DNA from: Gammaproteobacteria bacterium
Lineage (GTDB): Bacteria > Pseudomonadota > Gammaproteobacteria > Steroidobacterales > PWYM01
Direction of reading: 5' to 3'
Length of the DNA: 44,801 nt
NCBI GenBank assembly: GCA_003567475.1
Contig: PWZL01000102.1
Coordinates: 67,132-111,932 of the forward strand
This document shows, in pieces, positions 1-44,801 of this stretch. The position numbers and the translations under genes are program-made. The notes below the pieces were generated by a model. It searched no databases. It was given only the letters and a program-made list of their open reading frames with translations, and was not told the DNA's origin. Position 1 is the first letter of the stretch, and every line of letters begins with the position of its first letter.

Positions 1-471
1 GGTGACATCGACGCGGTCGATGCCGACATCATCCGCAAGCAGCTCGACAACGGGCTGATGCCGGTCGTCAGTCCCCTGTCAGCCGATGAGAACGGCACCC
101 TGCTCAATATCAATGCCGATACGGTCGCCTCGGCGCTGGCCATCGCCCTGAACGCCGAGAAACTGATGCTGGCCACCGCGGCGCCGGGCATCCTGAGGGA
201 TCGTGAAGACCCGGGCTCACTGGTGTCCTACATGGATCTTGAGGATCTCCAGGAACTGCTGCATGCCGGCAGTCTCGCCGATGGCATGCTGCCTAAGGCC
301 ATGGCCATCCAGCAGGCGCTCCGCGGCGGTGTCAACCGCGTCCATGTCATTTCCTGGAAAGCGCCGGAGTCCCTGCTGCTTGAGGTGTTCACCAACGAGG
401 GCACGGGGACGCTGGTGGTGAACGACATCGAGGCGCTCACTCCGGAGGAACAGGGAGACGGCAGCGCATGA
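1..471 (+). CDS. argB: acetylglutamate kinase, C-terminal part (5' end outside window)
   Basis: This is the C-terminal 156 codons of an amino-acid-kinase-fold protein, open from the first base of the window. N-acetylglutamate kinase phosphorylates N-acetylglutamate in the second step of arginine synthesis in the cytoplasm. The visible part holds the NINADTVASALA segment, an ILRD loop, a GML-K nucleotide-binding stretch (DGMLPKAMA) and the C-terminal FTNEGTGTLV, which is typical of ArgB. No GNAT (NAGS) domain follows, so this is not the bifunctional NAGS-kinase of Xanthomonas type, at least at this end. The stop overlaps the argH start by 4 bp (ATGA), which implies translational coupling. A related kinase of the same fold is possible, but the argH neighbour supports ArgB. 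Confidence 0.9.
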   Translation, partial: GDIDAVDADIIRKQLDNGLMPVVSPLSADENGTLLNINADTVASALAIALNAEKLMLATAAPGILRDREDPGSLVSYMDLEDLQELLHAGSLADGMLPKAMAIQQALRGGVNRVHVISWKAPESLLLEVFTNEGTGTLVVNDIEALTPEEQGDGSA

Positions 472-1655
472 GCCGGCTGTGGGACAAGGGCGAGCCGCTG
501 GACGCGCGGATTCTCCGCTACTGCGCCGGTGAGGACCATAGGCTGGACGAGCGGCTGGTCGGCTACGACGTGACGGCATCCATCGCCCATGCGCGCATGC
601 TGGCCGCCTGTGAGCTGCTCAGCCCGCAGGACTGCGACGCCATCGTCACCGGCCTGCAGGCGCTAGGCGAGGCGCACGCAGCCGGCACCTGGCAGATCGG
701 TCTGGAGGACGAGGACTGCCACACCGCCCTGGAGACCCGTCTCACCGCGCGGATCGGCGACGCCGGCGGCCGGGTCCACCTTGGACGCTCACGCAACGAC
801 CAGGTGCTGACGGCGCTGCGGCTCTACCTGCTGGACACGCTCGAGGGGCTGGCCGCGCAGGCCGAGGAGGTCGCTGGCGCGCTGGATCGGCTCGCCGTCC
901 GCCAGGGCGAGGTCGCCCTGCCGGGCTACACCCACATGCAGCCGGCGATGCCCTCCAGCGTGGCCCTGTGGGCCGGCGGCTTCGCCACGGAATTCCGCGA
1001 TGACGCCGCAGCCCTGCGCCGGGTCCGGCACCGCGCCGGTCTCAACCCCCTGGGGTCCGCCGCCGGTTACGGTGTGCCGGGATTGCCCCTCGACCGCGAG
1101 ATGACCGCCGAAGCACTCGGTTTCGACGCCGTCCACAGCCCTGTGACCGCCGTACAGCTCTCGCGCGGTAAGGCCGAGAGTGAACTGCTGTTCCAGCTCA
1201 CCCTCACGCTCAATGATCTCGCCCGTCTCGCCGCCGACCTGCTGCTTTACTACACCCACGAGTTCGGCTTCGTCAGCCTGCCCGAAAGCATGACGACCGG
1301 CTCGTCGATCATGCCGCAGAAGCGTAATCCCGATGTCTTCGAGTTGCTGCGCGGCGCCGTCGCCACCGGCCTGGGCGCGCTCAACGAAGCCCTGGGTATC
1401 GTGCTCAAGCTCTCTTCCGGCTACCATCGCGACCTGCAGCGTCTGAAGGCGCCGCTGTTCCGCGGCATCGACCTGGCCACCGACTCGCTCGCCATCGCCG
1501 CCGTGGCGCTCGACGGCGTGGTCTTCCACCCCGAGAAGATCCGCCTCATCGAAGAACTGCATGCCGCCGAGCGGGCCAACGCCCTGGTGCTGGCCGAGGG
1601 GATCCCGTTTCGTGAAGCCTATCGACGGGTCGGCGCCACGCTGAAGCGCGGCTGA
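468..1655 (+). CDS. argH: argininosuccinate lyase
   Basis: ArgH splits argininosuccinate into arginine and fumarate, the last step of arginine synthesis. The fumarase/aspartase superfamily signature GSSIMPQKRNP is present near residues 278-288. HLGRSRNDQV (substrate-binding loop) and GYTHMQPA (catalytic-His region) are also intact. At 395 residues it is shorter than the roughly 460 residues usual for the family. The missing part is at the C-terminus, where the protein ends soon after FREAYRRVGATLKRG, so the terminal helical domain is trimmed. The ATG overlaps the argB stop. A hotdog thioesterase follows after 20 bp and is probably cotranscribed. Confidence 0.95.
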   Translation: MSRLWDKGEPLDARILRYCAGEDHRLDERLVGYDVTASIAHARMLAACELLSPQDCDAIVTGLQALGEAHAAGTWQIGLEDEDCHTALETRLTARIGDAGGRVHLGRSRNDQVLTALRLYLLDTLEGLAAQAEEVAGALDRLAVRQGEVALPGYTHMQPAMPSSVALWAGGFATEFRDDAAALRRVRHRAGLNPLGSAAGYGVPGLPLDREMTAEALGFDAVHSPVTAVQLSRGKAESELLFQLTLTLNDLARLAADLLLYYTHEFGFVSLPESMTTGSSIMPQKRNPDVFELLRGAVATGLGALNEALGIVLKLSSGYHRDLQRLKAPLFRGIDLATDSLAIAAVALDGVVFHPEKIRLIEELHAAERANALVLAEGIPFREAYRRVGATLKRG

Positions 1656-1675
1656 GGCCCACCGGAGTATTCGTC

Positions 1676-2131
1676 ATGGCCATCTGGAAAGTCACGCCCT
1701 CGTTGCCGGCGCTGCAGCAGCGCCTGGAAGACACCCTCGCCGCCCACCTCGATATCGTGCTCGAGGCGGTGGGCGACGACTGGCTCAAGGCCTCGATGCC
1801 GGTCGACCACCGTACTCTCCAGCCTGCCGGTCTGCTCCATGGCGGAGCCTCCTGCGTGCTCGCAGAGACACTCGGCTCGATCGCGGCGACCCTGTGTGTC
1901 GACCCTGAACGCCAGAGGTGTGTCGGTCTCGAGATCAATGCCAACCACATCCGCAGCGCCAGGCAAGGTCGCGTCACCGGGGTCACCCGCCCGTTCCATA
2001 TCGGGGGTAAAACCCAGGTCTGGCACATCGAGCTGCGGGATGACGAGGATCGACTGGTCTGCATCTCCAGGCTGACGATGGCGGTCCTGGACCGACCGGC
2101 CGCAGCGGCTGGTGTATCCTCCGCGCAATGA
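1676..2131 (+). CDS. PaaI/MenI-like hotdog-fold acyl-CoA thioesterase
   Basis: This is a 151-residue single hotdog-domain protein of the PaaI/YdiI (MenI) family, which hydrolyses aromatic or acyl-CoA thioesters in the cytoplasm. The family motif HGGASCVLAETLGSIAA contains H55 and the expected catalytic glutamate E64. EINANHIRSAR matches the second active-site segment of MenI/YbdB. The start is an ATG preceded by GGAG at good spacing. The stop overlaps the lptM start by 4 bp (ATGA). The true substrate cannot be told from sequence. No menaquinone genes are in view, so a housekeeping or proofreading role is as likely as 1,4-dihydroxy-2-naphthoyl-CoA hydrolysis. Confidence 0.88.
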   Translation: MAIWKVTPSLPALQQRLEDTLAAHLDIVLEAVGDDWLKASMPVDHRTLQPAGLLHGGASCVLAETLGSIAATLCVDPERQRCVGLEINANHIRSARQGRVTGVTRPFHIGGKTQVWHIELRDDEDRLVCISRLTMAVLDRPAAAAGVSSAQ

Positions 2132-2349
2132 CTGAGACTCGTGCCACTGCATTGGGCCGCGCGGCGTCCGGCGGCCTCGTTGTTATGACGCTCATGACCG
2201 GGCTGATGCTGCTCGCCGGCTGTGGCCAGAAGGGGCCGTTGTATCTACCCGAGCGCACACCCATCGAAATCGGTGCTCGCGAGAACGATGCTGTGCAGGA
2301 AGACGACGAAGACGAGGATCGTGACGATACGCGGGACCCACCACCGTGA
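2128..2349 (+). CDS. lptM: LptM-like small lipoprotein (LPS translocon maturation)
   Basis: This is a 73-residue lipoprotein. A hydrophobic stretch ends in the lipobox LLAGC (C32), followed at once by GQKGPLYLP, the hallmark of LptM/YifL. In E. coli LptM helps LptD form its native disulfides in the outer-membrane LPS translocon. The mature part ends in a highly acidic Asp/Glu tail with no recognisable fold. The first ATG gives an N-region longer than usual, so an internal ATG about 20 codons in could be the real start. The gene overlaps its neighbours by 4 bp on both sides (ATGA and GTGA), which suggests strict coupling to polA. Confidence 0.85.
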   Translation: MTETRATALGRAASGGLVVMTLMTGLMLLAGCGQKGPLYLPERTPIEIGARENDAVQEDDEDEDRDDTRDPPP

Positions 2350-5048
2350 ACAGCGGTGATGCCCCGCTGATTCTGGTCGACGGCTCCTCTTACCTCTACC
2401 GCGCCTTCCACGCCCTGCCGCCGCTTAGCGCCGCCGACGGCACGCCGACCGGTGCGGTGCTGGGCGTCGTGAACATGCTGCACAAGCTCATCGATGACTA
2501 CTCGCCCGAGTACCTCGCGGTGGTGATGGATGCGCCCGGGCCGACCTTCCGCGACGAGCTGTTCGCCGAGTACAAGGCCAACCGGCCGTCGATGCCTGAT
2601 GAGCTGCGCGCGCAGATCGAACCGCTGCTGACGGCGGTGCGCGCGCTGGGGTTGCCGCTGCTGCGCGTCGAGGGTGTCGAGGCCGACGACGTGATCGGCA
2701 CGCTGGTGCGTCGCGCCGGCGAACAGGGCAGGGAGGTGCTGGTCTCGACCGCCGACAAGGACATGGCCCAGCTGGTCAGCGAGGGCGTACGCCTGGTCAA
2801 CACCATGACCGGCAAGGTGCTGGACGAGGCCGGCGTGGTGGAGAAATTCGGTGTCCGGCCCGACCAGGTGATCGACTGGCTGGCGCTGGTCGGCGACAGC
2901 TCGGACAACATCCCGGGCGTACCCCGGGTCGGAGCCAAGACCGCGGCCAGGTGGCTGAACGAATATGACAGTGTCGCTGAGCTCATCGAGCGCGCGGGGG
3001 AAATCGGCGGCAAGGTCGGCGAGAGCCTGCGCGCGCACCTGGAACAACTGAAACTCTCCCAGCAGCTGGCCACCATCCGCACGGACGTGGAGCTCGACCT
3101 CGGCCCGGAGGCCCTGCGCCGCGGTGAGCCGGACAACGCGACGCTGCGGGAACTGTTCAGCCGCCTGGAACTGGTCTCGTTGCTGCGGCGTCTACCCACG
3201 GAGGCGGCGGGCGAGGCTGCGCCCTCCCATGCGGATGTCGAGCGTCGCTACGAGACAGTGCTCGACATGACAGCGTTCGAAGCGTGGCTCGAGCGCATCG
3301 AGGTCGCTGAACTCACGGCACTGGACACCGAGACCACCAGCCTGGACTACATGCAGGCCGAGCTGGTGGGCCTGTCGCTGGCGGTGACGCCGCATGCCGC
3401 CTGCTACATCCCGCTCGACCACCGGTATCCGGGTGCGCCCGATCAGCTCGACCGCGAGACCGTGCTCGCGCGGCTGAAGCCCTGGCTGGAAAATGCCGAG
3501 GCTGCCAAAGTCGGTCACCACCTCAAGTATGACGCGCACGTCCTCGCCCACTACGACATCGAGCTCCGGGGCCAGCGCTATGACACCATGCTCGAGTCCT
3601 ACGTGCTGAACAGCGTGGCGACCCGCCATGACATGGACTCGGTGGCCGGCCGCTACCTCGGTGTCCAGACGACCCGCTACGAGAGCATCGCCGGCAAGGG
3701 CGCGAAGCAGATCGGCTTCGAACAGGTGGCGCTGGAGCAGGCCGCGCCCTACGCCGCCGAGGACGCCGACATCACGCTGCAGCTGCATCTCGCGCTGTGG
3801 CCGAAACTCGAGGCCGAGGGCCGACTGGCCGACGTCTATCGAGACATCGAGCAGCCGTTGGTCCCGGTGCTCACGCGCATGGAACATTTCGGCGTGCGGG
3901 TGGATCGCAAGCGCCTGCAGCGCCAGAGCGGCGAGCTCGCCGAGAAGATGGCGGCTGTGGGTGAACAGGCGTGGGCGGCGGCCGGCGGTGAATTCAACCT
4001 CGGCAGCCCCAAGCAGCTCCAGGAGATCCTGTTCGAACGTCAGGGCCTGCCCGTGCTGCGCAAGACGCCCAAGGGCCAACCCTCCACGGCGGAGGACGTG
4101 CTTGCGGAACTGGCGGAGGACTACGAGCTGCCGCGACTGATTCTCGAGTACCGCAGCCTCGCCAAGCTGAAGTCCACCTATACCGACCGGCTGCCCGAGA
4201 TGATCAACCCGCGCACCGGGCGCATCCACACGTCGTATCACCAGGCGGTGGCGGCTACCGGGCGGCTGTCGTCGTCGGACCCGAATCTGCAGAACATCCC
4301 GATACGCACACCGGAGGGCCGGCGCATCCGCCAGGCGTTCGTCGCCCCGGAAGGCCTGCGCCTGATCGCCGCCGACTACTCGCAGATCGAACTCAGGATC
4401 ATGGCGCATCTGTCCGGGGACGAGGCCCTGCTGGAGGCGTTCGCCCTGGACCGCGACATCCACCAGGCCACGGCAGCCGAGGTATTCGGTGTCGAGCTCG
4501 AGGCGGTGACCGCTGAGCAACGGCGCTCGGCCAAGGCCATCAACTTCGGGCTGATCTACGGCATGTCCGCCTTCGGCCTGGGCCGACAGCTCGGCATCCC
4601 CCGGCACGAGGCGCAGCACTACGTCGACACCTACTTCGAGCGCTACCCGGGCGTGGCACGCTATATGGAAGACACGCGGCGCAAGGCCCGCGAGGACGGC
4701 TACGTGGAAACCGTGTTCGGCCGTCGGCTGCATCTACCCGAGATCAACGCGCGCGATGCCCAGCGGCGTCAGTACGCCGAGCGTTCAGCCATCAACGCGC
4801 CGATGCAGGGCACTGCCGCCGACATCATCAAGCGCGCCATGATCGAGGTCGATGTCTGGCTGCAGTCCGGTGCCACCCAGGCACGACTGATCATGCAGGT
4901 GCATGACGAACTGGTGCTCGAGGCGCCAGAGCACGAGGCCGATGAGCTTGCGCAGGCGCTGGCGGCGCGGATGGAGGCTGCCGCCGAGTTGCGCGTCCCG
5001 CTGCGGGTGGAGGCCCGGCACGGGGCCAACTGGGACGAGGCCCACTGA
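2346..5048 (+). CDS. polA: DNA polymerase I
   Basis: This is a full-length family A polymerase of 900 residues, used in Okazaki fragment processing and repair. It starts at GTG, overlapping the lptM stop. The N-terminal 5'-nuclease domain has VDGSSYLYRAFHA and the helix-hairpin-helix region GDSSDNIPGVPRVGAKTA. The 3'-5' exonuclease appears active: Exo I is LDTET (about residue 325), Exo II is GHHLKYD and Exo III is YAAEDAD. Polymerase motif A is AADYSQIELR (about 676), motif B is KAINFGLIYG (about 730) and motif C is QVHDELVLE (about 852). No key residue is missing. It is the last gene of the leading plus-strand run. Confidence 0.98.
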   Translation: MNSGDAPLILVDGSSYLYRAFHALPPLSAADGTPTGAVLGVVNMLHKLIDDYSPEYLAVVMDAPGPTFRDELFAEYKANRPSMPDELRAQIEPLLTAVRALGLPLLRVEGVEADDVIGTLVRRAGEQGREVLVSTADKDMAQLVSEGVRLVNTMTGKVLDEAGVVEKFGVRPDQVIDWLALVGDSSDNIPGVPRVGAKTAARWLNEYDSVAELIERAGEIGGKVGESLRAHLEQLKLSQQLATIRTDVELDLGPEALRRGEPDNATLRELFSRLELVSLLRRLPTEAAGEAAPSHADVERRYETVLDMTAFEAWLERIEVAELTALDTETTSLDYMQAELVGLSLAVTPHAACYIPLDHRYPGAPDQLDRETVLARLKPWLENAEAAKVGHHLKYDAHVLAHYDIELRGQRYDTMLESYVLNSVATRHDMDSVAGRYLGVQTTRYESIAGKGAKQIGFEQVALEQAAPYAAEDADITLQLHLALWPKLEAEGRLADVYRDIEQPLVPVLTRMEHFGVRVDRKRLQRQSGELAEKMAAVGEQAWAAAGGEFNLGSPKQLQEILFERQGLPVLRKTPKGQPSTAEDVLAELAEDYELPRLILEYRSLAKLKSTYTDRLPEMINPRTGRIHTSYHQAVAATGRLSSSDPNLQNIPIRTPEGRRIRQAFVAPEGLRLIAADYSQIELRIMAHLSGDEALLEAFALDRDIHQATAAEVFGVELEAVTAEQRRSAKAINFGLIYGMSAFGLGRQLGIPRHEAQHYVDTYFERYPGVARYMEDTRRKAREDGYVETVFGRRLHLPEINARDAQRRQYAERSAINAPMQGTAADIIKRAMIEVDVWLQSGATQARLIMQVHDELVLEAPEHEADELAQALAARMEAAAELRVPLRVEARHGANWDEAH

Positions 5049-5054
5049 GGGCAC

Positions 5055-5090
5055 CGTGCTGCCCCGCCGCAGGACGGCGAGGCAGCACCG
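5055..5090. terminator. hairpin between convergent polA and TonB receptor genes
   Basis: GTGCTGCC at 5056-5063 pairs perfectly with GGCAGCAC at 5081-5088. Inside it CGCCG (5065-5069) pairs with CGGCG (5075-5079), leaving a 5-nt loop. This gives 13 bp of stem broken by one C/A mismatch. It lies between two converging 3' ends and could act from both sides. There is no T tract, so Rho-independent function is uncertain. Confidence 0.5.
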
Positions 5091-5100
5091 GCGCGTCAGC

Positions 5101-7656
5101 TCAGAACCGCCAGGTCGCCGTCGCACCCACCTGGCGCAGGTTCGGCAGCGTTACCCCGAAATCACGAATGAAAAAGGGGTTGAAGCCGGCGAAGGGACTG
5201 CCGCCGAGCGGGGGCTGCCCGGGCGGCAGGCCCGGCTGGCCCGCATCGACGTACCGCAGCACGTCCACTGGCGTGCGGTCGTTGAAGGCGTTGTTGACGA
5301 ACACCGTGAAGGTCCACTGATCCGCGTCCAGGCCCGCGCGGAAATTCCACAGGTTGCTGCTGCCCATTTTTGCCAGGTTGTGGACCTGGACATAACGTGA
5401 GCCCTCGATGCTGTAGTCCGCGCGGAAAAAGAACTCCGGATTGCCGGCAATCAGATTCACCGGGTTGCGGAACGTCGCCGAGAGCGTTCCCGAGTGCCGC
5501 GGCACGCGGGGCAGCTGGTTACCCGACACGTCCCCCGCCGCCAGATACGCCTCCAGACAGGGCCCGACGCAGGGCACGATCGGGGCCCCGGCCGGATAGT
5601 CGGTGAAGATCAGGTCGGCCTGGTCGAGGCTGAAGAACTCCTTGATCTCGCTGTCCATGACCGACCAGGTCGCACGCACGTCCCAGAACTCGTTCAGCAC
5701 GTAGCGGAATTCGGCCTCGAAGCCCTTGACCTCGCTCTTGCCGAGGTTGCGGGTGTAGGAGGTGACGAACTGACCGCCACCCTCCTGGGCGGTGGCCTGG
5801 TTCTCGGTCAGCTGCTGATTGCTCCAGTCGATGTAATACGCCGAGAGATTGAACAGGCCACGACCCTCGGCGAAGGTCGACTTCAGGCCGATCTCCCAGG
5901 TGTCCGCTTCTTCTTCCTCGAAGCTGGACAACCCCTGCTCGCGCAGCAGCTGGCGCGCCTGCGGCGTCAGCCGCGCGCTCTCCACCCCGGAATTGAAACC
6001 GCCCGGCTTGTTGCCGCGGGCCCAGAGCGCATAGAGCGTGACGTCCGGATTCAGCAGGTAAGTGACCGTGAAGCGGGGCAGGAAACTGCTGAAGGTTTCG
6101 CTGAGATCGAACGGATTGCTGCAGCTCACGCTGAACACCGGCGCACCGGGAAACAGCGGGGTGTTGGTGCAGAACTCGCTGCCGGGCGTCGGCGTCGGTG
6201 CAGCCCGGTTGAAGTTGGAGACCCCGTTGGCGCTGACCTTGTCGCGGGCGTAACGGCCCTCGGCGGTCAGCGTCAGCTGCTCGTTGAGGTCGAATTCCAC
6301 CATCGCGAACAGGGCCTGGTTCTCGACTTTCGCGCCGCCCTGCTGCGGCGTGAGTTCCGCCGGTGCGCCGGTGGCCACCGTCCCGGAGAGATCGCCGGAG
6401 AAGCGATCGCCGTCCTTTTCGTTGTAGTAATACAGGCCGGCCAGCCAACGCAGACGCTCGTCGCGCGGCGAAAGGATCTTCAGCTCCTGGCTGTAATCCC
6501 GGGCGCCTTTCTCGCGGCTGATGGTCTCGAATCCGCCGCCGGCGCCGCGGATCCCGGAGTAGTCCTGGTCGACGGCGCTGTACAGCGAAGTGTCGTTGTA
6601 GGCGGAGACGGCGCTCAGCTGATAGCCGTTAAGGTCCCAGTCGAGGCTGAGGCTGTAACGGAAGGCCTCGCGCGTCAGCCCGGCGTCGAAGCCCGCCTCG
6701 GCGAACCCGTCGGTGTTCAGCGCGAGCGGTGTCGGCGCGCCGAGGGTGCCACAGAAATACCCGCGCTGGCGCGTCGAGTAGATCGGCGTGCCGGTGAAGG
6801 GCGGGCCGGAGACGCCCACCTGGGTGGGCAGGAAGCAGTTGTTGTTGTCGCTGCCGAACAGCGTGATCGGGAAGTGCTCGTCGTCGTTGCGGGTCCAGTT
6901 GAAGCGCAGCATGGCCTCGAAAGACTCCGTGGGCAGCCAGTAGAGCGTGGCGCCTGCCGAGCGCGTTTCCTGGCCCCCGACATCCTTCCGACCGGTGACG
7001 GTGTTGCGGTAGTAGCCATCGCGCTCGAAGAAACGCGCATTGGCCTGGAACAGCAGCTGATCGCCGATCAGCGGGCCGCCAATGTTCGCGGCCGTTTCCA
7101 GCCAGCCATTGTCGCCCACGGTCCCGGTGACCCGGCCGCTGAGCTCGTCCCCCGGCCGGCGGGTGACATAGTTGATCGCGCCCGCGAAGGTCCGCCGACC
7201 ATACAGTGCGGCCTGCGGCCCACGGATCACCTCGACGCGCTCGAGGTTGTCGAGGTCATAGCCACTGATCGAGCCCGACACGAAGATGCCATCGATGAAA
7301 AACGAGGCATTGGGCTCCCCCTGGATATTCGACTGGCCGCGAATGACCGGCCGGTCACCGGTGCGCCCGAACGCCGACCGGAACGAGAAACCGGGGGTTT
7401 GCTGGGCGAGGTCTTCCACCGACCGCAATCCGGCGTTTTCGATGTCCTGCGCTGTGAACGCGCTGATCGACAGCGGCACCTCCTGCAGCGACTCCTCGGT
7501 GCGACGGGCGGTGACGACGATCTCTTCCAGGCCACGGGCACCGGCCTGCTGGGCCTGGACCAGGCCAGGCAGGGCGGCGAGCGGCACGGCGACGGCGGCC
7601 GAGACGGCCAGCAGACGGCGGACCGACCTGCGGATGATGTTCGGTGTGACAGACAT
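5101..7656 (-). CDS. TonB-dependent outer-membrane receptor
   Basis: This 851-residue receptor has a Sec signal peptide ending in VQAQQ, a TonB box (EEIVVTA, about residues 44-50), a plug domain with the RGQSNIQGEP and YGRRTFAGAINYVTRRP motifs, a 22-strand-type barrel and a C-terminal aromatic residue (TATWRF). It imports a ligand across the outer membrane using the TonB-ExbBD motive force. The sequence type (EEIVVTARRTEESLQEVPLSISAF) is the broad group common in sphingomonads and in gammaproteobacteria that live on complex organics, not a clear siderophore receptor. The ATG has a strong GGGGAGAG ribosome site. No cognate inner-membrane transporter is adjacent, so the substrate is unknown. 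Confidence 0.95.
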   Translation of the reverse strand: MSVTPNIIRRSVRRLLAVSAAVAVPLAALPGLVQAQQAGARGLEEIVVTARRTEESLQEVPLSISAFTAQDIENAGLRSVEDLAQQTPGFSFRSAFGRTGDRPVIRGQSNIQGEPNASFFIDGIFVSGSISGYDLDNLERVEVIRGPQAALYGRRTFAGAINYVTRRPGDELSGRVTGTVGDNGWLETAANIGGPLIGDQLLFQANARFFERDGYYRNTVTGRKDVGGQETRSAGATLYWLPTESFEAMLRFNWTRNDDEHFPITLFGSDNNNCFLPTQVGVSGPPFTGTPIYSTRQRGYFCGTLGAPTPLALNTDGFAEAGFDAGLTREAFRYSLSLDWDLNGYQLSAVSAYNDTSLYSAVDQDYSGIRGAGGGFETISREKGARDYSQELKILSPRDERLRWLAGLYYYNEKDGDRFSGDLSGTVATGAPAELTPQQGGAKVENQALFAMVEFDLNEQLTLTAEGRYARDKVSANGVSNFNRAAPTPTPGSEFCTNTPLFPGAPVFSVSCSNPFDLSETFSSFLPRFTVTYLLNPDVTLYALWARGNKPGGFNSGVESARLTPQARQLLREQGLSSFEEEEADTWEIGLKSTFAEGRGLFNLSAYYIDWSNQQLTENQATAQEGGGQFVTSYTRNLGKSEVKGFEAEFRYVLNEFWDVRATWSVMDSEIKEFFSLDQADLIFTDYPAGAPIVPCVGPCLEAYLAAGDVSGNQLPRVPRHSGTLSATFRNPVNLIAGNPEFFFRADYSIEGSRYVQVHNLAKMGSSNLWNFRAGLDADQWTFTVFVNNAFNDRTPVDVLRYVDAGQPGLPPGQPPLGGSPFAGFNPFFIRDFGVTLPNLRQVGATATWRF

Positions 7657-7737
7657 GTGACTCTCCCCTGTAATCGAGACGGCCCGGTGCGGTAAACCAA
7701 CACCGGATGAGCGCAGAGCAATCTCCCCCTGAAGCTC

Positions 7738-7766
7738 AATGTAAACCTGATCGAGCAGGGCGACAA
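7738..7766 (-). promoter_or_regulatory. candidate sigma-70 promoter of the TonB receptor gene
   Basis: Read on the minus strand there is a -35 TTGTCG (7761-7766), a 17-bp spacer and a -10 TACATT (7738-7743), about 80 bp upstream of the ATG. Spacing is ideal and each box matches four of six consensus bases. In the leader between promoter and start, CCGGTG (7684-7689) can pair with CACCGG (7701-7706). The rest of the 249-bp gap up to the next gene shows no coding potential that I trust. Confidence 0.5.
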
Positions 7767-7905
7767 GGCTGAATTCAGTCGAAATAACATGAACTTCGGA
7801 AGGTACCTACGGCCTGCTGATCGACCGCGACCACCGCGGGTCAGGCGAAGGCGACCCCCGGCGCGATGCTGCTGCGCAACAGAGGCGCACCGAGCGGGAG
7901 GCGGC

Positions 7906-8685
7906 TCAGTCGGCCGGCAGGCGCCGGAGCTGGACCACCCAGTCGTCTTGCCCGAGTTCATCGTCATTGACCGCGGCGAAGCTCTTGTTGCGAGCCGCCG
8001 GCTCGGTCAGCACCGCGATGGTCAGCCGCGCCACATCCGCGCGGGAAATCGCCGCCCTGCGGTAGTCCTCGCGGCGACTCAGGCGGATGCCACTGCGCAA
8101 GGCAGGACCGTCCACCAGCCCCCCGGGGCCGATGATGGTGTAGTCCAGACCGCTGGCCCGCAGGTAGGCCTCACCCTTGGTCTTCCAGAACAGCACATAG
8201 CCGAGACGCGGATTGTCGCGATGGTCGCGGTGGGGGCCTGCGGCGGCGGAAGACACCAGCACGAAATGCCGCACGCCTGCCGCAGCCGCGGCGTCCACCA
8301 GGTTGCGGACCCCGCCATAGTCCACGAAACGCGGGCTGTTCTCGCCGCGCCACTCGCGTGCGCCAATGGCGCTGATCACGTATTCGGCCCCGACCATGGC
8401 GGCCACCACGGCCTCGGGATCGCGCACGTCGACTTCCAGCCAGTCGATTTCAAGACCGGTGCGCTCACGGGCGTGGAAGGCGTTGGTGGTCAGCGGACGG
8501 ACGCGATAACCCTGGTCGAGCAGCTGCGAGACCACCTGCCGGCCGGTCTTGCCGGAGGCGCCCGCCACCAGCACCACCGGACCTGCCGCGATCACCGGCT
8601 CCGGGGGGTTGGTCGGGTCCGCGCCATGCGCCGTGACGAACGTCAGCGACATCACCAGGACGCCCAGCCACTGCCATCTGCGCAT
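7906..8685 (-). CDS. exported NAD(P)-binding (NmrA/atypical SDR-like) protein
   Basis: This 259-residue protein has a Rossmann nucleotide-binding start, VVLVAGASGKTGRQVV, followed by a YVISAIGA strand and LVSSAAAG. This is the pattern of atypical short-chain dehydrogenases (NAD(P)H-binding, NmrA/BVR-B-like) that lack a clear YxxxK pair. The start is the ATG at 8685, preceded by a G-rich ribosome site. Upstream codons are open but would run through the sRNA locus and lack similarity. Unusually, the N-terminus MRRWQWLGVLVMSLTFVTAHGA looks like a signal peptide or membrane anchor, which is odd for an NAD(P)-dependent enzyme. It is probably an oxidoreductase or redox-sensing protein of unknown substrate. 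It lies upstream of, and may be cotranscribed with, the TonB receptor gene. Confidence 0.82.
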   Translation of the reverse strand: MRRWQWLGVLVMSLTFVTAHGADPTNPPEPVIAAGPVVLVAGASGKTGRQVVSQLLDQGYRVRPLTTNAFHARERTGLEIDWLEVDVRDPEAVVAAMVGAEYVISAIGAREWRGENSPRFVDYGGVRNLVDAAAAAGVRHFVLVSSAAAGPHRDHRDNPRLGYVLFWKTKGEAYLRASGLDYTIIGPGGLVDGPALRSGIRLSRREDYRRAAISRADVARLTIAVLTEPAARNKSFAAVNDDELGQDDWVVQLRRLPAD

Positions 8686-8733
8686 GCCACCCCCCCCTGT
8701 GTTCTCACCCGATCGCGAGCATTCCCGCCGCAC

Positions 8734-8763
8734 GGGAACTCGGCCCGCCGGCAAAAGTCTCAA
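8734..8763 (+). promoter_or_regulatory. candidate sigma-E-type promoter of the sRNA
   Basis: GGAACTC (8735-8741) resembles the extracytoplasmic sigma-E -35 element GGAACTT. After a 16-bp spacer comes TCTCAA (8758-8763), close to the -10 form TCTGA/TCAAA. Spacing is as expected for sigma-E promoters. The implied start at about 8769 coincides with the first base of a stable hairpin. No sigma-70 promoter of comparable quality is visible here. Confidence 0.5.
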
Positions 8764-8768
8764 CGCTT

Positions 8769-8903
8769 GAGTGCTACCCCTGCACTCGTGGTCCGCAACC
8801 CTCCCTTGTGCGGGCCCGCTGCCCAGCAACCCCACGCTGGGAATTGCGCCCCGGAGTGGCTCGGTGCGGCGACGTGCCGCTGGCCCCCGGGGCGGTTTTT
8901 TTT
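8769..8903 (+). ncRNA. candidate small RNA in the Spot 42/ErsA position next to engB
   Basis: The predicted transcript is about 135 nt. Hairpin 1 pairs GAGTGC (8769-8774) with GCACTC (8782-8787), loop TACCCCT. Hairpin 2 pairs CCGCA (8793-8797) with TGCGG (8809-8813), loop ACCCTCCCTTG. Hairpin 3 pairs CCCAGC (8822-8827) with GCTGGG (8836-8841), loop AACCCCAC. A terminator rod then pairs CGCCCCGG (8847-8854) with CCGGGGCG (8887-8894), with inner stem GCGGC/GCCGC, followed by eight T (8896-8903). The three C-rich loops could pair with Shine-Dalgarno sequences. Known: spf and ErsA lie between polA and engB and run towards engB, and ErsA is sigma-E (AlgU) dependent and of similar length. Inferred: this is a functional relative. 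I did not see direct sequence identity. Confidence 0.6.
8847..8903 (+). terminator. Rho-independent terminator with no annotated gene upstream
   Basis: A perfect 8-bp GC stem encloses a second 5-bp stem (GCGGC 8866-8870 with GCCGC 8876-8880) and a short GGC/GCC pairing, then an uninterrupted run of eight T. Its polarity is plus strand, while the genes on both sides (NAD(P)-binding protein and engB) are on the minus strand. It must therefore end some other transcript, which is the main argument for the sRNA. Confidence 0.8.
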
Positions 8904-8958
8904 GCTGCGTCGACACTGCGGCATGCCCCGGGGGTTTGCAAGCCCGCGAATCAATGCC

Positions 8959-9594
8959 TCAGTCCGCCGGCCGCGGGGTGGCCAGCCTGGCCTCCGGCAC
9001 CGGCATGAGGCTCTCCAGCGCCAGGCGAGCCTCCTCGACCCCGTGGCGTGTCAGCGCCGAGAACAGCTGCACGCCTCCAGCGCTCGAGCCAAACTCGCGG
9101 CGCACCTCGGCCAGGGTGCGTGCCCCCGCAGCGCGGCTGAGCTTGTCAGCCTTGGTCAGCAGGATATGGACCGGGCAGCTCGCGCCCGCCGCCCAGGCCA
9201 GCATCTGGCGATCGTAATCCATGAGGCCACGACGGCTGTCGACCACCAGAACAAGGCCGGTCAGGGCGCGACGTCCGCTGAAATAGGCCTCCATCAGCGT
9301 GCGCCAGTGGCGCTGCATGGCCTCCGGCACCCTGGCGAAGCCGTAACCGGGGAGATCGACCACCCTGCGCCCTCCTGGCACGGCGTCATCGAGGGCAAAA
9401 AAATTCACCAGCTGGGTTCTCCCCGGGGTCCGGCTGACGCGCGCGAACTGGCGTCGGCCGACCATGGCGTTGAGCGCACTGGACTTGCCAGCGTTCGACC
9501 GCCCGGCGAATGCGACTTCCATGCCCTCGTCGGGCACAAACTGGCCCGGGCTATGGGCGCTCGTCAGAAAGCATGCGGCGGGATAGGCTGACAT
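8959..9594 (-). CDS. engB: ribosome-biogenesis GTPase YsxC/EngB
   Basis: EngB is an essential Era-like GTPase needed for large ribosomal subunit assembly. All G motifs are visible: G1 GRSNAGKSS (residues 31-39), the G2 region SRTPGRTQ, G3 DLPGYG, G4 TKAD and a G5-like FSALT. The 211-residue length is typical. The chosen ATG has GGAG a few bases upstream. Longer in-frame readings run into the cytochrome c4 promoter and add no conserved sequence. The gene is divergent from cytochrome c4, as in Pseudomonas, and its 3' end faces the candidate sRNA terminator 55 bp away. Confidence 0.96.
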   Translation of the reverse strand: MSAYPAACFLTSAHSPGQFVPDEGMEVAFAGRSNAGKSSALNAMVGRRQFARVSRTPGRTQLVNFFALDDAVPGGRRVVDLPGYGFARVPEAMQRHWRTLMEAYFSGRRALTGLVLVVDSRRGLMDYDRQMLAWAAGASCPVHILLTKADKLSRAAGARTLAEVRREFGSSAGGVQLFSALTRHGVEEARLALESLMPVPEARLATPRPAD

Positions 9595-9611
9595 GACTCC
9601 ACTTCTCAGGG

Positions 9612-9641
9612 TTGGCGGGGAGATTTGCCCCCGGCGATAAT
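9612..9641 (+). promoter_or_regulatory. candidate promoter for cytochrome c4
   Basis: TTGGCG (9612-9617) and GATAAT (9636-9641) are separated by 18 bp, in the 137-bp gap between divergent engB and the cytochrome gene, about 90 bp upstream of its ATG. The -10 matches five of six consensus bases. A second A/T-rich hexamer, TACAAT, follows at 9643-9648. Confidence 0.45.
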
Positions 9642-9731
9642 GTACAATCCGCGGCCAATCTGCACGAATGGACGCTACAGTGGCAGTGGTGCTGTCCGGC
9701 ACCTGCCCAGGGATTTTGGGAGCACTCCGGG

Positions 9732-10388
9732 ATGTTCGACAAATTCTTTCGCATCGGCGGCCAGGGTGGCCGCGGGATTGGCCGCGCACTGATCGCGTGT
9801 GCCGTGATCGGTCTGACAGCGACGGGCGTCGCACGTGCCGAAGGGGATCCTGATGCCGGCCAGGCTAAATCGCTGGTCTGCGCGGCCTGCCACGGGGCCG
9901 ACGGCAACAGCGTCAATCCCGAGTGGCCGTCGCTGGCCGGCCAGCATGCCAATTACAGCGTGCGTCAGCTCAGGGCGTATCAGACCGGACTCCGGAACAA
10001 CGTGCTCATGCTGGGTCAGGTGGCCGGTCTCAGTGAACAGGACATGAAGGATCTCTCCGCCTTCTACGAAGCCCAGACGAAAAACCCGCTGTCGGCCGGC
10101 GCCGGCGACCTCGAACTCGGTGAGCGCATCTATCGCGGCGGCAACGCCGAGACCGGCGTCTCCGCCTGTATTGCCTGCCACGGCCCGCGCGGTCTCGGCA
10201 ATCCGCTGGAAGACTATCCTCGTGTGGGGGGCCAGCACGCGCGCTACCTCGCCGACACCCTGCGGGATTACCGCTCCGGTGAGCGCCAGTCCGACGAGGA
10301 TATGGCACAGATGATGCGCAGCATTGCCCGACGGATGACCGACGAGGAGATCGACGCCGTCGCCGCTTTCATGCAGGGGCTGCAGTAA
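9732..10388 (+). CDS. periplasmic dihaem cytochrome c4
   Basis: This 218-residue protein has a signal peptide (cleavage near ARAEG, about residue 37) and two haem c sites, CAACH (C50-H54) and CIACH (C146-H150), in two similar halves. It is the family that carries electrons from the bc1 complex to terminal oxidases, in the periplasm or membrane-attached. Likely distal Met ligands lie in each half after the NNVLML and AQMM segments. The ATG is set by GGGAG nine bases upstream. Longer readings have no conserved start. It lies directly upstream of dsbA, as in Pseudomonas and related genera, which supports the assignment. The gap to dsbA is 103 bp. Confidence 0.95.
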   Translation: MFDKFFRIGGQGGRGIGRALIACAVIGLTATGVARAEGDPDAGQAKSLVCAACHGADGNSVNPEWPSLAGQHANYSVRQLRAYQTGLRNNVLMLGQVAGLSEQDMKDLSAFYEAQTKNPLSAGAGDLELGERIYRGGNAETGVSACIACHGPRGLGNPLEDYPRVGGQHARYLADTLRDYRSGERQSDEDMAQMMRSIARRMTDEEIDAVAAFMQGLQ

Positions 10389-10491
10389 CGCTCCAGGGCA
10401 CGGCGGTACCGTCGGTCGCCAGGCGCTCACGGAACTCCGGCAGTCGTTTGCGGCACTAAACCACACGCATCAACAGACAGGCAGGAACGCC

Positions 10492-11358
10492 ATGAGAATG
10501 ATCATCATCGCCGGCGCTTGGCTTGCACTCGCCGCCTGCAGCCAGGACGCCCCTCCCGCTCAGGTGGACCAGCCCGCGCCGGAGGCCGGCGAGGACATGC
10601 TGTACGCCACCACGCCTGTGGAGCCCATGGCCCGCGGCGACGTGCAGGTGATCGAGCAGGCGCCCGAGGACATGGAAGGCACGGCCACCGGCACGCTGGT
10701 GACCGAAGAGGCCATCGACGAGCCGGCGCCCGCCAGCGCCAGCGCGCCGGGGGTGCTGCAGCTCGCGCAGGCGAGCACAGCGCCGAGTAACGGCCGTTTC
10801 CGCGAAGGCCGACACTTCCAGCGGCTGTCGCCGTCGCAGCCGACCTCCAGCGGGCCGGACACCATCGAGGTGGCGGAGGTATTCTGGTACGGCTGCCCGC
10901 ACTGCTACGAGTTCGAACCTTTCGTCCGCAACTGGAAGCAGAATGCGCCCGAGGGCGTGACTGTGGTCGGTATCCCGGCCACCTGGAACCCCCTGCTGCT
11001 GCTGCACGCGCGCGCCTACTACACGGCAGAACACCTTGGCGTGCTGGACGAGCTGCACATGGCCATCTTCCGGGAGTACCACGAGCGGCGTAACCCGCTC
11101 GACAGCGAAGGCCGGATCCGGGAGTTCTTCGGATCTCAGGGTGTGAGCGGCGAGGACTTCGATCGTGCCTGGAATTCCTTCAATGTCCAGAGCCGCCTCC
11201 AGCGGGCCGAGCAGATGGCTCGGCGCTACCGGGTCACCGGCGTGCCGATGATTGTGGTCAACGGCAAGTACACCGTTGACGGCCGCTCGGCCGGCGGCCT
11301 GCGCCAGATGCTGGACGTCGCCGAAGAGCTCGTAGAGCGCGAGAAAGCCGCGCGCTGA
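10492..11358 (+). CDS. dsbA: DsbA-family thiol:disulfide interchange protein, lipid-anchored
   Basis: The C-terminal part (about residues 100-288) is a DsbA-type thioredoxin fold with the CPHC redox site (C135-C138) and the cis-Pro loop VTGVPMIVVNG. It introduces disulfides into exported proteins. It is unusual at the N-terminus. Instead of a cleaved signal peptide there is a short hydrophobic segment ending LAAC (C16, lipobox), then about 80 residues rich in Pro, Ala and Glu without a fold. Typical DsbA is a soluble protein of about 210 residues, so this one is extended and probably membrane-tethered. AGGA precedes the ATG. The position after cytochrome c4 is the conserved dsbA position. No dsbB is in the window. 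Confidence 0.92.
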   Translation: MRMIIIAGAWLALAACSQDAPPAQVDQPAPEAGEDMLYATTPVEPMARGDVQVIEQAPEDMEGTATGTLVTEEAIDEPAPASASAPGVLQLAQASTAPSNGRFREGRHFQRLSPSQPTSSGPDTIEVAEVFWYGCPHCYEFEPFVRNWKQNAPEGVTVVGIPATWNPLLLLHARAYYTAEHLGVLDELHMAIFREYHERRNPLDSEGRIREFFGSQGVSGEDFDRAWNSFNVQSRLQRAEQMARRYRVTGVPMIVVNGKYTVDGRSAGGLRQMLDVAEELVEREKAAR

Positions 11359-11362
11359 GCGC

Positions 11363-11392
11363 GTCCACACGGGTCCACACGGGTCCACACGG
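11363..11392. repeat. three perfect tandem copies of a 10-bp unit
   Basis: GTCCACACGG occurs three times head to tail (11363, 11373, 11383), starting 5 bp after the dsbA stop. The third copy runs into the left arm of the following hairpin. The unit length is not a multiple of three and the array is outside the reading frame. It looks like replication slippage at the hairpin base. Confidence 0.9.
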
Positions 11393-11415
11393 GGGCGACC
11401 CCTCGCCCCCGTGTG
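11386..11415 (+). terminator. 13-bp perfect hairpin after dsbA
   Basis: CACACGGGGGCGA (11386-11398) pairs completely with TCGCCCCCGTGTG (11403-11415) around a CCCC loop. It lies 28 bp after the dsbA stop. No T run follows directly. Seven T occur 52 bp further on (11468-11474) after a small CTGGC/GCCAG hairpin (11438-11453). It probably terminates transcription or protects the 3' end. Confidence 0.6.
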
Positions 11416-11603
11416 ACCGGCGTCACGACTCCCGCATCTGGCATGTTAGCCAGGTCTCATTCCGCAGTTTTTTTCGTTGTCTGCTTATTGAAAAGCGGAT
11501 TTCCGCAGCCCAAGATGAACTCGCCTCGGGACGACATAAGCCCCGAAGCAGGAGCCGCCGGGGTTTATCCCACCGGAGGTCTGGGGTCAGTCGGAGAAGG
11601 GCA

Positions 11604-11837
11604 ATGAGCGACTTCAAGCATTACGACGAAGAAGGCGACGAGAACGATTTTCTGCACGACGAAGACTTCGACGCCGAAGATTTTCTGGACGCCATGGCCG
11701 ATACAGCGCCATTGCGTCGGCGACCTGCACGCTCGCGTGCGGGCCGTTCAGCACTGGAAATGATTGAACGGCGAAACGAGGAACGCTGGCTGCGTGCGCA
11801 GCTGAGCGACCTGGACGACGACGAGCTCTTTCACTAG
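11604..11837 (+). CDS. small acidic protein, PA3496-like
   Basis: This is a 77-residue protein with a strongly acidic first 40 residues (many Asp/Glu, no Cys), a basic middle (RRRPARSRAGR) and an amphipathic end, ALEMIERRNEERWLRAQLSDLDDDELFH. The layout of acidic head, basic patch and terminal helix resembles small conserved gammaproteobacterial proteins such as the PA3496 family. That link is from memory of the pattern and is tentative. There is no signal peptide or membrane segment. A strong ribosome site (GGAGAAGGG) and a proper terminator downstream argue that it is real and monocistronic. Function unknown. Confidence 0.7.
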   Translation: MSDFKHYDEEGDENDFLHDEDFDAEDFLDAMADTAPLRRRPARSRAGRSALEMIERRNEERWLRAQLSDLDDDELFH

Positions 11838-11840
11838 TCC

Positions 11841-11912
11841 TGTGGGCGTGCCGGAGCGTCCGGCACGCCCGCAGACAGCGTTGACCAGATCCGCCGAGGG
11901 CGGGTTTTTTTT
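11841..11912 (+). terminator. double terminator after the small acidic protein gene
   Basis: The first hairpin pairs GGGCGTGCCGGA (11844-11855) with TCCGGCACGCCC (11859-11870), loop GCG, and can extend three more pairs at the base. The second pairs CCGCC (11891-11895) with GGCGG (11899-11903) and is followed by eight T (11905-11912), a standard Rho-independent terminator. The minus-strand gene behind it ends at 11919, so the element lies between convergent genes. Confidence 0.85.
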
Positions 11913-11918
11913 GCCGGC

Positions 11919-12218
11919 TCAGGCGTGGGCGACGTCGTGATCGGTGGGAGAGTGATAGTAGTCGCTGCTCCGCGCAAACTCCTGCAACAGGCGACGCAGC
12001 TCCGCAAGCCGCAGATCAGCCGTACTGATCGGCCCACACTCCTCGCACTGGCGGTCTTCACAGGGCTGATGGGCATACAGCCACCAGTGCACGGCGCCCG
12101 CGAGTAGACCGTCGGCGATATCCCTCAGGTCGGCCTCCGGACTGAGGTCCGCCAGCCGGTTACCCAGTTCGACGAGTTCCCGGGCGGTATCTTCATGGGT
12201 GTCGAGATGCTGTTCCAT
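11919..12218 (-). CDS. conserved-looking small protein with a Cys cluster, function unknown
   Basis: This is a 99-residue soluble, mostly helical protein. A central segment carries QPCEDRQCEECGP, with three cysteines in a C-x4-C-x2-C pattern that could hold zinc or another metal. The segment before it, RDIADGLLAGAVHWWLYAH, is well ordered and aromatic. The ATG gives a sensible start. Longer readings would run into the permease gene. It begins 50 bp after the permease stop and may be the last gene of the ThiXYZ-like operon, but nothing in it suggests a transport role. I do not recognise a named family. Confidence 0.65.
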   Translation of the reverse strand: MEQHLDTHEDTARELVELGNRLADLSPEADLRDIADGLLAGAVHWWLYAHQPCEDRQCEECGPISTADLRLAELRRLLQEFARSSDYYHSPTDHDVAHA

Positions 12219-12268
12219 CGCAGCCTGTCCTGCCGTCTGCCGAATCGGACTGACTATGATACCGCCGC

Positions 12269-13093
12269 CTAGCGGGCGCTGTCGTGCCACCGGGCCAGCA
12301 GCCGGCGCTCCAGCCATGAGAGGACTGCGAACACGCCGACCCCGATGGCGGCGAGCAGCAACAGCGCAGCGAACATGCGCGGGGTCTGCAGACGATTTCC
12401 GGCCTCGATGATCCGCCAGGCAAGCCCGGGCGAGGTGCCCGACCCGGCGACGAACTCGGCGACCACCACGCCCACCAGCGACAGCCCGGCAGAGACCTTC
12501 ATCGCGGACAGCAGATAGGGCAGCGCGGCCGGCAGCCGAAGGCGCCACACTTCCTGCCAGCGGCTGCCCCCGTAAAGCCGGAAAAGCGCCCGTAACCCGG
12601 GATCGACCGCGCGCAGTCCGAGCGTCATGTTCGAAAGAACAGGAAAAAAGGCCACAATCCAGGCCAGCAGCACCACCGCGGTGCTGGCATTGTCGACGCC
12701 GACCCAGATGAGCACCAACGGTGCGATTGCGACCACCGGAGTCACCTGCAACACCACGGCATAGGGATAGAGCGCGGCCTCGATCAGGCGGCTGCCGGTA
12801 AACATCACCGCAATCAGCACACCGCCGGCGACCGCGGCGAGAAACGCCATCAAGGTCAGACGCAGGGTGTATCCGGCGGAGGACAGCAACAGCGGTGCGG
12901 ACTCGACACCGGCCACCAGAATCCGGCTGGGCGCCGGTAGGACGAAGACCGGCACGGCCGCGATACGCACCCCCACTTCCCAGGCCAGCAGCGCCACAAC
13001 ACCCAGCCCCAGCGGGGCCAGCCAGCGCAACCCGCTCGCCGGGATCAGCTTGCCGTTCAAGGCCAGTCGCTCATGGCGACGCGACTTCTGCAC
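12269..13093 (-). CDS. ABC transporter permease, ThiX/SsuC type
   Basis: This is the inner-membrane permease of an ABC importer (BPD_transp_1 family) with about six transmembrane segments. The cytoplasmic EAA-type loop is at FRLYGGSRWQEVWRLRLPAALPYLL. The family covers sulfonate, nitrate, taurine and hydroxymethylpyrimidine importers, and the ThiY-like binding protein upstream points to the last. No ATG sits at the right place. GTG at 13093 (23-bp overlap with the ATPase gene) is used here; TTG at 13060 is the alternative. Overlap with the ATPase gene indicates one operon, thiY-like then ATPase then permease. Confidence 0.85.
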   Translation of the reverse strand: MQKSRRHERLALNGKLIPASGLRWLAPLGLGVVALLAWEVGVRIAAVPVFVLPAPSRILVAGVESAPLLLSSAGYTLRLTLMAFLAAVAGGVLIAVMFTGSRLIEAALYPYAVVLQVTPVVAIAPLVLIWVGVDNASTAVVLLAWIVAFFPVLSNMTLGLRAVDPGLRALFRLYGGSRWQEVWRLRLPAALPYLLSAMKVSAGLSLVGVVVAEFVAGSGTSPGLAWRIIEAGNRLQTPRMFAALLLLAAIGVGVFAVLSWLERRLLARWHDSAR

Positions 13094-13835
13094 CCTGACG
13101 CAGTTGCGCGGCCAACTCGCCGCGCAGCGCCGCGAAGGCCGCATCTGCGCGCCAGGCATCCCCGCGGGGATAGCCCGCAGGCACCGGCACATCGGCGATG
13201 ATGCGACCTGGCCGAGGCGCCATCACCAGCACCCGCGTGGCCAGGAACACCGCCTCGTAGAGGCTGTGGGTGACGAACGCGCAGGTGATGCCGAGATCTC
13301 GCCACAGGGCCAGCAGCTGTTCGTTCATCCGCTCACGGGTCAACTCGTCCAGCGCGGCGAACGGCTCATCCATGAGCAGCAGGCGGGGCCGGGTGACCAG
13401 CGCCCGTGCGATCGCCACTCGCATCCGCATGCCGCCCGAAAGCTCGGCCGGCAGGCTGCTCTCGAACCCCGCCAGACCGACCTGCTGGACCGCCTCGGCG
13501 ATTCGATCGGCGATGTCACGGGCAGGACGGCCCATCAGTCGTAACGGCAGGGCGATATTCTCGGCAACGCTGGCCCAGGGCATCAGGGTCGGGTCCTGAA
13601 ACACCATCCCAAGCTCCCCGGGCGACCGGACCACCGAACTCACCCGACCCGCGGCCGGTGTGGTCAGTCCGGCGAGCAGTGACAGCAGCGTGCTCTTGCC
13701 GCAACCCGATGGCCCCACCAGGGCAACGAATTCGCCGGGATGCAGCGTGAGTGACACCCGCTCCAGCGCCACGACACCCCCAGGGTACTGATGGGTGACC
13801 TCATGCAGCGCGAGCACCGGGACGACGGGGGTCAC
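13071..13835 (-). CDS. ABC transporter ATP-binding protein, ThiZ/SsuB type
   Basis: This 254-residue ATPase has a complete set of motifs: Walker A GPSGCGKSTLL, Q-loop VFQDPTLMPW, signature LSGGMRMRVAIARAL, Walker B LLLMDEPFAALD and H-loop VTHSLYEA. It powers the permease encoded downstream. It starts at GTG 6 bp after the stop of the binding-protein gene, with GAGGAC as ribosome site inside that stop region. The subgroup (MPW after the Q-loop, EAVFLATRVLVM) is that of nitrate/sulfonate/taurine and thiamin-precursor importers. Confidence 0.92.
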   Translation of the reverse strand: MTPVVPVLALHEVTHQYPGGVVALERVSLTLHPGEFVALVGPSGCGKSTLLSLLAGLTTPAAGRVSSVVRSPGELGMVFQDPTLMPWASVAENIALPLRLMGRPARDIADRIAEAVQQVGLAGFESSLPAELSGGMRMRVAIARALVTRPRLLLMDEPFAALDELTRERMNEQLLALWRDLGITCAFVTHSLYEAVFLATRVLVMAPRPGRIIADVPVPAGYPRGDAWRADAAFAALRGELAAQLRQGAEVASP

Positions 13836-13841
13836 CAGGAC

Positions 13842-14864
13842 TCAGTCCTCGCGATCCGGGCCAGCGACGAACGCCAGCGTATAGGCACCCCGGGGATCGA
13901 GCTGATCGCTGTAGATGCCCTCCGCGGCCATGGTGGCGTGGAACGCCCGCCAGCGGGCATGGCTCATGGTTCCGATTCCCCAGCGCTCGGCGTCACCCGA
14001 GTCCACCAGCCCGAACGTCCGCATCTGCGCAATGGCGTGGGTCAGGAGTTCGGGCGTCATCTCGGGATTGTCCTGCAGGATGAGCGCGTTGCCCGGCGCG
14101 GGATCGCCCCGCAGGTACTCCGCCCAGCCGCGTGCCGTGGCCTCCACAAACGCCTGCACCACCTCCGGGCGCCCGTCGATCAGCCGCTGGTGCGCCAGCA
14201 CCATGGCGGCATAACCCGGATAACCCTCGTCGGCGAGCAGGAAGACCTGCGGGGGCTCACCCAGCGCCTGGGCGATGGCGAAGGGCTCCGACGTCACGTA
14301 GCCCTGCTGAATGGCCCCGGGATCGACCAGGAAAGGCGCGAGGTTGAACGTGTAGCGACGGATCTGGCTGTCTTCGAAACCGAAGCGCGCCTGCAGCCAG
14401 ACCCAGAAGGCACCGATGGCCGCATCGGACAGCATGATCGGCAGTCCCTGCATATCCTGCAGGCTGCGCACGTCATCGCGCGGATGGGTGATGATGACCT
14501 GCGGATCTTTCTGGAAGACGGCCATCACGGCGCGCACCGGAGCGCCTTCGGCGGCGAGATTCATGCTGATGAACGCGTTCGAGCCAAGGCCCAGATCGAC
14601 CGCTCCCGTGGCAATAAGCTGGGCGACATTGACCGCCGGACCTCCCTGGCGCAGTTGCACGTCGAGTCCGGCCTCCCGGTAGAATCCGCGCGCCAGCGCC
14701 TGGTAGAACCCGCCATGCTCGGCCTGGGCTCGCCAGTCGGTCGCAAAGCTGATGCTGACCAAGGTCTCCTCGTCCCCGTCCGGGGGCTCCCCCGAACAGC
14801 CGGCCAACCAGACCAGCGCAAACAGCGCCAGCGCCCTGGGGTTTCTGATTACACTGCTGATCAC
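13842..14864 (-). CDS. ThiY-like (NMT1/THI5-type) substrate-binding lipoprotein
   Basis: This is a 340-residue periplasmic binding protein with a lipobox, WLAGC (C23), so it is lipid-anchored. The mature start has DWRAQAEHGGFYQALARGFYREAGLDV, close to the pattern of ThiY and other NMT1-domain proteins that bind formylaminopyrimidine, a salvageable thiamin precursor. A GTG start is used. It is the first gene of the three-gene importer and divergent from nikR. I looked for a TPP riboswitch upstream and found none, so the thiamin link rests on family resemblance. A sulfonate or other small-molecule ligand remains possible. Confidence 0.85.
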   Translation of the reverse strand: MISSVIRNPRALALFALVWLAGCSGEPPDGDEETLVSISFATDWRAQAEHGGFYQALARGFYREAGLDVQLRQGGPAVNVAQLIATGAVDLGLGSNAFISMNLAAEGAPVRAVMAVFQKDPQVIITHPRDDVRSLQDMQGLPIMLSDAAIGAFWVWLQARFGFEDSQIRRYTFNLAPFLVDPGAIQQGYVTSEPFAIAQALGEPPQVFLLADEGYPGYAAMVLAHQRLIDGRPEVVQAFVEATARGWAEYLRGDPAPGNALILQDNPEMTPELLTHAIAQMRTFGLVDSGDAERWGIGTMSHARWRAFHATMAAEGIYSDQLDPRGAYTLAFVAGPDRED

Positions 14865-14915
14865 CCATCAACACTCCGGCCCGCGGGACAGCGTGCAACT
14901 CTAACGCCGTCCCTG

Positions 14916-14942
14916 GCGCCCGTCACGCCGCTCGTCGGGCGC
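14916..14942. repeat. inverted repeat between divergent thiY-like and nikR genes
   Basis: GCGCCCG (14916-14922) pairs with CGGGCGC (14936-14942) across a 13-nt loop, in the 117-bp divergent gap. It could be an operator or simply GC-rich structure. It does not resemble the NikR-type site found further downstream. Confidence 0.35.
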
Positions 14943-14981
14943 GACGTCGCAGGGCCGCGAGATCGCCTAGAGGAATCGCCG

Positions 14982-15419
14982 ATGACCGACAGGTTCACCG
15001 TCTCGCTGGAACCCGCCCTCGCCGCCGAGTTCTCGGCGTTTCTCACCCGCAAGGGCTATGACAACCGCTCGGAAGCCGTTCGTGACCTCATCCGCGAGGC
15101 GCTGACGCGGGAGCGGCTGGAACAGGCGCCGCAGGGCGGTTGCGTCGGCATACTCAGCTACCTCTACGACCACCATGAGCGCGAGCTCTCCAAACGCCTG
15201 ACCGAAGTCCAGCACGATCACCACACCCTGAGTGTCACGACACTGCACATGCATCTGGACCACGACACCTGCGTGGAGACCGCCCTGCTGCGTGGTCGGG
15301 CCCGCGATGTACTGGCATTTGGCGAAACCGTCATGTCGCGACCGGGCATCCAGCACGGGCGACTGCATCGCATCCCCCTGCCCGACCGCGACACCCCGCC
15401 AGGCCACCGCCGCAAGTGA
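14982..15419 (+). CDS. nikR: nickel-responsive regulator NikR
   Basis: This 145-residue protein has an N-terminal ribbon-helix-helix DNA-binding domain (RFTVSLEPALAAEFSAFL, NRSEAVRDLIREAL) and a C-terminal ACT-like nickel-binding domain. The high-affinity nickel ligands of E. coli NikR (H76, H87, H89, C95) correspond here to H78, H89, H91 and C97, in QHDHHTLS and LHMHLDHDTCVE. It represses nickel uptake when nickel is sufficient. AGAGGA precedes the ATG. It is followed by a NikR-like operator and the nickel/cobalt ECF transporter genes, which are the expected target. Confidence 0.96.
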   Translation: MTDRFTVSLEPALAAEFSAFLTRKGYDNRSEAVRDLIREALTRERLEQAPQGGCVGILSYLYDHHERELSKRLTEVQHDHHTLSVTTLHMHLDHDTCVETALLRGRARDVLAFGETVMSRPGIQHGRLHRIPLPDRDTPPGHRRK

Positions 15420-15442
15420 CTGGCCCGCTGGGGCGGTGGCTG

Positions 15443-15489
15443 TTGACAGCGGTTGGCCCAGCGTATGAATTATGGAAAAATTTTCATAT
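15443..15489 (+). promoter_or_regulatory. nik transporter promoter with overlapping NikR-like operator
   Basis: A perfect -35 TTGACA (15443-15448) is followed by an AT-rich stretch that includes possible -10 boxes (TATGAA at 15464). Across it lies a dyad: GTATGA (15463-15468) and TCATAT (15484-15489), with an A/T-rich centre. The E. coli NikR site is GTATGA-N16-TCATAC; here the spacer is 15 and the last base differs. Its position between nikR and the transporter, on top of the promoter, fits Ni-dependent repression. Confidence 0.7.
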
Positions 15490-15505
15490 GAACGAGGAGT
15501 CCCCC

Positions 15506-16312
15506 ATGCCGAAACAGGCCTCAGCCCCACCGCCACCCGCGGCAGTGCGTCACCACCGACCGCGACACGGTGGCATCGTGGCCGGCCTGATACTGGCCAC
15601 CATCCCGGCTGCCGAAGCCCATTTCTCATGGCTTGAGCTGGTCGACACGGAGGCCGGCCAGGTGCAGGTCGAAGTGGTCTTCGGCCATCACCCTCCAGGC
15701 GATCGGCGCCTGCCCCCGGATCGCGTGGTGGGGGTCGACGTGATCGCGCCCGATGGCAACCGCCGCGCAGCCGTGGCGGACAACACGGGCTGGCATGGCG
15801 AACTCGGCGAGGGTGGCAGTCACGTGGTGGTCGCCCGCCAGCATCCCAGCTTCTGGAGCCGGACTGTCGAAGGGGGCCGGAATGGCTCACGGCGGGAATA
15901 TCCCGATGCGCTGAGCTGCCGGGTCTCGGACAACACGATGAAAACCATCGTGGCAGCCCGGGTCGACGGCGACCCGGCACCCGCAGTCACACGGCCCGTG
16001 GGGCACCCGCTGGACATCATGCCGGAGACGGATCCGACCAGGCTCTCGGCGGGCGACAGCCTCACGCTCCGCGTCCTGCTCCACGGCCAGCCCTGGCAGG
16101 GAACACTGCGCGCCACCTGGGCCGGCTATCCGTCGGCGCATGATGATGATTACCCCGTCCACCTCGACACGGGCCCGGACGGACGCGCGGTGCTGGAGCT
16201 CTCGCGCGGCGGCACCTGGCTGGTGCACGCCAACGCGCAGGCGGATCATCCAGACCCCGAGGTCTGTGACCGCCAGGCGTGGAACGCCGCCTTAAGCTTC
16301 ACCCTGCGCTGA
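15506..16312 (+). CDS. nikK: periplasmic DUF4198/NikK-like component of the nickel/cobalt transporter
   Basis: This 268-residue protein has an N-terminal membrane/export segment (GGIVAGLILATIPAAEA) followed at once by HFSWLELV, so the mature protein would begin with Ala-His or His, a usual feature of DUF4198 (NikK) proteins found with ECF nickel transporters. The rest is predicted beta-rich (Ig-like) with several histidines (HHP, RQHPSFW). It probably hands metal to NikM. I chose the second ATG because GAGGAG lies at the correct distance. The first ATG, 18 bp upstream, lies inside the operator dyad. The Pro/His-rich N-region before the hydrophobic segment is longer than usual. Confidence 0.8.
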   Translation: MPKQASAPPPPAAVRHHRPRHGGIVAGLILATIPAAEAHFSWLELVDTEAGQVQVEVVFGHHPPGDRRLPPDRVVGVDVIAPDGNRRAAVADNTGWHGELGEGGSHVVVARQHPSFWSRTVEGGRNGSRREYPDALSCRVSDNTMKTIVAARVDGDPAPAVTRPVGHPLDIMPETDPTRLSAGDSLTLRVLLHGQPWQGTLRATWAGYPSAHDDDYPVHLDTGPDGRAVLELSRGGTWLVHANAQADHPDPEVCDRQAWNAALSFTLR

Positions 16313-16317
16313 GGCCG

Positions 16318-16791
16318 GTGTTGGCGTGCGCACATCGAGACGGCGTGCTGGTGGCGGGCAGCATGCTCGCGAGTTTGTGGCTATGGGGAGCGACGCCCCA
16401 GGCGCACGCTCACGCCCTGTTGCATGAGGTCAATGAAGGCCGTGCGATCACGCTGCGGCTGTACTTTCCCGATGACGATCGCCCGCTGTTCGAGCCTTAC
16501 CAGGTATTCGCGCCGGACAGTGAACGGCCCTTCCAGACGGGCAGGGTCAACGCACTGGGTGAGCTGACCTTCAGGCCTGACCGACCGGGCGAGTGGCGGG
16601 TACAGGTGACCACCGCGGACGGGCACGGTGCACGCGTAGTGGTCGAGGTCGATGCTGACCTGACCCTCGACGCGACCACGGCACCCGCGTCCGGCTGGAC
16701 GATGGGCGTCGTCACCGGGCTGGGCTGGCTGCTGGGCGTTTTCGGTATCCTCGCCCTGTGGCGGCTGCACCGCTCGACACGGGCGAGCTGA
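16318..16791 (+). CDS. nikL: NikL-like auxiliary membrane-anchored component
   Basis: This protein of about 157 residues has an N-terminal signal/anchor (VAGSMLASLWLWGATPQAHAHA), a periplasmic beta-domain (ALLHEVNEGRAITLRLYFPD ... GEWRVQVTTADGHGARVVVEV) and one C-terminal transmembrane helix (GVVTGLGWLLGVFGILALWRL). This matches NikL, the extra small component of some NikKLMQO transporters. The mature N-terminus is His-rich (HAHALLHE). The start is uncertain: GTG at 16318, just after the nikK stop, is used, with TTG and a later GTG as alternatives. Confidence 0.78.
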   Translation: MLACAHRDGVLVAGSMLASLWLWGATPQAHAHALLHEVNEGRAITLRLYFPDDDRPLFEPYQVFAPDSERPFQTGRVNALGELTFRPDRPGEWRVQVTTADGHGARVVVEVDADLTLDATTAPASGWTMGVVTGLGWLLGVFGILALWRLHRSTRAS

Positions 16792-16806
16792 AGCGGAGCC
16801 CCTGCC

Positions 16807-17457
16807 TTGCACATTCCCGACGGCCTGCTGTCACCCCAGACGTTTCTCCCGGCCTTCGCGCTGGCGGTGCCGGCGTGGTGGTGGGCGATCCGGCGCGCGC
16901 GCCGGCAGCTGGATGACAGCCTGTTGCCGCGCCTGGCCGTATTCACCGCAGTGGCTTTCGTACTGTCCACCCTGATGCTGCCGTTGCCTGGCGGCACGTC
17001 GGGGCACGCACTTGGCGTCGCCCTGCTGGCGCTGTGCTTTGGCGTCCCGCTGGCGTTTCTCGCCTACACGCTGGTGCTGGTGCTCCAGGCGCTGGCGCTC
17101 GGCGCCGGCGGCCTGACGGCCCTGCCGGTCAATGCGTTGTGCATGGGGCTGGTCGGTGCGCTGGTGGCGACCGGCGCCTATCGACTGTTCGCCGGACTGC
17201 ATGCGCCTGGCGCCGTCGTGCTGGCCACCTGGCTGTCGGTGATGGTGTCAGCCACCCTGGTGGCCCTGGTGCTTGGCATGCAACCGCTGATCGCCCAGGA
17301 TGCCACAGGCGGGCCGCTGTTCTTTCCTTTCGGCCCGGCCGTGACCCTGCCGGCCATCCTGCTCCCCCACGCAGTACTGGCGGTGGGCGAAGCGGCCCTG
17401 ACCCTGCTGGTCTGGCGCCATGCGCGGCGCCGACACTGGTTCACCCACCCCGCATGA
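16807..17457 (+). CDS. nikM: ECF transporter substrate-specific component CbiM/NikM
   Basis: This is a 216-residue integral membrane protein with about six or seven helices. The N-terminus MHIPDGLLSP and the GGTSGHALG motif are diagnostic. Residue 2 is His and the loop His falls exactly at residue 67, the two side-chain ligands of the square-planar metal site of NikM (with the Met1 amine and His2 amide). The start is therefore TTG, preceded by GGAG, because any longer reading would destroy the site. Sequence alone does not separate nickel from cobalt, but nikR upstream and NikK/NikL partners favour nickel. Confidence 0.93.
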   Translation: MHIPDGLLSPQTFLPAFALAVPAWWWAIRRARRQLDDSLLPRLAVFTAVAFVLSTLMLPLPGGTSGHALGVALLALCFGVPLAFLAYTLVLVLQALALGAGGLTALPVNALCMGLVGALVATGAYRLFAGLHAPGAVVLATWLSVMVSATLVALVLGMQPLIAQDATGGPLFFPFGPAVTLPAILLPHAVLAVGEAALTLLVWRHARRRHWFTHPA

Positions 17458-18014
17458 GCGCGCAGCGACCGCGCCTTGCACTGCTCGCGTGGGCGTCGGC
17501 GGTCGTGGCGAGCACCCTGATCCATGACCCCGCGATGCTGACTGCCGCCGTAGTGGGCGCCCTGTTCGTCTCCGGAACCGGACGGCTGGGCCTGATCCGC
17601 CGCGCCACGGGCGCCGTGGCGGCCGTCCTGCTGCTGATCAGCGCAGGCTACGTCGCGATGAGCATGCTCACCGCGACTTTCGCGGTCGATGTCCTGCTGC
17701 GGTTCAACCTGCGGGTGCTGTTGATCGCCGTGCTCACCGCGTGGATGCTGCGCGAGGTGCCGCTGCTCCTCGCGCTGTCAGGGTGGCCCACGGCCCAGCG
17801 CTGGCTGCTCATCGTCCAGGCCCAGATCACCCTGTTTCGACGTCTCGCCCAGGACTACCGGCTGGCCCGCCGCAGCCGCAGCACGGTGGCTCCGACCCTG
17901 CGCCAGCGCTATCTCGGTGCGAGCAGCCTGACGCTGGCGGCCCTGGACAAGGCGGTGCATAACGCCGAGACCGTTACGCAGGCGCTGCGGGCGCGCGGAG
18001 CACTCGATGAATGA
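17454..18014 (+). CDS. nikQ: ECF transporter transmembrane component CbiQ/NikQ
   Basis: This 186-residue protein has four to five hydrophobic segments followed by a long basic cytoplasmic region (RRLAQDYRLARRSRSTVAPTLR) that should couple to the ATPase, and a terminal helix with VTQALRARGAL, the conserved A-R-G coupling motif of T components. It is a little short for the family (usually 220-260), mainly at the N-terminus. The ATG overlaps the nikM stop by 4 bp, and its own end overlaps the nikO start by 8 bp. Confidence 0.88.
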   Translation: MSAQRPRLALLAWASAVVASTLIHDPAMLTAAVVGALFVSGTGRLGLIRRATGAVAAVLLLISAGYVAMSMLTATFAVDVLLRFNLRVLLIAVLTAWMLREVPLLLALSGWPTAQRWLLIVQAQITLFRRLAQDYRLARRSRSTVAPTLRQRYLGASSLTLAALDKAVHNAETVTQALRARGALDE

Positions 18015-18819
18015 ACCCCGTGCCCGCGCTGACAGCGCCGCCGCCCTGATCGCACTGGAGGACGTGCATCTCGTCCAGCCGGACGGACGGGTTGCGCTGG
18101 CTGGCATCAATCTGAATATCCGGCGGGGCGAGCGTGTCGTGCTGCTCGGCGCTAACGGCAGCGGCAAGAGTACGCTGCTGAAGCTGCTGGACGCCCTGGT
18201 TTTCCCCACACACGGCCGCTACCTCTTCGAAGGCCGGGCCATGGCGCACGCGGGCGCCGACAGGGCCCGCTCGGTCCGCAGCTTCCGACAACGGGTCGTG
18301 CTGATGTTTCAGCAGCCCGAAGCCATGCTGTTCAATCCGAGCGTCGGCGAAGAGATCGCCTACGGGTTACGTCACCTGCCCATCGACGAGCGGCGGGCGC
18401 GCGTCACCCACTGGGCTTCGCAGCTGGGGCTCAGCGCCCGGCTCGATACCCCACCGTCGGAGCTCTCGGGGGGTGAAAAGCAACGGCTGTGCCTGGCCTG
18501 CCTGCTGGCTGTGGAGCCCGAAGTGCTGCTGCTTGACGAACCGACGGCCAATCTGGATCCGCGCACGGTCGGCTGGCTGCTCGACTGGCTGTCGACGCGC
18601 GAGATCACCAGCGTGGTGGCGACCCATCAACTGGCGATGGCTGGCGAACTCGGCGAGCGGCTGGTCGTGCTTGGCGAGGATCACACAGTCGTCTTCGACG
18701 GGCCGATCGACCAGGGCCTGGACGATCTCAAGCTACTGACAGACCAGGGACTGGCGCATGTCCATCGGCACCGCCATGGCAAGCGGGTGCATCGCCACCC
18801 GCATGGACATGGCGACTGA
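18007..18819 (+). CDS. nikO: ECF transporter ATPase CbiO/NikO with His-rich tail
   Basis: This 270-residue ABC ATPase has Walker A GANGSGKSTLL, Q-loop MFQQPEAMLFN (the ECF-type QxP), signature LSGGEKQRLCLA, Walker B LLLDEPTANLDP and H-loop VATHQLAM. The C-terminus ends in a tail with eight histidines in about 20 residues (VHRHRHGKRVHRHPHGHGD). This may bind the transported metal or sense it in the cytoplasm. It is the last gene of the nickel/cobalt operon and ends 9 bp from a convergent gene, with no obvious terminator in the gap. Confidence 0.94.
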   Translation: MNEPRARADSAAALIALEDVHLVQPDGRVALAGINLNIRRGERVVLLGANGSGKSTLLKLLDALVFPTHGRYLFEGRAMAHAGADRARSVRSFRQRVVLMFQQPEAMLFNPSVGEEIAYGLRHLPIDERRARVTHWASQLGLSARLDTPPSELSGGEKQRLCLACLLAVEPEVLLLDEPTANLDPRTVGWLLDWLSTREITSVVATHQLAMAGELGERLVVLGEDHTVVFDGPIDQGLDDLKLLTDQGLAHVHRHRHGKRVHRHPHGHGD

Positions 18820-18828
18820 CCGACCCGC

Positions 18829-19410
18829 TCAGGGGTTGCGGCCGCGCCGGCCGGTGTCGACGTCGGCCACGCGCCCGTCGACGACGGTGACGATGCGGTA
18901 GAACCGCGCCGGGCCGAAATCATAGATCCACTCTTCTTCGAGGACGACACTCGCGGTCGCGAGCGGGTAGCGCGTGCGCGGGCCGCGCTGACGCAACCGC
19001 TGTGCCTGATCAGCAGGCTCACCGCAGCGCGCGAGCAGTTCGAACACCGTCATGCCGCGTCGCAGATCCTCAGGGCGGCACGACCCCGGCGCTGCCGGCG
19101 TAAAGCCATAGCCGGCACTCTCGATCGCCATGACGCGATCGCTGCGCAGACGGACCTCGCGGATCAGCCGATGCGGACCGAAATTGTAGTACCAGACCTC
19201 TTCGTAGGGCAGCACCGGCACCGCACCGAGCAGCTCGAGGCGCACAGGGACCCTGAGATCCGGCTCACCGCAGGCGGCGATGAGATCGAATCGGCGATCG
19301 CCAACACTGACCAGGCGCCCGTCGCAGCGAAGACTCTGTGCCTGAGCCGGGCCCGTCAGCGACACCATGGCCAGCAGGCCGGCAAAGACGAGGAGCGCGA
19401 AGACACGCAC
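18829..19410 (-). CDS. secreted DUF2845 protein with two tandem modules
   Basis: This is a 193-residue exported protein with signal peptide MRVFALLVFAGLLAMVSLTGPAQA. Two similar modules follow. Module 1 runs SLRCDGRLVSVGDRRFDLIAACGEPD ... VWYYNFGPHRLIREV. Module 2 runs SCRPEDLRRGMTVFELLARCGEPADQ ... EWIYDFGPARFYRIV. Each has Cys, a xxCGEP motif and a (Y/W)-Y-(N/D)-FGP strand, as in DUF2845. The paired cysteines suggest disulfides in the periplasm. GTG at 19410 with GGAG upstream is the best start. Function unknown. Confidence 0.8.
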   Translation of the reverse strand: MRVFALLVFAGLLAMVSLTGPAQAQSLRCDGRLVSVGDRRFDLIAACGEPDLRVPVRLELLGAVPVLPYEEVWYYNFGPHRLIREVRLRSDRVMAIESAGYGFTPAAPGSCRPEDLRRGMTVFELLARCGEPADQAQRLRQRGPRTRYPLATASVVLEEEWIYDFGPARFYRIVTVVDGRVADVDTGRRGRNP

Positions 19411-19438
19411 GGGGTGCTCCAGCAGCGGGTCGGTCTGC

Positions 19439-19487
19439 CAGTCTAGGCAATGGCGCACGGAACTGCACGTCAGCGCGATCTAGACTG
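19439..19487. promoter_or_regulatory. 8-bp inverted repeat (CAGTCTAG / CTAGACTG) in a divergent promoter region
   Basis: CAGTCTAG (19439-19446) and CTAGACTG (19480-19487) are perfect inverse copies, 41 bp centre to centre, about four helical turns. They lie between the DUF2845 gene and the GspE-like gene. Each arm also contains TAGACT, a possible -10 hexamer for the gene it faces away from. It may be an operator pair or two mirror-image -10 elements. Confidence 0.5.
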
Positions 19488-19519
19488 TAACGCCCAATGG
19501 CCACACCAGGACCGCCGTC

Positions 19520-21403
19520 TTGCAGGACACCTACAGCCCCGCCCGCCCGGCGGCCGCCAGCACCCCCCGGCAACTCGAGCGCATCGTGCCCGCGCGCGAC
19601 CCCGCATCCCTGAACACCATCCGCGCCCGCCTGCGACGTATCGGCCCGATTTCGCTGGGCGAGGCGCTGCTCGCTCTGGCACTGGTCAAGCCGGCCGAGC
19701 TGGCAGCCGCGGCGACCCGCAAGGCCGACCAGCCCCAGCGACCGGTGGGCGCCATTCTTCACGAACTCGGCCATGTTGACGAAGAGGGCATCCGCGCGGG
19801 CCTGGCCCTGCAACTCGGCATCCCGCCCGTCGACCTGGCACACTGGCCGCTGGAACCGTCGTTGCTGGCCAGCGTACCGGCCTCACTGGCCCGCAGTCAT
19901 GGCGTCGTGCCACTGTACAAGCAGGACGGCACACTCTACGTGGCAATGAGCAATGTGCTCGACCGAGACGCCCTGGAGGCGTTACGGTTCCGCTCCTCCT
20001 GCGGCGTGGAGCCGGTCTATGCGCCCCGGACCGACATCGACAGGGCCCTCGGTGACCACTACTTCGCCGAGGCGGTGGTGCCGCTCAGCGAGGAGGAATT
20101 GCGCGCCGCAGAATGCGCGCAGACCGACGCCCTGGCGGATACCCGCGAGGAGCCCGCCGCCATCACCGACAACGTGGTGGTCCGCCTGGCCAACCAGATC
20201 ATCGCCGAGGCCTATCGGGCGCGCGCCTCGGATATCCACATCGAGCCTTCGCCGGGCCGCGGACCGACGCTCGTGCGCTTTCGCGTCGACGGGCGACTTT
20301 ACCTGCGCCACAGCATCCCGTGGTCCTATCGCGATGCGTTGGTCTCCAGGTTCAAGGTGATGGCTGGCATGGATATCGCGGATCACCGACTGCCGCAGGA
20401 TGGCAAGATCCGTTTCCGGCGCGCCGGTGCGACGCCGATAGAACTGCGCATCGTCACAATGCCGACTGCCGGGGGGGTGGAGGATGTCGTGATGCGCATC
20501 CTCGCCTCGTCGACCGCGCTGCCGCTGGTCGCGCTCGGACTGCAGGACGACGATCACGCGAAACTGCGTGACATCATCGAGAAACCCTACGGCATCCTCC
20601 TCGTCTGTGGGCCTACCGGCTCCGGCAAAACCACCACCTTGCATGCGGTTGTGCGCCATCTGAATGACGGCGCACGCAAGATCTGGACGGCGGAAAACCC
20701 CATCGAAATCACCCAACCGGGGCTGCGACAGGTGGAAATCAAGTCGCGGGCGGGGCTGACCTTCGCGGCCGCGCTGCGCGCCTTCCTGCGAGCCGACCCG
20801 GACGTCATCATGGTCGGTGAAATCCGTGATCCGGAAACCGCCAAGACCGCCCTGGAAGCCTCGCTCACGGGTCATCTCGTGCTCTCCACGCTGCATACCA
20901 ACACGGCCCCTGAAAGCATCGTGCGACTGCTCGAAATGGGCATGAACCCCTTCAATTTCGCCGATTCCCTGCTGGGTATCCTGGCCCAGCGACTGGTTCG
21001 CTGCCTGTGTCGAACCTGTCGGGAACCCCGGCCAGCTGATCCAGCGCTGCTGGATCAGCTGGCGCGGGAGTATCTCAACGACCACCAGGCGCCGCAGGCC
21101 CGCGTGGACGCCCTGATCGCTCGGTGGCGCGAGAGCTTCGGCACGGACGGCCAGATTACCTTGCAGCAGGCCAGGGGTTGCGAAGCGTGCCGAGGCACGG
21201 GCTACCGGGGGCGGCTCGGGCTCTTCGAGCTGATGCCCGGCAGCGATGATATTCGCCATGCCATTATCCGCGGCGCCGGCGCCGCCGAGCTCTTTCAGCT
21301 GGCCCAGGCGGAGGGCATGCGGACCCTGAAACAGGACGGCATCCTCAAGATACTGGCCGGACAGACCGATCTTGCCCAGGTGCTGGCGGTCAGCCAGCGC
21401 TAG
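19520..21403 (+). CDS. GspE/PilB-type secretion or pilus ATPase, orphan
   Basis: This 627-residue ATPase of the type II secretion/type IV pilus family has an N-terminal MshEN-like domain (about residues 40-200). The catalytic core has the Asp-box region ASDIHIEPSPG, Walker A GPTGSGKTTTL (about 365), RAFLRADPDVIMVGEIRDPETA (Asp and Walker B), a STLHTN His box and a C-terminal four-Cys zinc site (CLCRTC ... CEACRGTGYRG). TTG is the start, with AGGA upstream. No pilin, GspF/PilC or secretin gene is in the window, so it is an orphan or partners with components elsewhere. The residue motif of PilB versus GspE is not decisive. The CBS-domain gene 30 bp downstream is probably in the same operon. Confidence 0.9.
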   Translation: MQDTYSPARPAAASTPRQLERIVPARDPASLNTIRARLRRIGPISLGEALLALALVKPAELAAAATRKADQPQRPVGAILHELGHVDEEGIRAGLALQLGIPPVDLAHWPLEPSLLASVPASLARSHGVVPLYKQDGTLYVAMSNVLDRDALEALRFRSSCGVEPVYAPRTDIDRALGDHYFAEAVVPLSEEELRAAECAQTDALADTREEPAAITDNVVVRLANQIIAEAYRARASDIHIEPSPGRGPTLVRFRVDGRLYLRHSIPWSYRDALVSRFKVMAGMDIADHRLPQDGKIRFRRAGATPIELRIVTMPTAGGVEDVVMRILASSTALPLVALGLQDDDHAKLRDIIEKPYGILLVCGPTGSGKTTTLHAVVRHLNDGARKIWTAENPIEITQPGLRQVEIKSRAGLTFAAALRAFLRADPDVIMVGEIRDPETAKTALEASLTGHLVLSTLHTNTAPESIVRLLEMGMNPFNFADSLLGILAQRLVRCLCRTCREPRPADPALLDQLAREYLNDHQAPQARVDALIARWRESFGTDGQITLQQARGCEACRGTGYRGRLGLFELMPGSDDIRHAIIRGAGAAELFQLAQAEGMRTLKQDGILKILAGQTDLAQVLAVSQR

Positions 21404-21433
21404 CACCACCGCACCAGCCCCCGGAGAACAGCC

Positions 21434-22063
21434 GTGAGAGACCAGCCCATCAGCCGAATCATGACGCCCGACCCGGTCACCGTGACGCCGACAGAGACTG
21501 CCGCTCAGGCCTTTGCCGCGATGCGCACCGCCCGCTGCCATCACCTGCCAGTAGTCGAAGCTGGCGTGCTCGTGGGCATGCTTGGCAGCGCTGACCTCGT
21601 CAAGGCGCTCATCTCTCCATTGGAACCTGATCACCCGCGGAGTGGTCAGGCGCTGCTCGAGACCCGACGGGTGGCAGCCATCATGGCGAGAAGGCTGATC
21701 ACGCTGCCGCAGCAGGCTACGCTGCTCGACGCCGTCAAGGCCCTGGCGCGCGGCGATATCCACGCCCTGCCGGTAGTTGCCCCGGGCAACATGCTCGTTG
21801 GGATCGTCACCTCGACCGATCTGGTCGAGGCGCTGCGCGACACGCTGGTGTACCCCGTCGCGCGGGACACCGGCGATGACGCGGAAACAGCTGCCCACTC
21901 CAGCGCCGTGCCCTCGGCGGCAGCGAGTACCGCACTGCGCGAACTTTACCGCGCTGTCGGGCACTATCTCCATTCAGGGCGGGGCGATCTTGAGCATACT
22001 CGTCTCCTGCAGGCCTGGAGTCACGTCCGCGAGCATCAGCAGAGCCCAGACCTGCCGCGCTGA
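21434..22063 (+). CDS. CBS-domain pair protein
   Basis: This 209-residue protein has two CBS motifs (IMTPDPVTVTPTETAAQAFAAMRTARCHHLPVV and the pair IMARRLITLPQQATLLDAVKALARGDIHALPVV), forming one Bateman module that usually binds adenine nucleotides. A C-terminal helical piece (ALRELYRAVGHYLHSGRGDLEHTRLLQAWSHVREH) has no recognised domain. The start is GTG with GGAGAA upstream. As it follows the secretion-type ATPase by only 30 bp, it may sense nucleotide or energy state for that system. This is inference from position only. Confidence 0.85.
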   Translation: MRDQPISRIMTPDPVTVTPTETAAQAFAAMRTARCHHLPVVEAGVLVGMLGSADLVKALISPLEPDHPRSGQALLETRRVAAIMARRLITLPQQATLLDAVKALARGDIHALPVVAPGNMLVGIVTSTDLVEALRDTLVYPVARDTGDDAETAAHSSAVPSAAASTALRELYRAVGHYLHSGRGDLEHTRLLQAWSHVREHQQSPDLPR

Positions 22064-22085
22064 ATCCAGATCACGCCCTCGGCCG

Positions 22086-22091
22086 TATACT
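22086..22091 (+). promoter_or_regulatory. -10-like element before the lipid-modification operon
   Basis: TATACT matches five of six bases of the sigma-70 -10 box, 50 bp upstream of the leader ATG. No convincing -35 lies 17 bp upstream, so an activator or alternative factor may be needed. Confidence 0.35.
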
Positions 22092-22140
22092 TGTCGTCCG
22101 CGCGACGCCCGGTGGGGGCAGGCGCGATATCGGGGGCACC

Positions 22141-22191
22141 ATGTTTGACGGGAAACCGCCGCGGCCGCAGCGCCGTGCGGCAACAGGATGA
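22141..22191 (+). CDS. 16-codon leader peptide overlapping the amine oxidase-like gene
   Basis: An ATG with a GGGGG ribosome site 5 bases upstream opens a 16-codon frame, MFDGKPPRPQRRAATG. Its TGA overlaps the ATG of the next gene (ATGA). The downstream ATG itself has only AGG immediately next to it, too close to act as a normal ribosome site, so translation of the oxidase gene may depend on this leader. The peptide is rich in Pro and Arg. It is a small-gene call from start, ribosome site and overlap only. Confidence 0.45.
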   Translation: MFDGKPPRPQRRAATG

Positions 22192-23465
22192 AAGTTGCGG
22201 TCGTCGGCACAGGGATTTCCGGCCTCGCAGCAGCGCGCCAGCTCGCCGAGCGGGGCTGCGAACTGGTGGTCTTCGAGGCGCAGTCGCGACTTGGCGGACA
22301 CACACATACGCATTCGGTGGACATCGACGGGCGGGAGTACCGGGTAGATACCGGGTTCATCGTCTTCAACAACCGCACCTACCCCGAGTTCCATACGCTG
22401 TTGCGGACCCTTCAGGTCGAGAGTCGCGACGCGCCCATGAGCTTCAGTGTCCGCTGCGAGGACACGGGCCTCGAGTACGCCGGCACCAGCCTGGACAGCC
22501 TGTTCGCCCAGCGGCGCAATCTGCTGTCGCCGCGGTTTCTCGGTATGCTTGGCGACATCCTGCGCTTCAACCGCATCGCGCCCCGTGACCTGGCGGCAGG
22601 CCACGCCGAGGGTGGACTCGGCGATTACCTGGCCCACCGGGGTTTCGGCGAGCGCTTCATCCGCCACTACATCGTGCCAATGGGTGCCGCGATCTGGTCC
22701 ACTGACCCGGCGCGTATGCTGGCGTTTCCCGCCGCCTTCTTCATCCGGTTCTTCATGAACCACGGCCTGCTCACGCTGGATGATCGTCCGCAGTGGCAGG
22801 TCGTCTCGGGCGGCTCCAGCAGCTATATCGAGCCACTGGCACGACCCTTCGCCGACAACATTCGGCGGAGGTGTCCGGTACGGCGGGTGCGACGCCTGGG
22901 CGACGCCGTCGAAATCCACAGCGATGACTCCGGCTGGGAGCGCTTCGACGCGGTGTTTCTCGCGTGCCACGCGGATGAGGCCCTGGCGATACTCGATGAG
23001 CCGACAGCCCTGGAACACGAGGTTCTCGGTGCGCTCCCCTACCAGCGCAATGAAGCCATCCTGCACACCGACAGCCGCGTCATGCCGCGGCGGTCACGCG
23101 CCTGGGCGGCCTGGAACTATCATGTCATCGGCGCGGGCCAGCCGGTGTGTCTGAGCTACAACATGAATATCCTGCAGGGGATCGAGGCACCGGTAGAGTT
23201 CTGTGTCACGCTCAACAATGCCGAGGCCATGGCGGCGGAGTCGGTGATTGCACGCATGGACTATGCTCATCCGGTCTTCACCCCGGCCAGCGTCAGCGCA
23301 CAGGCGCGGCATGGCGAGCTGCACGCTGGAGGCCGGGTATTTTTCTGCGGTGCCTACTGGGGTTACGGTTTTCATGAGGACGGACTGCGCAGCGCACAGC
23401 GCGCGGTCGGCGACTTCGAGCGCCGCTTCGGCTATGCACAGCGCGATCTACAGCGGTCGGCTTGA
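22188..23465 (+). CDS. FAD-dependent amine oxidase-like protein (COG2907 type)
   Basis: This 425-residue flavoprotein has the N-terminal dinucleotide fold VAVVGTGISGLAAARQLAERG, the flavin motif EAQSRLGGHTHT and a C-terminal FCGAYWGYGFHEDG segment that contacts FAD. It belongs to the predicted amine oxidase/protoporphyrinogen-oxidase-like group that is regularly followed by DUF1365 and a CFA synthase-like gene, as here. That trio is linked to fatty-acid modification in membranes (cyclopropane or methyl-branched/furan fatty acids in some bacteria), and a desaturase-like oxidation of acyl chains is a reasonable guess. The end overlaps the DUF1365 gene by 32 bp. Confidence 0.88.
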   Translation: MKVAVVGTGISGLAAARQLAERGCELVVFEAQSRLGGHTHTHSVDIDGREYRVDTGFIVFNNRTYPEFHTLLRTLQVESRDAPMSFSVRCEDTGLEYAGTSLDSLFAQRRNLLSPRFLGMLGDILRFNRIAPRDLAAGHAEGGLGDYLAHRGFGERFIRHYIVPMGAAIWSTDPARMLAFPAAFFIRFFMNHGLLTLDDRPQWQVVSGGSSSYIEPLARPFADNIRRRCPVRRVRRLGDAVEIHSDDSGWERFDAVFLACHADEALAILDEPTALEHEVLGALPYQRNEAILHTDSRVMPRRSRAWAAWNYHVIGAGQPVCLSYNMNILQGIEAPVEFCVTLNNAEAMAAESVIARMDYAHPVFTPASVSAQARHGELHAGGRVFFCGAYWGYGFHEDGLRSAQRAVGDFERRFGYAQRDLQRSA

Positions 23466-24201
23466 ACACCGGCGACACCTGCCGGTAGCGCATGCCTTTC
23501 GCCACCGGCTGTTCATGCTCTATCTCGACCTGGCTGAGCTCGATGAGGTGTTCCGGGGCCGCTGGCTGTGGTCGACGCGCCGCCCGGCGCTCGCCTGGCT
23601 GCGTCGTGCCGATCATCTCGGCGATCCGGCCCGCCCACTGGCCGAATGCGTCCGTGACCTCGTCGAAACACGGCGAGGTCACCGACCCACCGGGCCTGTC
23701 CGCCTGCTGACCCATCTGCGATATTTCGGCCACGGCTTCAACCCGGTGAGTTTCTATTACTGTTTCGACGATAGCGATTCCCGGATCGACGCCATGGTCC
23801 TCGAGGTCACCAACACCCCCTGGCATGAGCGGCACTGCTACGTGCTGGTCAATCCTGCAGCCCATGCAGCCATCGCGCATTACCGCTTTGGCAAGGATTT
23901 CCATGTATCGCCCTTCCTGCCCATGGACATGGCCTATGACTGGCGGTTCCCCTTGCCGGGCGACAGGCTCAAGGCGGGCATGCAGGCCAGCCGCGACGGA
24001 CAGCGGGTCTTCGATGCCAGCCTGGTCCTGACGCGCGAAGAGATCACCGGCCCACGGCTGGCCGCCACGCTCGCCCGTCAGCCGGCCATGACCCTCAAGG
24101 TCGTTGCGCTGATCCACTACCAGGCGCTTCGCCTGTGGTTGAAGGGCGTCCCGGTGCACACCCATCCCGCTAAACGATCTGCTGAAGGAGGTCAGCGCTG
24201 A
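23434..24201 (+). CDS. DUF1365 protein
   Basis: This 255-residue protein has the DUF1365 pattern: start MHSAIYSGRLEHRRHLPVAHAFRHRLFM, then LLTHLRYFGHGFNPVSFYYCFD, EVTNTPWHERHCYVL and the KDFHVSPFLPMDMAYDWRF core. The biochemical role is not established. It is almost always found between an FAD amine oxidase-like gene and a CFA synthase-like gene. The ATG lies inside the preceding gene, and the stop overlaps the next ATG (TGATG), so all three should be translationally coupled. Confidence 0.9.
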   Translation: MHSAIYSGRLEHRRHLPVAHAFRHRLFMLYLDLAELDEVFRGRWLWSTRRPALAWLRRADHLGDPARPLAECVRDLVETRRGHRPTGPVRLLTHLRYFGHGFNPVSFYYCFDDSDSRIDAMVLEVTNTPWHERHCYVLVNPAAHAAIAHYRFGKDFHVSPFLPMDMAYDWRFPLPGDRLKAGMQASRDGQRVFDASLVLTREEITGPRLAATLARQPAMTLKVVALIHYQALRLWLKGVPVHTHPAKRSAEGGQR

Positions 24202-25469
24202 TGAATGACGATATTCTCGAGGGCAGGATTCAACCAGTGGCGAGACGGCGGGGCCGCTGGCTGGCGCGCCGCGCCCGCGCCGGTGTGCTGGCACTGCTCG
24301 CCGAGCTGCGCGAAGGCCGACTGCACCTGCGGGAGGCGGGAGGTGAGCAGGTCTTCGGCGACCCGGAGGCCGAGCCCGGACTTGTCGCACGGGTGGACAT
24401 CCACGATCCGCGCTGTTTCAGCGATATCGCCCTGGGCGGCACGGTCGGCGTGGCCGAAGCCTACATGGCCGGCGACTTCGACTGCGACGATCCCACGGCA
24501 CTGGTGCGGCTGTTCGTGCGCAACCGCGAGGTCATGGAGCGCATGGAAGGCGGCGCGGCGCGCCTGATCATGCCGCTGCTTCGCCTCGCCCATTACTTCA
24601 ATCGCAACACCCACCGCGGCAGCCGCCGCAACATTGCCGCGCACTACGATCTTGGCAACCCTTTCTTCCGACTGTTTCTTGATCCCACCATGATGTATTC
24701 GAGCGCGATCTATCCGCGCGAGGACGCGTCGCTCGAAGAAGCGGCGGTCTACAAGCTCGATGAGATCTGCCGCAAACTGGACTTGGGGCCAGCAGACCAC
24801 CTGCTCGAAATCGGCACGGGCTGGGGCGGACTGGCCGTGCATGCTGCCGAGCACTATGGCTGCCGGGTCACCACCACCACCCTCTCAGCCGAACAGTACA
24901 CACTCGCCCGGGAGCGGGTGGCGGCGGCGGGCCTCGAAGATCGTGTCGAGGTACTGCAACGCGACTACCGGGATCTCCACGGCCAGTATGACAAGCTGGT
25001 GTCGGTGGAAATGTTCGAGGCGGTCGGCTATCGGTTTTTCGATACCTTTTTCCGCCAGTGCGCCACGCTGCTCAAGCCGGCCGGTCAGATGCTGCTGCAG
25101 ACCATCACCATCGCCGATCAGCAGTTCGACCAGGCACGCCGCAGCGTCGATTTCATTCAGCGGTACATCTTTCCGGGGGGGTGCCTGCCTTCGGTCGCGG
25201 CCATCGCCGGCGCCGTATCGCGCGCCAGCGACTTGCGAATCGTCGGTCTCGATGACATCGGACCGCACTACGCCCGCACGCTACGAGACTGGCGTGAACG
25301 CTTTCATGCGAACCTGCTGGAGGTTCGACGCCTGGGGTATCCGGAGCCCTTCGTCCGCATGTGGGACTGGTACCTGTGTTACTGCGAAGGCGGCTTCCTC
25401 GAGCGCGCCATTGGCGACGTCCAGTTGGTCCTGGCCAAGCCGCGCAACCAGCGTCCGTTACCGGTATAA
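24201..25469 (+). CDS. cyclopropane-fatty-acyl-phospholipid synthase-like methyltransferase
   Basis: This 422-residue SAM-dependent enzyme of the CFA synthase family acts on unsaturated acyl chains of membrane phospholipids. The SAM site is LLEIGTGWGGLAVHAAEHYGC. NIAAHYDLGNPFFRLFLDPTMMYSSAIY is the conserved N-terminal entry and SVEMFEAVGYRFFDTFF holds the active-site Glu region. The N-terminal lipid-binding part (about 110 residues) includes GTVGVAEAYMAGDFDCDD. With DUF1365 and the flavoprotein it may methylate rather than cyclopropanate, as in furan-fatty-acid pathways. This is inference. It converges with selO, 12 bp apart. Confidence 0.92.
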   Translation: MNDDILEGRIQPVARRRGRWLARRARAGVLALLAELREGRLHLREAGGEQVFGDPEAEPGLVARVDIHDPRCFSDIALGGTVGVAEAYMAGDFDCDDPTALVRLFVRNREVMERMEGGAARLIMPLLRLAHYFNRNTHRGSRRNIAAHYDLGNPFFRLFLDPTMMYSSAIYPREDASLEEAAVYKLDEICRKLDLGPADHLLEIGTGWGGLAVHAAEHYGCRVTTTTLSAEQYTLARERVAAAGLEDRVEVLQRDYRDLHGQYDKLVSVEMFEAVGYRFFDTFFRQCATLLKPAGQMLLQTITIADQQFDQARRSVDFIQRYIFPGGCLPSVAAIAGAVSRASDLRIVGLDDIGPHYARTLRDWRERFHANLLEVRRLGYPEPFVRMWDWYLCYCEGGFLERAIGDVQLVLAKPRNQRPLPV

Positions 25470-25481
25470 GACGAGCCGGCC

Positions 25482-27041
25482 TCAGGAGCTGCAGCTGAGC
25501 ATCGAACAGCCGGCGCGGTGACGTGCCCATTCAGGCCGGCGGGTGGCGAAAGCCTCGCGACCCGGCTGGTCCTGATACGGACGGCGCAGCACCTCCATGA
25601 GCTCGCCGACCATGGCGTAGTCGCCCTGCTCGGCCTGGTCGATGGCCTGCTGGGCGAGCCAGTTGCGCAGCACGTAACGGGGGTTCGCCGCGCCCATCGA
25701 TTCGCGCCGTGCGGTCTCGGGCAGGGCCTCTTCGCGGATGCGCGCTGCGTAGTCGTGCAACCATGCCTGCCAGGGCGCCTCGTATCGTGCTCGCAGGTCA
25801 TCGCGATAGAACGCGGATGCCAGGGGGGCCAGCGACGGTTCCACCGGATCCACGTCGGCCAACGCGCGAAAGGCGAGGGTGAAATCCACCTCCGCCTCCT
25901 GCATGAGTCGATAGAGCCGCTGGACCAGCGCCACGTCCGCCTCGCCAATCTCCCGCAGGCCGAGCTTGGCCGCGTGCATCCGTCGGTATTCATTGCCATA
26001 GATGTCGCCGTAGCGCTCCAGGGCTGCGCGCAGTGGCTCCGGGTCCTCCATCAGCGACGCCAAGGCGCGGGCCAGGCAGAGCAGGTTCCACTGCCCGATT
26101 TCCGGCTGACGGCCGAAGGCATAGCGTCGGCCGTGCGCATCGGTGGTGTTCGGCGTCCAGTCGGCATCGACGGCCTCGAGCCAGCCGTAAGGGCCATAGT
26201 CGATGGTCAGTCCGAGAATGGAGAGATTGTCAGTATTCATCACGCCGTGCACAAAACCCACGCGCATCCAGTGCGCGATCAGGCGCGCGGTGCGGGCGCA
26301 GACCTCTTCGAACCACTGGCTGATGCGATCGGGCGCTGCCGGGTCCAGTTCGGGGAAGTCGCGGCAGATCGTGAAGTCGACCAGCCGGGCGAGCAGATCA
26401 CGCTCACCCCGGGCGGCAAGGAGTTCGAAATTGCCGAAGCGGATGAACGACGGGGCCACCCGGCAGACGATGGCCCCGGGTTCCGCACGCGGGTGGCCGT
26501 CATAGAACATGTCGCGGATGACCTCCTCGCCGGTCAGCACCAGCGACAGCGCCCGCGTGGTGGGCACCCCGAGATGATGCATCGCCTCGCTGCAGAGGAA
26601 CTCGCGCAGCGACGAGCGCAGCACAGCCCGGCCGTCGGCCATGCGCGAATACGGTGTGGGACCTGCGCCTTTGAGTTGGAGTTCGTGACGGCGGCCATCG
26701 GCTCCGAGGGCCTCGCCGAGGGAGATGGCCCGGCCGTCCCCGAGCTGTCCGGCCCAGTGACCGAACTGGTGACCGCCATAGCAGGCTGCCCATGGGTCCA
26801 TCCCCGGCAGCAGCGCATTGCCGGCGAACACCTCGGCGAAGCGCGGATCGCGCACATCTTCAGCGGTCAGGCCGAGCGCCGCGGCGACCTCGGGGGAGTG
26901 CGCGACAACCGTGGGTGCAGCGACTGGCGTGGGCCGAACGCGCGACCAGCAGGCACCGGTGACCTGCCGGGGGCGCACGCTGATGTCGGGGTCGCCCGGG
27001 AGCTCGCGGACAAAGCGGTTGTCGAACTGAAGGGTATGCAT
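25482..27041 (-). CDS. selO: SelO/YdiU protein adenylyltransferase (pseudokinase)
   Basis: This 519-residue protein has the inverted-nucleotide kinase fold that transfers AMP to Ser/Thr/Tyr residues of target proteins in redox stress responses. Family landmarks are present: [55 protein letters not shown], the metal-binding [22 protein letters not shown] and the C-terminal GCSMLSCSS, where the Cys corresponds to the selenocysteine of animal SelO. Length is normal. The ribosome site is weak. It may share a transcript with the dioxygenase gene 46 bp upstream. Confidence 0.97.
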
Positions 27042-27087
27042 GCCAGAGGCGCCTCGAGCCTGGGCGGCAAGGCCACCCCAGAGCGGA

Positions 27088-27948
27088 TCAGCGCGGCCAG
27101 AGCACCGGGAAGAGTTCCTCGGGTGGCGGACAGCCGCGCCGCATCAGCGGATGATTGTCCAGTGAGGGAATACGCACGGCAAGTTCGTCCGGTTGCCACA
27201 CGACGTCACTGCCCAGCCAGCGCGTGGTGAAGGCCAGGCGTCTTCCAGGGGCGCTACTGCGCCGGGGCAGCGAGGAATGAATGGTTTTGGGGTGGATCAG
27301 CATCGCGTCACCCGCCTGCGCCGGCCAGACCCGGATGGGGGCATCCGCGGCTTCGGCACGTTCGAGCAACTCCGACCAGGGCCGGTAGCCGGCTGGCGTG
27401 GGGATGTCCTGACGAGAGAGCGGGGAGTGATAACGGAACGGATCGCGGTGCGAGCCCGTCAGCGTGCGCATCGGCGCGTTGTCCTCGGGGACGTCGGTCA
27501 GCGCCACCCAGAACGAGGGCATGTGCTCCCCCCAGAACGGAAAGGTGCAGACGTCGTTGTGCCAAGGTGTCGCGGTGCCCGGCTGAGTGCCTTCTTTCAG
27601 AAAGGAGGCGTCCATCCAGAAGCGTACGTTGTCGGCGCCAATCACGGTGGCGACGATCCGCGCAGCCGCCGACGCCTGCAGCCATTCACCGAACTCCGGG
27701 GCATGATGCATGAGGTTACGCAGGATGATCGCGCCTTCGCGGTCATCCATGGACAACGCGTTCTGGGTCGTACTGCCCGCGAACGCCTCGATACCCTCGG
27801 CGCGGACCTGCGCGACGATGCGGTCGATCGCGCCCGTCAGGCGCTCGACCCAGGCTGTGGAGAAGGCACCAGGCACCAGCACTGCGCCCTCTTCGGCGTA
27901 GGTGCGAAGGTGCTCGGCAGTCACGGGCAACGCGCTGCGATCGTTCAA
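27088..27948 (-). CDS. phytanoyl-CoA dioxygenase (PhyH) family protein
   Basis: This 286-residue protein has the double-stranded beta-helix fold of Fe(II)/2-oxoglutarate oxygenases. The facial triad is visible as H130-x-D132 (TPWHNDV) and a distal His in [10 protein letters not shown] (H219 or H224), with Arg further on ([10 protein letters not shown]) for 2-oxoglutarate. Members hydroxylate lipids, alkaloids or small molecules, so the substrate is not predictable. The start is TTG overlapping the stop of the small gene before it (TTGA), in an apparent operon with a methyltransferase. Confidence 0.88.
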
Positions 27949-28259
27949 CGCTCGAAGACTCCGGAGGTGTTGCCGTCATCCAGCAACGCGTCGGTCAGCG
28001 CCTTCATGATGCGCTTGCGCTCCGCATCAAGCTTTGCCTGGAGCGCGGCATCCGGCACATGACGGTCGACCAGCGCGGCGACGTCCATACCCTGCTCACC
28101 GAGAACATGCTCGAGCACCATCATACGATCACGCACAATCCACAATTCCGCCGCCAGGGTAAGCATCGCCTGGCCGAGGTTATGGACGTCCTGACTGCCG
28201 AGGATACGCTGTGGTGCATGGTCGCCCCTGCTGTCCTGCGAAGTGGTCATGGCGGTCAC
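27945..28259 (-). CDS. small helical protein of unknown function
   Basis: This is a 104-residue soluble, Cys-free protein with predicted long helices (LGQAMLTLAAELWIVRDRMMVLEHVLGE and ALQAKLDAERKRIMKALTDAL). It overlaps the methyltransferase gene upstream (GTGA) and the PhyH gene downstream (TTGA) by 4 bp each, so the three are probably translated together. That supports a real gene and a common pathway. An accessory or dimerising subunit would fit, but I do not recognise a family. Start GTG; an ATG three codons later is possible. Confidence 0.75.
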   Translation of the reverse strand: MTAMTTSQDSRGDHAPQRILGSQDVHNLGQAMLTLAAELWIVRDRMMVLEHVLGEQGMDVAALVDRHVPDAALQAKLDAERKRIMKALTDALLDDGNTSGVFER

Positions 28260-29302
28260 CCCGGCTTGCGGGCGGTCGTCACCCAGGGGTATTTGGCGCC
28301 GTCCAGACCGTAGGAACGGGCGTCGACAAAGCCCGCCTCACGGGCCACCTCGGCGAGATCCAGGCTGGCGGACTCCCGCCAGTGCGGCTCACCCCCGTGG
28401 GTGGCCTCGTAGTCTGCCCGCCATTGGCCCAGGCGATCCAGCGCCCGGTAGGGCGTGACATCACTCATCAGCAGGTCCCCGCCCGGACGCAGCACCCGGA
28501 AGGCTTCACGGAACACGGCGCGAACCACCTCGGCCGGCAACTCATGCAGCAGGATATAGGAGGCCACCAGGTCGAAGGAGGCGTCCGCTTGCCCGGTGGC
28601 CTCGGCGCGCGCCTGGAACAGGTGCCAGTGATGACCCCCGAGGTTGCCGACACGTCGGGCGTGTTTCAGCAAGGTCGGGCTGATGTCGCAGCCCCAGAGT
28701 TCGGCGTCCGGGAAGCTGTCCTGCAACGCCACCGTGAAGTGTGCCGTGCTGGTACCGAGCTCCAGGATACGCCCATAGTCGGTGCGCGGCAGTTCACCGA
28801 GCACCTGCCGGCGCTGGCCGAAGATATCGCCGCCATAGGCGCGATTCACCAGTTGCTTGTGGATGAGCTCACCATGAATCAGACCCATCTCGGGGTGGCC
28901 TTCCCAGCCGCCACGGGTACGATGAAAATCCACCTTGCGCCAGTAGTCGGGCAGCGGCATCTCCGGGTCCAGGACCAGCTCTGTGGGGCCGTGATCCAGC
29001 GCCTGTAACCGCGGGTCGAGATCTTCGGCAAGCTCGTCGTAGGCCAGCGTGCAGGCGCGCCCATGCTCATCGGCATAGAAGTCCCGAAGCAGGTTGGCCA
29101 CACGAAAGGCCCGCAGCGGGCCGAGTGCGCGTCCGAACTGTGCGTCACGCTCATCGAGATCCTCGGCCAGCCCCTCGTCGCGATCGAGCCCGGTCTCGCG
29201 GATTCGCTGATCCACGGCCGCGGAGATCGGTGGGAAGGCGAGTCCCAGCCCACCGATGAAATCGATGGCGGCGCGCCCGCGCTGCTTGAGTTGAATATCC
29301 AT
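28256..29302 (-). CDS. class I SAM-dependent methyltransferase
   Basis: This 348-residue protein has a C-terminal Rossmann methyltransferase domain: motif I RILELGTSTAHFTVAL (modified from the usual GxGxG), the acidic LWGCDIS, ASYILLHELP and a VLRPGGDLLMSDV strand. The N-terminal 140 residues are helical with DRDEGLAEDLDERDAQFGR. A strong GAGGGGG ribosome site precedes the ATG. It leads an operon with the small helical protein and the PhyH dioxygenase. Methylation plus Fe/2OG hydroxylation suggests tailoring or degradation of a small molecule. Confidence 0.85.
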   Translation of the reverse strand: MDIQLKQRGRAAIDFIGGLGLAFPPISAAVDQRIRETGLDRDEGLAEDLDERDAQFGRALGPLRAFRVANLLRDFYADEHGRACTLAYDELAEDLDPRLQALDHGPTELVLDPEMPLPDYWRKVDFHRTRGGWEGHPEMGLIHGELIHKQLVNRAYGGDIFGQRRQVLGELPRTDYGRILELGTSTAHFTVALQDSFPDAELWGCDISPTLLKHARRVGNLGGHHWHLFQARAEATGQADASFDLVASYILLHELPAEVVRAVFREAFRVLRPGGDLLMSDVTPYRALDRLGQWRADYEATHGGEPHWRESASLDLAEVAREAGFVDARSYGLDGAKYPWVTTARKPG

Positions 29303-29327
29303 CTACGCCCCCTCAGACGTTGGTCAA

Positions 29328-29343
29328 GCGCATCACGATGCGC
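29328..29343. terminator. short inverted repeat between FAD dehydrogenase and methyltransferase genes
   Basis: GCGCATC (29328-29334) and GATGCGC (29337-29343) form a palindrome with a 2-nt centre, in the 97-bp gap after the FAD enzyme stop (minus strand). It could be a weak terminator or a protein site. No T run follows. Confidence 0.3.
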
Positions 29344-29399
29344 CGGTGTCGCGCCGACGGCCAGCCTCGCAAGTCGGGGTGTCCGCTGATCGGATAGCC

Positions 29400-30800
29400 T
29401 CAGCGCAGGGACAAGCCGGCTGCCGCGCGGCCAGCCGCCCGCCCCAGCGCCGTCGCGGTCAGCAGGCCATTGCCCGCCAGGTAACCGCTGGCCCCCGGAC
29501 CGGAGATGCCGCGTGCCGCGCCACCACCAGCGAACAGGTTCGGCAACGGCGTGCCGTCGTCGCGCAGCACTCGGGCCTGCTCGTCGACCTCCAGCCCGCC
29601 CTGGGTATGAAACAGCGCCCCGGTCACCCGGACCGCGCGATACGGCGGTACGAGTGGACCGCCGGTGGTGAAATCGCGGCCGAAAGAATCCTCGCGTTCG
29701 CCGTGCGCCATGGCCGTGACCGCCGCAAGCGTCTCGGTGAGCGGTGCCAGCGGCAGCCCGGTCAACCCGGCGAGCTGCGACAGGGACTCAGCCTGCAACA
29801 CGCAACGCGCCTCCAGGGCATCACGGTAGTCGTCGAATTCCTGCATCGAGGCGTGGATCCGTTCGTCGAAAATGCTCCAGGCCACGTGACCCGGCTGAGC
29901 AAGAATATCCACGGCCTGCTCGGAATACCCCCGCGCCTCATTGGCGAAGCGCTCACCGAGCATGTTCACCTGAAAGCCGCCCAGCACAATGTGCGCCCAG
30001 AGGATCGGGACCCCCTGGCCTGCCGCAAGTCCCCCGTGACCCTGGTAGGCGTGCATGTCGGCGAGGCCGGCGCCGAGTGCCGCCCCCCAGCGGATCGCAT
30101 CCCCCTTGTTCCCCGGATGACCAAAAAAGGTACCGGCGGCGATCTCGGGAATATAGTGCTGCACCAGCTCAGGACTGCCGGCAAACCCGCAGCAGGCCAG
30201 GACCAGCGCATCACAGCCAATGTCCTCATGGCTGCCGTCCGGCCGACGGACCCGCACACCGTGTACCCGGCCGGCGCCATCCGCGAACAGCGTCGTGGCC
30301 TGGGCCGCGAGCAGCAGGTCCAGTCCACGGCGCTCCACTTCGCCCTGCAGGGCACCCATCAGTTCGGCACCCGTCCGGTTCGGCGTGCCATGCATACGCA
30401 TGCGCGAATGCCCCGGGTAGAGAAACGTGTCCACCAGCGACAGCGGCACATGGCAGTCATCCGCCAGCCATTCCACGGTCTCGGCCGACACCCGGGCCAG
30501 GTGCTCGACAATCGCGTGATTCACCTGGCCGGCGGTTTTCGCCAGGACATCGGCGGCAAAACGCTCCGGGCTGTCCTCGATACCTCGCTCGCGCTGGAAG
30601 CGGCTGCCGGCGCCGGGGATCAGGCCGGTAGACATGGCGGTCGTCCCCAAGGCGGAGTCGTCGCGCTCGAGCACCAGCACCTCTGCACCCGCCTCCTGGG
30701 TCGCCAGGGCCGCCGACAGGCCACAGGCCCCGGCACCGATGACCAGCACCGGCACAGTCCCGATGAACTCAGCTTGTTCGGGCGGCAGCACAGCACTCAC
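29400..30800 (-). CDS. FAD-binding dehydrogenase (fumarate reductase/3-ketosteroid dehydrogenase-like)
   Basis: This 466-residue flavoprotein of the FAD_binding_2 family has the N-terminal VLVIGAGACGLSAALATQEAGAEVLVLERD and the C-terminal FAD segment LFAGGGAARGISGPGASGYLAGNGLL. The middle holds the capping domain (RFANEARGYSEQAVDI). The family includes soluble fumarate reductases, urocanate reductase and 3-ketosteroid delta-1-dehydrogenases. The catalytic set cannot be assigned by eye. No signal peptide, so it is cytoplasmic. The start is GTG, overlapping the stop of the upstream membrane-protein gene (GTGA). Confidence 0.88.
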   Translation of the reverse strand: MSAVLPPEQAEFIGTVPVLVIGAGACGLSAALATQEAGAEVLVLERDDSALGTTAMSTGLIPGAGSRFQRERGIEDSPERFAADVLAKTAGQVNHAIVEHLARVSAETVEWLADDCHVPLSLVDTFLYPGHSRMRMHGTPNRTGAELMGALQGEVERRGLDLLLAAQATTLFADGAGRVHGVRVRRPDGSHEDIGCDALVLACCGFAGSPELVQHYIPEIAAGTFFGHPGNKGDAIRWGAALGAGLADMHAYQGHGGLAAGQGVPILWAHIVLGGFQVNMLGERFANEARGYSEQAVDILAQPGHVAWSIFDERIHASMQEFDDYRDALEARCVLQAESLSQLAGLTGLPLAPLTETLAAVTAMAHGEREDSFGRDFTTGGPLVPPYRAVRVTGALFHTQGGLEVDEQARVLRDDGTPLPNLFAGGGAARGISGPGASGYLAGNGLLTATALGRAAGRAAAGLSLR

Positions 30801-31378
30801 GGACGCGGCGCCAGGGTTTTCGGACGGACCAGATCACCGACGCCACTGATGGCCTCGAAGTCACCATCGCGCTGGAGATCCCAGCGCAGGTTCAGGGCAA
30901 TGCCGGTGTAATGCACGCCGATGTTGATCAGCCAGAGCAGCAGCAGCGCCACGAGAGTGAGCTTGGTCAGCACGAGGCCCTCCAATGGCCAGACGGTGAC
31001 AAGCCCGACATAGACCTGGAAACACCGCCACGGCAGAAACAGACAGGGCACCAGCACCCAGACCACCGATCGCCAACGCTTCCACACGAACAGTTCAAAG
31101 CCGATCTGGACCATGAACATGAGCAGGTACGGGATCAGTGCCCGCCAGACCACCGTCTGCCCGCCCAGCGCACCGTCCACCACCATGGCCAGCACCGGCA
31201 GGGCGAAGCCCACCAGCCAGATCACCAGCAACCACACGCGAAACACCTTGCCCACTGGCCGCGGTCCCGGCCAGGGCGGCGCATGGCGGACCCGGGCCTG
31301 TCCCCAGAGAAGAATACCCGCGGCAAAGACGATGAACGCGATATTCTGGATGACGACGCCAGCAAGACTGGTCAACAT
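30797..31378 (-). CDS. integral membrane protein, five predicted helices, function unknown
   Basis: This 193-residue protein has five hydrophobic segments (IQNIAFIVFAAGILLWG, VWLLVIWLVGFALPVLAMVV, ALIPYLLMFMVQIGFELFVW, SVVWVLVPCLFLPWRCFQVY, LTLVALLLLWLINIGVHYTG). The start is fixed by GGGGAG nine bases upstream. It precedes and overlaps the FAD dehydrogenase gene, so it could be its membrane partner or a transporter-like helper. No family recognised. It is divergent from the alpha/beta hydrolase gene with only 26 bp between start codons. Confidence 0.75.
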   Translation of the reverse strand: MLTSLAGVVIQNIAFIVFAAGILLWGQARVRHAPPWPGPRPVGKVFRVWLLVIWLVGFALPVLAMVVDGALGGQTVVWRALIPYLLMFMVQIGFELFVWKRWRSVVWVLVPCLFLPWRCFQVYVGLVTVWPLEGLVLTKLTLVALLLLWLINIGVHYTGIALNLRWDLQRDGDFEAISGVGDLVRPKTLAPRP

Positions 31379-31404
31379 GATGGCTGCTCCCCGGAGGACC
31401 GGAC

Positions 31405-32235
31405 ATGACACAGGCGCACAGCGCGCACCACAAACTCTACGTCGACACCACCGCCGGTCAGGTCTTCTGCCGTTGTCTCGGTGACGGTCGCCCGCTCCTG
31501 CTGGTCCACTGGACACCGCTCTCCAGTCGAATGTACCGCCACATCATGCCGCTGCTGGCGACCCGCGGTTTCGCCTGTATCGCACCGGACCTGCCGGGCT
31601 ACGGCCGTTCCGACCCGCGTCCGGAACGCTGGAGCATGCCCGACTACGCGGGCATCATGCTGGAGGTGCTCGATGCGCTGGGCCATCCACAGGCCTGCGT
31701 GCTCGGCGGACACAACGGCAGCTCGGTCGCCGCCGAGATGGCCAGCCAGGCACCGGCCCGCATCACGGCGGTGGTACTCGATGGCGTGCCCCTGCTCACG
31801 CCCGAGCTGCGCGCGGCCTTTGCGCGCCTGAGCGCGGCCCCGCGGCCGGCGACCCGCAAGGACGGCAGCCACGCCTCCCAGGGCTTCGATACGGCGGTCC
31901 ATCTGCTGCGTGAATACCTGCCGGGCTTCGAGGTCACCGACGAGACCCTGCCGCTGGTCTACGAGACACTGGTGGACTACCTCGAGACCGATTTCATCTC
32001 CTCCGGGCCAATCGCCGCGCACTATGACCTTGCCGAAGCGCTCCCCGGGCTGACGCCGCCTGTGCTGCTGCTCGGCGCGGAGCGAGACTCCCTGGCCGGC
32101 AACTTTGAACCGGCCACGGCGCTGCTCGTCGCGCCTCGCACCCACCTGTTCCAGGGTCATCATCCGATTCATTTCCCCTCGCGTGCGACGGAGTACGTGG
32201 AGGTGATCGCCGATTTTCTGAACACACCCGACTGA
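31405..32235 (+). CDS. alpha/beta-hydrolase-fold protein with His at the nucleophile position
   Basis: This 276-residue protein has a clear alpha/beta-hydrolase order: oxyanion region LLVHWTPLSSRMYR, the DLPGYGRSD loop, elbow VLGGHNGSSVAAEMA, acid region LLLGAERDS and a terminal His region GHHPIHF. In the elbow the residue aligned with the catalytic Ser (G-x-Ser-x-G) is H103 (G101-G-H-N-G105). It is therefore not a classical serine hydrolase. It may be a lyase, isomerase or dioxygenase-like member, or inactive. The ATG has GGAGGA upstream. It heads a plus-strand set with the GPH symporter gene. Confidence 0.88.
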   Translation: MTQAHSAHHKLYVDTTAGQVFCRCLGDGRPLLLVHWTPLSSRMYRHIMPLLATRGFACIAPDLPGYGRSDPRPERWSMPDYAGIMLEVLDALGHPQACVLGGHNGSSVAAEMASQAPARITAVVLDGVPLLTPELRAAFARLSAAPRPATRKDGSHASQGFDTAVHLLREYLPGFEVTDETLPLVYETLVDYLETDFISSGPIAAHYDLAEALPGLTPPVLLLGAERDSLAGNFEPATALLVAPRTHLFQGHHPIHFPSRATEYVEVIADFLNTPD

Positions 32236-32347
32236 TCGCCAACCCGCCTGGCCCTGCGGCCACCTGGTGGTTGCGGCGCAGCAAGATCGGAGCCAGGGCA
32301 GAGCGACAGCCCTATGGTCGGCACTGGGGCACAGCCGGGGGGCTGGC

Positions 32348-33745
32348 ATGAGCGAAACGATCACACAGCTGTCAACACGGCTGAAGGTGATGTGGGGATC
32401 CGGCGCGCTGGGTGTGGCCGTCCTCATGAACAGCGTGTCTTTTCTGATCCTGTTCTACCTGGTCAGCGCCGTCGGACTGGACCCCGGCATTGCCGGCACC
32501 ATCATCTTCATCTCCAAGCTGGTCGATGTGGCCACCGACCCCCTGATGGGCATCATCAGCGACCGCTCCCGGTTTCGTACCGGCCGCAGGCGCCCATGGC
32601 TGATCGCCGGGGCGTTCATCTCCACCCTGGCCTTCGCGCTGCTTTTCACCATCCCCGAGTTCGATCGCCAGAGCACCACGGCCGTATATGCGCTGGCCGT
32701 GCTCGTGCTCTACACCATCGGCTACACCGTGTTCAATGTGCCCTACATGGCCATGCCCGCGGAGATGACGGACGGCTATCACGAACGCTCTTCACTGCAT
32801 TCCTGGCGAGTCGTCTTCGTCTCGATCGGCTCCTCGATCGCGGGCACCATCGCACCGATCCTGCTCGAGGTGCTGGGCCAGGGCCGCGAGGCCTACCGCG
32901 TCATTGCCGTGCTGTTCTCTGCGGTCATCTTCGCCTCGATGGTGGCGTGTTATCTCGGCACCCGCGAGGCGCGCTTCACCTTCGCCACACAGACCGAGCA
33001 TGATGTGCGTGAACAGGTACGACTGCTCGTCACCAACCAGCCCTTCATGTGGCTGATCTCCACCAAGGCCCTGCAGCTGATCGGCGTGGCCAGCGCAGCA
33101 GCGACCACACTGTTCTTCCTGACCGCCTACCTCAAGCTCAGTCTGGTCTACCTTGCCATTTTCGGCGTGATCAACACCGTCGCGACCATGTTGATGATGC
33201 CGGTTTACGTGCGCCTGTCGAAACGCATCGGCAAGCGGGGCGCGTACCTCTTTTCCACCACCGTCTTCATCGCCTACTCGCTCAGCTGGGTGCTGGCGGA
33301 ACCCGGCGAACCCCTGCTGCTGTTCTTCGCGCGGGCGGTACTGCTCGGGATCTGTCTGGGCGGCAACATCCTGATGGCGATGTCCATGCTCACCGACACC
33401 ATCGAACTTGACGCCCGCCGCAGCGGAATGCGTCGCGAAGGGATCTACGCGGCGATGTACAGCTTCGTGGAGAAGTTCTCGAGCGCCTTCGGCCCGCTGG
33501 TGGTCGGCTTGATCCTGAGCCGGACGGGCTTTCAGCGTGACCTGCCGCCCGAGGCCGTGCAGGAACCCCAGGTGCTGTTCGGCATCCTGCTCGGGATGGC
33601 GCTGATCCCCGCAGCCGTCGGTGCGCTCAGCCTGCTGACCCTGTGGCGGTACCGGCTGGACGAGCAGACCCTGGCAGCCACCCCGGAGGTGGCGGGGGCC
33701 GCGCCGGTGGCGGCTCCGACACGCCCGGTGGTCGAGCGTCCCTGA
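32348..33745 (+). CDS. MFS transporter, GPH (melibiose-type cation symporter) family
   Basis: This is a 465-residue inner-membrane protein with 12 predicted helices. The N-terminal LKVMWGSGALGVAVLMNSVSFLILFYL and VDVATDPLMGIISDRSRFRTGRRRPWLIAG with the acidic/basic loop are typical of the glycoside-pentoside-hexuronide:cation symporters. In organisms rich in TonB receptors such symporters often move non-sugar organics, so the substrate is open. The ATG follows a six-G ribosome site. It lies between the hydrolase gene and a TonB receptor, an arrangement that suggests uptake through the outer membrane and then the inner membrane. Confidence 0.9.
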   Translation: MSETITQLSTRLKVMWGSGALGVAVLMNSVSFLILFYLVSAVGLDPGIAGTIIFISKLVDVATDPLMGIISDRSRFRTGRRRPWLIAGAFISTLAFALLFTIPEFDRQSTTAVYALAVLVLYTIGYTVFNVPYMAMPAEMTDGYHERSSLHSWRVVFVSIGSSIAGTIAPILLEVLGQGREAYRVIAVLFSAVIFASMVACYLGTREARFTFATQTEHDVREQVRLLVTNQPFMWLISTKALQLIGVASAAATTLFFLTAYLKLSLVYLAIFGVINTVATMLMMPVYVRLSKRIGKRGAYLFSTTVFIAYSLSWVLAEPGEPLLLFFARAVLLGICLGGNILMAMSMLTDTIELDARRSGMRREGIYAAMYSFVEKFSSAFGPLVVGLILSRTGFQRDLPPEAVQEPQVLFGILLGMALIPAAVGALSLLTLWRYRLDEQTLAATPEVAGAAPVAAPTRPVVERP

Positions 33746-33809
33746 CGCATTTTGTCTTGTCGAGGCAACAGCCTTCACGGCCACTGGCTGGACAAAGCCA
33801 AAGAATCAC

Positions 33810-33838
33810 TTGCCCACGCTGAAAGCTTGCGGGATATG
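33810..33838 (+). promoter_or_regulatory. candidate promoter for the second TonB receptor
   Basis: TTGCCC (33810-33815), a 17-bp spacer and GATATG (33833-33838), about 65 bp before the receptor ATG. Just upstream TGGCT (33785-33789) and AGCCA (33796-33800) can form a small hairpin. The match to consensus is moderate. Confidence 0.35.
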
Positions 33839-33903
33839 GTGGATGTGACGGTCGTACGGGGGCGGCCGAATTTGTGACTGATAAACAACAGAGGGGCTCA
33901 AAC

Positions 33904-36258
33904 ATGATGGGGATCGAAAAGACAGCACGAAACATGCGGCGTGGTGCCGCACTCACGGTGGCGGTTGCCACGGCACTTGGCAGTTTCGCCACGGCTGCGC
34001 AGGCCCAGACCGGACTCAGCGGCCTGGAAGAAATCGTCGTCACCGCGCGCAAGCGCGAGGAAAGCCTGCAGGACATTCCGGTCTCGGTGACCGCCTTCTC
34101 GGCCGCCGAGATCACCTCGCGACGTATCGAGTCGTTGGCTGACATCGCCGCGCTTACCCCGGGATTCAATATCGACGAGTTCGGCTCCGGCGGTTTCACC
34201 GCACCGGTGATCCGGGGCTTGTCACAAACCCGACTCAGCAATCCGGAGCAGAATGTCTCGACCTTCCTGGACGGGATCTATCTGCAGCGCAGCTACATGA
34301 TCGACATCGGCTTTCTCGACATTGAGCGTGTCGAAGTGGTGAAGGGCCCACAGAGCGCACTCTACGGGCGTAACTCCTTCGCCGGCGCGATCAACTACGT
34401 CACGCGCGCGCCCAGCGAGGCGTTCGAAGCCGAAGTCCGGGCGACCTACGGCAGCGATGAGCGCCGCGGCGGGCAGGTCTCGATCAGCGGCCCGATCGTC
34501 GCCGACGTGCTGGCCGGGCGCGCCACCTATGGGCGCACGCGCTTCGACGGTACCTGGCGCAATCAGCATCCACTGAGCGACAACAACCTCGGCGGTTACG
34601 ACAACGAAGGCCTGTCACTGGCGCTGCGTTTCACGCCCACGGATGCGCTGGAAATCAACGCGGGCTTTTACCGTACGGACATGAACTACGATCACCAGGC
34701 GCAGATCGTGCTCTCCGGCCTGCGTGGCGTCGGCTTCGGGCTCTCCCCGGTGAACGATCTGAACTGCGGCCCGGGCGCGGCGTTCAGCATCGTCGAGAGT
34801 GGGCTCATCTTCGGCAATCAGCTGTTCTGTGGCACGATCCCCAGCACGGTCGAACAAGTCGAGGGCGATACCCGCAGCGCCGTCCCGGCGGTCGACCCTC
34901 GCGCCTCGGGCCCGGTAGGCCGTAACGAGATCGTCCGTCTGAACGCCAACTGGGCACTGAACGACACCTACACACTGATCGCGCAATACGGCCGGACCAA
35001 GTCCAATGTCACCTCGCTGGGTGACGCCTCCCGAGACTCGGTCAACGGCAGCCCGGTCTTCGGCATCCCCGGAAGCCTGTTCATCGACTCGCAACCCAAT
35101 GGCGGGCTCGAATCCGATGCCATCGAACTCAAGCTCGAGTCGGACGCGGGTACCGGGCTGCGCTGGACCGTGGGGGGTTACTACTCGAAGGTGGAAGATC
35201 GCTACATCGCCCGCGGCTGGGTGATCCCCGCCCAAAGTACCCAGCCGTTCGCGGACTTCCCGACGTTCGGCCCGCCGACGGACACCACGCGCGACGACCG
35301 TGTCACCGCACTGTTCGGCGCGGTCGGGTTCACGCTCGGTGAGAGCACCAACGTCAGTCTTGAGGGCCGCTACACCCGTGAGAAAAAATCCATCGGTGGC
35401 CCCAGCGCGCCGGGGCTACCTGACGCCAGCTTCTCCAACTTCACCCCAAGGCTGACCGTCGACTACGGGCTGACCGAGGACAGCATCGTCTACGGCTCGA
35501 TCGCCCGCGGCGAAAAGACCGGGGGCTTCAACCGCCTGACGGCAACGCCTGCGCAGTTCACCTACGAGCCCGAGACCAACTGGACCTATGAAGTCGGCTA
35601 CAAGAGCAGCTGGCTGGACAACCGGCTGCTGTTCAATGTCAGCGTCTATTATGTCGACTGGTCCGACCTGCAGATCAACGTGCCGGAGATCGACGGCGCG
35701 CCGCTGTCGGCCGTGGTGATCGACAACATCGGCGGGGCCTCGTCGCTGGGTGTCGAGATCGAGGGTCAGCTGCTGGTCACGGATAACCTCAGCGTGCTGT
35801 ATGGCCTGTCGCTGAACAATCCGGAGTTCGACAGCGGCACCACCTACGAAGAAGCCCTGCGGGGTGGCTGGTGTACCAACGAACCGCGTTGCAATGCGGA
35901 TGGCGATATCGGTGGCAACAAGCTCTCCCGGACGTCCCGGCGCCAGGCCGTGCTGGGCGCGGTCTACACGGCCGGCCTTGGCGGGGGCCTGGAGGGACGA
36001 CTGCGCGCCGACCTCACCTACCAATCCAGTCAGTACGCGGAGTTCCTCAACGTAGGCGAGCTGCCATCGCGCACGCTGGTGAACGCGTCGGCCACGCTGT
36101 CCGGAGAGCGCTGGGAGGCGCAGCTTTGGGTCAAGAACGCCTTCGACCGGGAGTACGCCGCAAACTCGTTCTTCCTTGGCTTCAGCAACAGCTATGTCGT
36201 TGCCTTGGGTGCGCAGCGCACCTGGGGGCTCGATCTTAGCTACCGCTTCGGCAACTGA
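33904..36258 (+). CDS. TonB-dependent outer-membrane receptor
   Basis: This receptor of about 784 residues has a signal peptide ending AAQAQ, TonB box EEIVVTA, plug motifs (GLSQTRLSNPEQNVSTFLDGIY, VEVVKGPQSALYGRNSFAGAINYVTR) and a barrel ending LDLSYRFGN. The last residue is Asn after RFG, so the usual terminal Phe is two residues inside. It belongs to the same broad group as the receptor at 5.1-7.7 kb but is clearly a different gene. The chosen ATG has GAGGGG seven bases upstream; a GTG ten codons earlier is possible but has a poorer site. With the GPH symporter and enzymes around it, import of a complex organic compound is likely. Confidence 0.95.
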   Translation: MMGIEKTARNMRRGAALTVAVATALGSFATAAQAQTGLSGLEEIVVTARKREESLQDIPVSVTAFSAAEITSRRIESLADIAALTPGFNIDEFGSGGFTAPVIRGLSQTRLSNPEQNVSTFLDGIYLQRSYMIDIGFLDIERVEVVKGPQSALYGRNSFAGAINYVTRAPSEAFEAEVRATYGSDERRGGQVSISGPIVADVLAGRATYGRTRFDGTWRNQHPLSDNNLGGYDNEGLSLALRFTPTDALEINAGFYRTDMNYDHQAQIVLSGLRGVGFGLSPVNDLNCGPGAAFSIVESGLIFGNQLFCGTIPSTVEQVEGDTRSAVPAVDPRASGPVGRNEIVRLNANWALNDTYTLIAQYGRTKSNVTSLGDASRDSVNGSPVFGIPGSLFIDSQPNGGLESDAIELKLESDAGTGLRWTVGGYYSKVEDRYIARGWVIPAQSTQPFADFPTFGPPTDTTRDDRVTALFGAVGFTLGESTNVSLEGRYTREKKSIGGPSAPGLPDASFSNFTPRLTVDYGLTEDSIVYGSIARGEKTGGFNRLTATPAQFTYEPETNWTYEVGYKSSWLDNRLLFNVSVYYVDWSDLQINVPEIDGAPLSAVVIDNIGGASSLGVEIEGQLLVTDNLSVLYGLSLNNPEFDSGTTYEEALRGGWCTNEPRCNADGDIGGNKLSRTSRRQAVLGAVYTAGLGGGLEGRLRADLTYQSSQYAEFLNVGELPSRTLVNASATLSGERWEAQLWVKNAFDREYAANSFFLGFSNSYVVALGAQRTWGLDLSYRFGN

Positions 36259-36268
36259 TGGGGCTTGG

Positions 36269-36299
36269 GGGTACGCGGCCGATCACCGGCCGCGTACCC
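36269..36299 (+). terminator. 13-bp hairpin after the TonB receptor gene
   Basis: GGGTACGCGGCCG (36269-36281) pairs perfectly with CGGCCGCGTACCC (36287-36299) around ATCAC. No T run follows, and the next gene starts 30 bp later on the same strand. It may attenuate rather than end the transcript. Confidence 0.55.
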
Positions 36300-36329
36300 A
36301 CCGACCCGCACGCACGGAGACACGCCAGC

Positions 36330-37631
36330 ATGCGCAATCGCCCGATGATCCCACTGCACCGACTCCTCGCACCTGTCCTGCTGCTGCTGGTCGCCGCTTG
36401 CGGCGACCCTGCTGACGTCACCGGCTCAAGCTTCACTGAGCCCGCTCGTGCCGAGCGCCTGACAACCGGCCCATGGCGCGGGGAGATCCAGCACTTCGGA
36501 CACGCGCTGCCGTTCAATTTCGAGGTGGCGTATACCGACGACGACACCCTCACGGTCACCTATCTGAACGGACCCGAGCGGATGCCTGTGGAACAGGTCA
36601 TCGAGCATCCAGACGGGCGGATCGAACTGAACTTCCCCTCCTATTCAGCAACGCTCAGCGCGCAGCTCGTCCAGAGGCAGCTGCAGGGCGAGATCGGACT
36701 GGTCCGCCGCGACGGCGTGCAGACTTTCGAGTTCACCGCCGAGCCCGGCCCCACCCACCGATTCTTCGCCACACCGCAACCGGTCGAGATCGATGTCAGC
36801 GGGCGCTGGGAGGCCAAGATCAGTTATCCGGGTTTCGGCTTCGACCAGGACGCGATCGCGATCCTCGAGCAGGACGGCCACCGCGTGCATGGGACGTTCC
36901 TGACCGACGTCGGGGATTTCAGATTTCTCTACGGCGAGGTGCGGGGCCGTGAACTGCACCTCTCGGCCTACGATGGCGGCTACACCCAGCTGTGGTTCGG
37001 CGAGATGGATGAAGAGGGCCGGCTTGCCGGCCGCTTCGACAGCGCGACCTACGCCGAGGCGAGCTGGGTGGCCGAACCCAACGCGCAGGCCCGACTCGTC
37101 GATCCGGCCTCGGTAACCTGGCTCCAGGACGGTGTCGAGCGTTTCGACTTCACGTTCGCCGATCTCGAAGGCCAACCGGTCTCCCTCAGCGACCCCCGTT
37201 ACGAGGGGAAAGTCGTGATCGTGGTCCTGGCGGGCTCCTGGTGTCCGTCCTGTCATGACGAGGCGGCCTTCATGGCCCCCTTCTACGAGACCCACCGTGA
37301 CCGGGGGCTGGCGATCGTCAATCTGATGTTCGAGTACTCGAACGATCTGGAAGACGTCCGCGACCAGGTCGAAGCCTTTCGGGATCGCTACGACATCGGC
37401 TACGACATGCTGTTCGCCGGTGATGCCAGTCGGATGACCCGGGGCAGCCTGCTGCCGGCGCTGAACGGGATCTTCGCGTTTCCGACCACGATCTTCGTCG
37501 ACCGCCGTGGCGAGGTCCGCCGGATCCACACCTCCTTTCCGGGCCCTGCCACCGGCCTTGAACACGATAACTATGTGCGTGAACTCCGCGCCTTCGTGGA
37601 CATGCTGCTGGCGGAGACGCCGGACGCCTGA
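36330..37631 (+). CDS. lipoprotein with C-terminal TlpA/thioredoxin-like domain
   Basis: This 433-residue protein has lipobox LVAAC (C24). Two beta-rich modules follow (about 40-145 and 150-260; GPWRGEIQHFGHALPF and SGRWEAKISYPGFGFD starts), then a thioredoxin-like domain with SWCPSC (C305-C308) and cis-Pro in FAFPTTIFVDRRGEV. It is a periplasmic, membrane-anchored thiol-disulfide protein. The beta modules have no clear family but look like binding or scaffold domains. GGAGA precedes the ATG. It follows the TonB receptor after a hairpin and may be part of the same regulon. Confidence 0.88.
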   Translation: MRNRPMIPLHRLLAPVLLLLVAACGDPADVTGSSFTEPARAERLTTGPWRGEIQHFGHALPFNFEVAYTDDDTLTVTYLNGPERMPVEQVIEHPDGRIELNFPSYSATLSAQLVQRQLQGEIGLVRRDGVQTFEFTAEPGPTHRFFATPQPVEIDVSGRWEAKISYPGFGFDQDAIAILEQDGHRVHGTFLTDVGDFRFLYGEVRGRELHLSAYDGGYTQLWFGEMDEEGRLAGRFDSATYAEASWVAEPNAQARLVDPASVTWLQDGVERFDFTFADLEGQPVSLSDPRYEGKVVIVVLAGSWCPSCHDEAAFMAPFYETHRDRGLAIVNLMFEYSNDLEDVRDQVEAFRDRYDIGYDMLFAGDASRMTRGSLLPALNGIFAFPTTIFVDRRGEVRRIHTSFPGPATGLEHDNYVRELRAFVDMLLAETPDA

Positions 37632-37649
37632 GGTGAGGAGGCGTCGGCC

Positions 37650-38300
37650 TTATGCGGCCACCAGAGTCACGGTCTCGCCGACCAGCGCCGCGTCTTCCAG
37701 ACAGTCGATCATGGCCCGCGCCACAGCCGCCCTGGGGATCATGCGCGTGGCCTTGTCCAGCGGTGCGGAGGCCGGCAGCGCCCGCCAGTCGTGCGTGTCC
37801 GCTTTGGTCAGACCGCCGGGACGCAACAGCGTCCAGTCCAGACCCGACGCCCGGATCACCGCCTCCTGGCGATTCTTGTCCGCCCAGATCTCGCGGGCCA
37901 GGCGCTTGACGATCAGTTCGCGAAAAACGAACCCCGGCACCTGGGCAAGCGAATCCCCACAGCCCAGACTGGTGATCGCGACCAGGCGCCGAAGTCCGCA
38001 CGCCTGCATGGCCTTCACGATCCGATCCGTGCCATCCGAGAGCTCGGTGTTCGGTTTACGGTTGGCATTGCCGAGCGTGATCAACACCGCGTCGCAGCCC
38101 GCCAGGGTCGCCGCGATCGCCGAGTCGTCGGCGGTGTCGCCCGCCACCACCACCAGGCGTTCGGCAGTCTCGGTGTACGCTGCCCGGTCCAGGGTTGCCG
38201 GGCGACGTACGAGGCACCGGAAAGCATGCCCCCGGGCCAACCCTTCCTCCAGAACGCGGCGGCCGGTGCCGCCGGTAGCGCCGAACAATGCGATGATCAT
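37650..38300 (-). CDS. NAD(P)-binding (atypical SDR, NmrA/BVR-B-like) protein
   Basis: This 216-residue cytoplasmic protein has the Rossmann start IIALFGATGGTGRRVLEEGLARGH, followed by CLVRRP, VVAGDTADDSAIAATLAGCDAVLITLG, AITSLGCGDS and LLRPGGL. It is the NAD(P)H-binding domain family that includes flavin reductase/biliverdin reductase B-like enzymes. It has no signal peptide, unlike the related protein at 7.9-8.7 kb. It converges with the thioredoxin-like lipoprotein gene. Substrate unknown. Confidence 0.88.
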   Translation of the reverse strand: MIIALFGATGGTGRRVLEEGLARGHAFRCLVRRPATLDRAAYTETAERLVVVAGDTADDSAIAATLAGCDAVLITLGNANRKPNTELSDGTDRIVKAMQACGLRRLVAITSLGCGDSLAQVPGFVFRELIVKRLAREIWADKNRQEAVIRASGLDWTLLRPGGLTKADTHDWRALPASAPLDKATRMIPRAAVARAMIDCLEDAALVGETVTLVAA

Positions 38301-38310
38301 ACTGCGTCTC

Positions 38311-38330
38311 CTGGTGTCACCCGCTGGTGT
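38311..38330. repeat. direct repeat CTGGTGT x2 in the divergent gap
   Basis: CTGGTGT at 38311 and 38324, 13 bp apart, between the divergent NAD(P)-binding and fibrillin-like genes (153-bp gap). It is a possible regulator site, but short enough to be chance. Confidence 0.2.
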
Positions 38331-38453
38331 GCGGATTCTGCGCAGGACAGCTGCCGCGGGGATAGATCGCGCACCCCCGGCGTCCGCCTGGCGACCGGCG
38401 AAGGGCCACGCCCTCGCCCCACGCCGACATTCATGTGTTCAGGGAGCATAGCC

Positions 38454-39113
38454 ATGACCGATACCGAAACACTCAAAGCAGACCTGCACGCCTGCCTCGA
38501 CACCGCCGATGGCAGTGGCGGGCTCGACGAGCCCCACTACGAAAAACTGATGGCGCTGATCGACGCACTCGCGGCCCAGAACCGTCACATCGCCCGCGAT
38601 CGTCCCGAGATGGTCGCCGGCAGCTGGGCGACACTGTTCGCCTCTTTCGGGGCGCGGCACTCCTCGGGCAAGACCGTGCGCCATGCCGCCGATCTGCAGA
38701 TCCACAGCCTGGGGAAGCTGCCCAAGGCGCCGATGCAGGTGCTGTCGATCATCCAGGAGATCGATGAACAGGGCGAGGCGTACAACAACGTCGTCGACTT
38801 CGAGTGCGGCCCTGACAATACGCCCGGGCGCTTGATCGTCCGCGGCCGATTCAGCTGCGCCGAGGACGCCCCCATCCGCTACCAGGTACGCTTCTACCGT
38901 GCCGAGGTCCAGCCGCGAGATGGCAGTACAGAAGACGCCGTGCGCACCGGGCTGGGTCTCGCCGCAGACGCGAGCCTGAGCGCAGAGTTTCCGCCACCGC
39001 CGTTCTACTCGGACATTCTCTTCGTCGACGAGGAGCTGCGCATCAACCGCGGTAACTTCGGTGGGGTCTATGTGCTGACGCGACGTTCAGCACCGGCGCT
39101 GTCGCTGACGTAG
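38454..39113 (+). CDS. PAP/fibrillin-like domain protein
   Basis: This 219-residue cytoplasmic protein has about 60 N-terminal helical residues (LKADLHACLDTADGSGGLDEPHYEKLMALIDALAAQN) and then a beta-rich lipocalin-like part with GSWATLFASFG, VVDFEC, GRLIVRGRF, PIRYQVRFYRAEV, FYSDILFVDEELRINRGNFGGVYVLTR. The last string (D-x-LRINRGNxGxxxVL) is close to the PAP/fibrillin pattern known mainly from plastids and cyanobacteria, where members bind lipids and quinones. A lipid-related role is inferred only. AGGGAG precedes the ATG. Confidence 0.75.
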   Translation: MTDTETLKADLHACLDTADGSGGLDEPHYEKLMALIDALAAQNRHIARDRPEMVAGSWATLFASFGARHSSGKTVRHAADLQIHSLGKLPKAPMQVLSIIQEIDEQGEAYNNVVDFECGPDNTPGRLIVRGRFSCAEDAPIRYQVRFYRAEVQPRDGSTEDAVRTGLGLAADASLSAEFPPPPFYSDILFVDEELRINRGNFGGVYVLTRRSAPALSLT

Positions 39114-39122
39114 CGCCACGGT

Positions 39123-40205
39123 TCACCGCGCTGCGAGCAGGCGTGCAAGCCGGCCGGCCACGCGCTCCACATCGTTGCGAAGGCCGACCGCTGCAGCCGC
39201 CTCGGCCAGCCCTGCACCCAACGCAGGCTCGGCGGCCAGGCGCGACACCACCTCGGCGATCACAGGGGGTTCAAGCGGCGCGGTCAGGGCGGCGCCCGCA
39301 TCGACCAGCTCGCGGATGCGTGCAGGCTGATCGGTGCCGCCCGCCGCCACAAGCACCGTCGGCACGCCAGCCGCCACGCCCTGCGCCACCATCATGCTAC
39401 CGGCCCCGGTGAGCGCCGCCCGCGCGCAGGACAGCAACGCGCCCAACTGTGCCGTCGGCAGCGCGTCCAGCAGATGCACACCGGCGGGCGCCGTGGGCGG
39501 CCCGGCGGCGCCGGGTCGGTACTGGGGTCCAAGCACCACCACGACCGGGAGGCCGCACTGCAGATGGGCCAGCCCGGCGGCCTCGACGAGCAGTTCAGGG
39601 ATGGGTCGACCGGCATGACGATAACCACCGCCGCCGGCGACGAACAGCAGAAACGCGTCGGCCACGACGTTGAGCGACCTCAGCAGGGGCTGCGCCAGCC
39701 TGACATCCGCCCCCGGGGCGATCGTGCTGAAGAACTCCACGGCCATCGTCGGGCACAGACGGCGCATCCAGCGCTCGCGGGTGCTCAGCGCCGGGTGACG
39801 CTCTCCCGGCGCAGCCACCAGGTGCAGGTCGAGCTGGCGCATGGCTCGCCAACGGAACCCCTTGCGCCGTTTTCCCGGCCGGTCGCTTAACCAGACGGTC
39901 GCCGCACCACTGGCGCGCGCGGCGCGCAGTTGGCCCAGCCGGCCCGCGGAATCGAACAGGACCAAGCCGGGCTGGAGGCGCTCAATCCAGTCCAGCACCC
40001 GAGACGTCTGCCGCGTCGGGGTATCCTCCAGCAGGTGACAGGGCAGCTCAGCATCCAGCTCGACCCCCGCCTGGCGATGCACCAGCAGGTGACACTCGCA
40101 CCCGGGCATATGTCCGCGCACCGCCCGCGCCAGCGCGAGGCAACGATAGTATTCTCCCGAACCCGTCGGCCCGCTGGCCGGCACGAACAGCATGAGCTCA
40201 CGCAT
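39123..40205 (-). CDS. MurG/SpsG-like glycosyltransferase
   Basis: This is a protein of about 360 residues with a GT-B-like layout. The N-half has MLFVPASGPTGSGEYYRCLALARAV (glycine loop and Arg/His entry) and LVLFDSAGRLGQLRAARASGAATVWLSDRPG. The C-half has FVAGGGGYRHAGRP, VHLLDALPTAQLGALLSCARAALTGAGSMMVAQGVAAGVPTVLVAAGGTDQP, which is the nucleotide-sugar site of the MurG/SpsG/PseG group. It probably transfers a sugar for cell-surface glycans. The ATG at 40205 has GGGGG six bases upstream; an earlier ATG ten codons before lacks a ribosome site. Confidence 0.82.
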   Translation of the reverse strand: MRELMLFVPASGPTGSGEYYRCLALARAVRGHMPGCECHLLVHRQAGVELDAELPCHLLEDTPTRQTSRVLDWIERLQPGLVLFDSAGRLGQLRAARASGAATVWLSDRPGKRRKGFRWRAMRQLDLHLVAAPGERHPALSTRERWMRRLCPTMAVEFFSTIAPGADVRLAQPLLRSLNVVADAFLLFVAGGGGYRHAGRPIPELLVEAAGLAHLQCGLPVVVVLGPQYRPGAAGPPTAPAGVHLLDALPTAQLGALLSCARAALTGAGSMMVAQGVAAGVPTVLVAAGGTDQPARIRELVDAGAALTAPLEPPVIAEVVSRLAAEPALGAGLAEAAAAVGLRNDVERVAGRLARLLAAR

Positions 40206-40306
40206 CTGCGCCCCCAGTGCATCGGCGGCATCCATTACACTGGCCCCTGAAGCCGTTCACCCGACCGCGACCACAGGAGACCCGCGTCATCAACGTCCGC
40301 AGCATA

Positions 40307-41092
40307 ATGCACTTCGTGCACCGCTGGCTGCTGCGCTCGCGCCACGTCGAGGCCCGGGTACCTGCCTATGATCTGCAGCTGAGAGTCACACCGGCCGATG
40401 TGGTTGGCCGCCACCTGTACAAGTATCGCGAGTACGAGCCCGAGCTGGCCGCCGCCCTGGCCGCCCATGTCCGACCTGGCAAAGACGACCTCTGCCTCGA
40501 CGTCGGCGCCAACATCGGCTGGTATTCGCTGCTGCTCTCACGGCTCTCCCAGGGGCGCGCATCGATCCTCGCCTTCGAACCGGACCCCGACAACTTCGCC
40601 CTGCTCCAGCACAATCTGCAACGCAACGACGCTGCCGGGGTGCGACCCTTTCGCCTCGCTGCGGGCAGCGCGCCCGGCACGCTTGCGTTACACCGCTATG
40701 GCCGCAGCAATACCGGCCGCCATTCGCTGCTGCCGCTGCATGACGGGGAAACCGTGCCGGTCGAGGTGGTCACCCTGGATGACTTTCTCGACACCCACGG
40801 CTTGGGAGAGACCCCGGTCCAGTGCCTCAAGATGGACATCGAGGGCTACGAATTGCCCGCCCTTCAAGGCGCGGCGCGCATGCTCTCGCGCACCCGCTGG
40901 ATTCTGCTGGAACATTCTCCCGGCTACATGCGTCAGGCCGGCCTCGACCCAGGCGAGCTGGTAGCGCTGCTGGCAGACAGCGGATTTACCCCCTGCACAC
41001 CCGAGGCGGGACCGCTGGCCGAGATCCCGCGTGCACAACTCGCCGCGGACCCCGACCAGCGCAACGTCCTCTGGCAGCGAACCGAGGCTTAA
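40307..41092 (+). CDS. FkbM-family methyltransferase
   Basis: This is a SAM-dependent O-methyltransferase domain of the FkbM family with LCLDVGANIGWYSLLLSRL (SAM), LAFEPDPDNFALLQHNLQRN, VEVVTLDDFLDTHG, LKMDIEGYELPALQGA and ILLEHSP. Members often methylate sugars of polysaccharides or glycolipids, which fits the glycosyltransferase next door. The start is unclear. The only in-frame ATG near the domain (40307) has no ribosome site, while AGGAG at 40275-40279 would suit a start at about 40286-40289, where only GTC and ATC codons occur. The 3' end overlaps the btuB end by 4 bp. Confidence 0.85.
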   Translation: MHFVHRWLLRSRHVEARVPAYDLQLRVTPADVVGRHLYKYREYEPELAAALAAHVRPGKDDLCLDVGANIGWYSLLLSRLSQGRASILAFEPDPDNFALLQHNLQRNDAAGVRPFRLAAGSAPGTLALHRYGRSNTGRHSLLPLHDGETVPVEVVTLDDFLDTHGLGETPVQCLKMDIEGYELPALQGAARMLSRTRWILLEHSPGYMRQAGLDPGELVALLADSGFTPCTPEAGPLAEIPRAQLAADPDQRNVLWQRTEA

Positions 41093-42891
41093 CGCTCGCC
41101 GTAGCGCAGCCGCAGGAACACCGTCCGGCCCGGCTCCTGGAAATCAAAGGCATTGAAGCTGTCTCGGGCCGTGGCGTAGGTCTTGTCCAGCGCGTTATCG
41201 AGCGACAGCCGCAAAGACAGCCGGTCGGTGAACGCCCAGCCGGCGCGCAGGCTCAACAGGCCAAAGCCCCCCAGCCGCTCGGTGGCCGCGGGGTTGTTGT
41301 AGCGATCCCCCTGCACCACCAGGCTCGCGCCCAGCGACCAGCGCTCCGTGCCGGTGTCGGCGTCGAGACGCAGACTGTCACGGGTGCGCCGCGGCAGACG
41401 GCGTTCGCTCTGGCGGTCCACCGGATCGAGATGACTCCAGGCCAAGGCCAGTGACCAGCCGGAAAGCTCCAATCCACCACTGACCTCGATCCCGCGGATC
41501 CGCGCCTCAGCCACATTGAAGGCGGCGAACCGGCCATCCACCAGAGTGAAGGCGATCAGGTCATCGATATCGGTCTGATAGAGCGCCACATCCCAGAACA
41601 GCGCCTGCGAGCGCCCGCTGATCCCGAGCTCGATACTGCGCGAAGTCTCCGGCTTGACCTCCGGATTGCCGAATCCCGGGAAATAGAGATCGTTGAAAGT
41701 CGGGGCGCGGAAGCCCGTGCCCACACTGGCACGCAGACGCTGGCTCCTCCCGACTGGCATGCCGAGCGTCAGCCCGCCCGTCCACTCGCTGCCATAGGCC
41801 TGATTGTCATCAACGCGCAGCGCCGGCTGGACGTCGACCGCGCCAAGTCGCAGCAGGCCACGGGCGAATACGCCCAGATTGTCGCGCGAGCCTTCGTCAT
41901 AGGCGGTGGTGCTGTCGACCGCATCCTCGCGCCAGTCTGCACCGAAGACGACCTCCTGACCGCTCAGGTCCAGCACGTTCAGCCACCGCAGCGCGCGCAG
42001 ACGCGTATCGAAACGGCTCGCGCCGAAGGCGGTCAGGTTGTCCGCCTCGTCCCGACCTTCGTTGAGCGACAGCGACGTCGTCCAGCTCTCCCCCAGCGGC
42101 AGCGACACATTCACCGCCGCCGACTGATGGACGAAATCCGTCTCGCCACCCACGAACTCGGTATTCCCTTCGGCACGCAGCGCGTTCACCCCAAGCGTGA
42201 ACCCGTTGTCCAGACTCGCATCACCGCGCAGGAAAAAAGACGTGTTGTCGTAACCCTTGCGGCCCCCGCCCGGCTGCAGCGCGATGCCGTCCGTGCGGAA
42301 GCGGTTGACGGCCACCCCTAGCGAGGCGCGCTCGCCACCGGTGTCGAATCCGGCCCCGAACTCCCGGGTATCGAAGCTGCCGAGGCCCGCGTTACCCCAG
42401 ACGCCTGAACTGTCGGCCCGCTTGCGGGTGAACACCTGGACCACGCCGCCAACCGCATCGGCGCCGTAAATCGCGCCCCGCGGACCCCGCACGATCTCGA
42501 TGCGCTCGATCATTTGCGGCGGCACGAACTGCCAGGTCGCACCGCCACTGGTGGCAGAGCCCATCCGCACGCCGTCCACCAGCAACAGCGACTGGCTGTT
42601 GCTGGTGCCACGCAGAAAGAAGCTTGTGACCTTGCCATAGGGGCCGTTGCCACTGACGTCGACGCCGGGCTGGGCACGCAGCAGGTGGCCGAGATCCCGC
42701 GGGAGTTGACGCTCGATCGTCAGTGCATCGATGACACTGATCGAGACATCGCTGTCGGAGAGCAGACGTTCGGTCAGCGTCGGCGTGACAACGAGCGTAT
42801 CGAGAGGCCCGACGGCGTCTTCCGCTGCAGCAGTCATGGACAGGACGCTGAGCAGGCCCAGCGCAAAGGATTGAGGGAACACAGGTCTCAT
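41089..42891 (-). CDS. btuB: TonB-dependent vitamin B12 receptor
   Basis: This 600-residue outer-membrane receptor of BtuB type has a signal peptide (SFALGLLSVLSMTAAAEDA), TonB box DTLVVTPTLTE, plug with FFLRGTSNSQSLLLVDGVRMG and IEIVRGPRGAIYGADAVGGVVQVFTR, and a 22-strand barrel ending LRLRYGER. It takes up cobalamin and perhaps cobinamide. The ATG at 42891 is set by GGAG nine bases upstream. Longer in-frame readings pass through the riboswitch and are not coding. The cobalamin riboswitch directly upstream makes the assignment strong. No btuFCD is in the window. Confidence 0.95.
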   Translation of the reverse strand: MRPVFPQSFALGLLSVLSMTAAAEDAVGPLDTLVVTPTLTERLLSDSDVSISVIDALTIERQLPRDLGHLLRAQPGVDVSGNGPYGKVTSFFLRGTSNSQSLLLVDGVRMGSATSGGATWQFVPPQMIERIEIVRGPRGAIYGADAVGGVVQVFTRKRADSSGVWGNAGLGSFDTREFGAGFDTGGERASLGVAVNRFRTDGIALQPGGGRKGYDNTSFFLRGDASLDNGFTLGVNALRAEGNTEFVGGETDFVHQSAAVNVSLPLGESWTTSLSLNEGRDEADNLTAFGASRFDTRLRALRWLNVLDLSGQEVVFGADWREDAVDSTTAYDEGSRDNLGVFARGLLRLGAVDVQPALRVDDNQAYGSEWTGGLTLGMPVGRSQRLRASVGTGFRAPTFNDLYFPGFGNPEVKPETSRSIELGISGRSQALFWDVALYQTDIDDLIAFTLVDGRFAAFNVAEARIRGIEVSGGLELSGWSLALAWSHLDPVDRQSERRLPRRTRDSLRLDADTGTERWSLGASLVVQGDRYNNPAATERLGGFGLLSLRAGWAFTDRLSLRLSLDNALDKTYATARDSFNAFDFQEPGRTVFLRLRYGER

Positions 42892-43001
42892 GGGTGGTGT
42901 CTCCACCGGACGCGCCAACCCGCACGACCGGCCTTGCAACGGCTGACGTGCGACGGAGGGGGTCAGGCAGAAAAGGAGGGCGCGCGAGGGCACACACTCG
43001 A

Positions 43002-43053
43002 GACCGGCCCGGTGTTGCCCTCCGCAACACGTGGTGCATGCTTGAGGCCGGTC
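43002..43053 (-). promoter_or_regulatory. expression platform of the cobalamin riboswitch
   Basis: GACCGGCC and GGCCGGTC (43002-43009 with 43046-43053) form a perfect 8-bp outer stem. Inside it GTGTTGC and GCAACAC (43012-43018 with 43024-43030) close a loop that reads GGAGG on the minus strand. The outer stem uses the last bases of the aptamer (AGACC), so formation of this structure and closure of the aptamer should exclude each other. No T run follows and btuB starts about 110 bp later. Confidence 0.6.
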
Positions 43054-43216
43054 TACGGGCTCACGCGCGATGCAGCAGCTGCATCCGGCGGACCACCTTC
43101 CCATGCGCACGCACAGTGGTGTCAGGCCAGCCTTGACGTCGTTTACCGTTGCGGGGGCAGCACCGGAATTGTGCAAAGTGAGCGCTCTGCACGCACCGGT
43201 TTCCCGATTATTTCCG
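43046..43216 (-). promoter_or_regulatory. cobalamin riboswitch (B12 aptamer) of btuB
   Basis: Read on the minus strand, the conserved order is present: AATAATCGGGAAACCGGTG at the 5' side, then TCCGGTGCTGCCCCCGCAACGGTAA (given in parts: CCGGTGCTG, CCCCCGCAACGG), the B12-box-like CACCACTG, TGGGAAGG, and GAGCCCGTAGACC at the 3' end. These match the cobalamin element (GGGAA..GGTG, GCTG-CCCGCAAC-GGT, GCCACTG, GGGAAGG, AGACC). B12 binding should switch off btuB expression. Confidence 0.9.
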
Positions 43217-43271
43217 CGCTAGGCGGAACACCTCAAGCGGGGTGGAAACTAGCACGCACGAAACCGCAGGG

Positions 43272-43928
43272 TCAATTTGGCCCCCGGCTGACTTCGGCGA
43301 TGTCGACCGGCAGCGGCGCGAGCAGCGCCGTCGCACGCCGCGCATCAGCCCCTCCGCGGGCGTTCAGCACCGCCAGGGCCTGAGCCGGGCGCGCCAGCAG
43401 GTCCTGGGCATGCTGGCAGCGCGCCGGCGCCGGGGGCAGCGAGCCGTCATGCACCCAGACTCGCGCAAGTTCCGCCGGGCCCAGGGCATCGACCAGCCCG
43501 CGAGCGTCCAGCACCAGCGTCAGATGGTCGCTGCACCCCGGATGGGCGACCACGACATGCTCCAGCACGGGCACAGCCAGCTCGAGCAGCTCACGCAGCA
43601 GACCGTCCAGGGCCGTGGCATGGGTCGCGTCCAGGCTGCCCTGCGCGCCGCGTGCCTCCGAGAGCAGGCCGTCCAGTACGGCCGCACGGGCTGCATAGGC
43701 GGCCAGCGCAGCGGCCAGGGGTGTGGTCGTGGGTGCCTGCTGCTCGCCGGCCTGCTCGCTCGGCGGCGGAGCAGCAGGCTCGTCGGCAGGCCCTGGCCTT
43801 GGGCTGCACGCCGCGCAAGCCAAGGCGACGCCAATGGCCAGCGCCCGGCGCTTCTGCCTGATCCGGCGCCCGACCCGAGGCGTCGGCGTGGTCTTGCTTG
43901 ACCGGATTGTCGGGTGACCCACGTCCAT
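43272..43928 (-). CDS. lipoprotein of unknown function
   Basis: This is a 218-residue protein. A basic N-region is followed by RALAIGVALACAAC, a lipobox, so the mature protein is lipid-anchored. Then comes a Pro/Ala/Glu/Gln linker (PAAPPPSEQAGEQQAP) and about 140 residues, mostly helical (LLRELLELAVPVLEHVVVAHPGC), with two Cys (HPGCSDH, ARCQHA) that may form a disulfide. The only in-frame start is the ATG at 43928, with a weak ribosome site. A better site (GGGGAGGAC) precedes another ATG, 16 bp upstream and out of frame. It ends 56 bp before the riboswitch. No family recognised. Confidence 0.65.
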   Translation of the reverse strand: MDVGHPTIRSSKTTPTPRVGRRIRQKRRALAIGVALACAACSPRPGPADEPAAPPPSEQAGEQQAPTTTPLAAALAAYAARAAVLDGLLSEARGAQGSLDATHATALDGLLRELLELAVPVLEHVVVAHPGCSDHLTLVLDARGLVDALGPAELARVWVHDGSLPPAPARCQHAQDLLARPAQALAVLNARGGADARRATALLAPLPVDIAEVSRGPN

Positions 43929-44116
43929 GCCCGAGAGTGTGCATGCCGTCCTCCCCTGCTGCCGTGCGCCACATCACGTGGGACGTCAGGCGGTCCGACG
44001 GCCTGGGCGGACTCGACGCGCGCACCACCGGGTGCCAGTCCCGACCTAGAAGAGTATGCTCAGGGCCTGGTCGCAAGCGTTTTGCGGCTGGACTGTCACC
44101 GGATGGAGAACAACGC

Positions 44117-44740
44117 ATGACTATCTCGCTTCGCGCCCTGCCCACCTGGCTCGCGCTGGTCATCGCCGGCCTCTGGCTTGCCGGCTGCAGCCCGCCCGCC
44201 GACGAGCCGCCTGCACCGCCTCCGGCGGCCGAGGAGCCGCCCGCGCTGCCCGCACCTGCACCCGAACCCGCCCCGGCTGAAGAGCCGCCCGCCGACGAGG
44301 CCGCCACCGAGACGGTGCCGCCGGATGAGGCCGTGAGCGTCGATGACGCCGGCGTCGCCCAGGTCACGATCGGCAGCACCGACCAGATGCAATATACCGT
44401 CCGCGAGTTCACGGTCGAGGCCGGGCAGGCGGTCGAACTCACGCTGGTGCATGAAGGCCGGCTGGCCGCCCAGGTGATGGGCCACAATGTCGTCATCCTG
44501 CAGCCCGGCGAGGATTACATGGCCTTCGGTGGCCAGGTGATGATCGAAGGCGGATCGATGGACAACGACTATCTGCCCGAGAGCATGCGTGAGCAGGTGA
44601 TCGCCTATACGCGCATGATCGGCGGTGGCGAAACCGACACCATCAGCTTCACCGCACCCGAGACCCCTGGGGAATATCCTTTCCTGTGCACGTTCCCGGG
44701 ACACTTCGGAGCGATGAACGGAATCATGATCGTCCGCTGA
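44117..44740 (+). CDS. azurin-type blue copper lipoprotein
   Basis: This 207-residue protein has lipobox WLAGC (C24), a 50-residue Pro/Ala/Glu linker and a C-terminal cupredoxin domain of azurin type. Type 1 copper ligands are all present: H123 (MGHNVVIL), C191, H196 and M200 in CTFPGHFGAMNG. It is a membrane-anchored electron carrier facing the periplasm, and cytochrome c or oxidase partners are likely. GGAGA precedes the ATG. It is divergent from the lipoprotein gene, with a 188-bp gap in which I see no clear promoter. Confidence 0.92.
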   Translation: MTISLRALPTWLALVIAGLWLAGCSPPADEPPAPPPAAEEPPALPAPAPEPAPAEEPPADEAATETVPPDEAVSVDDAGVAQVTIGSTDQMQYTVREFTVEAGQAVELTLVHEGRLAAQVMGHNVVILQPGEDYMAFGGQVMIEGGSMDNDYLPESMREQVIAYTRMIGGGETDTISFTAPETPGEYPFLCTFPGHFGAMNGIMIVR

Positions 44741-44771
44741 GTCGCGCCGCCCTGATCCACGCATAACGGCG

Positions 44772-44801
44772 GGCGCGATCCCGAATCCTCGGGATTGCGC
44801 C
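44772..44801 (+). terminator. hairpin after the azurin gene, cut by the window end
   Basis: GGCGCGATCCCGA (44772-44784) pairs with TCGGGATTGCGCC (44789-44801), loop ATCC, with one G-T wobble. The window ends at the base of the stem, so a following T run cannot be seen. Confidence 0.7.

Follow-up and report, generated by a model that had tools for sequence, protein, structure and literature searches.

The window, by which we mean the whole 44,801-nt stretch of DNA that was analysed, comes from a 3.06-Mb draft genome in 102 contigs, and the gammaproteobacterium that hosts it is represented by draft genomes only. An unannotated candidate RNA gene occupies the gap between two minus-strand genes, encoding an NAD(P)-binding protein and the GTPase EngB, and the locus is laid out as follows.

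2346-5048, plus strand: polA, DNA polymerase I, the upstream anchor of the locus (Pfam DNA_pol_A, 547.6 bits)
5101-7656, minus strand: TonB-dependent receptor gene, between polA and the RNA (Pfam TonB_dep_Rec_b-barrel and Plug)
7906-8685, minus strand: NAD(P)-binding (NmrA-like) protein gene, divergent from the RNA (Pfam NAD_binding_10, 141.8 bits)
8735-8741, plus strand: -35-like element GGAACTC, sigma-E-type (from the sequence and its relatives)
8758-8763, plus strand: -10-like element TCTCAA, 16 nt after the -35 element (from the sequence and its relatives)
8769-8903, plus strand: predicted small RNA (sRNA) of about 135 nt, its start placed from the promoter and its end from the T8 run (match to model R3 at 8767-8843)
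8769-8787, plus strand: hairpin 1, loop UACCCCU at 8775-8781 (RNAfold; stem general in the family, C-rich loop less so)
8788-8819, plus strand: hairpin 2, loop ACCCUCCCUUG at 8798-8808, carrying CCUCCC (RNAfold and alignment)
8822-8841, plus strand: hairpin 3, loop AACCCCAC at 8828-8835 (RNAfold and alignment)
8847-8903, plus strand: terminator hairpin (8847-8894) and T8 (8896-8903), with a loop, GCGA, that is not C-rich (RNAfold)
8959 (stop) to 9681 (start codon provisional), minus strand: engB, ribosome biogenesis GTPase, convergent with the RNA (Pfam MMR_HSR1; placed likewise in 61 of 61 engB loci that bear a match)

The original prediction had put an sRNA at the spf/ErsA locus, known in gammaproteobacteria as lying between polA and engB. 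This is accurate for engB, which adjoins the RNA, and less so for polA, which ends at 5048 with two genes intervening, so that the window RNA is not directly downstream of polA, the placing by which Spot 42 is recognised. Direct reading and RNAfold agreed with the predicted coordinates, loops and promoter spacing throughout. Folding of the plus strand from 8765 to 8905 returned exactly the three C-rich loops that had been claimed, together with the terminator hairpin. GGAACTC-N16-TCTCAA is present with its predicted start, G8769, 6 nt past the last base of TCTCAA and precisely on the first base of hairpin 1, and a plus-strand terminator with T8 does lie at 8847-8903 between two minus-strand genes. 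The observation of a promoter, three hairpins and a strong terminator hairpin with T8 before engB is confirmed.

The plus-strand fold reached -72 kcal/mol (z -3.05), a value as low being found in none of 200 shuffles; the minus-strand fold of the same stretch gave a z of -1.79, with 4 of 200 shuffles as low. When 135-nt dinucleotide shuffles were folded, three loops holding CCC arose in 6 of 1000, and three loops with CCCC, CCTCC or CTCCC in none of 1000. A simple scanner applied to 8300-9300 reported neither a sigma-70 promoter nor a terminator; it demands an unbroken stem and a short loop, which the window terminator does not have. A T-run between two genes, preceded by a long GC-rich hairpin able to stop transcription, could in principle be a mere transcription terminator region that yields no free RNA product. 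However, the T8 follows its hairpin on the plus strand while both neighbouring genes are on the minus strand, and termination has no need of three extra hairpins that covary, of loops that are conserved or of a promoter motif ahead of them, and we give this reading very little credence.

Close relatives were compared within the genus. Four other genomes of the genus were available, three of which gave a good engB match, and all three (G003, G001 and G002) carry the RNA; the fourth, G004, gave a weak engB match and was left out of the judgement. Identity to the window over the stretch is 85% in G003 and 74% in G001. All four copies, the window included, keep the GGAAC box, the TC box and the T-run, with GGAACTC and TCTCAA in both G003 and G001, and GGAAC and TCACAC in G002; their loops hold CCCC, CCTCCC and then CCCC or CCCCC. 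Promoter, loops and terminator, which had been expected to persist in close relatives, are therefore conserved in all four genus members examined. Among these copies stem 1 passes from GAGTG/CACTC to GAGCG/CGCTC and stem 3 from CAGC/GCTG to CGGC/GCCG, joint changes by which pairing is kept. A first plain DNA search had matched 6 of 59 genomes, namely the window's own, two of the genus and three with short pieces outside it.

The same four copies bear on whether the stretch encodes a small protein, or belongs to an extended minus-strand reading frame that includes the NAD(P)-binding gene. In the window and G003 no stop interrupts any of the three plus frames across the RNA; the first frame is likewise uninterrupted in G001, and in G002 as far as the T-run, so that one frame runs open to the terminator in every genus copy; on the minus strand a 336-codon frame with a GTG start reaches 8916. 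Against coding, stops fall in two of the three plus frames in G001 and in two of the three within the hairpins in G002, the substitutions preserve base pairs, and hairpins 1-3 span 77, 77, 78 and 71 nt in the four copies, which leaves one copy out of step with a length difference not divisible by three. We regard a coding function as highly improbable.

Three covariance models were built, R1 from 16 sequences (alignment A2), R2 from 102 aligned copies (alignment A3) and R3 from 12 sequences outside the window's genus. All were limited to hairpins 1-3 because the first full-length alignment placed the terminators badly, and their E-values are rough. In A2 pairing holds in 97.2% of the cells, both partners vary in 9 of the 18 pairs, and the covariation score was reached by 0 of 500 shuffles; when the partner was slid by one column, pairing fell to 45% or less. 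One of five covariation measures, the number of further pair types, was reached by 47 of 500 shuffles. In A3, which was fitted to the model and leans towards it, all 18 pairs change on both sides, in 310 cells as against 66 in shuffles, and one covariation measure was reached by 1 of 500 shuffles.

The place beside engB was assessed in 72 engB loci, made up of the window, 69 further genomes (with the window, the best 70 of 117 by engB match) and two named contigs. R1 matches an RNA in 59 of the 72 at E <=0.01, and two further matches, at E 0.025 and 0.095, bring the total to 61 of 72. In each of these 61 located matches, the two weak ones included, the RNA is antiparallel to engB with its end at most 700 nt away (median 79 nt), and the window RNA shares this placing, antiparallel to engB and within 700 nt of its 3' end. 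Sixteen of the 72 sources are R1 training sequences, originally chosen by loop motif, and R3 was built without the genus for the reason that R1 contains these 16 of the sequences tested. R3 finds the window RNA at 8767-8843 with 50.6 bits (E 1.6e-7), as against 12.2 bits for its second-best match there; it also finds all four genus copies, and an RNA in 43 of the 56 engB sources outside both training sets. R1 detects a single copy of the RNA in the window's genome, a second place scoring 16.2 bits (E 8.6). The window RNA is not a product of chance: four genus members keep it, its stems covary, and a model free of the genus finds it.

The family extends well beyond the genus, which, together with the engB placing, supports the earlier claim of an sRNA gene at the spf/ErsA locus. 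In a class sample of 370 genomes, R1 matches 93 at E <=0.01 and R2 matches 161 at E <=0.05. The class loci retrieved were those of the 93 R1 genomes except G195, G321, G470 and a second place in G226, and do not include the extra R2 matches. polA before the RNA, engB after it, or both are found in 82 of the 102 (both 46, engB only 26, polA only 10); 4 of the others lie in the opposite direction, towards polA, and 16 have neither gene in the DNA examined, which for most was up to about 1.5 kb on each side. R2 was also run without filters on 40 polA-downstream loci, from genomes without an R2 match in the class search, and on the E. coli locus, and 4 of these 41 matched at E <=0.01, which indicates that the filtered class search misses some copies. 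When these 40 loci were taken with those of G260 and G355, at least two C-rich loops before a T-run were present in 10 of the 42 and a looser promoter motif in 15, with either in 17 and neither in 25. A phylum-wide R2 search matched 5 of 249 genomes, the window's own included, with one outside the class at E 0.005; among the 25 genomes listed of the 249, 24 belong to the window's own class, its own genome included, and this search accordingly says little about other classes.

Copy number varies within the class. Two genomes of one family, G267 (L175 1192-1903) and G360 (L158 1501-2393), each hold four tandem copies between polA and engB, with the sigma-E-type motif exactly as written before 7 of the 8, and some other class genomes give two or three model matches.

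Conservation of the loops is uneven. Among the 102 aligned copies, loop 2 has CTCCC in 99 and loop 3 has CCCC in 92, figures into which conservation is partly built since the first sequences were chosen by loop motif. Loop 1 has CCC in 39 and CCCC in 10, four of these ten being the genus copies, and the terminator loop, assigned from a crude fold that stopped at the first T-run (2 copies are without one), has CCC in 64. The idea of three loops as a conserved set did not hold in the form proposed: the hairpin 1 loop is less general, and in the 64 copies a terminator loop with CCC replaces or accompanies it. The window, with GCGA, does not share the C-rich terminator loop that is the majority feature of the family. 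Within the genus, the window, G003 and G001 have the C-rich hairpin 1 loop and no C-rich terminator loop, and G002 has both, making four C-rich loops in all. This reads as a move of the third C-rich loop from the terminator to hairpin 1 through a four-loop stage, with a direction that four genomes do not fix.

The sigma-E-like promoter is the best-supported part of the earlier idea. Its motif, GAAC[TA]-N14-18-T[CT][TAC], was sought in the 75 nt before the RNA and is borne out in 82 of the 102 aligned copies, compared with 16 of 405 control windows taken from farther upstream and 3.6% of windows after shuffling; at the order level it precedes 54 of 61 copies. Among the 20 aligned copies without the motif as written, several are one letter off (GAAACTTT) and others appear sigma-70-like by eye. 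In L017, L033 and L037 a sigma-70-like CATAAT stands in place of the motif, and control of the RNA may have been switched in this group. Those three relatives lend some weight to the view that the promoter likeness is non-functional and that a housekeeping sigma factor makes the RNA, as may be so in the few CATAAT copies. This is unlikely for the window, given the frequency of the motif at both levels against 4% in controls, the fit of the window copy to it, and the scan of 8300-9300, in which no sigma-70-like site was detected. We infer that the window RNA is transcribed, and a factor of the sigma-E type would be its probable driver, as judged from the sequence.

The window RNA passes none of the Rfam models of sX13, ErsA, anti-hemB and Spot 42 and is consequently filed under none of them. 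On the window, the Spot 42, ErsA and sX13 models gave no match even at E 10. The original prediction is supported in part: the sRNA gene at the spf/ErsA locus and its sigma-E-like promoter stood, the three loops as a conserved set did not. Weak Rfam matches in the gap (sR40, isrK, mir-9279, suhB and ncS54) were taken as chance.

By anatomy the RNA resembles sX13, and its promoter resembles that of ErsA. sX13 (RF02232) was found after polA in G357 and G126 (124.5 and 103.2 bits), where it folds with loops CAUCCCCU/CUUCCCCU, CCUCCCCA/ACUCCCCA and then UCCCCCU. Like the family, it lies downstream of polA, and its three C-rich loops correspond, in order, to those of hairpins 2 and 3 and the terminator; many class members have the same letters CCCCAAG at hairpin 3 and the same UCCCCCU loop in the terminator. 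It differs in that the R2 score does not exceed 9.6 bits at either sX13 locus, and in that the 115-nt Rfam sX13 starts inside the would-be hairpin 1. The window RNA also has three C-rich loops, but in hairpins 1-3 and none in the terminator. In the sX13 paper, mutation established a functional role for loops 2 and 3, both a C-rich loop and a G-rich mRNA site proved necessary for the tested reporters to be repressed, and the RNA acts without Hfq; it increases in high salt, at 37 C and in minimal medium, and not with H2O2, cold or the absence of nitrogen (PMC3771888).

ErsA (Pseudomon-1, RF01719) was found after polA in G260, a PrrF-bearing genome, with 121.3 bits, GTTGAACTT-N-GTCATA upstream, and C-rich last two loops, GCCCUA and CCCCUCCCCCAAC. 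It is sigma-22 dependent according to PMC5819304, and it has in common with the window RNA a sigma-22/sigma-E-type promoter, assigned in the window by motif. On the G260 locus R2 reaches 12.1 bits at best, over a span extending beyond the ErsA terminator. The window RNA has no counterpart to the U-rich unpaired middle domain described for ErsA in PMC8575079, its hairpins adjoining one another in the fold. The two papers disagree on the control of amrZ by ErsA, which is Hfq-independent in PMC5819304 and Hfq dependent in the later PMC8575079. A pattern from the ErsA probe published in PMC7565897 was absent from 40 polA-downstream loci.

The nearest relative at the Rfam level is anti-hemB/ncS04 of Burkholderia (RF02837), the cut-off of which is passed by 3 of 40 class copies scanned (L087, L095 and L096, all beside engB); no other Rfam family matched in these 40 loci, 37 of which had no Rfam match at all. 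The window scores 19.9 bits against a cut-off of 49.5 and does not pass; a search of its own genome ranks four other places above it and does not list the RNA locus, while the G002 copy, at 33.2 bits, is the best match of its genome. In PMC5688073, ncS04 is an expressed 105-nt RNA (Table 1) whose level is unchanged in the seven conditions of Table 2, none of them a direct envelope stress.

Spot 42 (RF00021) occupies the corresponding locus in E. coli, where the order is polA > spf > < yihA (engB). It is unlike the family, with no model match either way (none for R2 at E 10 on the E. coli locus) and no C-rich hairpin loops by eye. Within spf, an E. coli RefSeq record annotates a short protein-coding feature (L183 1519-1566) called 'spot 42 RNA', apparently a naming error that was carried over. 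Model scores do not join the sX13, ErsA and E. coli loci to the family; the grounds for proposing a single family are the locus, the order of the loops and the promoter.

Building on the computed structure, covariation, family, place beside engB and conserved promoter motif, we interpret 8735-8903 as a free-standing gene for a trans-acting envelope-stress sRNA of about 135 nt, with a sigma-E-type promoter and C-rich loops that cover ribosome-binding sites, and we put the probability of this reading at roughly 0.74. The RNA would be transcribed from a promoter of the sigma-E (RpoE/AlgU) type, starting near G8769 and ending at the T8 terminator. Its rigid stems would hold short C-rich loops open, above all CCUCCC and ACCCCA and here also UACCCCU, and under envelope stress these could pair with G-rich ribosome-binding regions of mRNAs and lower their translation. 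The CCUCCC of loop 2, which we take to resemble the anti-Shine-Dalgarno end of 16S rRNA, would on that account suit purine-rich ribosome-binding sites. The CCCC loops are so plain that the choice of targets is hard to see. That the loops act on mRNAs is suggested by analogy with sX13, for which loops and target sites were mutated by others.

On the minus strand at 8686-8700, the start codon of the divergent NAD(P)-binding gene is closely preceded by a G8 run that is complementary to the C-rich loops. As a target next door it was rejected: the run is G5 in G003, is replaced by GGAGGGG before the likely start in G001, and is missing in G002.

Several like loops on one RNA are a known layout of sponges, and a real sRNA could act by sequestering a protein, Hfq or another, with the C-rich loops serving as protein sites rather than mRNA-pairing sites. 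ncS04/anti-hemB is said to bind Hfq (PMC5688073), but the loops of hairpins 2 and 3 differ, each being conserved for itself, and sX13 needed matching G-rich mRNA sites (PMC3771888). We think a sponge improbable, and prefer pairing with mRNAs.

In PMC3771888 the sX13 gene is reported from Xanthomonadaceae only, and the authors asked whether polA loci elsewhere encode sRNAs that act alike. The wide reach of the family, with 161 of 370 class genomes matching R2 and the promoter motif before 82 of 102 copies, bears on this question. The literature searched, which covers part of the journals, included no paper treating both sX13 and ErsA; a single paper there mentions three of six names of these families, sX13 and anti-hemB not among them, and an sRNA 'downstream of polA' was met there in the sX13 paper alone.

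These comparisons suggest that several separately described small RNAs may be versions of one old regulator. In a fuller form of the idea, to which we give even odds, a single RNA with C-rich loops and sigma-E control became fixed between polA and engB at an early stage of the Gammaproteobacteria (which include the Burkholderiales in GTDB). From it would descend sX13, ErsA, anti-hemB/ncS04 and the RNA of the window, Spot 42 being either a replacement or an extreme form, and the window's genus would have moved the third loop from the terminator to the 5' hairpin via the four-loop form still present in G002. If the loops act as in sX13, this would be an old and widespread stress regulator that uses plain C-rich loops against ribosome-binding sites, and it would allow a direct test of target choice under so simple a pairing code.

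Elsewhere in the window, a cobalamin riboswitch lies on the minus strand at 43029-43250 (105.5 bits), the sole Rfam match at the gathering cut-off in the whole window. It stands at the start of a minus-strand frame, judged by eye to be TonB-dependent receptor-like, which looks like an ordinary B12 uptake gene.
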